Source: an uncultured Pelagibacteraceae bacterium (lineage in GTDB: Bacteria; Pseudomonadota; Alphaproteobacteria; Pelagibacterales; Pelagibacteraceae). From it: a stretch of DNA of 52,638 nt. The stretch spans positions 1-52,638 of the forward strand of contig CACKOU010000006.1 in NCBI GenBank assembly GCA_902601895.1, read 5' to 3'. The translations under genes and the position numbers were made by a program. Every line of letters starts with the position of its first letter. The first letter of the stretch is position 1. Positions 1 to 52,638 of the stretch are shown here, one piece after another. The notes below the pieces were generated by a model. That model saw only the letters and a list, made by a program, of their open reading frames with translations, was not told where the DNA came from and searched no databases.

Positions 1-23
1 TATTTTTTTCATAAATAAAATAA

Positions 24-39
24 ATTTGTATATACAAAT
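24..39. repeat. 16-bp perfect palindrome upstream of 5S rRNA
   Basis: ATTTGTATATACAAAT is identical to its own reverse complement. A second, shorter palindrome (TTGTACAA, 42-49) follows two bases later and shares the TTGTA/TACAA half-sites. Together they sit about 70 bases before the 5S gene in an A/T stretch with no reading frame. The pair could be an operator, a relic of a terminator for the gene to the left, or chance in very AT-rich DNA; no U-run follows it directly, so a terminator is not favoured. Confidence 0.4.
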
Positions 40-112
40 AATTGTACAAAATATTACATAAAATAATATTTTTTTTTAGTTTACATATTTTTTTTAATCT
101 CTATAAGTCAAA

Positions 113-230
113 TGCCTGGTGATTATTGCGTAAGGGAAATACCCGATCCCATTCCGAACTCGGAAGTCAAGCCTTACTGCGCCGATGGTACTTTGTCTTA
201 AGGCATGGAAGAGTAGGACATTGCCAGGCT
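113..230 (+). rRNA. rrf: 5S ribosomal RNA
   Basis: About 118 nt. The terminal helix forms between TGCCTGG at the 5' end and CCAGGC at the 3' end. The conserved internal sequence GATCCCATTCCGAACTCGGAAG of bacterial 5S loops B and C is present at about 148-169. Only 112 bases lie upstream in the window, so whether a 23S gene precedes it cannot be seen. A protein-coding gene starts 8 bases downstream with no terminator between, so the rRNA transcript probably runs into it. Confidence 0.95.
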
Positions 231-238
231 ATATCCAA

Positions 239-1114
239 ATGAAAAAAATTATTATTGTAACTGGTGGAGCTGGTTTCATTGGTTCTAATTTGATTAAATT
301 ACTTTTATTTAAAACAAAAAATAAAATTATAAGTTTAGACAATTATTCATCAGGGACCTCTAAAAATCATATCAAATCTGATAGAGTTAAGTATATAAAA
401 GGCAATACTAGTCAAATAAACTCAAAATTAAAAAATTATAAGAATAAAACAAAAGTGATTTTTCACTTTGGTGAATTTTCTAGAATATATCAAAGTTTTA
501 ATAATTTTCATGAATGCTTTAATTCTAATTCTTTAGGTAGCAAAGAAGTATTTAAATTTTGTCTAGATAATAAAATTAAATTAGTTTATTCGGCCACTTC
601 TGCAAGTTTGGGTAATTATGGAAAAGATAAAGATCTTTCTCCTTATGCTTTTACTAAACAAAAAAATTTGGAATTATTACAAAATTTAAAAAAATGGTTT
701 AATTTAAACTATGAAATAATTTTCTTTTATAACGTTTATGGCCCTAAGCAAATACAAAAAGGAAAAATGGCAACTGTGATTGGCATTTTTGAGAGATTAT
801 ATAAGTTGGGTAAACCTTTAACAGTAGTTAGACCTGGATCACAATCTAGAAGTTTTACCCATGTGTCTGATACAGTCAAAGTATGTTATGAAGCATGGAA
901 AAAAAATAATAATGCTTACTATAGTATTTATAATAAAAAGTCTTACACGATATTAGAAGTTGCTAAAATGTTTAAATGTAAAATAAAGTTTTTACCCTCA
1001 AGATCTGGTGAAAGATATGCATCTGCATTGACCAATATATCATCGAGCCCCAAAATAAATCGTAGATATGGAAAAATAAGTTTGAAAGATTATATAAGAT
1101 CGTTTATTAAGTAA
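239..1114 (+). CDS. NAD-dependent epimerase/dehydratase (sugar-nucleotide, GalE-like)
   Basis: Extended short-chain dehydrogenase of 291 aa. The N-terminal Rossmann glycine motif GGAGFIG is at residues 9-15. The catalytic Tyr-x-x-x-Lys (YAFTK) is at about 136-140, with the serine-rich YSATSAS upstream and YNVYGP after it. Such enzymes epimerise or dehydrate nucleotide sugars for surface polysaccharide. The frame is open further upstream into the 5S gene (to 185), but that extension would be translated rRNA. The ATG at 239, directly before the Rossmann strand, is the sensible start. There is no recognisable ribosome-binding site and only 8 bases separate it from the 5S. The exact substrate cannot be read from sequence; UDP-glucose 4-epimerase is one possibility. 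Confidence 0.85.
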   Translation: MKKIIIVTGGAGFIGSNLIKLLLFKTKNKIISLDNYSSGTSKNHIKSDRVKYIKGNTSQINSKLKNYKNKTKVIFHFGEFSRIYQSFNNFHECFNSNSLGSKEVFKFCLDNKIKLVYSATSASLGNYGKDKDLSPYAFTKQKNLELLQNLKKWFNLNYEIIFFYNVYGPKQIQKGKMATVIGIFERLYKLGKPLTVVRPGSQSRSFTHVSDTVKVCYEAWKKNNNAYYSIYNKKSYTILEVAKMFKCKIKFLPSRSGERYASALTNISSSPKINRRYGKISLKDYIRSFIK

Positions 1115-1120
1115 AAAATT

Positions 1121-1246
1121 ATGAAAATAGCAAGTTCACTAAAGTCACTTAAAAAAAGAGATCTTAATTCGAAGTTAGTTCGTAGAAGAGGAAGGGTATA
1201 TATAATAAATAAAAAAAATCCCAAGTTCAAAGCTAGACAAAAATAA
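1121..1246 (+). CDS. rpmJ: 50S ribosomal protein L36
   Basis: A 41-aa basic protein starting [14 protein letters not shown] and ending in [15 protein letters not shown], the pattern of the alphaproteobacterial (cysteine-free, type B) L36. It starts 6 bases after the epimerase stop and is followed after 3 bases by the next small gene, so it is probably co-transcribed with both. It lacks the four zinc ligands of classical L36, as expected for the type B form. It is too short for most gene callers' length cut-offs. Confidence 0.9.
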
Positions 1247-1249
1247 TTT

Positions 1250-1360
1250 ATGGACAATGAAAGTCATAAGAATACGTGGAATAATTTTACCAAATTTGTT
1301 CTTTGGGGTTCTGTTGCAGTTGTTGTTGTTCTTATTTTAATGGCAATATTTCTTTTGTAA
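1250..1360 (+). CDS. aa3-type cytochrome c oxidase subunit IV (small subunit)
   Basis: A 36-aa protein: a short polar N-terminus (MDNESHKNTWNNFTKF) and one membrane helix from about residue 17 to 36. This is the layout of the small bacterial aa3-oxidase subunit IV family, which has a polar HxxTW/Y lead followed by a Trp-Gly start of the single helix. In other alphaproteobacteria this gene commonly sits beside pntA, and here the pntA start follows after one base. Its role in the oxidase complex is accessory and not catalytic. The call rests on size, motif and neighbour. Confidence 0.72.
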   Translation: MDNESHKNTWNNFTKFVLWGSVAVVVVLILMAIFLL

Positions 1361-1361
1361 A

Positions 1362-2447
1362 ATGATTATTGGTTCTATATCAGAAAACTTGGTTAACGAA
1401 AAAAGAGTTGCGGTAACTCCAGAGATTGTAAAAAAATATAAATCATTGGGATTAGACGTTTATATATGTAAAAATTATGCATCACATTTAGGCATAAAAG
1501 ATGAAGACTATGAAAATGAAGGTGCAAAAACTTTTACAAATGATGAAGTATTGTCAAAATCAAATATAATTTTACAATTAAATATTCCAGCTGAAGATCA
1601 TTTAAGTAAGCTTGACAAAAACCAGATTTTAATTGGAGTTTTAAATACTCATCTAAATGAAAAAAAATTAAAAAGTTTAATATCAAGAGATGTTAAATGC
1701 TTTTCCCTAGAGTTATTACCAAGAATTACAAGAGCTCAATCAATGGATATTTTATCATCACAAGCAAATTTAGCTGGTTATAAAGCAGTAATTGACTCAT
1801 TTGCTTATTTTCAGAAAGCAATACCTATGATGATGACAGCTGCAGGCACAATCTCAGCCGCAAAAGTTTTAGTCGTTGGCGCTGGTGTTGCAGGTTTGCA
1901 AGCTATAGCAACCGCAAAAAGAATGGGGGCAATTGTTTTTGCTACTGACGTTAGGGCTGCATCCAAAGAACAAGTTGAAAGTTTAGGGGGTAAATTTTTG
2001 ACAGTGGAAGGTGCGGAAAATCTAGAAACCGAAAGTGGATATGCAAAAGAAGCTTCAGAAGATTTTAAAAAAAAACAAGAGGAATTATTAAAAGAAACTT
2101 TAAAGAAAATTGATATAGTTATCTGCACTGCTCTAATTCCTGGAAAAAAAGCACCAGTTATAATTAAAAAAGATATGATTGATGTTATGCAAAATGGATC
2201 AGTAATTTATGATTTAGCAGCAATACAAGGAGGAAATTCAGAATTAACGGAAGTTGATCAGATTGTTGATGTTGAAGGCGTAAAAATTATGGGTGAATCT
2301 AATATTTTAAATAAGTTACCAGTCTCTGCATCAAACCTTTATGCTAAAAACTCATTTAATTTTATTAGCAATTTATATGATAAAGAAAAAAATGCTTTTG
2401 AGATAAACTTAGAAGATGAAATAATAAAAACGACAATGGTAAAATAA
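1362..2447 (+). CDS. pntA: NAD(P) transhydrogenase subunit alpha part 1 (NAD(H)-binding)
   Basis: 361-aa soluble domain I of the proton-translocating transhydrogenase, which drives NADPH formation from NADH using the proton gradient. The region RITRAQSMDILSSQ (121-134) matches the RQD-loop area, and the nucleotide-binding Rossmann motif GAGVAG is at 173-178 followed by the acidic end of beta-2 (ATDVR). As in Rhodospirillum, the alpha subunit is split: this protein has no membrane helices, which are carried by the next gene. Its stop overlaps the next start by one base (ATAATGG), implying translational coupling. Confidence 0.95.
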   Translation: MIIGSISENLVNEKRVAVTPEIVKKYKSLGLDVYICKNYASHLGIKDEDYENEGAKTFTNDEVLSKSNIILQLNIPAEDHLSKLDKNQILIGVLNTHLNEKKLKSLISRDVKCFSLELLPRITRAQSMDILSSQANLAGYKAVIDSFAYFQKAIPMMMTAAGTISAAKVLVVGAGVAGLQAIATAKRMGAIVFATDVRAASKEQVESLGGKFLTVEGAENLETESGYAKEASEDFKKKQEELLKETLKKIDIVICTALIPGKKAPVIIKKDMIDVMQNGSVIYDLAAIQGGNSELTEVDQIVDVEGVKIMGESNILNKLPVSASNLYAKNSFNFISNLYDKEKNAFEINLEDEIIKTTMVK

Positions 2448-2749
2448 TGGAAATAGATCCTTTTATATTTAGATTAAGTATTTTTATACTCTCGATATTT
2501 GTTGGTTATTATGTAGTTTGGAGCGTAACTCCATCTTTACATACTCCTTTAATGTCAGTAACGAATGCAATTTCTTCTGTTATAATAGTTGGTGCTATAA
2601 TAGCAGCACTAGCAGGATCTTCTGAGAGTTTTTTTGAAACTTCAAATATTTTCGGATTTCTTGCAATAATTCTAGCAGCGGTAAATATTTTTGGTGGATT
2701 TTTAGTAACTCAAAGAATGCTTCAAATGTACAAAAAGAAAAAGAAATAA
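2447..2749 (+). CDS. pntAB: NAD(P) transhydrogenase subunit alpha part 2 (membrane)
   Basis: 100 aa with an N-terminal MEIDPFIFRL and three predicted membrane helices (about 5-27, 36-58, 64-86), ending in a basic KMYKKKKK tail. This is domain IIa, the membrane part of the alpha subunit, encoded separately from the NAD-binding part. It overlaps pntA by one base and is followed by pntB after 2 bases. The three genes form one operon giving the inner-membrane transhydrogenase complex. Confidence 0.93.
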   Translation: MEIDPFIFRLSIFILSIFVGYYVVWSVTPSLHTPLMSVTNAISSVIIVGAIIAALAGSSESFFETSNIFGFLAIILAAVNIFGGFLVTQRMLQMYKKKKK

Positions 2750-2751
2750 TT

Positions 2752-4146
2752 ATGTCAGCTAATCTTTCAGCATTATTTTATTTAATATCAGGAATATTAT
2801 TTATATTAGCTCTTAGAGGCTTGTCATCTCCAGAGACCTCTAGACAAGGAAACTACTTTGGTATCGCAGGTATGGCAATAGCAATAATTGTAACTTTTTT
2901 GTCTATTGGAAGTTTTAGCTCAGGTTTTATATATGTATTAATTTTTCTTCTTGTAGGCGGATCGATAGGTGCCTTTATAGCTTTTAGGATACCAATGACT
3001 GCAATGCCCGAGCTTGTAGCTGGATTTCATAGTCTAGTTGGTCTTGCAGCGGTATTTGTTGCTATCTCAGCTTTTTTAAAGCCTGAAGCATTTAATTTAG
3101 GAATTGTTGGAAATATTAAACTTGCAAGTTTAATTGAAATGTCTTTGGGCGCTGCCATTGGAGCAATAACTTTTTCAGGTTCTATAATTGCTTTTTTAAA
3201 ACTTAGAGGGATAATGTCAGGTGCTCCAATTACTTTTAAAGGACAACATATAATCAACTTAGTATTGGGTTTAGCAATTATATTTTTAATTTATTATTTG
3301 TGCTTATCACAGTCATCTAACCTATTTTGGTCGATAATTTTAATTTCGTTTCTAGTTGGTGTATTATTAATAATACCTATAGGAGGAGCAGATATGCCAG
3401 TTGTGATATCAATGTTGAATTCATATTCTGGATGGGCAGCGGCAGGGATAGGTTTTACTTTAGAAAATACTGCACTAATTATAACAGGAGCACTAGTTGG
3501 TTCATCGGGAGCAATCCTATCATATATAATGTGTAAAGGTATGAATAGATCTTTCTTTAATGTTATTCTTGGGGGATGGGGTGCAACAGATCAAACTTCA
3601 AGCTCTGAAACAAAAGAACAAAAGCCAGTAAAAAATGGTAATGCAGATGATGCAGCTTTTTTAATGAAAAATGCTTCTTCGGTTATTATTGTTCCAGGAT
3701 ATGGAATGGCTGTAGCACAAGCCCAACATGCTTTAAGAGAAATGGTAGATGCGCTCAAAAAAAATGGAGTTAAAGTTTCATATGCAATTCATCCGGTTGC
3801 AGGTAGGATGCCAGGACACATGAACGTTTTATTAGCCGAAGCTAATGTGCCTTATGACGAAGTTTTTGAATTAGAAGAAATCAATAATGATTTTGCAAAT
3901 TGTGATGTTGCTTATGTAATTGGTGCTAATGATGTTACAAATCCTGTTGCAAAATCTGACCCTCAAAGTCCTATTTATGGAATGCCAGTATTGGATGTTG
4001 AAAAAAGCAAATCTGTTTTATTTGTAAAAAGAAGTTTGTCTCCTGGCTATGCAGGAATTGATAATGATCTCTTTTATAGAGATAACACACTTATGTTATT
4101 TGCAGATGCAAAAAAAATGACTGAAGAAATTGTTAAGAGTTTATAA
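2752..4146 (+). CDS. pntB: NAD(P) transhydrogenase subunit beta
   Basis: 464 aa. The N-terminal two thirds contain about nine hydrophobic helices that form the proton channel. The C-terminal third (about 290-464) is the NADP(H)-binding domain III, with the fingerprint GYGMAVAQAQ near residue 316 and the GANDVTNP loop near 400. Length and order match the family. The domain-III linker carries a short Ser/Glu/Lys-rich stretch (SSSETKEQKP). It is the third gene of the pnt operon, and its stop directly abuts the start of the transaldolase. Confidence 0.96.
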   Translation: MSANLSALFYLISGILFILALRGLSSPETSRQGNYFGIAGMAIAIIVTFLSIGSFSSGFIYVLIFLLVGGSIGAFIAFRIPMTAMPELVAGFHSLVGLAAVFVAISAFLKPEAFNLGIVGNIKLASLIEMSLGAAIGAITFSGSIIAFLKLRGIMSGAPITFKGQHIINLVLGLAIIFLIYYLCLSQSSNLFWSIILISFLVGVLLIIPIGGADMPVVISMLNSYSGWAAAGIGFTLENTALIITGALVGSSGAILSYIMCKGMNRSFFNVILGGWGATDQTSSSETKEQKPVKNGNADDAAFLMKNASSVIIVPGYGMAVAQAQHALREMVDALKKNGVKVSYAIHPVAGRMPGHMNVLLAEANVPYDEVFELEEINNDFANCDVAYVIGANDVTNPVAKSDPQSPIYGMPVLDVEKSKSVLFVKRSLSPGYAGIDNDLFYRDNTLMLFADAKKMTEEIVKSL

Positions 4147-4839
4147 TTGACTAAAATTTATTGCGATATTGCTGACATTAAGCAAATTAAAAAATTTAAC
4201 AAGAAGAAAATTGTAAAAGGTTTTACTACAAACCCAACATTAATGAGGAAAGCTGGGGCTACAAATTATGCAGATTATTCAAAAAAAATTCTTAAAATTA
4301 CACAAAAACCTGTCTCGTGCGAAGTTTTTGCTGATGACACAGAAAATATGATTGCACAAGGTATTAAAATTAATAAATGGGCAAGTAATGTTTATGTCAA
4401 AGTTCCTGTAACTAACTCAAAAGGTAAATTTATGGGAAAAGTCATACAGTCTCTTAATCAAAAAAATATAAAATTAAATATAACTGCTGTTTATTCCTCA
4501 AGACAGACAGAGCTAATACTAAAAAAGATTAATAAAAAAACAAAAATTATAATTTCTATTTTTGCTGGCAGAATGGCTGATGCTGGAAAGGATCCAATTC
4601 CTCAATTTAAAAAAAGTATTAGAATTTCAAAAAAATTTAAAAATGTTGAAATTTTATGGGCAAGCACAAGAGAACCTTATAATTATCTTCAAGCTATTCA
4701 ATTAGGATGTCATATTATAACAGTTCCACCATCTATAATTGAAAAAATTGAAAAATTTGGAAAAAGTTTTACAAAACTAACAACTGATACTGTCAAAGGT
4801 TTTTTAAAAGATACAAAAAAATCTAAATTTAAAATATAA
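4147..4839 (+). CDS. tal: Transaldolase (TalC / fructose-6-phosphate aldolase type)
   Basis: 230 aa, the short TalC/Fsa-like transaldolase class. It transfers dihydroxyacetone units between sugar phosphates in the non-oxidative pentose phosphate pathway. The Schiff-base lysine is in VYVKVPVT (Lys85), the position expected for the short class; GFTTNPTLMRKAG (25-37) and NITAVYSS are further family motifs. The start is a TTG immediately after the pntB TAA, with no spacing, so it should be translated by re-initiation from the pnt message. Together with the transketolase at 11112-13067 it completes the non-oxidative branch. Confidence 0.88.
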   Translation: MTKIYCDIADIKQIKKFNKKKIVKGFTTNPTLMRKAGATNYADYSKKILKITQKPVSCEVFADDTENMIAQGIKINKWASNVYVKVPVTNSKGKFMGKVIQSLNQKNIKLNITAVYSSRQTELILKKINKKTKIIISIFAGRMADAGKDPIPQFKKSIRISKKFKNVEILWASTREPYNYLQAIQLGCHIITVPPSIIEKIEKFGKSFTKLTTDTVKGFLKDTKKSKFKI

Positions 4840-4842
4840 TTT

Positions 4843-4919
4843 TGGTTGCGGGGGACGGATTTGAACCGCCGACCTCAAGGTTATGAGCCTTGCGAGCTAC
4901 CAGGCTGCTCCACCCCGCG
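4843..4919 (-). tRNA. tRNA-fMet (CAU), initiator
   Basis: 77 nt on the minus strand beginning CGCGGGGTGGAGCAG and ending CCCCGCAACCA, with CCA encoded. The anticodon loop CTCATAA gives CAU. The first base pair is C1:A72 (unpaired) and the anticodon stem ends in the G-rich GGCTCATAACC; both mark the initiator and not the elongator Met tRNA. It lies 3 bases downstream of the transaldolase stop, in convergent orientation. Confidence 0.95.
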
Positions 4920-4925
4920 GTAATA

Positions 4926-5132
4926 TTAAATCCTGTTTTTGAGCTTATTGAGCTTTTTTACTCTTTTTATGTTCTCTTGAAGAATTCTTTTTTTCTTTTC
5001 AGATGGTTTTTCGTAATTATTTTTTAATTTAATAATTTTAAAAAAACCATCTCTTTGAAGTTTTCTTTTTAAAACTCTCAAAGCTTGCTCAACATTGTTA
5101 TCTTTTACTTCTATTTTAATAATAACCTCCAA
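4926..5132 (-). CDS. rpsU: 30S ribosomal protein S21
   Basis: Small basic protein (64-68 aa) with the S21 signature EVKDNNVEQALRVLKRKLQR and YEKPSEKKKR. The start is odd. No ATG or GTG exists in frame back to the preceding stop. The coordinates use the only common alternative, a TTG at 5132, but a strong ribosome-binding sequence GGAGG (5126-5130) lies inside that reading. Spacing points to a later, non-canonical codon: an ATT at 5118-5120 is 5 bases after GGAGG and would give a 64-aa protein of typical length beginning at the conserved KIEVKDNN. Identity is sure; the start is not. Confidence 0.9.
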   Translation of the reverse strand: MEVIIKIEVKDNNVEQALRVLKRKLQRDGFFKIIKLKNNYEKPSEKKKRILQENIKRVKKLNKLKNRI

Positions 5133-5180
5133 AAACGCGATTTGATAGCATTTTAGTAATATTTTGTCTATTGTAATTAA

Positions 5181-5750
5181 TCATTGTTTATTTGCTCTTT
5201 TTTCTTTCTCTTTTTTTTCTTTTGCAATCCTTTTTTCAGCTTTTTCAATTGCAATTAATAGATCTTTTTGTGAAAACAAATTCATCGCAACTGGATCCTT
5301 TGGATTTAAGTTATTAAAATTCCAATAACTTTTATTTCTAATTAATGTTACAGAATTTTTAGTAACTCCAACTAATTTTGCAATTTGAGAGTCTCTTAAT
5401 ATTGGATGTTGTTTAATAAGCCACAAAGCAGAGTCAGGCTTATCTTGCCTTTTAGACAACGGTATATACTTTTTTGTTTTTTTTTCGTCAGATTTAATTT
5501 TTATATCTTCTGACTTAATATTTAGAGGCCTATTTTCGTCTCTAGTTGACAAGTCAATTTCTTCTTTAGTTAATTGGCCAGAAATTATTGGATTATATCC
5601 AATTATTCCCTTTGCGACTTCTCCATCAGCAATTCCTTGTACTTCAACTTCATGAAGTTTACAAAATTCAGCAATTTGTTTAAAAGTTAAAGTAGTGTTA
5701 TCAACTAACCAAACAGCTGTAGCCATGGGCATTAAAGGACCATTGCTCAT
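5181..5750 (-). CDS. trcR: Cell-cycle transcriptional regulator TrcR family (DUF1013)
   Basis: 189 aa. The N-terminus has [19 protein letters not shown] followed by LTFKQIAEFCKLHEVEVQ, the start typical of the alphaproteobacterial DUF1013 family, named TrcR after its role in cell-cycle transcription. A second helix-turn-helix-like segment (LRDSQIAKLVGVTKNSV) is at about 120-136, and the C-terminus is Lys/Glu-rich. It overlaps rpmE by one base. DNA binding is inferred from family and motif; its targets here cannot be seen. Confidence 0.85.
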   Translation of the reverse strand: MSNGPLMPMATAVWLVDNTTLTFKQIAEFCKLHEVEVQGIADGEVAKGIIGYNPIISGQLTKEEIDLSTRDENRPLNIKSEDIKIKSDEKKTKKYIPLSKRQDKPDSALWLIKQHPILRDSQIAKLVGVTKNSVTLIRNKSYWNFNNLNPKDPVAMNLFSQKDLLIAIEKAEKRIAKEKKEKEKRANKQ

Positions 5751-5980
5751 TATTTTTTATCTTCTGATCTAAAGTTTTGAAATTTTTTATTAAATTTACT
5801 AATCCTACCCTTATCCAAAATTTTTTGTTTTCCACCTGTCCAAGCTGAGTGTGACTTAGGGTCTATCTCAAGTTTTAAGACGTCTCCCTCGTTACCCCAA
5901 GTAGATCTTGTTTTAAATTGAGTACCATCAGTCATTTCCACATTAATAAGATGATAATTTGGATGTATATTTTTTTTCAT
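5750..5980 (-). CDS. rpmE: 50S ribosomal protein L31
   Basis: 76 aa beginning [19 protein letters not shown] with the conserved [19 protein letters not shown] and WTGGKQK. This is the cysteine-free form of L31, without the zinc-binding CxxC. It overlaps trcR by one base and lies 35 bases downstream of suhB in the same minus-strand gene run. Confidence 0.95.
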
Positions 5981-6015
5981 GAGCGGTCTTATAACAAAAC
6001 TTTTTGTAAAAACAA

Positions 6016-6762
6016 TTAAAACTTATCAATATTTTCAAGCATTTTATCAAATATATTTGAACTTGCTGCTCTAATATCTATATTATTTTCTTTATAACTA
6101 AATATATCGTTAACTTTACCACCAGCTTCTTCTACAATTATTTTACCAGCAGCAATATCCCATATATTTATTTTATTATGAAAATAACCATCAAATCTTC
6201 CACATCCAACATAAGCAAGATCTAAAGCAGCACAACCAGTACTTCTAAGGTTTAATTTTGGATGTACATTTTTTATACCACTATTATTTGTTGCAAATAT
6301 ACATTCATCTAGATCAGCTTTTTTTGAGACCCTAACTCTATTATTATTAAAAAATGAGCCACAATGTTTTTCTGCATAAAAAATTTCATTTTTTATAGGA
6401 TCAAATACTAATCCTGTTACAATCTCGTCGTTTGTTTTCAAAGCCAAAGAAATTGCAAAATGAGGAATGCCGTGAAGAAAATTGGTTGTTCCATCAATTG
6501 GATCTATAATCCAAAAGTTATCTTTATTGTTATTTATTATTTTACCTGATTCTTCAGTTATAAAAGAGTAGTTTCTTTTCGATTTAGTCAATTCATCAAT
6601 TAATATTTTCTCCACTCTTTTATCTGTTTTGGTAACAAAATCTTTTGGACCCTTTTTGGATACTTGTAAGTTTTCTAATTCTCCAAAATCTCTTATAATA
6701 ACTCTAGACGCTTTTTCACAAGCTTTTATCATTAAGTTTAGGTTTGGAGATATGGAATTCAT
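6016..6762 (-). CDS. suhB: Inositol monophosphatase family protein (SuhB-like)
   Basis: 248 aa of the Mg-dependent sugar-phosphatase superfamily. The metal ligands are visible: E70-E71 in FITEESG, D87 and D90 in [11 protein letters not shown], and the C-terminal [15 protein letters not shown] near residue 200. The family hydrolyses inositol monophosphate; the E. coli homologue SuhB also acts in rRNA transcription antitermination. It starts one base after the efp stop and shares that transcript. Substrate cannot be settled by sequence. Confidence 0.88.
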
Positions 6763-6763
6763 C

Positions 6764-7324
6764 TTATATTTTTTTTACATATTCCATTGTTCTAGTATCT
6801 ATTACTATATTATCTCCACTTTCTATAAAAGGAGGAACCTGGATGTTTAAACCACTGTCTAGCACAGCAGGTTTGTAAGATGATGAAACTGTTTGACCTT
6901 TTAAAGCTGCATCAGTAGTTTCTATTTTGCAAGTAATCTGATTTGGCAGAATTACACTTAAAGGTTTATCATTGTAAAAATTTATTGTTACCTCAAGATT
7001 TTCACTTAGTAATTTACCTTTCTCACCCACTAATTTTTTATCTATGTTTATCTGATCAAAATTTACGGGATTAATAAAGTGATAGTCGTCTTCATCATTA
7101 TATAAAAAATTATACTTAATTTCCTCCAGCGATGCTTTCTCAACTGTTTCACTAGATCTAAATCTTTCATTCAGTTTTGTATTTTTTAAAAGACTTTTCA
7201 TTTCAATTTGGGCAAAAGCTCCACCTTTACCTGGTTTAACATGGTTAGTTTTTAATACTTCCCATAAGTCATCTTTAAATTCTAGGATCATACCAACTCT
7301 TATTTCTGTAGCATTAATTTTCAT
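6764..7324 (-). CDS. efp: Elongation factor P
   Basis: 186 aa, full length. It has the three-barrel EF-P layout: KOW-like domain with the modified-lysine loop VKPGKGGAF (Lys33 at the tip), the central OB domain, and the C-terminal domain ending DTRTMEYVKKI. It relieves ribosome stalling at proline runs. A lysine at the tip implies a lysine-type modification system elsewhere, but none is in this window. Its start overlaps the thiE stop by 4 bases (ATGA). Confidence 0.95.
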   Translation of the reverse strand: MKINATEIRVGMILEFKDDLWEVLKTNHVKPGKGGAFAQIEMKSLLKNTKLNERFRSSETVEKASLEEIKYNFLYNDEDDYHFINPVNFDQINIDKKLVGEKGKLLSENLEVTINFYNDKPLSVILPNQITCKIETTDAALKGQTVSSSYKPAVLDSGLNIQVPPFIESGDNIVIDTRTMEYVKKI

Positions 7325-7938
7325 TTTAAATAATTTATTGCTTCATTTGGTTTTAAATTTTTATTATTCCAGATATAACTTGAGATAGCTAAAAAATCGG
7401 CTTTATTCAATAATAGTTTTTTATAATTTTTTTGATTTATGCCTCCTATTGCTACAACTGGTGTTTTAAAAGATAATTTAATTTTTCTAAGTATTTTAAC
7501 GTTAGCTTTAAAAGTTACTTTTTTTGTACTAGTTCTAAAGAAAGCTCCAATTGCAACATAACTCGCACGATTTAACAGCGCAATTCTTACTAATTTAATA
7601 GAATTATGACATGTAATACCAATTATTTTATTTTTTAAAATTTTTTTTGCATTAATAATATTCATATCTCTTTGTCCTAAATGACAACCATCTGCTTTTA
7701 CTTTTAAAGCCAAAAATGGATCATCATTAATTAGAAATTTAACTTTATATTTTTTACATATTTTTGAAATTTTTTTTGCTATACGAATTTTTCTACTCAT
7801 TTTTTCTTTTTTAAGTCTTAGTTGAAAATATTTAACTTTATTTGATTTTAGAACAAGCTCTAGGTCATTATAAAAAGAAACTTCTTTAATTCTATTTGGT
7901 GATATAAGATAAACGAATTTTCTATTTTTAATTTTCAA
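7321..7938 (-). CDS. thiE: Thiamine-phosphate synthase (ThiE) family
   Basis: 205 aa TIM-barrel protein. Family motifs are FQLRLKK (substrate loop), ADGCHLGQRDM (pyrimidine site), GITCHNS, and the phosphate-binding VVAIGGINQKN. It joins hydroxymethylpyrimidine diphosphate and thiazole phosphate. The frame is open to 7995, but the TTG at 7938 places the start just before the first barrel strand (KFVYLIS) and overlaps the fba stop by 11 bases. No TPP riboswitch is visible upstream, as the gene lies inside the carbon operon. It could be a TenI-like paralogue, but the CHLGQRD motif favours ThiE. Confidence 0.78.
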   Translation of the reverse strand: MKIKNRKFVYLISPNRIKEVSFYNDLELVLKSNKVKYFQLRLKKEKMSRKIRIAKKISKICKKYKVKFLINDDPFLALKVKADGCHLGQRDMNIINAKKILKNKIIGITCHNSIKLVRIALLNRASYVAIGAFFRTSTKKVTFKANVKILRKIKLSFKTPVVAIGGINQKNYKKLLLNKADFLAISSYIWNNKNLKPNEAINYLK

Positions 7939-8935
7939 GATTTTCTGACCATTTTCCTTGCGCAGCCAAAGTACACATTTTAGCTCTATGATCAAATATT
8001 TCCTGAGTTCCAGTTATATTATTAGTATCTTTAGACCAAAATTTAAGAGCACTTTGCTGTAGTGCTCTACCGTAAGAGTAAGTCATTATAAAATTCGTAT
8101 TATTTTTAATATTTATTTGGTTAAGATTTGCTGTTGCTTCTATTTCGCTTTGACCCCCCGAAAGAAAAGCTATACCAGGAACAGATGTGGGCACGTTATT
8201 TTTCAAACAATCTAAAGTGAGCTCTGCTATCTCCTCGTTAGAGATTTTTTCATTAGAATTTTCTCCAGGTAAAATCATATTTGGTTTCAATATTGTACCT
8301 TTTAAATCAACATTGTTTAATTCTAACTCTTCATAGCATTTTTTAATTACCTCAGACGTTTTATTTAGACAATCTTTTGCAGAATGGTTACCATTCATTA
8401 AAACCTCTGGCTCTATTATAGGAACCATTCCTGATTCCTGAACTAACGCAGCATATCTAGCCAATGCATGAGCATTTGCTGAAATTGATAGATTACTTGG
8501 ATATTTGTCAGATATTGAGTATACACCTCTCCATTTTGTAAATCTTGCTCCAAGTTCATAATAATCTTTTAGTCTTTCTCTCAAACCATCTAAACCTTCA
8601 GTAACTTTTTCTTCTTTAGACCCAGCTAATATTTTAGCTCCAGTATCAACTTTAATTCCAGTTAATGATCCACTTGAATGTATTAGTTCAGGTATAGTTT
8701 TTCCATTTGAGGTTTTTTGTCTAATAGTTTCGTCATATAGTATTACTCCCCCTATACAGTCTTTCATTGATGAAGACGAAAAAAGAGTCTGTCTGAAAAG
8801 GAGTCTATTATTTTCATCAGAATGTACTTTTACTGAATTTAATCTTTTTGTCATTGTGGCTGTACTTTCGTCAGCTGCAAGTATACCTTTACCATTTGAC
8901 AATATTTGAAGAGCGATTTTGTTTAATTCTGACAT
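7928..8935 (-). CDS. fba: Fructose-bisphosphate aldolase, class I
   Basis: 335 aa of the eukaryotic-like class I aldolase family. It has the N-terminal GKGILAADEST (16-25), KWRGVYSI, IIEPEVL, and the Schiff-base lysine in LKPNMILPG (Lys217). It interconverts fructose-1,6-bisphosphate with the two triose phosphates. The preceding pgk stop is directly adjacent to its ATG. Being metal-independent, the class I type needs no divalent cation. Its place after gap and pgk fits a lower-gluconeogenesis operon. Confidence 0.95.
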   Translation of the reverse strand: MSELNKIALQILSNGKGILAADESTATMTKRLNSVKVHSDENNRLLFRQTLFSSSSMKDCIGGVILYDETIRQKTSNGKTIPELIHSSGSLTGIKVDTGAKILAGSKEEKVTEGLDGLRERLKDYYELGARFTKWRGVYSISDKYPSNLSISANAHALARYAALVQESGMVPIIEPEVLMNGNHSAKDCLNKTSEVIKKCYEELELNNVDLKGTILKPNMILPGENSNEKISNEEIAELTLDCLKNNVPTSVPGIAFLSGGQSEIEATANLNQINIKNNTNFIMTYSYGRALQQSALKFWSKDTNNITGTQEIFDHRAKMCTLAAQGKWSENLEN

Positions 8936-10108
8936 TTAATTTAATGCTTTTATACCAGGGAGAACTTTGCCTTCAAGATATTCTAAAAATGCTCCACCTG
9001 CAGTTGAAACGAAATTAAATTTATCTTTCATATTTAGTGAATTAATTACTGCAACTGTATCGCCTCCACCAACAACAGAAAATATTTTGTTCCCCCTGTT
9101 TGCTATATATTTTGCAACTTCTGAGCTTCCTAATGAAAAATTCTCATTTTCAACATAACCCAATGGTCCGTTCCATAATATTGTAGAGGAATCGTCAATA
9201 ATTCTTTTTATTTCAACTAATGTTTTTGATCCTACATCAAGTATTATATCATCATCTTCAATATCTTTAAAATCTTTTTCAAAAGATTTATCGTTCAATT
9301 TTTTTCCAATTTTGACATCTTTCGGAAAATATATTTTACATTTATTTTTTTCAGCATACTTGAAAATTTCTTGAATTATGTAATCAATATTTTTTTCATA
9401 TACAGAGTTACCAATTTTTAAACCTTTGTATTTCAATATATTATTCGCCATAGCACCAACTATTATAATACTATTAAATTTTGGTATTAAATTTTTTATT
9501 ATATTTATTTTCGAAGATATTTTAGATCCACCAATTATACATGTTATAGGCTTTTTTATTTCAGAAGTTATTTTGTTAAGAGCATTTACCTCTGCATTAA
9601 TTTGAATTCCGCTGTACGATGGAATATACTTTGTTATTTTTGACACTGAAGCATGATCTCTGTGTGAACACGAAAATGCATCATTCACATATATTTCACC
9701 TAAACTTGCCAATTTCTTGGAAAATATATCATCGTTGGCTTCCTCCTCGGGATAAAATCTAATATTTTCAAGTAGTACCAACTCATCATTTGAATTCTTA
9801 AAAATGTCTTCTTTATTTAAATTAAAAATGTTTTCTTTAAGTAATGATACTTCTTTTTTAATTTTACTTTTAATATACAATGATACCAATTCTAGAGAAA
9901 GTTCCTTAACTACTTTACCTTTTGGTCTTCCAACATGAGAAATTATTATAATCTTTGCTTTTTTTTTTAATAGAAATTCTAGTGTAGGCATAACCTTATC
10001 AATCCGGCTGGAGTCTGTTATTTTTCCATTTTTTATTGGAACATTTAAATCAAGTCTAAGAATTACTCTTTTATTTTCAATATTTTCTATATTTTCAATG
10101 GATTTCAT
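8936..10108 (-). CDS. pgk: Phosphoglycerate kinase
   Basis: 390 aa, standard bacterial length. It has the N-terminal substrate motif RVILRLDLNVPIKNG (14-28), HVGRPKG, LLENIRFYPEE, and the C-terminal nucleotide loop GGGDTVA. It phosphorylates ADP from 1,3-bisphosphoglycerate or runs in reverse during gluconeogenesis. Its start shares one base with the gap stop. The protein is notably rich in Ile, Lys and Asn, as expected from the base composition. Confidence 0.97.
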   Translation of the reverse strand: MKSIENIENIENKRVILRLDLNVPIKNGKITDSSRIDKVMPTLEFLLKKKAKIIIISHVGRPKGKVVKELSLELVSLYIKSKIKKEVSLLKENIFNLNKEDIFKNSNDELVLLENIRFYPEEEANDDIFSKKLASLGEIYVNDAFSCSHRDHASVSKITKYIPSYSGIQINAEVNALNKITSEIKKPITCIIGGSKISSKINIIKNLIPKFNSIIIVGAMANNILKYKGLKIGNSVYEKNIDYIIQEIFKYAEKNKCKIYFPKDVKIGKKLNDKSFEKDFKDIEDDDIILDVGSKTLVEIKRIIDDSSTILWNGPLGYVENENFSLGSSEVAKYIANRGNKIFSVVGGGDTVAVINSLNMKDKFNFVSTAGGAFLEYLEGKVLPGIKALN

Positions 10109-11115
10109 TATTTGATCTTGCTTACATACTCAGCAATATCACACATTCTATTCGAGAAACCCCATTCATTATCGTACCAAGCTGAAATTTTACCCATTTT
10201 ATTACCAACTACATTAGTAAGTGAGGAGTCTATAATTGCAGATGCACTTTTGTGATTAAAATCAACCGATACTAGCTGCTCATCTGTAACATTTAGAATA
10301 TTTTTAAGTTTCGTTTTTGAAGCTGAAAATAAAGAGTTATTTAATTTTTTTACAGTAATATTTTTTTTTACATTAAATATAAATTCTATTAATGAAACAT
10401 TCGGTGTTGGCACCCTCATTGCTACCCCCTCTAGCTTACCTTTCAATGAGGGTATAATCTCACCAATAGCTTTTGATGCACCAGTAGATGTGGGTACAAT
10501 TGATTGACTTGCAGATCTCGCTCTTCTTGGATCTTTGTGAGAATTATCTAATATTCTTTGATCACTTGTAAAAGCATGTATGGTTGTCATAAAACCATTA
10601 AGAATTATAAAATTTTTATTAATTACGTCTGCAACGGGAGCTAAACAATTTGTTGTGCAAGAAGCTGCTGAAATAATTCTATCATTTTTGTTGATCTTCT
10701 TATGATTTACGCCAAATACTATAGTTTTATCTGCCATTTTACATGGGGCTGATACAATAACTTTTTTTACCCCATTTACTATATGTGGCAGTAATTGATC
10801 TTTAGAATTAAACTTACCTGTGCACTCAAAAACATAATCAACACCATATTTTTTCCAATTTATGTCATTAATCATAGAGTGTTGGGTGTAAGATATTTTT
10901 TCTTTATTTATTTTTATGTAATTTTCTCCAGATTTTACTAGAGAACTAAAATTACCATGAATTGAATCATATTTTAATAAATTTGCGCAAATTTCAGAGC
11001 CCGATCTATTATTAATATGTTTAATAACTATTTTACCTTTGTAATTTTCATAAATTGACCTCACAATCATTCTGCCAATTCTTCCCATACCGTTAATGCC
11101 AACTTTTATTGTCAC
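10108..11115 (-). CDS. gap: Glyceraldehyde-3-phosphate dehydrogenase
   Basis: 335 aa. The Rossmann motif INGMGRIGR is at 7-15 and the catalytic cysteine in SCTTNC is Cys153. Aligned to E. coli GapA by eye, the segment AINDLLDAD becomes HINNRSGSE. The aspartate that binds the adenosine ribose of NAD is an Asn (about 37), followed by Arg and Ser-Gly. In this family loss of that Asp with a nearby Arg usually means NADP is accepted, so a biosynthetic role is likely. It overlaps tkt by 4 bases and pgk by 1. Confidence 0.96.
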   Translation of the reverse strand: MTIKVGINGMGRIGRMIVRSIYENYKGKIVIKHINNRSGSEICANLLKYDSIHGNFSSLVKSGENYIKINKEKISYTQHSMINDINWKKYGVDYVFECTGKFNSKDQLLPHIVNGVKKVIVSAPCKMADKTIVFGVNHKKINKNDRIISAASCTTNCLAPVADVINKNFIILNGFMTTIHAFTSDQRILDNSHKDPRRARSASQSIVPTSTGASKAIGEIIPSLKGKLEGVAMRVPTPNVSLIEFIFNVKKNITVKKLNNSLFSASKTKLKNILNVTDEQLVSVDFNHKSASAIIDSSLTNVVGNKMGKISAWYDNEWGFSNRMCDIAEYVSKIK

Positions 11116-13067
11116 TTTTTTAAATAAAATTTAATTTTTTTACTGATTTTTTCAATATTTAAACCAAAATGATCATAGACTTTTTTATAAGGAGCACTTT
11201 TACCGAAGTCTTCTATTGAAAAAGACAAGCCCTTTTCAATATATTTTTCCCAAGACATTTTTGATCCTGCCTCAATTGAAAAAGTGTTTTTGCTTTCTTT
11301 TAAGATTTTATCTTTATAGCTTTTGTTTTGTTTGTCAAAAATTTCTTGGCAAGGCATTGATATTACTTTTGAATAAATTTTTTGTTTGGCCAATTTATGA
11401 CTAGTCTCAATTGCAAGACTGACTTCTGATCCTGAGGCTAAAATAGTTAAATTTATATTTTTTGCAGTCCTCAAAACTTCGTATGCTCCCATAGAGCATT
11501 GATTTTTTTGACTAAAGCTATTTCTTACGGGTTTTAAGTTTTGTCTTGTTAAGGCTAATATGCTAGGTGTTTTGTTGCTGTTTAAAGCAATATCCCAACA
11601 TTCAATTGTTTCGGTTTGATCTGCCGGTCTTAAAACATTTAAGTTTGGAATAGATCTTAAAGCAGCAAGTTGCTCTACTGGTTGATGCGTAGGCCCATCT
11701 TCTCCTAGTCCTATTGAGTCATGTGTCATTATATAAATTACCTTCTGTTTCATTATAGCAGACAGTCGTATTGAAGGTTTGCAATAGTCTGAAAATATTA
11801 AAAAAGTACCTCCATAAGGAATAAAATTGCTATGAAGAGCCAATCCATTCATTATTCCACTCATTGCGTGTTCCCTAACACCATAGTGAATATAATTACC
11901 ATCGAAGTTACTTGAATTAATAATTTTATGTAACTTAGTTTTTGTATTGTTTGATCCTGCTAAATCAGCAGAGCCACCAATTAGAGTATTTCTCTCTTTT
12001 AATATTGCTGATAAAAACTCTTCTGAGGATTTTCTAGTAGCTATAGTCTTAAAATTTTTTATTGCATCTTTTTTTTGTTTTATAATTGAACTCGAGAACT
12101 TATTTTTTATAATACTTTTAAATTTTAGTTTGTGTTTGCTAAAAGTTTTATTCCATATTTTTTCCTTTTTAACACCTTTTTCACCAATTTTTCTCCAATC
12201 AGTTAAAATATTTTGAGGTATTTTAAATGGTTTATAATCCCAATCTAATTTCTTTCTAACTAACTTAATTTCATCTATTCCAAGAGGACTTCCATGAGAA
12301 GAGGCCTTTCCACCTTTATTTGGAGATCCAAATCCTATTTTTGTTTTACACGAAATCACAGTAGGTTTTTTTGATATTTGTGCTTTTTTTAACGCATTAT
12401 AAATTTCTCTGTAATTATGCCCATTGATCAAAATATAATTCCATCCATAGCTTTTAAATCTGTTTTTATAGTCATCTGAGACTGCTAAACTAGTAGGACC
12501 ATCTATTGAAATAGAATTATTATCAAAAAGCATTATAAGATTATTAAGTCTAAGATGACCGGCTAGACTCATTGCTTCATGACTTATTCCTTCCATAAGG
12601 CATCCATCACCAGCCAAGACATAGGTTTTGTGATTTATTAAATTACTTCCTAATTTTTTCTTTAAAATTTTTTCTGCAATTGCAAAACCCACAGAATTTG
12701 CAATCCCTTGACCTAAAGGACCAGTTGTTGTTTCAATACCTGAGTTTGGGTGATATTCTGGGTGTCCAGCACAAATTGAATTTAGTTGTCTAAATTTCTT
12801 GATGTCGTTAAGTGATACACTTTTATACCCAGTTAAGTACAAAAGCGAGTAAAGCAACATTGATCCATGTCCAGCTGATAAAATAAATCTATCTCTATTA
12901 AGCCAGTTTGGATTTTTTGGATTAAATTTTAGAAAATATTTAAATAAAACTGTTGCAACGTCAGCCATACCCATTGGCATACCTGGGTGACCAGAATTAG
13001 CGTTTTGAACCGCATCCATTGATAAAAAACGAATAGCATTTGATAAATTTTTTTCTATATTTTTCAA
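11112..13067 (-). CDS. tkt: Transketolase
   Basis: 651 aa, the usual length. The N-terminal TPP-binding domain shows SAGHGSML, GPLGQGIANS and the metal/TPP motif GDGCLMEGISHEA; the central pyrimidine domain shows GVREHAM and THDSIGLGEDGPTHQP; the C-terminal domain ends near EKISKKIK. It moves two-carbon units between sugar phosphates. It is the first gene of a minus-strand run tkt-gap-pgk-fba-thiE-efp-suhB with overlaps of 0-11 bases. The 52-base space upstream is shared with the divergent DUF4164 gene. Confidence 0.97.
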   Translation of the reverse strand: MKNIEKNLSNAIRFLSMDAVQNANSGHPGMPMGMADVATVLFKYFLKFNPKNPNWLNRDRFILSAGHGSMLLYSLLYLTGYKSVSLNDIKKFRQLNSICAGHPEYHPNSGIETTTGPLGQGIANSVGFAIAEKILKKKLGSNLINHKTYVLAGDGCLMEGISHEAMSLAGHLRLNNLIMLFDNNSISIDGPTSLAVSDDYKNRFKSYGWNYILINGHNYREIYNALKKAQISKKPTVISCKTKIGFGSPNKGGKASSHGSPLGIDEIKLVRKKLDWDYKPFKIPQNILTDWRKIGEKGVKKEKIWNKTFSKHKLKFKSIIKNKFSSSIIKQKKDAIKNFKTIATRKSSEEFLSAILKERNTLIGGSADLAGSNNTKTKLHKIINSSNFDGNYIHYGVREHAMSGIMNGLALHSNFIPYGGTFLIFSDYCKPSIRLSAIMKQKVIYIMTHDSIGLGEDGPTHQPVEQLAALRSIPNLNVLRPADQTETIECWDIALNSNKTPSILALTRQNLKPVRNSFSQKNQCSMGAYEVLRTAKNINLTILASGSEVSLAIETSHKLAKQKIYSKVISMPCQEIFDKQNKSYKDKILKESKNTFSIEAGSKMSWEKYIEKGLSFSIEDFGKSAPYKKVYDHFGLNIEKISKKIKFYLKK

Positions 13068-13119
13068 AAAGTATCCTATCTAGACTTAGGTGATTCAATT
13101 TATTAATATAGATATATAT

Positions 13120-13443
13120 ATGAAAAACATTCATGAAAAAGAAAAAAAATTAAAGGATACTTTAAAAAAATTAGGAGAGATAAACATTCAACATAATGAA
13201 GAATTAGATAAACTTGCAATTTTAAAAGATCAAAAAAATCAATTAGAAATTGAAAAAAAACAGATAACCACATCTCTCCAAAGCTTAGAAGAAGAAAACT
13301 TAAAACTTAGAAGTCAAATAAATGAATTAAAAAAGGATTACGAAACTTCAAAAAGAAAAGAAAATCAATTTAATGAAAAAATTGATGAATTAAATCAAGA
13401 AACAGATAATTTATTGGAAGAAATAGACAAATGGCAAATGTAA
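13120..13443 (+). CDS. DUF4164-like coiled-coil protein
   Basis: 107 aa, almost wholly helical and charged (Lys, Glu, Gln, Asn), with heptad-like spacing that predicts a long coiled coil from about residue 5 to the end. No signal or membrane segment. Such a small coiled-coil gene is common just before zapA in alphaproteobacteria, where it is listed as DUF4164. The frame extends to a GTG at 13090, but the ATG at 13120 opens directly into the coiled coil. It overlaps zapA by 13 bases, suggesting a joint role around the division site. Function is unknown. Confidence 0.7.
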   Translation: MKNIHEKEKKLKDTLKKLGEINIQHNEELDKLAILKDQKNQLEIEKKQITTSLQSLEEENLKLRSQINELKKDYETSKRKENQFNEKIDELNQETDNLLEEIDKWQM

Positions 13444-13877
13444 ATATAAAATTTAATGGTAAAGAATATTTATTATCTTGTGAAGATGGTCAAGAGGAAC
13501 ATTTGGAAGAATTATCCTTGAGTTTAAATAAAAAATTTAATGATTTAAAATTTGATCTTGGAAATATTGGAGAGAATAAATTATTACTAATATCTTCTAT
13601 AAAAGTCATGGATGAGTATTTTGAAACCAAAAAAAAAGTAGATGCGCAAAAAAAAGAGCTTCAAGAATTAAAAGAAAAATTTAAAGAATTAAAATCTTTA
13701 GTTTATAAGTACAAAGATAACAAAGAAAATGAAATTAAAAATTTAAGTTCAACACAAGAAGAACTTGTGAATGATATTGAAAACTACAAAGTAAGTTATG
13801 AAAATTTAATAGACAAAGTAACTTTAGAAATAGAAGACTTTGTCAAAAAAAATAGCACAAATACTTCTGTTTCATAA
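13431..13877 (+). CDS. zapA: Cell division protein ZapA
   Basis: 148 aa. The N-terminal 70 residues give the ZapA head domain (MANVNIKFNGKEYLLSCEDGQE, then LLISSIKVMDEY), and the rest is a coiled coil of Lys and Glu repeats. ZapA bundles FtsZ filaments at midcell. In many proteobacteria 6S RNA follows zapA; here there is no room, since the next gene starts 8 bases after the stop. Confidence 0.85.
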   Translation: MANVNIKFNGKEYLLSCEDGQEEHLEELSLSLNKKFNDLKFDLGNIGENKLLLISSIKVMDEYFETKKKVDAQKKELQELKEKFKELKSLVYKYKDNKENEIKNLSSTQEELVNDIENYKVSYENLIDKVTLEIEDFVKKNSTNTSVS

Positions 13878-13884
13878 AATATCA

Positions 13885-14430
13885 GTGTCAAAATTTAAAT
13901 TAAGAAAAAAAATTATTAATTTAAGAAAAAAAAAATATTTTGAAATCAAAATAGGCAATAATATTATAAATAGTTTTCATAATAAAATTAATCTATCAAA
14001 AAATAAAATTATTGGAGGTTATTTTCCAATAAATTTTGAATTTGATTGTTTGCAAATACTAAAAAAATTTTATTCTAACGGTTATAGTATTTCTTTGCCA
14101 ATTATAAAAAGAAATCATCAAATGGATTTTTATAAATGGAGTCCAAATGATCCTTTAACAATAAGCTCATTGGGAATTCCTCAGCCATTAAAATTGAAAA
14201 AAGTATACCCAGATATAATATTTGTACCAATAGTTGCTTTTGATAAATTCAAGAATAGAATTGGCTATGGTGGTGGATTTTATGATAGATATTTAGAAAA
14301 AATTTCTCAAATTAAAAAATGTACTACAATTGGACTGGCTTTTTCACATCAAAAAGTTAATAAAATTAATGTTGAAAATTTTGATAGAAAATTAGATTTA
14401 ATTTTGACAGAAAAATTAATGAAAAAATGA
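13885..14430 (+). CDS. fau: 5-formyltetrahydrofolate cyclo-ligase family protein
   Basis: About 181 aa. Motifs: the N-terminal basic KLRKKIINLRKKK (ATP-binding loop), GGYFPINFEFD, and the diagnostic GYGGGFYDRYL near the C-terminus. It converts 5-formyl-THF to methenyl-THF. The frame is open to a TTG at 13840 inside zapA; the GTG at 13885 gives a start just before the conserved lysine run and is preferred. The stop overlaps the ymdB start by 4 bases. The position after zapA is conserved in proteobacteria. Confidence 0.85.
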   Translation: MSKFKLRKKIINLRKKKYFEIKIGNNIINSFHNKINLSKNKIIGGYFPINFEFDCLQILKKFYSNGYSISLPIIKRNHQMDFYKWSPNDPLTISSLGIPQPLKLKKVYPDIIFVPIVAFDKFKNRIGYGGGFYDRYLEKISQIKKCTTIGLAFSHQKVNKINVENFDRKLDLILTEKLMKK

Positions 14431-15233
14431 AGATTTTATTTTTAGGTGATATAGTTGGAGACGCAGGCTTTAAATCAGTAAAAAAAAACTTGCCAAATAT
14501 AGTCTCAAAAAAAGGTATTGATTTTGTTTGTGTTAACGGTGAAAATGCAGCCAGTGAAGGTGTGGGTCTTACTGAAAATATTGCTAATGAACTTTTTAAT
14601 GTAGGTGTAGATGTAATTACAACAGGCAATCATGTTTGGGATCAAAAAGAAATTTTTGAATATATAAAAACTGAAAAAAAATTATTAAGACCAATAAATA
14701 TGAGTGGAAATCTACCTGGTAAAGGTTTTTCCATATTCAATTCAAAAAAAAATCTAAAAGTTGGTGTACTAAATCTTATGGGTAACGTTTTTATGAAAAA
14801 GTGTGATGATGTTTTTAAAATTGCTACTGAATTTATTGCAGAAAAAAAAAAATCAAAAGATTATGATTTTTTAATAGTGGATTTTCATGGAGAAATAACA
14901 AGTGAAAAAATGGCTATAGGTAATCTATTTGATGGATATGCAACTTTAGTTGTAGGTACCCATACGCACGTGCCAACAAATGATGCAAGAGTCCTAAAAA
15001 ATGGAACTAGCTATATTACTGATGCTGGAATGTGTGGCGACTATGACTCGGTAATTGGTATGAATGCACAAAATTCAATTAACAGATTTCTAAAAAAAGA
15101 AGCTGTAAAACATTTTCCTGCCAATGGAGAAGCATCTCTGAGTGGGGTAGTTGTAGATTGCGATGTAAGCAATGGACTAGCAAAAAATATAGAAAGTTTC
15201 ATTTTTGGCGGGAGTTTAAATAACGTAAATTAA
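14427..15233 (+). CDS. ymdB: YmdB family metallophosphoesterase
   Basis: 268 aa. The metal-binding residues are visible in MKILFLGDIVGDAG (Asp8), NGENAASEGVG, TGNHVWDQKE, DFHGE and VGTHTHVPTND. This is the TIGR00282 family; B. subtilis YmdB acts on cyclic nucleotide substrates and affects biofilm and RNA turnover. It overlaps fau by 4 bases and yebC follows 2 bases later. The biological substrate here is not known. Confidence 0.92.
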   Translation: MKILFLGDIVGDAGFKSVKKNLPNIVSKKGIDFVCVNGENAASEGVGLTENIANELFNVGVDVITTGNHVWDQKEIFEYIKTEKKLLRPINMSGNLPGKGFSIFNSKKNLKVGVLNLMGNVFMKKCDDVFKIATEFIAEKKKSKDYDFLIVDFHGEITSEKMAIGNLFDGYATLVVGTHTHVPTNDARVLKNGTSYITDAGMCGDYDSVIGMNAQNSINRFLKKEAVKHFPANGEASLSGVVVDCDVSNGLAKNIESFIFGGSLNNVN

Positions 15234-15235
15234 CT

Positions 15236-15958
15236 ATGGCTGGACACTCACATTGGGCGGGCATTAAACATAAAAAAGGCAAAGCCGACAAACAGAGATC
15301 AAAAATTTTTTCTAAACTCTCCAGAGAAATCACTGTAGCTGCAAAACTAGGAGATAAGAATCCCGATATGAATTCGAGATTAAGATCAGCAATACAAGCA
15401 GCCAGATCAGCTAATATGCCAAAAGAAAATATTGAGAGAGCAATTGAAAAGTCTTCTAACAATGATCAATCAAATTTTGAAAATATTAGGTATGAAGGTT
15501 TTGGACCTAGCAAATCTGCTGTAATAGTTGAAGCATTGACTGATAATAAAAATAGAACTGCTTCTAATATAAGAACAATATTTTCGAAAAATAAAGGTTC
15601 TTTAGGAACCCAGGGCTCTGCATCACATAATTTTCAAAGATTGGGTGTAATTAAAATAGATAAAAATGAAATTGAACAAGATAAAATTTTTGAATTAGCA
15701 ATCGAGTCGGGTGCAAATGATTGTATTTCTCGTGATGAATTTCATGAAGTGCATACAGATATCGATGAAATATATGAGGTAAAAAAAAAATTTGAAAAAG
15801 TTATTGTAAATTTTCTTTCTACTGAAATCGAGTGGCTTCCCATAAACAAGGTATCTCTGAAAGGTGAAGAAAATCAAAATATGGTAAAATTTTTAGAAAC
15901 TCTTGACGATGAGGATGATGTTCAAAATGTTTATACAAATGTTAACTTTGAAGATTAA
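15236..15958 (+). CDS. yebC: YebC/PmpR family transcriptional regulator
   Basis: 240 aa beginning MAGHSHWAGIKHKKGKAD, the invariant N-terminus of the family, followed by NMPKENIERAIEK and YEGFGP. YebC-type proteins are described both as DNA-binding regulators and as ribosome-associated factors. In most proteobacteria yebC precedes ruvC-ruvA-ruvB and the tol genes; here it precedes only a RuvC-like gene, which starts at the next base after its stop. Confidence 0.96.
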   Translation: MAGHSHWAGIKHKKGKADKQRSKIFSKLSREITVAAKLGDKNPDMNSRLRSAIQAARSANMPKENIERAIEKSSNNDQSNFENIRYEGFGPSKSAVIVEALTDNKNRTASNIRTIFSKNKGSLGTQGSASHNFQRLGVIKIDKNEIEQDKIFELAIESGANDCISRDEFHEVHTDIDEIYEVKKKFEKVIVNFLSTEIEWLPINKVSLKGEENQNMVKFLETLDDEDDVQNVYTNVNFED

Positions 15959-16456
15959 ATGATAATTATTGGAATTGATCCAGGAATAGCAGGAGCTATC
16001 TGTTTTTTTTCAAGTGGGAATGTTATTGATGTTATCGACATGCCTACAATGGCTGAAGGAAAAAAAAATAAAAAACAAGTTAATGGTAGGCAAATTTATA
16101 ATGAAATAATGCTAATAAAAAATAAATTTAAGAACGAAAAAATGAGTGTAATAGTCGAACAAGTATCAGCAATGCCTGGACAGGGAGTAACAAGTATGTT
16201 TAATTTTGGACAATCATTTGGAGTTATTAAAGGTATATGTTCTGCAATGGAGCTTCCCATTTTTTATGTTAGACCAGCAAAATGGAAAAAACATTTTAAT
16301 TTGATTAATTCTGAAAAAGATGCCAGCAGAACTAAAGTAATAGAGATGTTTCCTAGCATTTCTAATAAGTTATCCAAAAAAAAAGATAATAATAAAGCAG
16401 ATGCTATTTTAATTGCTCAATATTTTGAAAACACAAAGGAAAACAACGAAAACTAG
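15959..16456 (+). CDS. RuvC-like Holliday junction resolvase, phage type
   Basis: 165 aa RNase-H-fold nuclease. Acidic residues fit the active site: Asp7 in GIDPG, Glu67 in VIVEQV, and Asp148 (with Asp143) in DNNKADAILIA. The block EQVSAMPGQGVTSMFNFGQS (67-86) followed by RPAKWKK is characteristic of RuvC-like proteins carried by phages, and not of cellular RuvC, which has a different central region. It sits exactly where ruvC normally lies (after yebC), but ruvA and ruvB do not follow. The cellular enzyme therefore appears replaced by a phage-derived one, or the slot was filled independently. Confidence 0.8.
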   Translation: MIIIGIDPGIAGAICFFSSGNVIDVIDMPTMAEGKKNKKQVNGRQIYNEIMLIKNKFKNEKMSVIVEQVSAMPGQGVTSMFNFGQSFGVIKGICSAMELPIFYVRPAKWKKHFNLINSEKDASRTKVIEMFPSISNKLSKKKDNNKADAILIAQYFENTKENNEN

Positions 16457-16470
16457 ACTATTAGAATTTT

Positions 16471-16499
16471 TTGAAGTCAAATTAATGACATATTTTAAT
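16471..16499 (+). promoter_or_regulatory. Possible promoter for the tol operon
   Basis: TTGAAG (16471-16476), a 17-base spacer, then TTTAAT (16494-16499), 13 bases before the tolQ ATG at 16513. GAAAGGA at about 16502-16508 is a reasonable ribosome-binding site. The 56-base space here is one of the larger gaps in this gene run, which fits a transcription start. In DNA this AT-rich such hexamers occur by chance. Confidence 0.35.
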
Positions 16500-16512
16500 G
16501 AGAAAGGATTGA

Positions 16513-17187
16513 ATGGAAGCAGGTATTGCAACAGAAACTTTAGGATTAGCAAGTAATACAGATTTTTCTCTAATTAGTTTATTTTTAAGAGCGGATATAA
16601 TAGTTAAATCTGTAATCATTTTATTAATTATCAGCTCTATTTATTCATGGGCAATTATATTTGAAAAAATTAGAATGTTTAAAAAGATAAATAAAAGTGC
16701 TGATGAATTTGAAGAGAAATTTTGGAAATCAAAGTCAGCAGAGACATTTTATAATAGTCTTCCATCGAATATAGAAGATCCAATGGCAAAATTATTTAAA
16801 AATTCTATGCAAACTGTTATAAAAACAAGATCGAAATCAAACCTATCTGAGAGATTATCAAGTGTATTAGAAGCAAACATAGAGAAGCAGATGGTTGCAG
16901 TAGAAAAATATAATAGTTTTCTAGCAACAGTTGGTTCAACTGCGCCATTTATTGGTTTGTTTGGTACTGTTTGGGGAATAATGAACTCATTTCAATCAAT
17001 TGCTATTTCAAGAAATACTAGTTTGGCAATTGTAGCTCCAGGTATTGCGGAGGCTTTATTTGCTACAGCACTTGGATTGTTAGCTGCAATTCCCGCCGTA
17101 ATAGCTTATAATAAATTTAATTCTGACTCACGAAAATATGCACAAAAACTAGAAAATTTTTCAAAGAGATTTCTATCTATAATATAA
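16513..17187 (+). CDS. tolQ: Tol-Pal system protein TolQ
   Basis: 224 aa MotA/TolQ/ExbB proton-channel family. Three membrane helices: about 33-50, 136-158 and 171-195. The family signature GLFGTVWGIMNSF (about 152-164) and the ATALGLLAAIPAVIAYN region are present. With TolR it uses the proton gradient to energise TolA and constrict the outer membrane during division. The next gene starts at the base after its stop. Confidence 0.95.
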   Translation: MEAGIATETLGLASNTDFSLISLFLRADIIVKSVIILLIISSIYSWAIIFEKIRMFKKINKSADEFEEKFWKSKSAETFYNSLPSNIEDPMAKLFKNSMQTVIKTRSKSNLSERLSSVLEANIEKQMVAVEKYNSFLATVGSTAPFIGLFGTVWGIMNSFQSIAISRNTSLAIVAPGIAEALFATALGLLAAIPAVIAYNKFNSDSRKYAQKLENFSKRFLSII

Positions 17188-17604
17188 ATGGCATTTAAGC
17201 TTAAAAGTTCAAGAGATGATCCGATCAGTGAAATAAATGTAACTCCATTTGTTGATGTTATGTTAGTTTTGCTTATAATTTTTATGGTCACAGCTCCTCT
17301 ACTTACCGTAGGTGTTCAAGTAGATTTGCCAGAGACATCAGCCGACACACTTCCTGAGGAAAATGAACCTTTAACTTTAACAATTAATTCAAAAGGAGAA
17401 ATTTTTATCCAAGAAACCAAAGTAGAATTTAATAATTTAATAGTAAAAATATTAGCAGTTTCAAATAACAGAACAGATACAAGAATTTACGTTAGAGGAG
17501 ACAAGGCTATAAATTATGGGAGAGTATTGGAGATTATGGGAGTGCTCTCTGGCTCAGGTTTTACTAAAGTAGCACTCATTTCTGAACCTAATAAAGAACG
17601 TTAG
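17188..17604 (+). CDS. tolR: Tol-Pal system protein TolR
   Basis: 138 aa ExbD/TolR family. A short cytoplasmic lead with SEINVTPFVDVMLVLLIIFMV places the catalytic Asp at the start of the single membrane helix (about 19-40). The periplasmic domain includes VYVRGDK-like IYVRGDKAINYGRV. It partners TolQ as the proton-driven motor. tolA begins 5 bases later. Confidence 0.95.
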   Translation: MAFKLKSSRDDPISEINVTPFVDVMLVLLIIFMVTAPLLTVGVQVDLPETSADTLPEENEPLTLTINSKGEIFIQETKVEFNNLIVKILAVSNNRTDTRIYVRGDKAINYGRVLEIMGVLSGSGFTKVALISEPNKER

Positions 17605-17609
17605 AGATT

Positions 17610-18578
17610 ATGTATCGGGCTCTTTTTATCTCGACAGGATTTCATTTTGCAATTGTGATGGCTGGTATTATTGTTCTACCATTTGTTGCAAAACAACCAT
17701 TGGATATACCACCATTAGTTTCAGTTGAATTAATACAAATTGCAGAAAAAACAAATATTCCTTATGCGCCTAAGGCATCAAAAATAATAGAAAAAGCAAA
17801 AGAAGAAAATCAAAAACTTTTATCTGAACAAGCTCCGCCTAAAAAAGTAAATAAAGACGAAAAAAAAGAGATAAAAACTGACAAAAATATAAATGATGTG
17901 TCAAAACTGACTTCAAAAAAAACACCTACAACAGAACTTTCAAAAGAAAAATTAAAAAAAGATAAATTAAATGCAGTGTCACTACCAGAAAAAGATAAAA
18001 AAATAATTCAACCAAAAGAGGAAAAAAAACAAAAACCATCAAAAATAATAAACGACGAAAATATAAAGAAAATAGTTAAGACAAAAAAACCTCTTATTGA
18101 TGAAAAAAAGGTGAAACAGGTTTCAGAATTTGAAAAAAAAGAAAAAATAGATTTAAATGAAATTGCCGCTTTAATTGATAAAAAAAAAGAAAATTTAGCT
18201 CAAACTAACAAACAATTTGAGAAAGTTTCACAATCAAGAGATGAAACAATGAACTATTCAAAACTAACTTTAAGTGAAGAAGATGCCCTAAAAGCACAAA
18301 TTTTTACATGTTGGAGTGTCCCTATTGGATTACCTTTCAGCGAAGATTTATTAGTTAGAGTTAAACTAGAGCTAAAACCAGATGGTAGTATTAAAAAGCT
18401 TGAAATGTTAGACAATGTCAAGATGAATACACCAGGTCAAGAAAAATTTCGTACTTTGGCAGATAGTGTGAGAAGAGCAATTCAATTATGTAATCCATTA
18501 AAAGTTCCAACAACTGGTTATGAAAGATGGAAAAATATGATTTTAAATTTTGATGCTCGTGATATGCTTGGAGGTTGA
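17610..18578 (+). CDS. tolA: TolA-like protein (TonB/TolA C-terminal family)
   Basis: 322 aa. One N-terminal membrane helix (about 9-28), then a long, low-complexity periplasmic stretch rich in Lys and Glu (about 50-225), then a compact C-terminal domain (about 230-322) with the TolA pattern [16 protein letters not shown] and [15 protein letters not shown]. The middle is expected to form an extended helix spanning the periplasm. It links the TolQR motor to Pal. The order TolQ-R-A-B-Pal supports the call. Its TGA overlaps the tolB ATG. Confidence 0.9.
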
Positions 18579-19924
18579 TGACAAAGATTTTTTCGGTATT
18601 TGTAATTTTAATATTATTTTTTAAAACTAATTGTAATGCATTAATTGAAATTGATATAACTAGAGGAAACTTAGATCCTCTTCCAATTGCAGTATCACCA
18701 TTATTTACAGACGATGAAACAAGAAAAAATTCTAATAATGAAATTAAAATTAAAGATTTGGGTTTAGAAATTTCATTGGTGATTGAAAATAATTTAAAAA
18801 TATCTGGATTGTTTGACCCTTTAAATAATGATGCTTTTTTACAAAAACCAGATATTGCTCATTTAAAACCTAGATTTGAGGATTGGGCGTTAATTAAAGC
18901 TCAAGCTTTAATAACTGGTAAAGTAAATATTATTGACGATAAGTTAAAAGTTGAGTTTAGACTTTGGGACATTTTGGCAGGAAGAGAAATGATGGCCTTA
19001 GCTTTCACAACAGTCCCAAGCAATTGGCGAAGAGTTGGTCATATAATATCTGATAAAGTTTATGAAAGATTGACTGGAGAGAAAGGTTATTTTGATACAA
19101 GAATAATTTATGTATCAGAGGAAGGGCCAAAAACTCAAAGAGTTAAAAAATTGGCTATTATGGATCAAGACGGAGAAAACACAAAGTATCTTACATTGGG
19201 TAATGAATTAGTTTTAACGCCAAGATTTAATCCTACAAGCCAAATGGTAACATATTTATCTTACTTCAAAAATTTACCAAGAGTATACTTATTAGACATT
19301 GAGACCGGTACACAAGAAGTGGTGGGCGATTTCCCTGGAATGACTTTTGCACCAAGGTTCTCACCTGATGGAAAAAAAATAATAATGAGTTTTGCTAAAG
19401 ATGGCAATTCAGATATTTATACTATGGATCTCGAAAATAGGGTTGTTGAAAGAATAACAAATCATCCATCAATAGATACATCCCCCTCATACTCTCCTGA
19501 TGGAAAATTTATTACATTCAACTCAGATAGAAGTGGATATCAGCAAATATATGTCTCTAATAGCGATGGTTCTAATGTTAAAAGAATTTCATTTGGCAAA
19601 GGTCTCTATGGAACTCCTGTTTGGTCACCAAGAGGTGATTTGATAGCTTTCACAAAATTACATAAAGGAAAATTTTTTATAGGTGTAATGAGGATAGATG
19701 GATCAGGAGAAAGATTATTAACAGAAAATTACTATCAAGAAGCCCCATCATGGTCACCAAATGGTAGGGTTCTTATATTTTATAGAGAAACTAAGACAAA
19801 TCAAAAAGGTGAAGGATTTTCAGCCAAGCTTTGGTCTATTGATTTAACTGGTTATAATGAGAGACTTGTTAAAACAGATACTGACGCCTCCGACCCATCT
19901 TGGTCAGCATTATTGAGCAATTAG
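18578..19924 (+). CDS. tolB: Tol-Pal system beta-propeller protein TolB
   Basis: 448 aa. A signal peptide is followed by an N-terminal domain beginning [17 protein letters not shown] and then WD40-like propeller repeats with recurring SPDGK and W/Y-SP motifs ([41 protein letters not shown]). A TTG three bases earlier is possible, but ATG at 18578 leaves GGAGG just upstream and creates the TGATG coupling with tolA. TolB is periplasmic and binds Pal. Confidence 0.95.
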
Positions 19925-19955
19925 GGGTTTTTTAGCAAAAATATTACTATTTAAG

Positions 19956-19984
19956 TTGATTTTTATGCTTGAAACATTTATCAA
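19956..19984 (+). promoter_or_regulatory. Possible promoter for pal
   Basis: TTGATT (19956-19961), a 17-base spacer and TATCAA (19979-19984), 38 bases before the pal ATG. The 98-base gap between tolB and pal is large for this genome and holds nothing else recognisable. A strong AAGGAG ribosome-binding site is at about 20011-20016. A separate promoter would allow the abundant lipoprotein to be made in excess over the motor. Confidence 0.35.
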
Positions 19985-20022
19985 GTTGTGAAAAAGTTCA
20001 AATAATTACTTAAGGAGCATTA

Positions 20023-20514
20023 ATGAGTTTTACCAAAATTTTAAAGAATACATTCTTATTCATTTTATTAAGTTTTATACTTACTGCTTGTGCAACAAAA
20101 AAAACTTCTACCACTAAAATAGAAGGTCAAATGCAAGGCGATGTGTATACGGGATCAGATACAGTTGAGTATTTAGCAAAAGGTGTTCCAGATAGAGTTT
20201 TCTTTGCAACAAATGAATCTATTTTAACAACAATGTCTAGGGATACATTAAGAAAGCAAGCTGCGTGGCTTAGAGATAATTCTAGTATTAATGTTGTTAT
20301 TGAAGGTCATGCCGATGAAAGGGGTACCAGAGAATACAATTTAGCACTTGGAGAAAGAAGAGCAAATGCTGTTAAAGATTATCTAATAACTTATGGTATT
20401 TCATCAAACAGGATTTCTGTAATCAGTTATGGTAAAGAGAGACCAGTTGACTCAGGATCTAACCCTTTATCTTGGTCTAAAAATCGAAGATCTGTAACTG
20501 TTAAAGCAAATTAA
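20023..20514 (+). CDS. pal: Peptidoglycan-associated lipoprotein Pal
   Basis: 163 aa. Signal peptide with lipobox LTAC (lipidated Cys23), a short linker, then an OmpA-like peptidoglycan-binding domain (about 55-160) with VVIEGHADERGTREYNLALGERRA and the NRRSVTV end. It anchors the outer membrane to the cell wall and receives TolB. It has the best ribosome-binding site in this stretch and a terminator-like hairpin behind it. Confidence 0.97.
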   Translation: MSFTKILKNTFLFILLSFILTACATKKTSTTKIEGQMQGDVYTGSDTVEYLAKGVPDRVFFATNESILTTMSRDTLRKQAAWLRDNSSINVVIEGHADERGTREYNLALGERRANAVKDYLITYGISSNRISVISYGKERPVDSGSNPLSWSKNRRSVTVKAN

Positions 20515-20531
20515 ATATACAATTTTTATTT

Positions 20532-20571
20532 GACTCTGCGGTGTTAATTTAATCCGCGGGGTCTTTATTTT
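20532..20571 (+). terminator. Rho-independent terminator after pal
   Basis: A 10-bp stem forms between GACTCTGCGG (20532-20541) and CCGCGGGGTC (20554-20563), with two G:T pairs and a 12-base loop, followed by TTTATTTT. It lies 17 bases after the pal stop and is one of the few G/C-rich spots in the intergenic DNA of this region. It should end most pal transcripts or attenuate read-through into cpoB. Confidence 0.75.
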
Positions 20572-20597
20572 GCCATCATTATATTTAGAAATAATTT

Positions 20598-21596
20598 ATG
20601 AACAAAAAGTTAAAAATACTTTTTTTTATTTCTATATACATCTTATTTCCTTCAAAAACGTTAAAAAGTGAAGAAACAAAAATAAATGAATTGTTAGATA
20701 TAATTCAAAAAGATTTAAGAACTTTGGAAAGGGCAGTTTATTCTGAGTCATTTTCAAATAATTCTAAAGTTTCAACTAAAAGCAATCTAAATAGAGATGA
20801 AAAAGAGGAAATCTTAACTAGACATTTGTTAAAATTATCAGAAATTGAGAAACAATTTCAAGAGTTGACAAACAAATTTGAAGAAATAAATTTTAAGCTA
20901 GACAAGTTAAATTCTAGATTCTCAAAAACACAATCAGATAACCAATTAAGATTTCAACAATTAGAAAATAATAGATTAAACCTGAATGAAACTGTAACTG
21001 ATTTAAATATTACATCTAAAATAACAGAAGAAAAAAGTAAAAAAATACTTCCTGGATCAAGTAAGCCACAAGATTTGGGTACCGTCTCATATAAGGATAT
21101 GACTTCAGAAAATGAAAACCAAGCTTTACAATCTGTTGACACAACAAAAACTGTTCTTTCAGAAATTATTGTTAATGAAGAAAAAATACTGCCAGATGTT
21201 CCAATTGAGGAACAATATGAATTTGCTACAAGTTTTTTAAAAGTTGGAGACTATAATATGGCCGAGAGAGCATTTAAGGAATTTGTGGACATAAATCCTG
21301 ATCATAATCTTTCAGGCAATGCCCAATATTGGTATGCTGAAACATTTAGGATAAGACAGCTTTATACAGATGCTGCATCAGCATATTTAGTGGGATACCA
21401 AAAATATCCAAAGAATGAAAAGGCTCCTATAAATTTACTTAAACTTGGAGTATCATTAGTTCAAATTGGAGAAAAAGATCAAGGTTGTTTAATGATAAAA
21501 GGTGTAAAAAAACAGTATCCAGACGCAGCTCAATCAGTTCTCCAAAAAGCTAAGTATGAAGAGAAAAAATTTGAATGCAAACAAGATAACTCTTAA
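20598..21596 (+). CDS. cpoB: Tol-Pal associated periplasmic protein CpoB/YbgF
   Basis: 332 aa. Signal peptide (about 1-24), a coiled-coil segment (about 65-135) and a C-terminal TPR domain (about 205-325) containing EQYEFATSFLKVGDYNMAERAFKEF and SGNAQYWYAETF. In E. coli CpoB coordinates outer-membrane constriction with cell-wall synthesis. The central linker is rich in Ser, Thr and Glu. It overlaps tilS by 41 bases, an unusually long overlap. Confidence 0.92.
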   Translation: MNKKLKILFFISIYILFPSKTLKSEETKINELLDIIQKDLRTLERAVYSESFSNNSKVSTKSNLNRDEKEEILTRHLLKLSEIEKQFQELTNKFEEINFKLDKLNSRFSKTQSDNQLRFQQLENNRLNLNETVTDLNITSKITEEKSKKILPGSSKPQDLGTVSYKDMTSENENQALQSVDTTKTVLSEIIVNEEKILPDVPIEEQYEFATSFLKVGDYNMAERAFKEFVDINPDHNLSGNAQYWYAETFRIRQLYTDAASAYLVGYQKYPKNEKAPINLLKLGVSLVQIGEKDQGCLMIKGVKKQYPDAAQSVLQKAKYEEKKFECKQDNS

Positions 21597-22605
21597 TTTT
21601 TATAAAAATAATTTAAAAAAAAAAAAAGTTAGAGAATTATATAAAAAATTTAAAAGAAATTTTGATTATCTAAAAATTGATAAAATATGTGTATTAGTTT
21701 CAGGAGGTCCAGATAGCTTAGCGTTACTATTCTTACTTAAGTGTTATTCCTTAGAAAAAAAAATTAAAATTTACTGTTATCTAGTTGATCATAAAATTAG
21801 AGAGGAATCTTCTTTGGAGGCTAAAAAAGTTAAATTATTTTTAAAAAAATATTTAATTGATTGTAAAATTCTTGTCAATAAAGAGAAAATAACACCTTCA
21901 AACCTTCAATCTAAAGCAAGAGTAATAAGATATAATTTAGCTTTTAAAGAAAGTGAAAAAAATAAAATTAAATATATTTTTACCGGACACCACAGAGATG
22001 ATCTTTATGAAAATTTTTTTATTAGGTTAGTTAGAGGATCAGGTTTAAAAGGTTTAGTTTCATTCCATAATGTCAAATCTAAAATAAAAAAAGAGAGTGA
22101 TATTAAAATTATTAGACCATTAATAAATTTTAACAAAAACCAGTTAAAATATATTGTTGATGAAACTTTTATTTATTATGTGAAGGATCCAATGAATAGT
22201 AGTAATACTTTTTTAAGATCTAGAATTAGAGAAATGATAGTAAAATTAGGTAAGGATGGACTAAAATTTAAAAAATTAGAACAAACTCTCTCAAATCTTT
22301 CAGATAGTGATCATTCAATAGATTTTTATGTAAAAAAAAATATCGCAGCAAACGTAATTAATAAAAAAGATTTTATACTATTAAATAGTAATTTTTTTGA
22401 AAACTCCTCCGAAGTGGTTTTTAGAAGTTTGAATATTATTTTGTTAAAATTTAGTAAAAAAAATAATTATGTAAGAGGTAAAAAATTGAAATTTCTTATA
22501 AGTTGGTTAGAAAATGAGACTACTTCAAAAAAATTAACATTATCAGGTTGTATTATTGAAAAAACAAGTAATACTGTGTTAATTTCAAGAGAAAATGATA
22601 AATAA
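21556..22605 (+). CDS. tilS: tRNA(Ile)-lysidine synthase
   Basis: 349 aa. PP-loop ATPase motif SGGPDS at 49-54, then LVDHKIREES, and the tRNA-adenylation motif GHHRDDLYENFFIRLVRGSG. It modifies the wobble C of tRNA-Ile(CAU) to lysidine. The protein is extremely lysine- and asparagine-rich. The start at 21556 lies within cpoB; a TTG at 21571 is an alternative, which would shorten the N-terminus by five residues. The position before ftsH is conserved in many bacteria. Confidence 0.92.
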   Translation: MKRKNLNANKITLNFYKNNLKKKKVRELYKKFKRNFDYLKIDKICVLVSGGPDSLALLFLLKCYSLEKKIKIYCYLVDHKIREESSLEAKKVKLFLKKYLIDCKILVNKEKITPSNLQSKARVIRYNLAFKESEKNKIKYIFTGHHRDDLYENFFIRLVRGSGLKGLVSFHNVKSKIKKESDIKIIRPLINFNKNQLKYIVDETFIYYVKDPMNSSNTFLRSRIREMIVKLGKDGLKFKKLEQTLSNLSDSDHSIDFYVKKNIAANVINKKDFILLNSNFFENSSEVVFRSLNIILLKFSKKNNYVRGKKLKFLISWLENETTSKKLTLSGCIIEKTSNTVLISRENDK

Positions 22606-22664
22606 TTAGCTAAATAGAGCAAAATGACACTTGTTTAATTAATAATAATTCTTAATTTAAGCTT

Positions 22665-24557
22665 ATGAATTTCAAAAATTTATTAATGTGGGGAATAATT
22701 GTTGTTTTGACAATTGGACTATACAACATGTTCAAAAATCCTCAAAATGTATCTGCATCAAAGAATAAGATTATTTTTTCAAAGTTTTTAAATGAAGTTG
22801 ATAATGGTCGAGTAGTACAAGTTGAAATTCAAGGTAAAAATATAAAAGGTGTTTTATCAAACGGTCAACAATTTGTAACTTATGCTCCAGATGATCCAAA
22901 TTTAATTCAAAAATTAAATGATAAAGGTGTGAGCATTTCAGCAAGCCCGATTGATGAAAAAATGCCATCACTTTTTGGTATTTTATTATCTTGGTTTCCA
23001 ATGTTACTTCTAATAGCTGTTTGGATATTTTTCATGAGACAAATGCAAGGTGGTAAAGGTGGAGCCATGGGTTTTGGGAGATCAAAAGCAAAAATGATGA
23101 ATGAAGTTAAAGGTAAAGTTACCTTTAACGATGTTGCTGGAGTTGAGGAGGCAAAAGAGGAAGTAGAAGAAGTGGTTGAATTTTTAAAGGATCCAAAAAA
23201 ATTTAGTAGATTAGGTGGCAAAATACCTAGGGGCTGTTTGTTAGTAGGTCCTCCCGGTACTGGAAAAACATTACTTGCAAGAGCTATAGCAGGAGAGGCT
23301 GGCGTACCTTTCTTTACAATATCTGGCTCAGATTTTGTTGAGATGTTTGTAGGAGTTGGAGCTTCAAGAGTCAGGGATATGTTTGAACAAGGAAAAAAAC
23401 ATTCACCATGTATAATCTTCATCGATGAAATAGATGCAGTTGGAAGAAGTAGAGGAGCTGGTCTTGGTGGTGGAAATGACGAGAGAGAGCAAACTTTAAA
23501 CCAACTTTTGGTTGAGATGGATGGGTTCGATACAAATGAGGGAGTAATAATTATTGCAGCAACTAATAGACCAGACGTATTAGACCCAGCATTGTTGAGA
23601 CCTGGAAGATTTGATAGACAAGTAGTAGTTTCTAATCCAGATTTAATAGGTAGAGAAAAAATTTTAAAAGTACATGCAAAAAAAATATCTATGGCACCAG
23701 ATGTTAACTTGAGGACAATCGCAAGAGGAACGCCAGGTTTTTCTGGAGCTGATTTGGCAAATTTAGTAAACGAAGCAGCATTATTAGCTGCAAGAAAAAA
23801 TAAAAGAATTGTAACATATCAAGAATTTGAAGAGGCCAAAGATAAGGTTATGATGGGTTCTGAGAGAAGATCAATGGTAATGTCTGAAGAAGAGAAAAAA
23901 TTAACTGCTTATCATGAGGCTGGACATGCAATTGTAACAATTAATGAAAAAGCTGCTTACCCAATTCATAAAGCAACCATAATACCAAGAGGAAGAGCCT
24001 TAGGGATGGTTATGCAACTTCCAGAAAGAGACGAAGTATCTCAAACTAGAGAACAACTTCACGCACAAATGGCAATTGCAATGGGTGGTAGAGTTGCAGA
24101 GGAAATAATTTTTGGAGATGATAAAGTAACTACTGGTGCATCAAGTGACATTGAGCAAGCTACCAAAAGAGCTAGAGCTATGGTTATGAGAGCTGGTTTA
24201 AGTAAAGAGATGGGTCCAGTTGCTTATGGTGAAAATGAAGAGGAGGTATTTCTTGGAAGATCAGTTGCAAGACAACAAAATATGTCTGAAGAAACTGCAA
24301 GGAAAGTTGATAGTGAAATTAGAAAATTTGTTGATATGGGATATGAAAGAGCAAAGAAAGTTTTAACAGAAAATATTGATGATTTACACAAATTAGCCAA
24401 AGCACTTCTTACATATGAAACATTGACAGGTACCGAAATAGAAGACTTAATAAATAAAAATATATATCCTAAAAATAAAGAAGATCTTAAAGTTGAAGAT
24501 GATGATCAAAGCTCAGCACTTGGTTCAATGGGCCTAAAACCAAAGATAGTGCACTAA
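22665..24557 (+). CDS. ftsH: ATP-dependent zinc metalloprotease FtsH
   Basis: 630 aa. Two membrane helices (about 4-24 and 103-123) flank a periplasmic segment. The AAA domain has Walker A GPPGTGKT (about 195-202), Walker [12 protein letters not shown] and the SRH region [20 protein letters not shown]. The zinc motif HEAGH is at about 417-421. It degrades membrane and unstable cytoplasmic proteins; in proteobacteria the sigma factor RpoH, encoded at 29063, is a known substrate, and the HflK regulator gene begins at 51722. Confidence 0.98.
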
Positions 24558-24563
24558 GAGTTA

Positions 24564-25613
24564 ATGAATAAATATTACACTAGAGCGTGTAATTTTTATT
24601 ACGGAACAACATCAAAAACATACATTAAAAAAAAAAAATCTATTCCTCTCAATGGTTACAATCATATTTCTTTTGATAAATTAGAAATCATTGACAGAAA
24701 AAAAAACAAAATAATCAATATTAAAGATATTAGTAAACTTTCAACTAAATTAAAAAAAAAAGTTTATAGAGATTTAAAAAATATAAAAAAAAAGAAAATT
24801 TTTAAACAAATAAATTTATCGGATATCCCTATTTTGATGGGCATAGTTAATTTAACTCCAGATAGTTTCTCAGATGGTGGCAAATATAATAAAAAAAATT
24901 TAGCGTTAAAACATGTAAATAACTTATTATCAAGTGGCGCAAAGATAATAGACGTTGGTGGAGAGTCTACAAGACCAGGTGCAAAAGATATTAATCCTAG
25001 AAAAGAATGGGATAGAATAAAGTTTATCTTAAAAATTTTAAAAAATAAAAAAAGTTTTGTTTCATTAGATACTAGAAAAAGTTTTGTGATGAAGAATGCC
25101 TCTAAAATAAAAGTAGATCTTGTAAATGATGTTTCTGGACTAAATTATGATCCTGAGACTATAAATTATTTAAAAAAAACAAAAAAACCTTTTGTCATTC
25201 ATCACATGAAAGGAACACCAAAAAATATGCAATTAAAACCATCTTACAATAATGTATTGCTTGATATTTATGATTTCTTTGAAAATAAATTAAAATATTT
25301 AAGAAACGAAGGTATTAAGCATAATAATATTATATTAGATCCAGGTATCGGATTTGGAAAAAATTTGAAACATAATATTACTCTTTTAAAGAATATTTCT
25401 ATTTTTCATTCACTAGGCCTTCCTGTAATGTTGGGCTTGTCAAGAAAAAGATTTATTAAGGATATTTCAAGAGAAAATGATACTAAAGAAAGGATTGGTG
25501 GAACTGTATCTTCATGTATTCAAGCATACCTTCAAGGAGTTCAAATTCTAAGGGTTCATGATATTAAAGAAATTAATCAAGCATTTAAAGTATTTAAAGA
25601 ATTACAAAACTAA
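24564..25613 (+). CDS. folP: Dihydropteroate synthase
   Basis: 349 aa. The catalytic TIM barrel begins near residue 88 (ILMGIVNLTPDSFSDGG) and includes GGESTRPGA, SLDTRKS, NDVSGL, ILDPGIGFGK and LGLSRK. It makes dihydropteroate for folate. About 85 residues precede the barrel (MNKYYTRACNFYYG and a Lys-rich part), longer than the E. coli enzyme; a similar N-terminal extension is known in other alphaproteobacteria. It starts 6 bases after ftsH. Confidence 0.95.
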   Translation: MNKYYTRACNFYYGTTSKTYIKKKKSIPLNGYNHISFDKLEIIDRKKNKIINIKDISKLSTKLKKKVYRDLKNIKKKKIFKQINLSDIPILMGIVNLTPDSFSDGGKYNKKNLALKHVNNLLSSGAKIIDVGGESTRPGAKDINPRKEWDRIKFILKILKNKKSFVSLDTRKSFVMKNASKIKVDLVNDVSGLNYDPETINYLKKTKKPFVIHHMKGTPKNMQLKPSYNNVLLDIYDFFENKLKYLRNEGIKHNNIILDPGIGFGKNLKHNITLLKNISIFHSLGLPVMLGLSRKRFIKDISRENDTKERIGGTVSSCIQAYLQGVQILRVHDIKEINQAFKVFKELQN

Positions 25614-25615
25614 AA

Positions 25616-26947
25616 ATGATTAAAAAATATTTTGGAACAGATGGAATTAGAGGAAAAGTTAATGGATCTAAAATAAATGGAGAAATGTTTTTCAAATTTG
25701 GCTTAGCAGCGGGAACATACTTTAAAAATTTAAAAAAAAGTAAACAAACAGCAATTATTGCAAAAGACACTAGATTATCAGGTTATACGCTTGAACCAGC
25801 TTTAGTGTCTGGATTGGCATCAGCAGGAATGCATATTTATACTTTGGGACCCCTTCCAACAAATGGTTTAGCAATGCTAACAAAAAAAATGAGAGCTAAT
25901 ATGGGTATAATGATTACTGCATCTCATAATCCATATCACGACAATGGATTAAAATTATTTGGACCTGATGGACTTAAATTATCTGATAGAATTGAGAAGA
26001 AAATTGAAAAACTAATTGATTCAAAGATTACTAAAAATCTATCAAAACCAATAGAATTGGGGAGAGTTAAAAGATTAGAGGATGCTAATGATAGTTATAT
26101 TAAAATATTAAAACAAAATTTCCCATCCTCATTTAGTTTAAAAGGTATCAAAATTGCTTTAGATTGTGCCAACGGAGCTGGCTACAAAGCTGGTCCAGCT
26201 TTATTTAAATCATTAGGTGCTGAAGTATATGACACAGGCACATCTCCCAATGGTTTAAATATAAATCTCAAATCAGGATCTACTTACCCAAGTAAAATTT
26301 GTCAAATGACAAAAAAAAATAAAGCTCATATAGGTATTTCATTGGATGGAGATGCTGACAGAATAATTGTCTGTGATGAAAAAGGAAAGATTATTGATGG
26401 AGATAAAATTCTTGCAATGTTAGGTGAGAGATGGAAAAGAAAAAAAATTTTAAAAGGCGGCGTGATTGGTACATTAATGTCAAATTATGGTTTAGAAAAT
26501 TTTTTTAAAAACAATGGAATTAAATTTTTAAGATCAGATGTGGGAGATAGATATGTAAAAGAAAAAATGAAAAAAAATAAATTTAATTTAGGGGGGGAAC
26601 AATCTGGTCATATAATTCTTGGAAAGTTTGCAACAACTGGTGATGGTTTATTAGTCGCACTAGAAATCCTTTTCTCTTTAAGAAAAACAAAAAAAGCAAG
26701 TGAGCTTTTTAACAAATTTAAACCCACCCCTCAAATATTAGAAAATATAGAGGTTAAAGATAAATCAATTATTAATTCGCCAAAATGCAAAAAAGCAATT
26801 AAAGAAGCAAATAAAATAATTAAAAACAGAGGTAGAATTTTAGTTAGAAAATCTGGTACTGAACCAAAAATAAGAATTATGAGCGAGTCAGAGGATTTAA
26901 ATTTAAATAAAATGTGTGTTAACATAATTAAAAAATCTATTCAGTAA
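25616..26947 (+). CDS. glmM: Phosphoglucosamine mutase
   Basis: 443 aa, full length. Signature KYFGTDGIRGKVN at the N-terminus; the phosphoserine loop ITASHNPYHDNGLK (active Ser at about 103); the metal loop DGDADR; and the sugar loop GGEQSGH; the C-terminal phosphate site is RKSGTEPKIR. It converts glucosamine-6-phosphate to the 1-phosphate for peptidoglycan. The folP-glmM order behind ftsH is widespread in proteobacteria. Confidence 0.97.
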   Translation: MIKKYFGTDGIRGKVNGSKINGEMFFKFGLAAGTYFKNLKKSKQTAIIAKDTRLSGYTLEPALVSGLASAGMHIYTLGPLPTNGLAMLTKKMRANMGIMITASHNPYHDNGLKLFGPDGLKLSDRIEKKIEKLIDSKITKNLSKPIELGRVKRLEDANDSYIKILKQNFPSSFSLKGIKIALDCANGAGYKAGPALFKSLGAEVYDTGTSPNGLNINLKSGSTYPSKICQMTKKNKAHIGISLDGDADRIIVCDEKGKIIDGDKILAMLGERWKRKKILKGGVIGTLMSNYGLENFFKNNGIKFLRSDVGDRYVKEKMKKNKFNLGGEQSGHIILGKFATTGDGLLVALEILFSLRKTKKASELFNKFKPTPQILENIEVKDKSIINSPKCKKAIKEANKIIKNRGRILVRKSGTEPKIRIMSESEDLNLNKMCVNIIKKSIQ

Positions 26948-26948
26948 A

Positions 26949-27761
26949 TTGAAAATCAAATCTAAAATATTAATTATTGCAGGATCGGACTCCTCTGGAG
27001 GAGCAGGCATCCAAGCAGATATTAAATCAGTTACTTCCCTTGGCTCTTTCGCTATGACAGCAATAACAGCAGTTACAGCTCAGAATACTACTGGTGTAAT
27101 GTCTATAATACCAATGCGTAGTAAAGAAATTTCTAATCAAATTGAATTTACCTCAAAAGATATCAGGCCAGATTCAGTAAAGATAGGAATGCTGCATTCT
27201 ACTGAGGTTATAAATTCAGTATTAAAATCAATAAAAAAATCAAAATTAAAAAAGATAATATTAGATCCTGTCATGGTGGCTAAAGGTGGAACCAAGCTTA
27301 TAGACAATAGAGCAATTTTAGTATTGAAAAAAAAACTAATAAAAAAAGTTGATTTAATAACACCTAATATTCCTGAAGCAGAAATACTAACAAAAATAAA
27401 AATTAAATCTATAACGGATATGAAAAATGCTGCTAAAATATTATTAGATTTAGGTGCTAAGAATGTTTTAATTAAAGGTGGTCATTTAAGCTCTAAAAAC
27501 TTAAAAGATATTTTTGTAAATAAAAAAGAAACTGTAATATTTGTTAATAAAAAAATTGATACAAAAAATACTCACGGAACTGGTTGTACATTATCAAGTG
27601 CAATTGCAACATATTATGGATGTGGAAAAACTCTAAAGAAATCTTGTGAGTTAGGTATTAGATATGTAAACAATGCCATTAAAACAAGACCAAACTTTGG
27701 AAAAGGAAATGGACCAATTAACCATTTAAATAGTTTTACTATAGATAAGAAATTTAGATGA
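26949..27761 (+). CDS. thiD: Hydroxymethylpyrimidine/phosphomethylpyrimidine kinase
   Basis: 270 aa ribokinase-fold enzyme starting from TTG. Motifs: [17 protein letters not shown] (10-26), the SVKIGML loop, [19 protein letters not shown] and the catalytic [11 protein letters not shown]. It phosphorylates hydroxymethylpyrimidine twice. SAR11 isolates lack thiC and take up this pyrimidine from outside, so ThiD would be the entry enzyme. Its TGA overlaps the purA ATG. Confidence 0.94.
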
Positions 27762-29050
27762 ATAATGTAGTTGTTGTTGGATCGCAGTGGGGAGATGAAG
27801 GAAAAGGTAAGATAGTTGATTGGTTATCAAGCGAAGCAGACGTAGTTGTAAGATTTCAAGGAGGACATAATGCTGGTCATACCTTAGTCATAGATGGTGT
27901 TACTTATAAACTTAGATTGTTACCATCTGGGATTGTCAGAAAAAATAAAATTTCTATTATAGGAAATGGAGTTGTAGTAGATCCATGGGCGTTGCTAGAT
28001 GAAATCGAGGAAGCTAAATCTAAAGCAGTAGAAATCAATGAAAATAATCTGATTTTATCTGAGGCTGCCACACTAATTTTACCATTTCACCGAGAGATGG
28101 ACGAAATAAGGGAAGATACTGCTGGTAAATCAAAAATTGGAACTACAAGAAGAGGAATTGGTCCAGCTTATGAAGATAAAGTCGGACGAAGATCTATAAG
28201 AGTAATGGACCTTGCATCCAAACAAAATCTAGAAAATAGATTAGCTGTGGTTTTAGAACATCATAATGCTATCCGAAAGGGATTGGGTAAGCCAATATAT
28301 GAAAAAGATAAACTAGTTGAGGACTTATTAAAAATAGCCCCAAATATATTAAAATATTCAGCTCCTGTTTGGAGAAAGATAGATCAATTTAAATCAGAAA
28401 ATAAAAAAATATTATTTGAAGGAGCTCAAGGAATATTACTTGATGTGGATCATGGGACATATCCATATGTAACTTCATCTAATACAGTAGCAGCTTCAGC
28501 AGCAACAGGATCTGGATGCGGTCCAAATTCAATAAACTATGTGTTAGGAATTACAAAAGCATATACAACAAGGGTAGGTGAAGGACCTTTCCCAACGGAA
28601 TTAACAGATGATATTGGTAATCATTTAGGTGAAAAGGGACATGAATTTGGAACTGTAACTAGTAGAAAAAGAAGATGTGGCTGGTTTGATGGAGTTCTAG
28701 TGAGACAAACTATAAAGATTTCAGGCATTAATGGTATAGCATTAACAAAATTAGATGTATTAGATGAACTTGATGAAATAAATCTTTGCGTAGCTTATGA
28801 ACTAAATGGAAAAGAAATAGATTATTTCCCTGCTGCCGTTGAAGATCAATTAAATGTCAAACCAGTATATAAAACATTCAAAGGCTGGAAATCTAAAACC
28901 CAAGGTATTAAAAAATTTGATGATTTACCTAATAATGCAAAGATTTATGTAAAAGCTATTGAAGAGTTCATTGAGACAAAAATATCCAGTATTTCAACAA
29001 GCCCAGAGAGAAAAGATACCATTCTTTTAGTAGATCCTTTTAATTATTAA
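27758..29050 (+). CDS. purA: Adenylosuccinate synthetase
   Basis: 430 aa. It starts [20 protein letters not shown], the GTP-binding P-loop-like motif of the family, followed by [20 protein letters not shown] and the C-terminal [10 protein letters not shown]. It forms adenylosuccinate from IMP and aspartate. It overlaps thiD by 4 bases. The stop is followed after 12 bases by the convergent rpoH stop. Confidence 0.97.
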
Positions 29051-29062
29051 AAATCAGCAGTA

Positions 29063-29953
29063 TTAATTTGCTGGTAGCAGATTTTTTGATTTAGCAGAAT
29101 TAAGCATATGTTTTTGAAGTTTTTCAAATGCTTTATTTTCAATTTGTCTTATTCTTTCTCTGCTTATTTTGAATTTCTTACTTAAGTCCTCTAAAGTTAT
29201 TGGATCATCTGTCAATCTTCTAGAGTAAAGAATTTCTTTCTCTCTTTCATTTAAAATCTTAATAGAATCCTGAAGAAGATCTTTTCGTTGTTCCATTTCT
29301 TCATTTTGTGCAAATTTAAGTTCTTGATCCATATCATTATCCACAACCCAATCTTGCCACTCATCACCGTCCTCTCCAATTGGTGCATTTAATGACTGCT
29401 CTTTACCTGATAGCCTTCTATTCATAGATACTACTTCTTGTTCACTAACATCTAATCTGTTTGCTATATCTTTTACATGTTCATCACGTAAGTCACCTTC
29501 TGTTCTTGGCGCAATTTGATTTTTTAGTTTCTTCAAGTTGAAAAAAAGTTTTTTCTGGGCTGTTGTAGTTCCAATTTTTACTAGACTCCAAGATCTTAGA
29601 ATATATTCTTGAATAGAAGCCTTAATCCACCACATTGCATAAGTTGCAAGTCTAAAACCTTTTTCTGGTTCAAATTTTTTAACAGCTTGCATTAGACCTA
29701 CGTTACCTTCTGAAATCATTTCATTAAGTGGCAAACCATAGCCTTTGTAGCCCATTGCAATTTTGGCAACTAGTCTTAAATGACTTGTAACAAGTTTTTC
29801 TGCTGATTTAACATTTCCCGTAGTTTTCCAGTTTTTAGCAAGCATATATTCTTCTTCTGCATCTAGCATTGGGAATTTTTTTATCTGAGCTAGATATGCT
29901 GCTAAGCCACCTTCATTTGAAAGGGTAGGCAAGTTGTATGTATTATTACTCAT
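29063..29953 (-). CDS. rpoH: RNA polymerase sigma-32 factor
   Basis: 296 aa. Region 2 includes HLRLVAKIAMGY, EMISEGNVGLMQAV and FRLATYAMWWIKASIQEYIL. The RpoH box QKKLFFNL (133-140) separates it from the housekeeping sigma. Region 4 has LTLEDLS-type TLEDLSKKFKISRERIRQIE. It directs heat-shock transcription. The distance to rluD is 43 bases, so the two may be separately transcribed. Confidence 0.95.
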   Translation of the reverse strand: MSNNTYNLPTLSNEGGLAAYLAQIKKFPMLDAEEEYMLAKNWKTTGNVKSAEKLVTSHLRLVAKIAMGYKGYGLPLNEMISEGNVGLMQAVKKFEPEKGFRLATYAMWWIKASIQEYILRSWSLVKIGTTTAQKKLFFNLKKLKNQIAPRTEGDLRDEHVKDIANRLDVSEQEVVSMNRRLSGKEQSLNAPIGEDGDEWQDWVVDNDMDQELKFAQNEEMEQRKDLLQDSIKILNEREKEILYSRRLTDDPITLEDLSKKFKISRERIRQIENKAFEKLQKHMLNSAKSKNLLPAN

Positions 29954-29996
29954 AGGAAGTATTTATGTAATAGAGAAATTTTTTTTTACAATCGTT

Positions 29997-30977
29997 TTAT
30001 TTACTTAATTTTCTTAGTTTTTTTAAGATATCATTTAATTCAATTGGGATATTTGATGAAAATTCTAATCTTTTCCCTGTTCTTGGGTGGTCAAAACCTA
30101 ATTGATTTGCATGCAGAAATTGTCTATCTAAATTTAAAATTTTATTATTAAGATCTTCATCAATGTTTTTAAATTTTTTAAAATTCTTTTTATATTTTTT
30201 ATCTCCAAGAATATTATTACCTTTATATGACATATGAACTCTTATTTGATGAGTTCTACCAGTTTCTAATTTACATTGTATAAAACTAAAAGTTGGAACT
30301 TTATCATTCTCAAAAAACTCTATAGTTTCATAATGTGTAATTGCTTTTTTACCTTTACTAAATGATACTTGCATCATCTGTCTATTTTTTGAACTTCTAG
30401 TTATGAATGTTTCAATTTTTCCTTTTTGAGGCCTCAATCTTCCCCATATTAAAGTTTGATATACTCTAGTTATAGAATGTTCAGAAAATTGAATTGATAA
30501 TTTTTCATGAGTTAAATTATTTTTTGCAATTACAATTAATCCTGATGTGTCTTTATCAATTCTGTGAACTATTCCGGGTCTAAGCCCATCTCCTATGTTA
30601 GATAAATTTTTACTATCATAATTCATTAGTGCGTTAACTATTGTATTATCATAATTACCAGCACCAGGATGCATCGAAATTCCAGAAGGTTTGTCAATTA
30701 CGATTAAGTCTTCATCTTCATAAATTATATTTAATTTAAACTCATAAGGTTTTAAACTTTGTTTCTTAGGTTCAATAATTTCAAGTTCAATGTTGTCATT
30801 TAATTTAGTTTTAATTGAAGGGTCTTGGACAATTCTCTCATTAATTTTTAATTTACTATTTAGTATTAAATTTTTTACTCTAGTTCTGCTTAAGCTTTTA
30901 TCATGACTTGCTAATATTATGTCTACTCTCTTGTTATTATCGTCTTCTTTAACAATAAAATTGATGATATTTTTCAT
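29997..30977 (-). CDS. rluD: RluA-family 23S rRNA pseudouridine synthase (RluD-like)
   Basis: 326 aa. N-terminal S4 domain (about 14-70, RVDIILASHDKSLSRTRVKNLI), then the catalytic domain with HRIDKDTSGL (catalytic Asp141) and the ETGRTHQIRVHM motif. It modifies helix 69 of 23S rRNA if RluD, other sites if RluC. The order next to rpoH is conserved in many alpha- and gammaproteobacteria and favours RluD. Divergent tRNA-Arg begins 23 bases beyond its start. Confidence 0.9.
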   Translation of the reverse strand: MKNIINFIVKEDDNNKRVDIILASHDKSLSRTRVKNLILNSKLKINERIVQDPSIKTKLNDNIELEIIEPKKQSLKPYEFKLNIIYEDEDLIVIDKPSGISMHPGAGNYDNTIVNALMNYDSKNLSNIGDGLRPGIVHRIDKDTSGLIVIAKNNLTHEKLSIQFSEHSITRVYQTLIWGRLRPQKGKIETFITRSSKNRQMMQVSFSKGKKAITHYETIEFFENDKVPTFSFIQCKLETGRTHQIRVHMSYKGNNILGDKKYKKNFKKFKNIDEDLNNKILNLDRQFLHANQLGFDHPRTGKRLEFSSNIPIELNDILKKLRKLSK

Positions 30978-31000
30978 AAATTATTATATTAAATTAGCAT

Positions 31001-31077
31001 GCGTTCGTAGCTCAACTGGATAGAGCGCCAGATTTCGGCTCTGGAGGTTCAGGGTTCGACTCCTTGCGGGCGCACCA
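31001..31077 (+). tRNA. tRNA-Arg (UCG)
   Basis: 77 nt starting GCGTTCGTAGCTCAACTGG and ending GCGCACCA with CCA encoded. The anticodon stem CCAGA/TCTGG encloses the loop TTTCGGC, giving anticodon UCG for CGA/CGN arginine codons. The acceptor stem contains two G:U pairs. It is 23 bases from the rluD start (divergent) and ends exactly one base before the stop codon of the convergent ABC permease. Confidence 0.93.
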
Positions 31078-31869
31078 CTATTCACCCATATTAATAAGCG
31101 TCCCTTTATTTTTTGCGACATTGAATGAATAATAGAATAATACAATTGATAATACAAAGTAAACCCCATTCCACAAGAATGCATAATAGATATTTTGGAT
31201 ATCTACAGTTTGATTAATCAAAATATTTCTTGCCTCCTCAAAAATATATACCAACGGTAATAAGTAAGCTATTTTCTGAAACACTTCTGGTAATATTTCA
31301 ATTGGATAATAAATGCATCCAAATGGAGCTAATAAAAACATTGTAGACCATGCTATATTTTCAAAAGAGGGTCCATATCTCAATAGACCAGCCGATACTA
31401 GGATGCCAAGTGTTATTCCAAATAAATATAGGCTCAAAAATAAAAAGAATAAAAATATTCCTAAATCTAAAATAGAAATACCAAATAATGGTGAAGTTAA
31501 AAGCACTGCTGGTATTAAACCTATAAGAGCTCTAATTAATGCTGTAGCAACAAGTGAAGTTAATATTTCACCAATTTTCATTGGCGCAATAAATAAATTT
31601 GTAAAGTTTCTACTCCAAATTTCTTCAAGGAATAGCATATTAAATCCAATGCTTGTTCTAAAAAGAAAATCATAAAGGATTGCGCATGTTAATATAACTC
31701 CTACCGCATTATTATAATATGTTGTATGTGTAGCAAAAAAATTTGAGATAAATCCCCACAAAGTAATTTGAATAGTTGGCCAATAAACAAGATCTAAAAC
31801 TCTTGGGAAAGATCTAGTTATTAAATAAAAATGTCTTAAAAAAAGACCGTACATCCTAGTTAAGCTCAT
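31078..31869 (-). CDS. ABC-2 type transporter permease
   Basis: 263 aa with about six hydrophobic helices (about 22-42, 52-72, 105-130, 138-160, 170-190, 230-248), the ABC-2 membrane domain. It contains the EIWSRNFTNLFIAP and FAP-YYPIEILP features of this family. Its start overlaps the ATPase stop by 14 bases, so the two form one exporter. In other bacteria such pairs export lipids, polysaccharides or drugs; nothing here fixes the substrate. The stop codon abuts tRNA-Arg with no spacer. Confidence 0.88.
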   Translation of the reverse strand: MSLTRMYGLFLRHFYLITRSFPRVLDLVYWPTIQITLWGFISNFFATHTTYYNNAVGVILTCAILYDFLFRTSIGFNMLFLEEIWSRNFTNLFIAPMKIGEILTSLVATALIRALIGLIPAVLLTSPLFGISILDLGIFLFFLFLSLYLFGITLGILVSAGLLRYGPSFENIAWSTMFLLAPFGCIYYPIEILPEVFQKIAYLLPLVYIFEEARNILINQTVDIQNIYYAFLWNGVYFVLSIVLFYYSFNVAKNKGTLINMGE

Positions 31870-32593
31870 TTTTACTCCTAGATAATTTTAAAAAAACTTC
31901 CTCGAGGTTTTTTCTGCCATGTTTATTGATTAATTCTTCAGGATTTCCTTTGTCAATTATAATTCCTTCTTTCATCATTAAAATTGATTTACAAAGCCTA
32001 GTGACTTCATTCATATTATGAGAAGCAAGAAGTATGGATATTTTTTTTTCTTTTTTATAATCTTCCAAAAAGGACCTAACAAAATCACCTACTTCTGGAT
32101 CCAATGATGCAGTTGGTTCATCCAATAATAATACTTTCGGCTCGTTAATTAATGCTTTTGCTAAACTTACTCTATTTTTTTGTCCAGATGATAATTCACC
32201 TGTAATGTTATTAAGCAATCCTTCTAATCTTAATTTCTCTGATAAAAATTCGATCCTCTCATTAATATTATTTATTTTGTATAATTTTCCGTAAACAGTC
32301 AGATTTTGTTTAACTGTAAGTTTTTTGGGTAATTCAATATATGGAGATATGAAGTTAATCTGTTCTAAGATTTCAATTCTATTCCCCTCTAATTTTTGAC
32401 CGTTTATAAATATTTCTCCACTAGTTGGTTTTAAAAGTCCCAACAACATGCCAATGGTAGTGGTTTTGCCTGACCCATTTGGACCTAATAGGCCTAAAAT
32501 TTCGTTTTCTTCTATGCTAAAGCTTATACCTTTGACAGCCTCATTCTTTCCATAATTTTTTTTTATATTTTTTACTTCTACTAAATTTTTCAT
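31856..32593 (-). CDS. ABC transporter ATP-binding protein
   Basis: 245 aa. Walker A GPNGSGKT (38-45), signature LSSGQ (134-138), Walker B LLLDEP (155-160), and a switch His in SILLASHNM. It pairs with the ABC-2 permease whose gene it overlaps. Its own start overlaps the tsaC stop by 4 bases. The sequence after residue 200 (VTRLCKSILMMKEG) is typical of the multidrug/lipid exporter subgroup. Confidence 0.93.
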   Translation of the reverse strand: MKNLVEVKNIKKNYGKNEAVKGISFSIEENEILGLLGPNGSGKTTTIGMLLGLLKPTSGEIFINGQKLEGNRIEILEQINFISPYIELPKKLTVKQNLTVYGKLYKINNINERIEFLSEKLRLEGLLNNITGELSSGQKNRVSLAKALINEPKVLLLDEPTASLDPEVGDFVRSFLEDYKKEKKISILLASHNMNEVTRLCKSILMMKEGIIIDKGNPEELINKHGRKNLEEVFLKLSRSKNELN

Positions 32594-33525
32594 TTTTTTG
32601 ATGCTCTAAGAAGTCTATCGTTAATTACTAATCCAAAGTTTTGGTTTGGTATTCTTTGAACAGCTATTTTTTTGTAGCCTAGATTCTTAATTTTTCTTAA
32701 TGTTTTATATAAATTTTTAACACTCTCCATTAGATTATTTGTCTTACTTAAGTAAAAATAATTCTTATTATTTTCTTTTTTCTTCTTAATTAAAATAAAA
32801 GCCTCATCTTTTTTTATTTTAACTGCGTTTAATCTAATTGGTATACCTGGTGAATAGTGGATTCTTCCTCTCCCTGGAGAATTTATATTGCTTTTATTAT
32901 GTAATTTAGTTTTTAAATTTGTTTTTAATTTTTTACTTAATATAGAAATATCTAAACCACCCAATCTTAAAATTTGGGGTTTTTTTACTAAACTTATTAT
33001 CGTGGACTCAACACCAACTTTTGACCTTCCGCCTTCTAAAATAAATTTAATTTTTTCTCCAAATTCATCATATACATCATCTTTTGTTACTGGACTTATC
33101 CCTTCAGAGATATTTGCACTCGGAGCTGCTAAAGGATATTTTAAAGATTTTAATAATATTCTAGCAGTTTGGTGACTTGGGAATCTTACACCTAGTGTTT
33201 TTTTATTATTTGTAACGTTTTTTGAAATTTTACTCTCTTTTTTTAGTTTTAATATAAATGTGATTGGTCCAGGGCTTAATGACTTATAGAGTTTATAAAA
33301 CAAATTATTCGTCTCACAATCTTTTTCCAAATCTTTAATACTATAATAATGAACTATTAAGGGGTTATCAGCAGGCCTTCCTTTTAATTTAAATATTCTT
33401 TTGGTGGCTTTATCAGAATAGGCATTAGCTGCTAATCCATAGACAGTTTCTGTTGGTATTCCAATACATTCGTTATTATTTAAATATTTTACTGCTTTTT
33501 TAATATTTGAATCATTAATTTTCAT
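32590..33525 (-). CDS. tsaC: L-threonylcarbamoyladenylate synthase (Sua5 type)
   Basis: 311 aa. The YrdC-like domain covers about 1-200 with PTETVYGLAANAYS, KLKGRPADNPLIVH, GPITFILK, GVRFPSH and the SANISEG loop. A C-terminal Sua5 domain of about 90 residues follows, so this is the long Sua5 form and not short TsaC. It makes the intermediate for t6A37 in tRNAs reading ANN codons. It heads a minus-strand run with the two transporter genes. Confidence 0.93.
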   Translation of the reverse strand: MKINDSNIKKAVKYLNNNECIGIPTETVYGLAANAYSDKATKRIFKLKGRPADNPLIVHYYSIKDLEKDCETNNLFYKLYKSLSPGPITFILKLKKESKISKNVTNNKKTLGVRFPSHQTARILLKSLKYPLAAPSANISEGISPVTKDDVYDEFGEKIKFILEGGRSKVGVESTIISLVKKPQILRLGGLDISILSKKLKTNLKTKLHNKSNINSPGRGRIHYSPGIPIRLNAVKIKKDEAFILIKKKKENNKNYFYLSKTNNLMESVKNLYKTLRKIKNLGYKKIAVQRIPNQNFGLVINDRLLRASKK

Positions 33526-33545
33526 ATAATATTACAAATTATTAT

Positions 33546-33782
33546 ATGAATGAAAAAATTTTGCCAGATGATATTGAATCAAAATCTTTGAGTGAACTCA
33601 CAGATATAGCAGATCGTTTAATTCAAGAGTTAGAAAATAAAAAAAATTTGGAAGAATCTATTGATGATTATCAATATTTAATAAAGTTAAATAATCTAAT
33701 AGAGAAAAAATTTCAAAAAGACTCAAAAAATATATCTGAAAGTACTAAACTAAAAATTGAAGAATTAAGCTCAAAAAAATGA
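33546..33782 (+). CDS. xseB: Exodeoxyribonuclease VII small subunit
   Basis: 78 aa, acidic and helical, with the SLSELTDIADRLIQELEN core and a segment (LEESIDDYQYLIKLNNLIEKKF) of the XseB pattern. It lies directly before ispA and dxs, the position of xseB in most proteobacteria, and its stop overlaps the ispA start by 4 bases. The large subunit xseA is not in this window. The sequence is divergent; context carries much of the call. Confidence 0.8.
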   Translation: MNEKILPDDIESKSLSELTDIADRLIQELENKKNLEESIDDYQYLIKLNNLIEKKFQKDSKNISESTKLKIEELSSKK

Positions 33783-34648
33783 AAAAAAAATTGGTTAAAA
33801 CCGTTAATGAAGTAAATAAATTTTTAAAAAATTACTTAGCAAAACAAAAAAAAACAGATCTAATTATGCCTATGAAGTATGGTTTATTTCCTGGAGGAAA
33901 AAAAATAAGATCTAAGCTTATTTTTGATGTTGGAAAAATTTTTAATATAGAAAAAAAATATCTTTTATATTTAAGTTCAGCCGTTGAATGTATACACGCT
34001 TATTCACTAATACATGACGATTTACCTTGTATGGATGATGATGATATTAGAAGAGGTAAATTAACAACACATAAAAAATTTGGAGAATCAACAGCAGTTT
34101 TAGCCGGAAACTCTCTTTTGACATTGGCTTTTGAAATTTTATCTGATCCAAAGTTCAAAATAAATAATAATAAAAAAATAACCTTAATAAATCTAATATC
34201 TCAATCATCAGGACATCAAGGAATAGCTGGAGGTCAATTCTTGGATTTAAATTATGAAAGAAAAAAAGTTTCTAAACAAAAAGTTATAGATATGGAGATT
34301 AAAAAGACTGGGAAATTATTTTCATTCAGCTGTTTGTCACCAGTTCTTTTAACAAATAAAAAAGATCAAATAAAAAAATTCTCAGTTATTGGTGAAAAAA
34401 TTGGTTTACTTTTTCAAATTGCAGATGATTTAATTGATTATAGCAGTACATCAAAAACTGCAGGAAAAAAAACAAATAAAGATTCTAAAAGAGGAAAGGC
34501 AACATTAATAAGTTTACTAGGATATAAAAATGCTATTAAATATGCATCAAAACTAAAAAAAGAAATATTTAACAGTTTAGTTAGCTATGAAAATAATGCT
34601 GGTGATTTAAAAGAGACAATTGAATTTATATTAAGTAGAAATAAATAA
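33779..34648 (+). CDS. ispA: Geranyl/farnesyl diphosphate synthase
   Basis: 289 aa trans-prenyltransferase. The first aspartate-rich motif is at about 80-92 (HDDLPCMDDDDIRRG), the second at about 216-220 (DDLID). It condenses isopentenyl and dimethylallyl diphosphate to FPP. It sits between xseB and dxs, whose start follows at the next base. The product length cannot be read off, but the CLLD-like IHAYSLIHDD region supports the short-chain class. Confidence 0.93.
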   Translation: MKKKLVKTVNEVNKFLKNYLAKQKKTDLIMPMKYGLFPGGKKIRSKLIFDVGKIFNIEKKYLLYLSSAVECIHAYSLIHDDLPCMDDDDIRRGKLTTHKKFGESTAVLAGNSLLTLAFEILSDPKFKINNNKKITLINLISQSSGHQGIAGGQFLDLNYERKKVSKQKVIDMEIKKTGKLFSFSCLSPVLLTNKKDQIKKFSVIGEKIGLLFQIADDLIDYSSTSKTAGKKTNKDSKRGKATLISLLGYKNAIKYASKLKKEIFNSLVSYENNAGDLKETIEFILSRNK

Positions 34649-36559
34649 ATGCAGAATTATAAATATTTAAATAATATTAATTTTCCTTCAGATATAAAAA
34701 AACTGAATAATGAAGAATTAAAAGTTCTATCAGATGAAGTAAGAAAAGAAATGATTGATGCTGTTTCAAAAACAGGTGGTCATCTTGGTGCAGGTTTAGG
34801 TGTTGTAGAGTTAACAGTAGCACTTCACTATGTTTTTGACACACCAAAGGACAAATTGATATGGGATGTTGGCCATCAATCATACCCTCATAAAATTTTA
34901 ACAGGAAGAAAAGATAAAATACGAACTTTAAGACAAGGAAGTGGATTATCTGGTTTTACAAAGCGATCAGAAAGTGAATTTGACCCTTTTGGTGCAGCTC
35001 ATAGTTCTACTTCTATTTCTGCTGGACTTGGCATTGCAACTGCAAATAAATTATCAAATAAATCAGATCAGGTTATAGCAGTTATTGGTGATGGTGCTAT
35101 GAGTGCAGGAATGGCATATGAAGCTATGAACAATGCTGGAGACTCTAAAACTAAAATGATCGTAATTTTGAATGACAATGATATGTCAATTGCAAAACCA
35201 GTTGGCGCAATGAAATCTTATCTTGCTAAAATTTTTTCAGGTAAGATTTATTTTAGTTTCAGAGAAACAGTTAAAATGATTATTTCATCCTTTTCAAAAA
35301 GATTTAGCAAAAAGGCTGGAAAGGCTGAAGATTTTTTGAGATCGGCTGTCACAGGTGGTACATTATTTAATTCATTAGGTTTTTATTATGTTGGTCCAAT
35401 TGATGGTCATGATTTAGATGTTTTATTGCCAATTTTGAAAAATGCAAAAGAAAGTAATCATAATGGTCCAATACTAATTCATATAAAAACTCAAAAAGGC
35501 AAAGGATATAGTTTTGCTGAAAAATCTGCTGATAAGTATCACGGAGTTACAAAATTTGATGTTCAAACTGGAGTTCAACAAAAATCAATAACTAAAGCTC
35601 CTGCTTTTACAAAGGTATTTGCAAATACATTAGTAGAGCATGCAAAGAAAGACAGTAAAATTGTAGGTATAACTGCAGCTATGCCGTCTGGTACAGGAAT
35701 GGACACTTTTAGTAAAGTTTTCCCGGATAGAACTTTTGATGTTGGAATTGCTGAACAACATGCTGTTACTTTTGCTGCAGGTTTAGCCACAGAAGGTTAT
35801 AAGCCTTATGCAGCAATTTATTCAACATTTTTACAAAGAGCTTATGATCAGGTAGTTCATGACGTTGCAATTCAAAGTTTACCAGTAAGATTTGCAATTG
35901 ATAGAGCTGGTTTAGTTGGTGCCGATGGAGCCACTCACGCAGGTGCTTTTGATATTACATATTTATCAACTTTACCTAATTTTATTGTTATGGCAGCAAG
36001 CGATGAAGCAGAATTAGTAAGAATGATTAATACGTCAGTAGATATTAATAATAAACCGTGTGCATTTAGATATCCAAGAGGAAATGGAATAGGTTTAGAA
36101 TTACCCGATATCAACGAAAAAATAGATATTGGAAAAGGAAGAGTTATAACCGAAGGAAAGAAAGTTGCTCTAGTAAGTTTTGGAAACAGATTAAAAGAAT
36201 GTCTATTGGCTGAAGAAAGTTTAAAAAAAATGGGAATTAATCCAACAATTATAGATGCTAGATTTGCAAAACCTCTTGATGAAAATCTTATGTGGCAAGT
36301 TGCAACAAATCATGAAGTACTTATTACATTGGAAGAAGGTTCTATTGGAGGTTTTGGAGCCCATGTAAATCATTTCTTAAATGAAAAGAATTTATTAGAT
36401 AATAATTTAAAATTTAGATCAATGATTTTGCCTGATAAATTTTTAGACCAAGATAAGCCTGAAGAAATGTATAAAGAAGCTGGTTTAGACGCTAAATCTA
36501 TTGAAGCAAAGGTTTTAGAAACTTTAAATTCTAAAGTTGTAATTAAAAAAACGAATTAA
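34649..36559 (+). CDS. dxs: 1-deoxy-D-xylulose-5-phosphate synthase
   Basis: 636 aa. TPP-binding: [18 protein letters not shown] and the NDNDMSI stretch; the pyrimidine half has [13 protein letters not shown] and [15 protein letters not shown]; the C-terminal [12 protein letters not shown]. It makes DXP, the first step of the MEP isoprenoid path and also a thiamine/pyridoxal precursor. It is co-transcribed with xseB and ispA. Its TAA shares four bases (TTAA) with the stop of convergent aroC. Confidence 0.97.
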
Positions 36560-37641
36560 TTACCACATTGAGCTTTATTCATTAAGTAGTGATCAAGAAT
36601 TACGCAATGCATCATTGCTTCACCTATAGGCACTGCTCTAATACCAACACATGGATCATGTCTACCTTTAACTGAAATTGAAGTATTTTTTCCAAATTTA
36701 TTAATTGTTTTTCTTTGAGAAAGAATTGATGAAGTCGGTTTTACTGCAAATGAAACCATTATTTCTTGACCACTAGAAATTCCTCCAAGAATTCCTCCAG
36801 CATTGTTTGATTTAAATTTCGTTTTATTTCCTGTTTGGGACATTTCATCAGAATTTTGTTCACCAGAAAGTTGAGCAGAGTTCATGCCTGATCCTATGTT
36901 AACCCCTTTTACAGCGTTAATACTCATCATAGCTGATGCCAAATCCATGTCTAATTTAGAATAAATTGGAGCTCCTAATCCTACAGGCACACCTCTTGCT
37001 CTTACTTCAATAATAGCCCCACATGATGAGCCAGCTTTTCTTATTCCAAGTAAATATTTTTCCCACAATTTTAAAACTGTTTTATCAGGACAAAATAAAG
37101 GGTTTTTTGCGATAAATTTGTCATTCCATTTTTCTGTGTCACATCCCAGTATTCCTAATTGTGTTACTGCTCCAATTACACTGTATTTTTTCCCAATAAT
37201 ATTTTGCAAAACTTGTTTTGCTATTGCCCCTGCTGCAACTCTTGAGGCAGTTTCTCTTGCTGACTGTCTGCCTCCCCCTCTGTAATCCCTAATTCCATAT
37301 TTTTTAAAATATGTATAGTCAGCATGACCAGGTCTAAATTTATCTTTGATATTTTTATAGTCCTTAGACCTCATATCTTTATTGAATATAATCATTGAAA
37401 TTGGCGTGCCAGTTGTTCTTCCTTCGAACGTACCAGATAAAATTTCTACTTTATCGTCCTCTTTTCTTTGAGTTGTGAATTTAGATTGGCCAGGCTTCCT
37501 TTTATTTAATTCTGACTGTATGTCGCTGATATTAAGCTTAATATTTGGAGGACATCCATCAACAACACATCCTATTGCTGGTCCATGCGACTCACCCCAT
37601 GTAGTAAAACGAAAAAATTTTCCAAATGTATTAAAAGACAT
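36556..37641 (-). CDS. aroC: Chorismate synthase
   Basis: 361 aa. Family signatures: [17 protein letters not shown] (17-33), [12 protein letters not shown] and the C-terminal [18 protein letters not shown]. It forms chorismate from EPSP with reduced FMN. The stop is shared with dxs (see there), and the divergent pdxH start lies 32 bases beyond its own start. That gap must hold both promoters. Confidence 0.97.
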
Positions 37642-37673
37642 TATATTATTATATAAGTTATTTTGGTTAAATT

Positions 37674-38297
37674 ATGAACGAAAAAAATTCTTTAGGATTA
37701 GATAAATGCTTTGGAGAACTCGATAATCCAATATTATTGTTCACTGAATGGTATAACGAGGCAAAGAAAACTGAAATAAATGATCCAAATGCATTAGCTC
37801 TAGGCACTATTGACGAAAAAGGTTATCCGAATGTAAGAATGGTATTACTCAAAGATTATGGAGAACATGGATTTGTTTTTTACACTAACTTTAATAGTAA
37901 TAAAGGAAACTCTATAAAGCGTAATCCAAATATTTCAATGTGCTTTCATTGGAAAAGTTTACTTAGACAAATCCGTATAGTTGGAACTGCTGAAAAAGTT
38001 TCAGATGAAGAAGCTGATAACTATTATAATTCCAGAAGTTATGGAAGTAGAATTGGTGCTTGGGCGTCACATCAAAGTTCAATTTTAAAAGATAGAGAAG
38101 AACTAAACCAATCTATAAAAAAATTTAAAGATCTCTATAAGGATGAAAATAATGTTCCAAGACCTGATCATTGGTCAGGATGGAGGTTAAAACACCACGA
38201 AATTGAATTTTGGTTAGATGGTGAAAATAGAATTCACGAAAGGTTAAAATATATTAAAGAAAATAATGATTGGAAAAAAATTCTTTTATCACCTTAA
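37674..38297 (+). CDS. pdxH: Pyridoxine/pyridoxamine 5'-phosphate oxidase
   Basis: 207 aa FMN-binding split-barrel enzyme: NVRMVLLKDYGEHGFVFYTNFNSNKG, KSLLRQIRIVG, and the C-terminal WSGWRLKHHEIEFWLDGENRIHER. It makes pyridoxal phosphate. The aroC-pdxH divergent pair is seen elsewhere in alphaproteobacteria. Its stop overlaps convergent ispB through a shared TTAA. Confidence 0.96.
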   Translation: MNEKNSLGLDKCFGELDNPILLFTEWYNEAKKTEINDPNALALGTIDEKGYPNVRMVLLKDYGEHGFVFYTNFNSNKGNSIKRNPNISMCFHWKSLLRQIRIVGTAEKVSDEEADNYYNSRSYGSRIGAWASHQSSILKDREELNQSIKKFKDLYKDENNVPRPDHWSGWRLKHHEIEFWLDGENRIHERLKYIKENNDWKKILLSP

Positions 38298-39307
38298 AAT
38301 TTTCTATTAATGCTAAAAGAAGTTAAATTTTTAAGTATAGTTTTTTCTTCACAATCTTGGAATATACTTAATGAATTTGATGCTAAACTTATATAGTGCC
38401 CCGCTTTTTTGTAACACTCATTAATTATATTATTTTTTTGCACTAACTTAAGCACATATTCAAATTGTTCTTTAGATCTGATATTTTGCTCAAATATTTT
38501 TTTTAAAACTAATTTTTCATCTGAAGATAATTTTTGATTTAATAGAATAATTGGGAGAGTTACCTTGCCCTCAAAGAAATCTTTCCCCATCTCTTTACCA
38601 AACATTTTTAATTCTGAGTTATAGTCAAGTGTGTCATCTGCAATCTGAAATGTTAATCCAAGGTTCTTTCCATAGAATTCTAGTGCATCTTTAAATTTAT
38701 TCTCTTTATCAGTAATTATCGACCCAACTTTTGAAGATGCTGAAAATAAAGCTGCAGTTTTAGATGAAATTATATTCAAATATGTTTCTTCCAACATTTC
38801 AGAGTCACCTTTATGTTGTAACTGCAAAACTTCTCCTTGAGCTATAGTTGACGATGTAGAAGATAGAAGTTTTAATACTTCAATACTTCCATCCTCAACC
38901 ATCATTTCAAAACATCTACTTAATAAATAGTCCCCAACAAGAATTGATGACTGATTTCCCCAAATTTTATTTGTAGTTTTTTTGCCTCTTCTTAAATCTG
39001 CACTGTCAATTACATCATCATGCATAAGAGTTGCTGCGTGTATAAGCTCAACACATGCAGCTAGGTTTACATCTCTAATCCCTTTTGTGTATCCACACAA
39101 TTTAGCACATTCCAAAGTAAGCAATGCTCTTAATTTTTTACCACCACTAGTCATGTGGTAAGCAGTCATTTCTTTAACTAGCTCAACTTTACTATCTAAT
39201 TTAGAAGAAATTTTATCTTCAACCAAACTAAGTTTTTCATCAACAGAATTCAACAAATCTGTGTATGCATTAGTTATTTGATTTTTTAATTGAACTACTG
39301 AACCCAT
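38294..39307 (-). CDS. ispB: Long-chain polyprenyl diphosphate synthase (IspB-like)
   Basis: 337 aa. First DDxxD is at 97-101 (MHDDVIDSADLRRG), the second DDTLDY at about 221-226. It elongates FPP to the long side chain of ubiquinone. It is distinct from ispA by length and the residues before the first motif. It is divergent from the peptidase gene with 108 bases between, a relatively large intergenic space in this genome. Confidence 0.93.
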   Translation of the reverse strand: MGSVVQLKNQITNAYTDLLNSVDEKLSLVEDKISSKLDSKVELVKEMTAYHMTSGGKKLRALLTLECAKLCGYTKGIRDVNLAACVELIHAATLMHDDVIDSADLRRGKKTTNKIWGNQSSILVGDYLLSRCFEMMVEDGSIEVLKLLSSTSSTIAQGEVLQLQHKGDSEMLEETYLNIISSKTAALFSASSKVGSIITDKENKFKDALEFYGKNLGLTFQIADDTLDYNSELKMFGKEMGKDFFEGKVTLPIILLNQKLSSDEKLVLKKIFEQNIRSKEQFEYVLKLVQKNNIINECYKKAGHYISLASNSLSIFQDCEEKTILKNLTSFSINRKF

Positions 39308-39415
39308 AAATTCAAAATATTACATTAAGTTTATTAATATACTTATCAATTGACGCACCTAATTCTTCAACTATAAGTAGCTTTATAATTAAGTAAAATT
39401 TTTATAATCATTTGT

Positions 39416-40222
39416 ATGTTTTCATTTTTTAAAAAAAAAAAAATTGTTAGTCATTTAAGACTTACCGGCGTCATAGGAAATGTTGGAAAGTTTAAACAAG
39501 GAATAGAATATTCCTCTCAAGAAGAAATGATAAAAAAAGCTTTTTCAGTAAAAAAAGCAGAGGCTGTTGCAATTTCAATTAATTCACCAGGTGGTTCACC
39601 CGTTCAATCACATCTAATATATAAATTTATTAGAGAACAGTCTAAGAAAAACAAAAAAAAAGTAATAGTTTTTGCTGAAGATGTTGCTGCATCTGGAGGC
39701 TATCTAATTGCATGCGCAGGTGATGAGATTTATGCTAATGCAAGTTCCATAATCGGATCAATAGGAGTGATCTATTCTTCTTTTGGTTTTAAAGATTTAA
39801 TTCAAAAAATTGGGGTTCAAAGAAGGGTTTATACAGCCGGAAAAAATAAAAGTACTCTAGATCCTTTTTTAGACGAGAAAGAAGAGGACATTCAAAGATT
39901 AAAAAATATTCAACTGGAACTACACCAAGAATTTATTAATGTTGTAGAGGAAAGTAGATCAACAAAATTAAACAAAACTGGTGTTGAACTTTTTTCTGGA
40001 GAATTTTGGTCTGGCAAAACCTCCTTAAAACTTGGTTTGATAGATGGAATAGGGAATGCAGAACAGATATTGAGAGAAAAATTTGGTGAAGATGTTGAAA
40101 TTAAAAAATTTGAAAAGTCTAAAGGATGGCTCGCCAAAAAACTTTCATCTTCAGAAGACCATGCGGATAAATTGATGAGTGTTTTAGAAGAAAGATCTAT
40201 TTGGCAAAAATATGGTTTCTAA
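39416..40222 (+). CDS. S49 family serine peptidase (SppA/SohB type)
   Basis: 268 aa with the ClpP-like core of the S49 family: INSPGGSP (55-62), catalytic Ser93 in AASGGY, and the general-base lysine Lys145 in [11 protein letters not shown]. There is no clear membrane helix at the N-terminus (a short FSFFKKKK stretch only), unlike E. coli SppA. It may degrade signal peptides or other peptides. It overlaps glyQ by 11 bases. Confidence 0.88.
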
Positions 40223-41096
40223 AAAAAAAACGAAAAATCCAAAATCATTTATTTCTTTTCAGGATACAATTTTAAATCTTCAAAAGTACTGGTCAAAAAA
40301 AGGTTGCGTTATTTTACAACCTTATGATTTAGAAGTTGGAGCAGGAACATTTCACCCAGCAACAACTCTAAGATCATTAGGTCCTAAACCATGGAAAACA
40401 GCTTACGTTCAACCATCAAGAAGACCAACAGATGGAAGGTATGGAGAAAATCCTAATCGTTTGCAACACTACTATCAATTTCAAGTTTTAATAAAACCTT
40501 CACCAAAAGATATTAAAAAAACTTATCTTAATAGCCTTTCATCAGTAGGTATTAAATACGAAGAACACGATATCAGATTTGTAGAGGATGATTGGGAAAG
40601 TCCAACCTTAGGTGCTTCTGGTCTTGGATGGGAAGTATGGTGTGATGGTATGGAAGTTACTCAATTTACTTATTTTCAACAAATGGCAGGGATGGAATGC
40701 AATCCAATATCTGTTGAAATTACTTATGGTTTAGAGAGATTATGTATGTTTATTCAAGGTAAAAAAAACGTTTTTGATTTAATTTGGAATGATGAGGGAG
40801 TTTTATACAAACATGTTTTTCATCAAGCTGAAAAAGAATTTTCAGCCTATAATTTTGAGTATGCAAACACAGATAAATTATTTAAAATTTTTGATATGCT
40901 CGAAGAAGAAGCAAAATCATTAATTGAAAAGAAAATTTCTCTTCCAGCATATGATCAATGTTTAAAATCAAGTCATGTATTCAATATTTTAGATGCTAGA
41001 GGAGTTATAAGTGTTGCTCAAAGAGCAGAATATATTGCAAGGATAAGAGATTTAACAAGAGAAATTGGAAAAATTTGGGTAGAAACACAAAATTAA
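40212..41096 (+). CDS. glyQ: Glycyl-tRNA synthetase alpha chain
   Basis: 294 aa of the alpha2beta2 bacterial enzyme: [55 protein letters not shown] and [14 protein letters not shown]. It catalyses glycine activation. The start lies within the peptidase gene, 11 bases before its stop. glyS follows after one base. Confidence 0.98.
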
Positions 41097-41097
41097 A

Positions 41098-43161
41098 ATG
41101 TCTGAATTTTTCCTTGAATTATTTAGTGAAGAAATACCTTCCAGATTACAAATCAACGCTAGAAATGAATTAACACAAATTTTTAAAAAATTTTTTGATG
41201 ACAATGAAATTGTAGTTAAAGGTAAAATTAATACTTATTCAACTCCAAATAGGCTCATTATTCATGTAAATAATATATCTAAAGATGTAATAAAAAAAGC
41301 AGAGGAAATTAGAGGTCCTAATATAAATGCTCCAGAAAAGGCTCTAGAAGGATTTTTAAAATCCAATAAAATAAGTAAAAAAAAAGTTTTTAAAAAAAGC
41401 ACTGATAAAGGCATATTCTACTTCTACAACAAACCATCACAAAAAATAAAAACATACGATTTATTAAAAGAAAATATTGCAAGTTTACTTTTAAAAATTT
41501 CATGGAAAAAATCAATGAAATGGGGCAATCATGATTTATATTGGGGAAGACCATTAAAATCGATATTAGCTTTATTTGATAAAAAAATAATTGAATTTAA
41601 ACTAAACCATTTACATAGTTCAAATAAAACTTTTATAGATAAAGATCTAGAGGATGAAGTAAAAAGTTTTGATGATTTTAAATCTTATATAAAATTTTTT
41701 AAACAAAAGGGAGTAACAATTGACCAAAATAAAAGAAAAGAATTTATAATTAAAGAAATAAATAAGGCAACTAATCAAAAAAAAATTCATATAAATGTGA
41801 ATGAAAAACTTATAGACGAAATAATAAATATTGTTGAAAAACCAAAAATTTTAGTATGTGAGTTTAATAAGAAATTTTTAGAAATTCCACAAGAAATACT
41901 TATTATAACAATGCAGCATCACCAAAAATATTTTCCTACATTTGATACCAAAAACAAAATAACAAATAATTTTATAGTTGTAGCAGATTGTAAGGACAAA
42001 AAAGGATTAGTTAAATTAGGAAATCAAAATGTTGTAGATGCAAGGTTGGCAGATGCAGAATTTTTTTGGAATAGAAATAAGTCTCAAAATTTAGTTAAAC
42101 AGGTGTCCAGATTGAAGCAAATTAATTATTTTAAAGGGTTGGGAAGTTATTTTGATAAAATACAAAGAGTAAGAAAACTTAGCGGAATAATATCAGATGA
42201 ACTTTTAATAAGTAAAGAAAAGATAGAAATTGCCTCCTCAATTTGCAAAGTAGATTTGATGTCGGATTTAGTTGGAGAGTTTCCCGAATTACAAGGCGTA
42301 ATGGGTGGATACTTTGCAAGAGAGCAAGGTTTTGACGAAGAAATAAGTTTAGCGGTTTCAGAGCATTACTTACCAAGTGGCATTGATAGTAAAGTTCCAA
42401 AAAAACCATACAGCATAGCATTATCGTTAAGTGACAAAATAGACTCTTTAGTTGGATTTTTTGGAATTAATCTCAAACCAACCAGTTCAAAAGATCCTTA
42501 TGCCTTAAGAAGAATGGCAATTAGTTTATTAAGGTTAATAATTGAAAATCAAAAAAAAATAAAATTAAGAGATCTAATAAATTATTCAATAAATTTATAC
42601 AAAGAACAAAATTACTCTTTTGACTCAAAATTGATAAATGATGAATTGGGAGATTTTATTTTAGATAGATTAAAAAATTATTTGAAAGAAAAAAATATTA
42701 GGTTGGATATTATTGAATGCTCTACTAATTCATATGGAATAGATGATTTACTAACAATTTTTAATAAATCATTAAATTTGAATAAAAATATTAAAAAAGA
42801 TTTTGGTCTTGATGTTATTGCAATTTATAAAAGATCTGCAAACATTTTAAATAGCGAAAGTAAATCAAAACTAGAAATTGTAGGTTCTGCTGACCCTGGC
42901 CTCTTTAAAAATGATTATGAAAAAAATCTTTATAAAAAAATACATGCTATAAGAAAGTATTTTTCAAGTATAGGTAGAGACGAGGATTATGATGAAAGTC
43001 TTAAAACACTCTCAAGTGCCAAAATAGAGGTTAATGAGTTTTTTGACAATGTAATAGTTAATGATCAAGAAGAATTAATTAAAAAAAACAGACTAGAACT
43101 TTTAAAAATGTTGTGTAAAAGCTTCGATAATTATTTTAACTTTTCTAAAATAGAATCATAA
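41098..43161 (+). CDS. glyS: Glycyl-tRNA synthetase beta chain
   Basis: 687 aa, the family's usual length. N-terminal FFLELFSEEIPSR, then the GRPLKSI-type motif WGRPLKSILALF and DARLADAEFFWNRN, and a C-terminal anticodon-binding region. It recognises tRNA-Gly. It is followed immediately by ppdK. This glyQ-glyS-ppdK order is standard in alphaproteobacteria. Confidence 0.97.
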   Translation: MSEFFLELFSEEIPSRLQINARNELTQIFKKFFDDNEIVVKGKINTYSTPNRLIIHVNNISKDVIKKAEEIRGPNINAPEKALEGFLKSNKISKKKVFKKSTDKGIFYFYNKPSQKIKTYDLLKENIASLLLKISWKKSMKWGNHDLYWGRPLKSILALFDKKIIEFKLNHLHSSNKTFIDKDLEDEVKSFDDFKSYIKFFKQKGVTIDQNKRKEFIIKEINKATNQKKIHINVNEKLIDEIINIVEKPKILVCEFNKKFLEIPQEILIITMQHHQKYFPTFDTKNKITNNFIVVADCKDKKGLVKLGNQNVVDARLADAEFFWNRNKSQNLVKQVSRLKQINYFKGLGSYFDKIQRVRKLSGIISDELLISKEKIEIASSICKVDLMSDLVGEFPELQGVMGGYFAREQGFDEEISLAVSEHYLPSGIDSKVPKKPYSIALSLSDKIDSLVGFFGINLKPTSSKDPYALRRMAISLLRLIIENQKKIKLRDLINYSINLYKEQNYSFDSKLINDELGDFILDRLKNYLKEKNIRLDIIECSTNSYGIDDLLTIFNKSLNLNKNIKKDFGLDVIAIYKRSANILNSESKSKLEIVGSADPGLFKNDYEKNLYKKIHAIRKYFSSIGRDEDYDESLKTLSSAKIEVNEFFDNVIVNDQEELIKKNRLELLKMLCKSFDNYFNFSKIES

Positions 43162-45819
43162 ATGCCAAAATTAGTTTTTAATTTTAAATCTAAAGACACA
43201 AAAAAAATAAAAAACCCAAAAAATATTTTAGGAGGCAAAGGTGCAAATTTATCAGAAATGGGAAGGATGGGTTTGCCTGTCCCACCTGGATTTACGATTT
43301 CTACTGAAGTTTGTGATTTATTTTATAAAAATAAAAAGAAATTAAAGCCTAAAATCATAAATGAAATAAATAAAGAATTAAAAAATATTGAAAAAGATTC
43401 TGGTAAAAAATTTGGAGATTTGAAAAATCCTTTATTGTTATCTGTAAGATCTGGCGCGAGAGTATCCATGCCAGGAATGATGGATACTATTTTAAATCTT
43501 GGACTAAATGACAAAACTGTAATTGCTTTAGCAAATAAAACATCAAATATGAGATTTGCAAAAGATAGTTATAGAAGATTTATACAAATGTATGCAAATG
43601 TTGTTATGGGTGTTGAAAGTTATAATTTTGAAGAACTAATTGAAAATTACAAACTTACAAAAGGTGTTTTGCTAGACACTGATTTGGATGAAGATGATTG
43701 GGATGGATTGATTAAAGACTTTAAAAATATTGTGAAAGAAAAAACAAAAAAAAATTTTCCTCAAAATATTAATGAACAATTACTAGGTGCAATTAGTGCA
43801 GTCTTTTTGTCATGGGAGAGTAACAGAGCAAAGGTTTATAGAAAATTAAATCATATCCCTTCAGAGTGGGGAACTGCAGTAAATGTTCAGTCCATGGTTT
43901 TTGGTAATATGGGTGTTGATTGTGCGACAGGTGTTGTATTTACACGTAATCCATCCAACGGAATAAATGAAATCTATGGCGAATATTTAATAAATGCTCA
44001 AGGAGAAGATGTTGTTGCAGGAACAAGGACGCCCCAACATATAACTAAGAAAGCTAGAAAAGATGCAAAAGAAACACTTCTTTCAATGGAAGAGTCTATG
44101 CCTAGAGTTTACAAAAATCTAAAAAATATTCTTATAAAGCTAGAGAAACATTATAAAGATATGCAGGATGTGGAGTTCACAGTTGAAAATAATAAGTTGT
44201 GGATGTTGCAAACTAGATCAGGAAAAAGAACTGCAAAATCATCAGTCAAAATTGCTGTCGACATGGAAAGAGAAAAACTTATTACAAAAAAAGAAGCTGT
44301 GCTTAGAGTACAACCAAATTCATTAGATACTTTGCTTCATCCAACTTTAGATGAAACAGCGAATTTAGAGGTAATAGCCAAAGGCCTTCCAGCTTCACCG
44401 GGAGCAGCTAGTGGAAAAGTAGTATTTACATCTGATGAGGCTGAAAAATTAAATGGAATGATGCAAAATACAATCCTAGTAAGAGTAGAAACATCACCTG
44501 AAGATATCAATGGAATGCATGCAGCTAAAGGAATTCTTACTGCAAGAGGAGGGATGACCAGCCATGCTGCAGTAGTTGCAAGAGGAATGGGTAGACCTTG
44601 TGTATCTGGCTCAAGCGAAATAGAAATAGATTACCAAAGTAAAATTTTTAAAACAAAAAATTATGAAATTAAAGAAGGAGATTTAATTACAATTGATGGA
44701 TCTACTGGTAGAATTATAAAAGGAGAGGTTAAAACTGTTAAACCCGAAATTTCGGGAGATTTTTCTAAACTTATGAGCTGGGCTGACAAATTTAGAAAAC
44801 TAAAAATTAGAACTAATTCTGAAACACCTCTTGATAGTAAAACTGCTAGAGAATTTGGAGCTGAAGGAATAGGTCTTTGTAGAACAGAACATATGTTTTT
44901 TGATGAAGAGAGAATTTTATCTGTAAGAGAAATGATTTTATCAAAATCAAAAGAAGATAGGGCTAGTGCTTTAAAGAAACTTCTTCCATTTCAAAAAAAT
45001 GATTTTATTGATATCTTTAAAATTATGAATGGTCTACCTGTTACAGTTAGATTATTAGATCCACCACTTCATGAATTTTTACCGAAAAATCAAAAAGAAA
45101 TTAGTGATGTAGCAAATGCTTTAAACATCAAAAGTTCTGAATTAGAGGGTAGAATAACAGAACTTCATGAACAAAATCCAATGCTTGGTCATAGAGGTTG
45201 TAGATTAGGTATATCATTCCCAGAAATATATGAGATGCAATGCACAGCGATTTTTCATGCATTAGTTGAATGTAAAAAACTAAACATAAAATCTATTATT
45301 CCAGAGATCATGATACCTTTGGTATCAACTGAAGCAGAAATAAAAATAATGAAAGATTTAGTAATTAGAGTTGCAAAAGAAGTTGAAAACAAAACCAAAA
45401 CAAAACTAAATTTTTTAGTAGGCACAATGATTGAGCTCCCAAGAGCAGCAATCAAAGCAGATGATATATCTAGACATGCAGAATTCTTTAGTTTTGGAAC
45501 AAATGACTTAACACAAACAACTTTTGGCATTAGCAGAGATGATAGTGGTAAGTTTTTAAATGATTATATTGATAATAAAATTTTTGATATTGATCCATTT
45601 GTTTCTATAGACGACGGAGTTGGAGATTTGATAAAAATAGCAACAAAAAAAGGTAAAAAAATTAACAAAAAAATCAAACTCGGTATATGTGGCGAACATG
45701 GAGGTGACCCGAAAAGTATCGACTTTTGTGCACGCGCTGGTTTAGATTATGTATCCTGTTCACCTTATAGAGTACCTATTGCAAGACTGGCTGCTGCTCA
45801 AGCTCAATTAAAAAAATAA
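43162..45819 (+). CDS. ppdK: Pyruvate, phosphate dikinase
   Basis: 885 aa in three parts: N-terminal nucleotide-binding domain (LGGKGANLSEMGRMGLPVPPGF, RSGARVSMPGMMDT), central phosphohistidine domain with GGMTSHAAVVARGMG (catalytic His about 468), and C-terminal PEP/pyruvate barrel (GLCRTEHMFF, GTNDLTQTTFG, GICGEHGGDP). It interconverts pyruvate and phosphoenolpyruvate with ATP or pyrophosphate. This can feed gluconeogenesis with the gap-pgk-fba cluster at 7.9-11 kb. Confidence 0.97.
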   Translation: MPKLVFNFKSKDTKKIKNPKNILGGKGANLSEMGRMGLPVPPGFTISTEVCDLFYKNKKKLKPKIINEINKELKNIEKDSGKKFGDLKNPLLLSVRSGARVSMPGMMDTILNLGLNDKTVIALANKTSNMRFAKDSYRRFIQMYANVVMGVESYNFEELIENYKLTKGVLLDTDLDEDDWDGLIKDFKNIVKEKTKKNFPQNINEQLLGAISAVFLSWESNRAKVYRKLNHIPSEWGTAVNVQSMVFGNMGVDCATGVVFTRNPSNGINEIYGEYLINAQGEDVVAGTRTPQHITKKARKDAKETLLSMEESMPRVYKNLKNILIKLEKHYKDMQDVEFTVENNKLWMLQTRSGKRTAKSSVKIAVDMEREKLITKKEAVLRVQPNSLDTLLHPTLDETANLEVIAKGLPASPGAASGKVVFTSDEAEKLNGMMQNTILVRVETSPEDINGMHAAKGILTARGGMTSHAAVVARGMGRPCVSGSSEIEIDYQSKIFKTKNYEIKEGDLITIDGSTGRIIKGEVKTVKPEISGDFSKLMSWADKFRKLKIRTNSETPLDSKTAREFGAEGIGLCRTEHMFFDEERILSVREMILSKSKEDRASALKKLLPFQKNDFIDIFKIMNGLPVTVRLLDPPLHEFLPKNQKEISDVANALNIKSSELEGRITELHEQNPMLGHRGCRLGISFPEIYEMQCTAIFHALVECKKLNIKSIIPEIMIPLVSTEAEIKIMKDLVIRVAKEVENKTKTKLNFLVGTMIELPRAAIKADDISRHAEFFSFGTNDLTQTTFGISRDDSGKFLNDYIDNKIFDIDPFVSIDDGVGDLIKIATKKGKKINKKIKLGICGEHGGDPKSIDFCARAGLDYVSCSPYRVPIARLAAAQAQLKK

Positions 45820-45828
45820 AATTAAATC

Positions 45829-46665
45829 TTAGATTTCCAATTTTAAGTCTAATGCATTAATTGAGTGAGTTAAAGATCCTATGGAAATCCTATCTACACC
45901 AGTAGAGGAAATATTTTTAACATTCTCTAAGTTAATTCCTCCTGATGCTTCAGTTTCATAAAATTTCCTAGACAATTTGACTGCTTTTTTTAAATTTTTT
46001 GAACTCATATTATCTAATAAAATTCTATCAAATTTCAGACCCAATATTTTCTTTAACTGAGATAAATTATCAACCTCAACTGTAATTTTTTTCCCTCCCT
46101 TTTTTTTGATGGCTCTTTGAATTAAATTTTCAAAATTTTTTTCAGAACTTATATGGTTATCTTTTATTAAGTATTCATCACTTAAATTAAATCTGTGGTT
46201 TGTTCCACCACCTAATTTTACAGCATATTTTTGGATCACTCTAAGATTTGGGATTGTTTTTCTTGTGCAGCATATTTTAGTTTTTTTTCTAACTTTTTTT
46301 ACAAACATATTTGTTTTCGTTGCTATTCCAGAAATATGGGAAACAAAGTTTAATGCTACTCTCTCGCCGGTTAGAATATTTTTTAGGTTACCATCAATAG
46401 TCGCAATTACCTCGCCTTTTCTTATTCGAGATCCATCTTTTTTTTTATTTTTAAAATTTATTTTTTTATCTACTAATTTAAAAGTCTCTTTAGCAAAATC
46501 TATCCCACCTAAAATTCCATTTTGGCTACATATCATTTTAACTTTTTTTTTAATGTTTTTGTCAATTAGTTCTGAAGTAATATCACCTGATGGATATAAG
46601 TCCTCATTCAAGGCTAATTTACATGAAGATTTTATAAAATTTTTACTTAATTGAATTTTAGACAC
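45829..46665 (-). CDS. nadC: Nicotinate-nucleotide pyrophosphorylase (quinolinate phosphoribosyltransferase)
   Basis: 278 aa: EDLYPSGDITSEL, VALNFVSHISGIAT, CTRKTIPNLR (with the catalytic Arg-Lys), KLGGGTNHRFNLSDEYLIKDNH, and the C-terminal EASGGINLENV. It turns quinolinate into nicotinate mononucleotide. nadA lies upstream on the same strand, 5 bases away, so the two final quinolinate steps share a transcript; nadB (aspartate oxidase) is not in the window. Confidence 0.96.
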   Translation of the reverse strand: MSKIQLSKNFIKSSCKLALNEDLYPSGDITSELIDKNIKKKVKMICSQNGILGGIDFAKETFKLVDKKINFKNKKKDGSRIRKGEVIATIDGNLKNILTGERVALNFVSHISGIATKTNMFVKKVRKKTKICCTRKTIPNLRVIQKYAVKLGGGTNHRFNLSDEYLIKDNHISSEKNFENLIQRAIKKKGGKKITVEVDNLSQLKKILGLKFDRILLDNMSSKNLKKAVKLSRKFYETEASGGINLENVKNISSTGVDRISIGSLTHSINALDLKLEI

Positions 46666-46670
46666 AGATT

Positions 46671-47660
46671 TTATCTGCCTATTTCTGCCATTCTCTCTAC
46701 AGATTTTCTTGCTTTTTGAATTGTCTCAATATCCATTATTAATTCGTTAGTTTCATTTTCTAAACAATCTAATATTTTAGGCAAAGTAATTCGTTTCATA
46801 TGGGGACAAAGATTACATGGTCTAATAAATTCAACATTTGGATTATCAATTTGAACATTATCGCTCATTGAGCATTCTGTGACCATCATAACTTTTTCTG
46901 GTTGATTATCTCTTACATATTTAATCATCCCACTTGTAGATCCTGCAAAATCAGATGCTTGTATTACATCAGGAGGACATTCAGGATGTGCTATTATTTT
47001 TATACCTGGATTAGCTTTTCTAATATCATTAATTTCTTGATCATTAAATTGTTCATGTACTTCACAAGTTCCTTTCCAAGAAATAATTTCTATATCAGTT
47101 TGTGATGCCACATATTTAGCTAAAAAATCATCAGGTAAAAATATTACTTTTTTTACTCCTAATGATTCTACAATTTTTACTGCATTTGCAGATGTACAAC
47201 AAATATCAGTTTCAGCTTTAACATCAGCAGATGTATTTACATAAGAAACCACTGGAACACCAGGATATTGTTTTTTGAGATTTCTAACATCATCGCCTGT
47301 TATAGACGAAGAGAGTGAACAGCCTGCCATCATATCTGGTAATAAAACTTTTTTTTCAGGACTCATTAATTTTGCAGTTTCAGCCATAAAATGAACTCCA
47401 CACATTACAATTATATCTGCTTTTGTTTTTGAAGCCTCTACTGCTAACGCTAAAGAATCTGCTGAAAAATCTGAAATGCCATGATAAATTTCTGGTGTTT
47501 GATAGTTGTGAGCAAGAATTACTGCGTTCTTCTCTTTCTTTAGTTTATTGATTTTGTAAATATAAGGTGCGTGTGTAGCCCATTCTATATCCGGAATTTT
47601 TTTTGATACTCTGTTATAAATTGAGCTTGTTGCTTTTTTTACTTCATTAGTAAATTCCAT
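46671..47660 (-). CDS. nadA: Quinolinate synthase
   Basis: 329 aa. [4Fe-4S] ligands are in MCGVHFMAET, KGTCEVHEQF and PCNLCPHMKR; the AHNYQTPEIY and AHPECPP motifs and HFMAETAKLMSPEKKVLLPD are present. It condenses iminoaspartate with dihydroxyacetone phosphate. It is the upstream gene of the nadA-nadC pair. The 58 bases to tRNA-Leu also hold that tRNA's promoter. Confidence 0.96.
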   Translation of the reverse strand: MEFTNEVKKATSSIYNRVSKKIPDIEWATHAPYIYKINKLKKEKNAVILAHNYQTPEIYHGISDFSADSLALAVEASKTKADIIVMCGVHFMAETAKLMSPEKKVLLPDMMAGCSLSSSITGDDVRNLKKQYPGVPVVSYVNTSADVKAETDICCTSANAVKIVESLGVKKVIFLPDDFLAKYVASQTDIEIISWKGTCEVHEQFNDQEINDIRKANPGIKIIAHPECPPDVIQASDFAGSTSGMIKYVRDNQPEKVMMVTECSMSDNVQIDNPNVEFIRPCNLCPHMKRITLPKILDCLENETNELIMDIETIQKARKSVERMAEIGR

Positions 47661-47677
47661 AAAAAAAACTTATCAAC

Positions 47678-47706
47678 TTGAAATAGAATTGTCATTCATT
47701 TAATCT
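47678..47706 (+). promoter_or_regulatory. Promoter for tRNA-Leu
   Basis: TTGAAA (47678-47683), exactly 17 bases, then TAATCT (47701-47706), followed by a G/C-rich segment (GCCGC) before the tRNA at 47719. The -35 is close to the consensus and the discriminator is G/C-rich as in stringently controlled stable-RNA promoters. Confidence 0.55.
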
Positions 47707-47718
47707 GCCGCATAAGAA

Positions 47719-47803
47719 GCGGTCATGCTGAAATTGGTAGACAGGCACGGTTGAGGGCCGTGTGGGCTAGCCCTTGAGAGTTCGAGTCTCTCTGACCGCA
47801 CCA
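47719..47803 (+). tRNA. tRNA-Leu (GAG)
   Basis: 85 nt, class II with a long variable arm. Acceptor GCGGTCA pairs TGACCGC; CCA is encoded. The anticodon stem CACGG/CCGTG encloses TTGAGGG, giving GAG. The variable arm is TGGGCTAGCCC-like, and the T arm GAGAG-TTCGAGT-CTCTC. tRNA-Leu genes are frequent phage attachment sites, but I found no repeat of its 3' end in the following 2 kb. Confidence 0.95.
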
Positions 47804-47950
47804 AAAAACCCTAAATTATCTCAAATATTGATTAAATTTATATGAATAATAAGAAGATAGAAATTGATTAATGCCATAAATATTAAATAATTTTTTTCTA
47901 AGGAACGTTTTTTAGGTTTTTTATATGGTAAAAAATAGCAAATTATATTC

Positions 47951-48895
47951 ATGAATAAAAAAATTATTTTACATATAGGTCTATACAAAACTGGATCAAC
48001 ATTTATTCAAGAACATTTGGGAAAAGTTGAAGATGATAATTTTCAAATTTTTTTACCTCGAGGAAAATTGGTTGAGCATCTTCTTGATTACTTAGATAAT
48101 CCAAGAGAAATAATTAGGAATAAAATTTTAGCAATTATAAACGAATGTAAAAATAACGTAATTATAAGTTCTGAAGGAATTTTTGGACACCAATCTAATG
48201 GTTTTATTGATGTATTAAAAAGGATGAGATTACTAGAAAGTTTGTTTGATAGACCTAATTATATTATTTTTTTTAGAGAGCCAAGTTCAATAATTTATTC
48301 AGGTTTTTTTCAGGGATTAAAAAAAAATTTTGATTTAAAATTTCAAAACTATATTTATAAAAATATTAATGATTTACACAAAACGATTATTAAAGACTTT
48401 TCTCAAACAACTAATTACAAGATTTTTGATTATAATAAGATTTTTTATCATTATTTAAATATTAAAGAAAGGGCATTGTTTGTTGAATATGAAAAATTTT
48501 TTAAAGAAAAGAATGTAGATGTTTTAAATAATTTTATTGGACTTGATATATTTTTTAATTTTGAGAAAAAAATCAATTTTTCATTAAAAAAATTAATTTA
48601 TTTAGAATTTTATAATAAGTTTTTTCTGTTTAAATACATTAAAATATTTTGGTTAGCATTAACTAGAGTTTTTTTTAGATTTAAAAAGACAAGAGATCCC
48701 TCATCAAGATTAATTGTGTTAATTAATGTTTTAATAAAAATTACACCAAAAATTTATTTAAAGAAGATCGAAGACAAACATCAACATTTATTAGACGAAA
48801 TTAGAAATTACCACAGTAAAAATTACGAAGACTTTAAAAAAAAATTGTTACAATTAAATAAAATAAAAGATAATGTTGTTTTCAAACTTCATTGA
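47951..48895 (+). CDS. Sulfotransferase-like protein
   Basis: 314 aa. The N-terminal HIGLYKTGSTFIQEHL holds the KTGST segment (13-17), which fits the PAPS 5'-phosphosulphate loop; IIFFREPSSIIYSG (about 106-119) fits the 3'-phosphate site. The remainder is very rich in Phe, Lys, Ile and Asn. No signal peptide. It lies alone between tRNA-Leu and the tmRNA cassette, a typical spot for accessory genes. It could sulfate a surface glycan, but acceptor and even activity are unproven. Confidence 0.68.
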   Translation: MNKKIILHIGLYKTGSTFIQEHLGKVEDDNFQIFLPRGKLVEHLLDYLDNPREIIRNKILAIINECKNNVIISSEGIFGHQSNGFIDVLKRMRLLESLFDRPNYIIFFREPSSIIYSGFFQGLKKNFDLKFQNYIYKNINDLHKTIIKDFSQTTNYKIFDYNKIFYHYLNIKERALFVEYEKFFKEKNVDVLNNFIGLDIFFNFEKKINFSLKKLIYLEFYNKFFLFKYIKIFWLALTRVFFRFKKTRDPSSRLIVLINVLIKITPKIYLKKIEDKHQHLLDEIRNYHSKNYEDFKKKLLQLNKIKDNVVFKLH

Positions 48896-48950
48896 AGCTT
48901 CATTGAACTTTATTTTAAGAAAATGAGAGTAGATAACGGAATTCTTTAAT

Positions 48951-48966
48951 AAGGGGCGTTCTGTTG
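48951..48966 (+). repeat. Direct repeat, left att core (attL)
   Basis: AAGGGGCGTTCTGTTG, identical to 49612-49627. Flanking bases differ (TTAAT on the left, TCCGACCC on the right), so the identity ends sharply at the right and fades at the left. Confidence 0.85.
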
Positions 48967-49012
48967 TCCGACCCAAATCAATACATAACATAATATATGA
49001 CTTTTTTGAAAG

Positions 49013-49033
49013 GTACATAGTAGAGTACATAGT
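49013..49033 (+). repeat. Two GTACATAGT repeats (arm-type sites, left end)
   Basis: Copies at 49013-49021 and 49025-49033, 12-base period, same orientation. They lie within the cassette, 46 bases from the end of the left core. Confidence 0.75.
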
Positions 49034-49096
49034 TAATCTAGGGTTTCTTTATGATGACTTTGTAATTGAAGTTTCTTTCTGATATGTAATTCTCAA

Positions 49097-49519
49097 GTGA
49101 AATTAAATTGGATTATTTTTGTAACTGGATGGATGTCATTCAGAGCAGTTGGGTCAGGTTTGTTTTTGTTTTGGATCTTTACTGAAAATGAGCGTTCGGC
49201 ACCATCCGAATGGATAGTTCCTTTTGTGGGCGACTTTATTATTGGGATAACTGCTTTATTTTTAGTTTACCACATTATAAAAAAACCAGGCACTATACTA
49301 TGGGGTCTTTTGCTGTCTTGGAATGTGATTGGTTTGTTAGATTTAATCCACGCAATAAATGTAAGTTTTGCTGCTCCTTATGGACCTATACCAGAAATAG
49401 GATTTAATGAATTGACAGTAAGATCTATTTTAATTTTAAATACTTTATTACAGATTTCTTGTATTTACCTATTGTTTCAAAAAGACATAAAAGAATATTT
49501 TAAAAAAAGTAAATTTTGA
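49097..49519 (+). CDS. Small membrane protein of unknown function, cargo of the tmRNA cassette
   Basis: 140 aa from a GTG start (an ATG at 49133 is an alternative). About four hydrophobic segments: 7-27, 43-60, 67-88 and 108-126, separated by a loop with acidic/Pro residues (ENERSAPSEW) and one with APYGPIPEIGFNE. The C-terminus is basic (KEYFKKSKF), suggesting it faces the cytoplasm. I do not recognise a family. No clear promoter or ribosome-binding site. It is the only gene between the two att-like repeats, so it is presumably the cargo. Confidence 0.65.
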   Translation: MKLNWIIFVTGWMSFRAVGSGLFLFWIFTENERSAPSEWIVPFVGDFIIGITALFLVYHIIKKPGTILWGLLLSWNVIGLLDLIHAINVSFAAPYGPIPEIGFNELTVRSILILNTLLQISCIYLLFQKDIKEYFKKSKF

Positions 49520-49533
49520 GCTTTGAAGGTATG

Positions 49534-49564
49534 GTACATAGTCAGTACATAGTAGGTACATAGT
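49534..49564 (+). repeat. Three GTACATAGT repeats (arm-type sites, right end)
   Basis: Copies at 49534-49542, 49545-49553 and 49556-49564: an exact 11-base period, about one helical turn, and the same orientation as the two left-end copies. The last ends 47 bases before the right core. Confidence 0.8.
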
Positions 49565-49611
49565 CTTTTTAAAAACAATTATCGTTGATAGAGAAAGATA
49601 ATAAATTATTT

Positions 49612-49627
49612 AAGGGGCGTTCTGTTG
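49612..49627 (+). repeat. Direct repeat, right att core (attR) within the tmRNA 3' end
   Basis: Second copy of AAGGGGCGTTCTGTTG. On the minus strand it reads CAACAGAACGCCCCTT, the 3' end of the tmRNA coding piece; its GCCCC can pair with GGGGC just upstream. Confidence 0.85.
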
Positions 49628-49666
49628 CCAGGTGCCCCGGACCCCGTAACCTAATTAATAAATTAA

Positions 49667-49696
49667 TTAAGCTGCAAGTGCGTAACTTTCGTTAGC
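49667..49696 (-). other. tmRNA proteolysis tag reading frame (ANESYALAA-stop)
   Basis: On the minus strand GCT AAC GAA AGT TAC GCA CTT GCA GCT TAA gives ANESYALAA, with Ala as resume codon and the conserved ALAA end that ClpXP-type proteases recognise. An A/T-rich stretch with a further in-frame stop follows. Confidence 0.85.
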
Positions 49697-49876
49697 ATTT
49701 ATAAATTAGCCCTTCACGGCGGAACAATACCGAACGAAAGAATAACTTTTAGTCATCCGTCGATCCTAATTCACCCCCATAAGTTGAAAATGGTGGAGGT
49801 GGTGGGTACTGCCCCCACGTCCGTAATGGTTATTACGAAATTCGTTTATCGTCATAGTTGGAAAACCAACATTAAT

Positions 49877-49904
49877 AATATAAAACCAAATTCAACAGAT
49901 TCAA
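49877..49904 (-). promoter_or_regulatory. Promoter for ssrA (minus strand)
   Basis: On the minus strand TTGAAT (49904-49899), 16 bases, TATATT (49882-49877). Transcription would start near 49870, at the small hairpin that begins the acceptor piece. The site overlaps the region just before the thyX start on the other strand. Confidence 0.5.
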
Positions 49905-49914
49905 TAAATTATTC

Positions 49915-50862
49915 ATGAAGTTAACTGACGAACAAATAAAAGAAATAAAAGACCAGCAATCTCAGCAAAATTCAACAAAAAGAGTGACAGCTCCAGAACT
50001 TGAAAAAATTCTGTATGATGCAATTCCAATATTAGACCACGGTTTTATTAGAGTTGTTGACTATATGGGCGATGATACCTCAGTAGTTCAATCAGCTAGA
50101 GTTTCTTATGGAAAAGGCACAAAAAAAGTTTCAACAGATGCTGGTCTAATAAAATATTTGATGAGACATTGGCACAGCACTCCTTTTGAAATGTGTGAAA
50201 TAAAATATCATGTAAAGTTACCCATATTTATAGCAAGACAATGGATTAGACACAGAACAGCAAATGTAAATGAATATTCTGCAAGATATTCAATTTTAGA
50301 TAAAGAATTTTATTTACCTGAGCCGCAACATCTCGCTGCTCAATCACAAAGTAATAGACAAGGTAGAGGTGACATTTTAGATGCAGAAAAAGCAAAAAAA
50401 GTTTTGAATTTATTAAAAGGAGATGCTGAACAAACTTATAATAATTATGAAACTATGCTTAATGAAAGATATGATGGATCAACTATTGACGAAAATGCTG
50501 TAGGTTTAGCAAGAGAGCTTGCTAGAATGAATTTAACATTAAATACTTATACTCAATGGTATTGGAAAACAGATTTATTAAATCTAATGAATTTTTTGAG
50601 GCTTAGAGCAGATAATCATGCACAGTACGAGATTAGAGCTTATGCAGATGCTATGCTCGATACCTTAAAAAAATGGGTACCAATAACTTATGAGGCTTTT
50701 ATGGATTATAGGGTTGGTGGAACAGAAGTTTCTGCAAAAGGAAAAATTATTATTCAAAAACTTATAAAAGGTGAAAATATTTCTATCGATGATACAGGTT
50801 TATCGAAAAGAGAATGGAATGAACTTATGGTCGCCTTTGAACTTAAAGATAAATTGATTTAA
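49915..50862 (+). CDS. thyX: FAD-dependent thymidylate synthase ThyX
   Basis: 315 aa. The ThyX motif RHR-x7-S is at 112-122 ([11 protein letters not shown]), followed by ARYS. It makes dTMP from dUMP with methylene-THF and reduced flavin, replacing ThyA. It starts 45 bases from the tmRNA 5' end, divergent. Its stop lies inside the convergent mrp gene (20-base overlap). Confidence 0.96.
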
Positions 50863-51667
50863 TCTTTTCAGCAAACTTTAAATAAACTTTGGATATCTCG
50901 TGATCTGGTTTACTTTCAACAATAGGTGAACCCAAATCTCCTTGCTTTCCGACTTCAGGGTCGATTGGTATTTCTCCAATGAAATCTTTTTTAAATTCTT
51001 CAGCAGTTTTTTTTACGCCACCTTCACCAAAAATTGCATATTTTTTTCCATCATCTCCAATGAAATGACTCATATTATCTATAAGTCCTAATATTTTTAC
51101 TTTAAGTTTATCAAACATCCTTATTCCTCGCTTTACGTCCTGTAAGGCTATCTCTTGTGGTGTTGATATAATTATTACTCCATCCATATTAATTTCTTGT
51201 GCAAAAGTTAGTTGTGTATCGCCAGTTCCTGGCGGCATATCAACAATTAAAAAATCTAAATTTTCCCACAAAACTTTTTGTGTAAAAGTTTTTATCGCAG
51301 AAATTACCATCGGACCTCTCCAAATCATTGGTGTTTGTTCATCTGCTAAAAATCCTACAGACATACATTGAATTCCATATTTTGAAATTGGCTTTAATTT
51401 TTGCCCATCACTTTCAGGTTTTTCATTTATTGAGAATAATTTTGGCAATGATGGTCCGTATATATCTGCATCAAGCAAACCAACATTTAAGTCCATTTTT
51501 TTTAATGCCAAAGCAATATTCGAAGCAAATGTTGACTTTCCAACTCCTCCTTTTGCACTTGAAATTGCAATTGTAAACTTTGTTCCAATAATTCGGTTCC
51601 TTTTGAAGGTTTTTGGCTCAGTTTTTGCCTTTGTTGTGTCACTTAAACCTACTTTTTTATTGTCCAT
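50843..51667 (-). CDS. mrp: Mrp/ApbC family P-loop ATPase (Fe-S cluster carrier)
   Basis: 274 aa. Deviant Walker A KGGVGKST (39-46), [28 protein letters not shown] and DNMSHFI. In E. coli the last motif is followed by CxxC, the Fe-S ligand; here it reads [10 protein letters not shown] and the protein has one cysteine in total (Cys101). Also no N-terminal MIP18 domain, just a 28-residue lead. Cluster carriage by the classical cysteine pair is therefore not possible, although family membership is clear. hflK is divergent. Confidence 0.93.
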
Positions 51668-51721
51668 AATTTACCATTACCTTGTTTTTACTTATAAAGA
51701 CACTATATAGAGTGTCGTATT

Positions 51722-52638
51722 ATGAGTGATTTTAGAAATCAAAGCCCATGGGGAACACCTCCAGGTGGAGGTGGTAGTGGAAATGGTGGATTTAGAAAAG
51801 GTCCTACTCCTCCAAATATTGACGAAGTTATAAGTAAGCTTCAATCATTAATTAACAGATTCTTGGGCGGCGGCAAAGGCGGCGCTAAGCCAATAATAGT
51901 TGGTATTATAATTCTTTTAGTTCTTTGGACTTTAAGCGGTCTTTACAGAGTTTTACCTGATGAACAAGGAGTTGTTTTGAGATTTGGAAAATTTGTTAAA
52001 ACTACACAACCTGGATTAAATTATCATCTTCCTTTTCCGATTGAAAATGTATTAACCCCTAAAGTTACAAAAGTTAATCGAATGGATATAGGATTTAGGT
52101 CAGAAAGAGATAGTGGATTTTCCTCAGGCGGAGTTGCAGATGTTCCAGAAGAAAGTTTAATGTTAACAGGTGATGAAAACATAGTTAACATAGACTTTTC
52201 AGTATTTTGGGTAATTAAAGATGCGGGTAATTTTTTATTTAAAATTCAAGATCCAGAAGGAACTGTCAAAGCTGCAGCAGAAACAGCGATGAGAGAGGTT
52301 ATTGCACGATCTGATATTCAACCAATTCTGACTGAAGGTAGATCTCTTATAGAAGCTGACACTCAAGAAATAATTCAAGAAATTTTAGATGAATACACTA
52401 GTGGAATTCAAATCACACAAGTTCAAACTCAAAAAGCCGATCCACCAGACCAGGTTATTGATGCATTTAGAGATGTCCAAGCTGCAAGAGCAGATATGGA
52501 AAGGTCTAAGAATGAAGCAGAAGCATATGCTAATGATGTAATTCCAAGAGCACGAGGAGAAGCAGCAAAAATTCTCCAAGCAGCAGAAGCTTATAAAAAA
52601 GAAGTTGTTGCTAAGGCAGAAGGAGAAGCAAGTAGATT
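51722..52638 (+). CDS. hflK: HflK, membrane protease modulator (truncated by window end)
   Basis: The first 305 codons of an SPFH-domain protein. A Gly/Pro-rich N-terminus (PWGTPPGGGGSGNGG), a membrane helix at about 59-76, then LYRVLPDEQGVVLRFGKF and PGLNYHLPFPIE, and the coiled-coil part beginning DAFRDVQAARADMERSKNEAEAYAN. The family partners HflC to control FtsH (gene at 22665). The 54-base space before it is shared with mrp. The frame is open to the last base. Confidence 0.95.
   Translation, partial: MSDFRNQSPWGTPPGGGGSGNGGFRKGPTPPNIDEVISKLQSLINRFLGGGKGGAKPIIVGIIILLVLWTLSGLYRVLPDEQGVVLRFGKFVKTTQPGLNYHLPFPIENVLTPKVTKVNRMDIGFRSERDSGFSSGGVADVPEESLMLTGDENIVNIDFSVFWVIKDAGNFLFKIQDPEGTVKAAAETAMREVIARSDIQPILTEGRSLIEADTQEIIQEILDEYTSGIQITQVQTQKADPPDQVIDAFRDVQAARADMERSKNEAEAYANDVIPRARGEAAKILQAAEAYKKEVVAKAEGEASR

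What the first reader, a model, noticed from the sequence alone, without database searches (positions are those of the whole stretch)
48951..49627. A 0.66-kb cassette with attL/attR and arm-type repeats inserted at the tmRNA gene, carrying one membrane-protein gene and no integrase
Seen: perfect 16-bp repeats at both ends, one being the tmRNA 3' end; direct GTACATAGT repeats just inside each end (two left, three right), at almost the same distance (46 and 47 bases) from the cores, with an exact 11-base period on the right. Known: lambda-type integrases use a core plus arm sites, and ssrA 3' ends are common integration targets. Inference: the excised circle would have a complete attP although the element encodes no recombinase. 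This predicts a satellite-like cassette mobilised by another element's integrase (for example a prophage using the same site). The alternative is an internally deleted prophage that kept both ends.
Basis: partly seen in the sequence, partly recalled or inferred. Interest (0 to 1): 0.88.

Follow-up and report, generated by a model that had tools for sequence, protein, structure and literature searches.

The report
Integrase-less mobile gene cassette in SAR11
A 0.66-kb piece of DNA beside the tmRNA gene of an ocean SAR11 bacterium is a mobile single-gene cassette without its own integration enzyme, one of many such cassettes that stack next to this gene and spread ordinary genes among these very abundant bacteria.

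Summary
In detail: copies of the ssrA 3' end (17 bp) bound 661 bp, with GTACATAGT arms inside both ends (2 left, 3 right), one 140-aa gene and no integrase. The predictions hold. A relative 94-96% identical in the flanks (G123) has the empty site. The same cassette, 92.7% identical between core copies, lies at another locus in G123 (redoxin gene/rnhA) with unrelated flanks, though its arms are partly decayed there. A 7.6-kb element at ssrA in SAG AG-349-M05 has a homologous left end, the same arms and a tyrosine integrase gene. Beyond the finding: SAR11 carries head-to-tail arrays of such units at ssrA and secondary sites. Of 243 core-to-core intervals, 2 encode this kind of integrase. Near-identical units sit in different genera with unrelated flanks. 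Arm families differ but match between a unit's ends in 29 of 34 testable cases. Many units are armless: one ORF packed between two cores, as in integrons. Best reading: a non-autonomous integrative cassette moved in trans by integrases of satellite-like elements. Mobility follows from comparisons; trans action and carrier are inferred. New variant of a known kind (ssrA/tRNA island arrays, cis-mobilizable elements).

The parts
47719..47803 (+). tRNA-Leu(gag), left landmark; in the empty site of G123 it lies 18 bp from the ssrA core
   Evidence: ARAGORN; empty site
47951..48895 (+). 314-aa ORF, cargo of a probable second cassette upstream (its left core not found)
   Evidence: no Pfam match over the cut-off; absent from the G123 empty site
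48887..48905 (+). CTTCATTG x2, period 11: right-end arm pair of the upstream cassette, same family as the ACTTCATTGA arms of other units
   Evidence: family
48950..48966 (+). left core (attL-like), 17-bp copy of the ssrA 3' end
48967..49012 (+). left-end block homologous to the left end of the integrase-encoding element of AG-349-M05 (L063) and of the remnant in L165
   Evidence: alignment; blastn 72% over 140 columns to L165
49013..49033 (+). left arm-type repeats GTACATAGT x2, period 12
49097..49519 (+). 140-aa hydrophobic protein gene (cargo); close copy of a gene resident beside a thioredoxin-reductase-like gene in relatives
49534..49564 (+). right arm-type repeats GTACATAGT x3, period 11
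49611..49627 (+). right core (attR-like) = 3' end of ssrA
49611..49908 (-). ssrA, permuted alpha-tmRNA gene, integration target
   Evidence: RF01849

Best explanation
The 661-bp stretch is a non-autonomous integrative cassette: attL core, arm repeats, one gene, arm repeats, attR core. Shown by comparison: it is bounded by copies of the ssrA 3' end; relatives have the uninterrupted site; the same unit, bounded by core copies, sits at a second locus in a relative; an element with an integrase gene at the same site shares its core, arms and a homologous left end; similar units form head-to-tail arrays in SAR11 and near-identical ones occur in different genera. Inferred: a tyrosine integrase of the P0001 type, supplied by a satellite-like element in the same cell, binds GTACATAGT and recombines the cores. 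It excises the cassette as a circle whose attP (three arms, core, two arms) is complete, and reinserts it at ssrA or at a secondary core site. Cell-to-cell transfer probably rides with that element or with the phage it exploits. The unit probably arose from such an element by loss of its interior and gain of a host gene.
For: Repeats and arms. Empty site in G123 and G158, flanks 93-96% identical. Same cassette at the redoxin gene/rnhA junction: 92.7% over 673 columns in G123, 92.4% over 620 in G158; that junction has no core and no insert in 5 complete genomes and a lone core in G392. Element with the same arms (2 left, 3 right), core and homologous left end. Its 409-aa protein has Arg, Lys, Arg and Tyr conserved in 4 homologues, and the PDB fold matches are led by XerA, Tn1549 Int and Cre. 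GTACATAGT pairs in 10 of 397 genomes, in 8 of them beside ssrA. Cores in one orientation. Arm period 11-12 against interior controls, and left/right concordance 29 of 34, 0 of 2000 shuffles as high. Near-identical units across genera with unrelated flanks. Integrase of this kind in 2 of 243 intervals.
Against: No circle, excision or transfer was observed. The rnhA-site copies look decayed: in G123 the left core has 3 mismatches, the right core 1, and only one of five arms is exact; in G158 the right core is missing. No P0001 homologue was found in the window's genome, so the helper would have to be transient. Such integrases are rare: 5 near-full-length and several fragments in 397 genomes, 4 of the 5 being the sequences the profile was built from. 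The model of P0001 is weak (mean pLDDT 60.6; TM-scores about 0.3), and it has no significant Pfam, PHROG or NCBIfam match. No phage record or IMG/VR contig gave the attP or the integrase. By a relaxed test 129 of 233 units of 200 bp or more have no arm pair, and some of these occur in several genera too, so arm-dependent integrase action cannot explain all of the arrays.
Confidence: 0.8

Rival explanations
1. A dead remnant: a prophage or satellite that integrated at ssrA and lost everything between its ends, now immobile.
For: Left end homologous to the integrase element; an integrase C-terminal fragment beside a core in L165 and one about 1 kb from a core in G028; no integrase in the unit; partly decayed arms in the rnhA-site copies.
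Against: The unit lies between core copies at a different locus in G123, and other integrase-less units are 95-100% identical between genera with unrelated flanks. Internal deletion may still be the origin.
Confidence: 0.12
2. Cassettes move mainly by homologous recombination of imported DNA, with the cores merely shared short sequence.
For: SAR11 recombines heavily (general knowledge); 6 of the 24 closest cassette pairs share at least one flank.
Against: In 18 of those 24 pairs, up to 500 bp on both sides show no match. The shared cores are about 14-25 bp. The rnhA junction was naive in 5 complete genomes. This does not explain arm pairs with fixed spacing and matching ends.
Confidence: 0.1
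3. An integron-like system: an unidentified recombinase acts on the tmRNA-derived core itself, perhaps as a folded single strand, and arms are accessory.
For: Armless single-ORF units with gaps of about 25 and 18 bp to the cores, exact units shared between genera, very diverse cargo. The ssrA-side core can fold into a hairpin.
Against: Hairpin stability is ordinary for its composition (z about -1.1). No PF00589 match over the cut-off lay in a fetched array. Armed units such as this one fit a lambda-type integrase better.
Confidence: 0.2
4. The repeats are RNA or terminator elements, or chance, and not att sites.
For: The core is a GC-rich hairpin of an RNA gene.
Against: Empty sites, the second location, the integrase element with the same arms and the single orientation of cores.
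Confidence: 0.02

Closest known systems
Dehalococcoides ssrA genomic islands (vcr-GI and relatives; PMC3146451, PMC2764846, passages seen)
   Same: Tandem accumulation at ssrA with repeated 3'-end fragments; 15 of 31 islands lack the integration module and are suggested to be cis-mobilizable.
   Different: There the integrase is a serine recombinase (DsiB) and the islands described are kilobases long. Here a tyrosine integrase with arm-type repeats, units mostly under 2 kb, often one gene.
Cis-mobilizable elements (CIMEs; the idea appears in PMC3146451 passages, otherwise recalled)
   Same: attL and attR kept, no recombinase, moved by a related element.
   Different: Here arms are kept at both ends, giving a predicted complete attP, and single units occur at different loci and in different genera.
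Additive flexible genomic island at tRNA-Lys of 'Ca. Methylopumilus' (PMC10872708, passages seen)
   Same: Streamlined aquatic bacteria; recurring 20-bp tRNA 3' ends; 330 bp to 42 kb; mostly unknown genes.
   Different: The passages seen report no arm repeats, no integrase element matched to the units and no transfer of single units.
Tycheposons (as described in PMC10872708 passages)
   Same: Cargo-carrying integrative elements at tRNA genes of streamlined marine bacteria.
   Different: 4-200 kb with a tyrosine recombinase; these cassettes are far smaller and lack one.
Integron gene cassettes (recalled)
   Same: Single genes packed between copies of a recombination site, head to tail, diverse cargo.
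   Different: Site is a tmRNA 3' end, not attC; no IntI or attI seen; armed units carry arm-type repeats.

Membership tests
Tyrosine-integrase integrative element (lambda-type att architecture) | Direct core repeats, one being the 3' end of a tRNA/tmRNA gene | tested here: met
Tyrosine-integrase integrative element (lambda-type att architecture) | Arm-type repeats on both sides of attP, same motif | tested here: met
   set-wide. Binding by an integrase not tested
Tyrosine-integrase integrative element (lambda-type att architecture) | Uninterrupted attB in relatives | tested here: met
   G123 and G158
Tyrosine-integrase integrative element (lambda-type att architecture) | Encodes its own integrase | tested here: not met
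   One gene, no family match; no P0001 homologue in G000
Tyrosine-integrase integrative element (lambda-type att architecture) | Excised circle | not testable with these tools
   No reads available
Cis-mobilizable / non-autonomous integrative element | Both att ends kept, no recombinase | tested here: met
Cis-mobilizable / non-autonomous integrative element | A related element with a recombinase gene has the same ends | tested here: met
   L063: same arms and homologous left end; its right core has 2 mismatches
Cis-mobilizable / non-autonomous integrative element | Movement depends on that recombinase | not testable with these tools
   Needs experiment
Integron cassette array | IntI-type integrase gene beside the array | tested here: not met
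   PF00589 in 65 genomes: no match over the cut-off inside a fetched array; one weak match is the P0002-type gene of G310. No IntI-specific model was run
Integron cassette array | attC sites (conserved boxes in an imperfect palindrome) | tested here: inconclusive
   Sites are tmRNA 3' copies that can fold; attC models not run
Phage satellite (PICI-like) | Uses phage replication or packaging | tested here: inconclusive
   One integrase element (L164) encodes a T4 gp45-type clamp, phrog_223 1.5e-41; the window cassette has no such gene
Dehalococcoides-type ssrA island | Serine recombinase DsiB next to attL | tested here: not met
   The integrase gene next to the left end is a tyrosine recombinase; the elements also have a resolvase-type gene further in (L164, PF00239; similar ORFs in L063, L194, L195)

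The most novel reading that the evidence does not exclude
SAR11 bacteria have an integron-like gene-cassette system whose recombination site is a copy of the tmRNA 3' end. Single host genes are packaged between two sites, stacked at ssrA and at recurrent secondary sites, and exchanged across genera, with no resident integrase. Visiting satellite-like elements supply several arm-specific integrases in trans, so each cassette's arm repeats would act as an address for a helper.
Probability: 0.35. Interest if true: 0.9.

Novelty: new variant of a known kind. Interest (0 to 1): 0.8.

Why it matters
SAR11 cells are among the most abundant on Earth, with streamlined genomes and few recognised mobile elements (general knowledge). 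A trans-mobilised system of one-gene cassettes would explain how such genomes keep swapping accessory genes (small membrane proteins, restriction systems, surface-polysaccharide genes) at almost no cost. It also gives testable rules: arm motif as helper address, ssrA 3' end as dock, lone cores as footprints of departed units.

Tried and rejected
Phage helper: IMG/VR scans with the GTACATAGT pair (35 stretches), the 16-bp core (4), the 19-bp core (8), integrases P0002 and profile A1 (7 and 96 stretches matched a pattern, none confirmed) and two class-2 end sequences (0). INPHARED with P0002, the 140-aa protein and one class-2 end gave no match; P0001 itself was not run there. The 8 contigs each have a tmRNA gene of their own (tag ADENLALAA, one called with an extended tag), not attP; the 4 have no tmRNA called and unrelated sequence past the core. 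Of the 35 stretches, I read only part of L034 and ran motif and tRNA scans on them all.

Class-2 helper (arms such as TGTGATC or TGTGCCC): 8 stretches around other SAR11 tyrosine recombinases have no ssrA core, and 6 of the 8 hold a tRNA gene. The class-2 integrase remains unknown.

Hairpin (ssDNA) site: the fold exists but is not unusually stable. PADLOC on 2 ORFs of one 7.5-kb unit suggests nuclease/restriction cargo. The 140-aa gene was not in any of the loci held (L063 onwards). Chance repeats and RNA-element readings were rejected on the second location.

Full report
OBSERVATION. The repeats are as described. The core repeat is 17 bp, 48950-48966 and 49611-49627. The right copy is the 3' end of the permuted tmRNA gene (RF01849, 49611-49908, - strand). 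GTACATAGT lies at 49013 and 49025, and at 49534, 49545 and 49556. Five of the genome's eight copies are here. The unit holds one gene of 140 aa with no Pfam or NCBIfam match.

EMPTY SITE. G123 is 95.7% identical to the window over 49610-50600 and 93.9% over 47401-47807. Between these its ssrA locus has only tRNA-Leu, 18 bp and one core (L267). G158 is the same (L269). The window therefore gained about 1.8 kb in two parts. The left part holds the 314-aa ORF and ends in a CTTCATTG pair before the left core. The right part is the cassette of the finding.

SAME UNIT ELSEWHERE. In G123 the cassette (nt 8-677 of the 677 given) lies at 92.7% identity between a redoxin gene and rnhA. There it looks partly decayed: left core with 3 mismatches, right core with 1, one of five arms exact. 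In G158 it lies at the same place, 92.4% over 620 bp; its right core is missing and a polysaccharide-lyase-like gene and then a core follow. Of 8 genomes looked up for rnhA, 5 complete ones have the two genes 1-10 bp apart with no core (L258-L262). G043 has no core there (the redoxin gene was not found in that stretch); the window's own genome has a degenerate core with about 1.1 kb between the genes; G123 has the cassette. G392 (L142, fetched earlier) has a lone core between the genes. So this very unit has occupied two chromosomal sites.

HELPER CANDIDATE. In G259 (contig of the same length as that of SAG AG-349-M05, uncultured Pelagibacteraceae, to which P0001 is 100% identical) a 7.6-kb unit next to ssrA has GTACATAGT x2 at the left and x3 at the right (its right core has 2 mismatches), a left end that aligns with the window's, and a 409-aa ORF right after the left arms. 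That protein, P0001, has no significant Pfam, PHROG or NCBIfam match. Four aligned homologues conserve Arg235, Lys269, Arg345 and Tyr377 (reading these as the catalytic set is my inference). The model (pLDDT 60.6) matches tyrosine recombinases first, with TM-scores of about 0.3: XerA, Tn1549 Int, Cre, XerH; topoisomerase IB, a known structural relative, appears lower. Three relatives match PF00589 weakly, below its cut-off. Profile A1 finds 11 of 397 genomes: 5 near full length (2 with a reported stop; 4 of the 5 are in the profile), 4 C-terminal fragments and 2 marginal short matches. The 9.4-kb element of AH-324-N03 (L164) has CTTCGTTGA arms at both ends, a resolvase gene and a T4 gp45-type clamp (phrog_223, 1.5e-41). 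Two further SAGs (L224, L225) have an integrase gene next to a core beside tRNA-Leu(gag), with other arms in L224; their far ends were not examined. These elements therefore look satellite-like.

ARRAYS. The core with at most 1 mismatch occurs in 345 of 397 family genomes. I fetched loci mainly because they had several copies or arms, so the sample is biased. Of 108 loci scanned, 104 have cores; all of these point the same way, with no reverse copy at up to 1 mismatch (loci without tmRNA were oriented by majority). They give 243 core-to-core intervals of 98 bp to 13.7 kb; cores with up to 2 mismatches were allowed, so some intervals may be spurious or composite. Two encode a P0001-type integrase. 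PF00589 in 65 genomes (most with arrays) hit an array unit only weakly, in G310; in most genomes with a match it hit a gene of about 300-325 codons, probably Xer (my inference).

ARMS. In 193 units over 400 bp, exact direct pairs in the right-end zone number 55 at period 11, 13 at 12 and 4 at any other period from 8 to 20. Left-end zones: 29, 41 and 5. In 367 interior zones: 0 at 11, 2 at 12 and 12 at other periods. In 34 units with a pair at both ends, the window's included, 29 share at least 6 nt; the mean longest common word is 8.1 against 3.5 when shuffled, 0 of 2000 shuffles as high. The 5 exceptions pair related but different words such as TGTGATC with TGAGTCC, perhaps hybrids. Motifs include GTACATAGT, ACTTCATTGA, ACTTCGTGTA, TGTGATC, TGTGCCC, ATCCCGTACA and GACGAGT. 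GTACATAGT pairs occur in 10 of 397 genomes (15 matches; 1 for the reversed control pattern), in 8 of the 10 beside ssrA.

ARMLESS UNITS. By a relaxed test, 129 of 233 units of 200 bp or more have no arm pair (shuffled sequences gave 0 false pairs at each end). Of 118 armless units of 0.2-2.5 kb with an ORF, 94 have a single ORF: median 426 bp, 25 and 18.5 bp from the cores, strand 61 away from and 33 toward ssrA. Of 91 armed units 44 have a single ORF, 39 reading toward ssrA, median 665 bp. The window unit is of this second kind.

TRANSFER. There are 41 near-full-length cassette pairs between loci. Of the 19 with thyX in both loci, the cassette is more similar than thyX in 15. A 686-bp unit is 100% identical between G348 and G359, which are in different genera and whose thyX is 77% identical. 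A 260-bp unit with a 76-aa gene is 100% identical between G033 and G168, also different genera, and 97% at the rnhA site of G137. In 18 of the 24 closest pairs neither flank (up to 500 bp) matches; in 6 at least one does.

CARGO. 425 ORFs of 60 aa or more form 264 clusters, 194 of them single. Among 20 ORFs chosen for Pfam, not at random, 6 had no match; the others include DUF805, DUF2784, inverse autotransporter, type I and III restriction genes, Mrr nuclease and a caspase-domain protein. The window's gene has homologues in 14 of 267 genomes, the window's own included. In G196 and G176 it is a resident gene 3 bp after a thioredoxin-reductase-like gene, with the same arrangement in the G088 alignment, and the identity to the cassette (94%) covers the ORF only. 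The window's genome keeps, besides the cassette copy, a 55% homologue near that gene, with a 339-aa gene between; it is apparently frameshifted. I infer that the cassette captured a host gene of another SAR11 lineage; the direction is not proven.

MECHANISM. Shown by comparison: integration boundaries, empty site, second site, shared ends with an integrase-encoding element, and near-identical units across genera. Inferred: the integrase acts in trans, the circle, satellite or phage carriage, gene capture. Unknown: how armless units move, and the class-2 integrase.

LITERATURE. Searches (open-licence PMC only; listings, not all papers opened) showed no report of ssrA cassette arrays in SAR11. 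PMC7318151 (passages from a term search) has no occurrence of tmRNA, integrase or cassette in its main text. Close parallels are Dehalococcoides ssrA islands (PMC2764846 and PMC3146451, passages) and the tRNA-Lys additive island and tycheposons of Methylophilaceae (PMC10872708, passages). PMC12416821 passages mention tyrosine recombinases and tRNA genes beside a transferred operon in Pelagibacterales.

Noticed in passing
L206-L213 (IMG/VR contigs): Eight viral contigs carry their own permuted tmRNA gene (tag ADENLALAA, one called with an extended tag) whose 3' end contains the same core: a possible decoy or alternative dock.
   Followed up: partly
L034:541-800: An unrelated phage contig has two GTACATAGT-type arm pairs (reverse strand) either side of what looks like a tRNA 3' end, with an ORF that looks like an integrase (my reading of the sequence) beside it; arm motif similarity may be convergent.
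   Followed up: no
L126, L127, L131, L138, L139, L149, L156, L157, L159, L162, L163, L203: Cores away from ssrA have right flanks that recur in about three groups; one is the 3' end of rnhA, the others were not identified. Lone cores there may be footprints of excised cassettes.
   Followed up: partly
L186:13452 and L190/L205: Core copies next to tRNA-Thr(tgt) and within about 170 bp of tRNA-Leu(taa) genes.
   Followed up: no
L164:9637-10377: T4 gp45-type sliding clamp in an ssrA-integrated element, suggesting a satellite that interacts with T4-like phage replication.
   Followed up: partly
L064 (oriented) 12868-13017: A 149-bp unit with GTACATAGT arms at both ends and almost no cargo: essentially a bare attP.
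   Followed up: no
G000:C1:143377 (L253): The window genome's own homologue of the 140-aa gene near the thioredoxin-reductase-like gene looks frameshifted while the cassette copy is intact.
   Followed up: partly
L230: Freshwater relative (SCGC AAA028-D10): an integrase gene near tRNA-Gly(gcc), with an AGTTGTCTGCCA repeat pair beside the tRNA.
   Followed up: no
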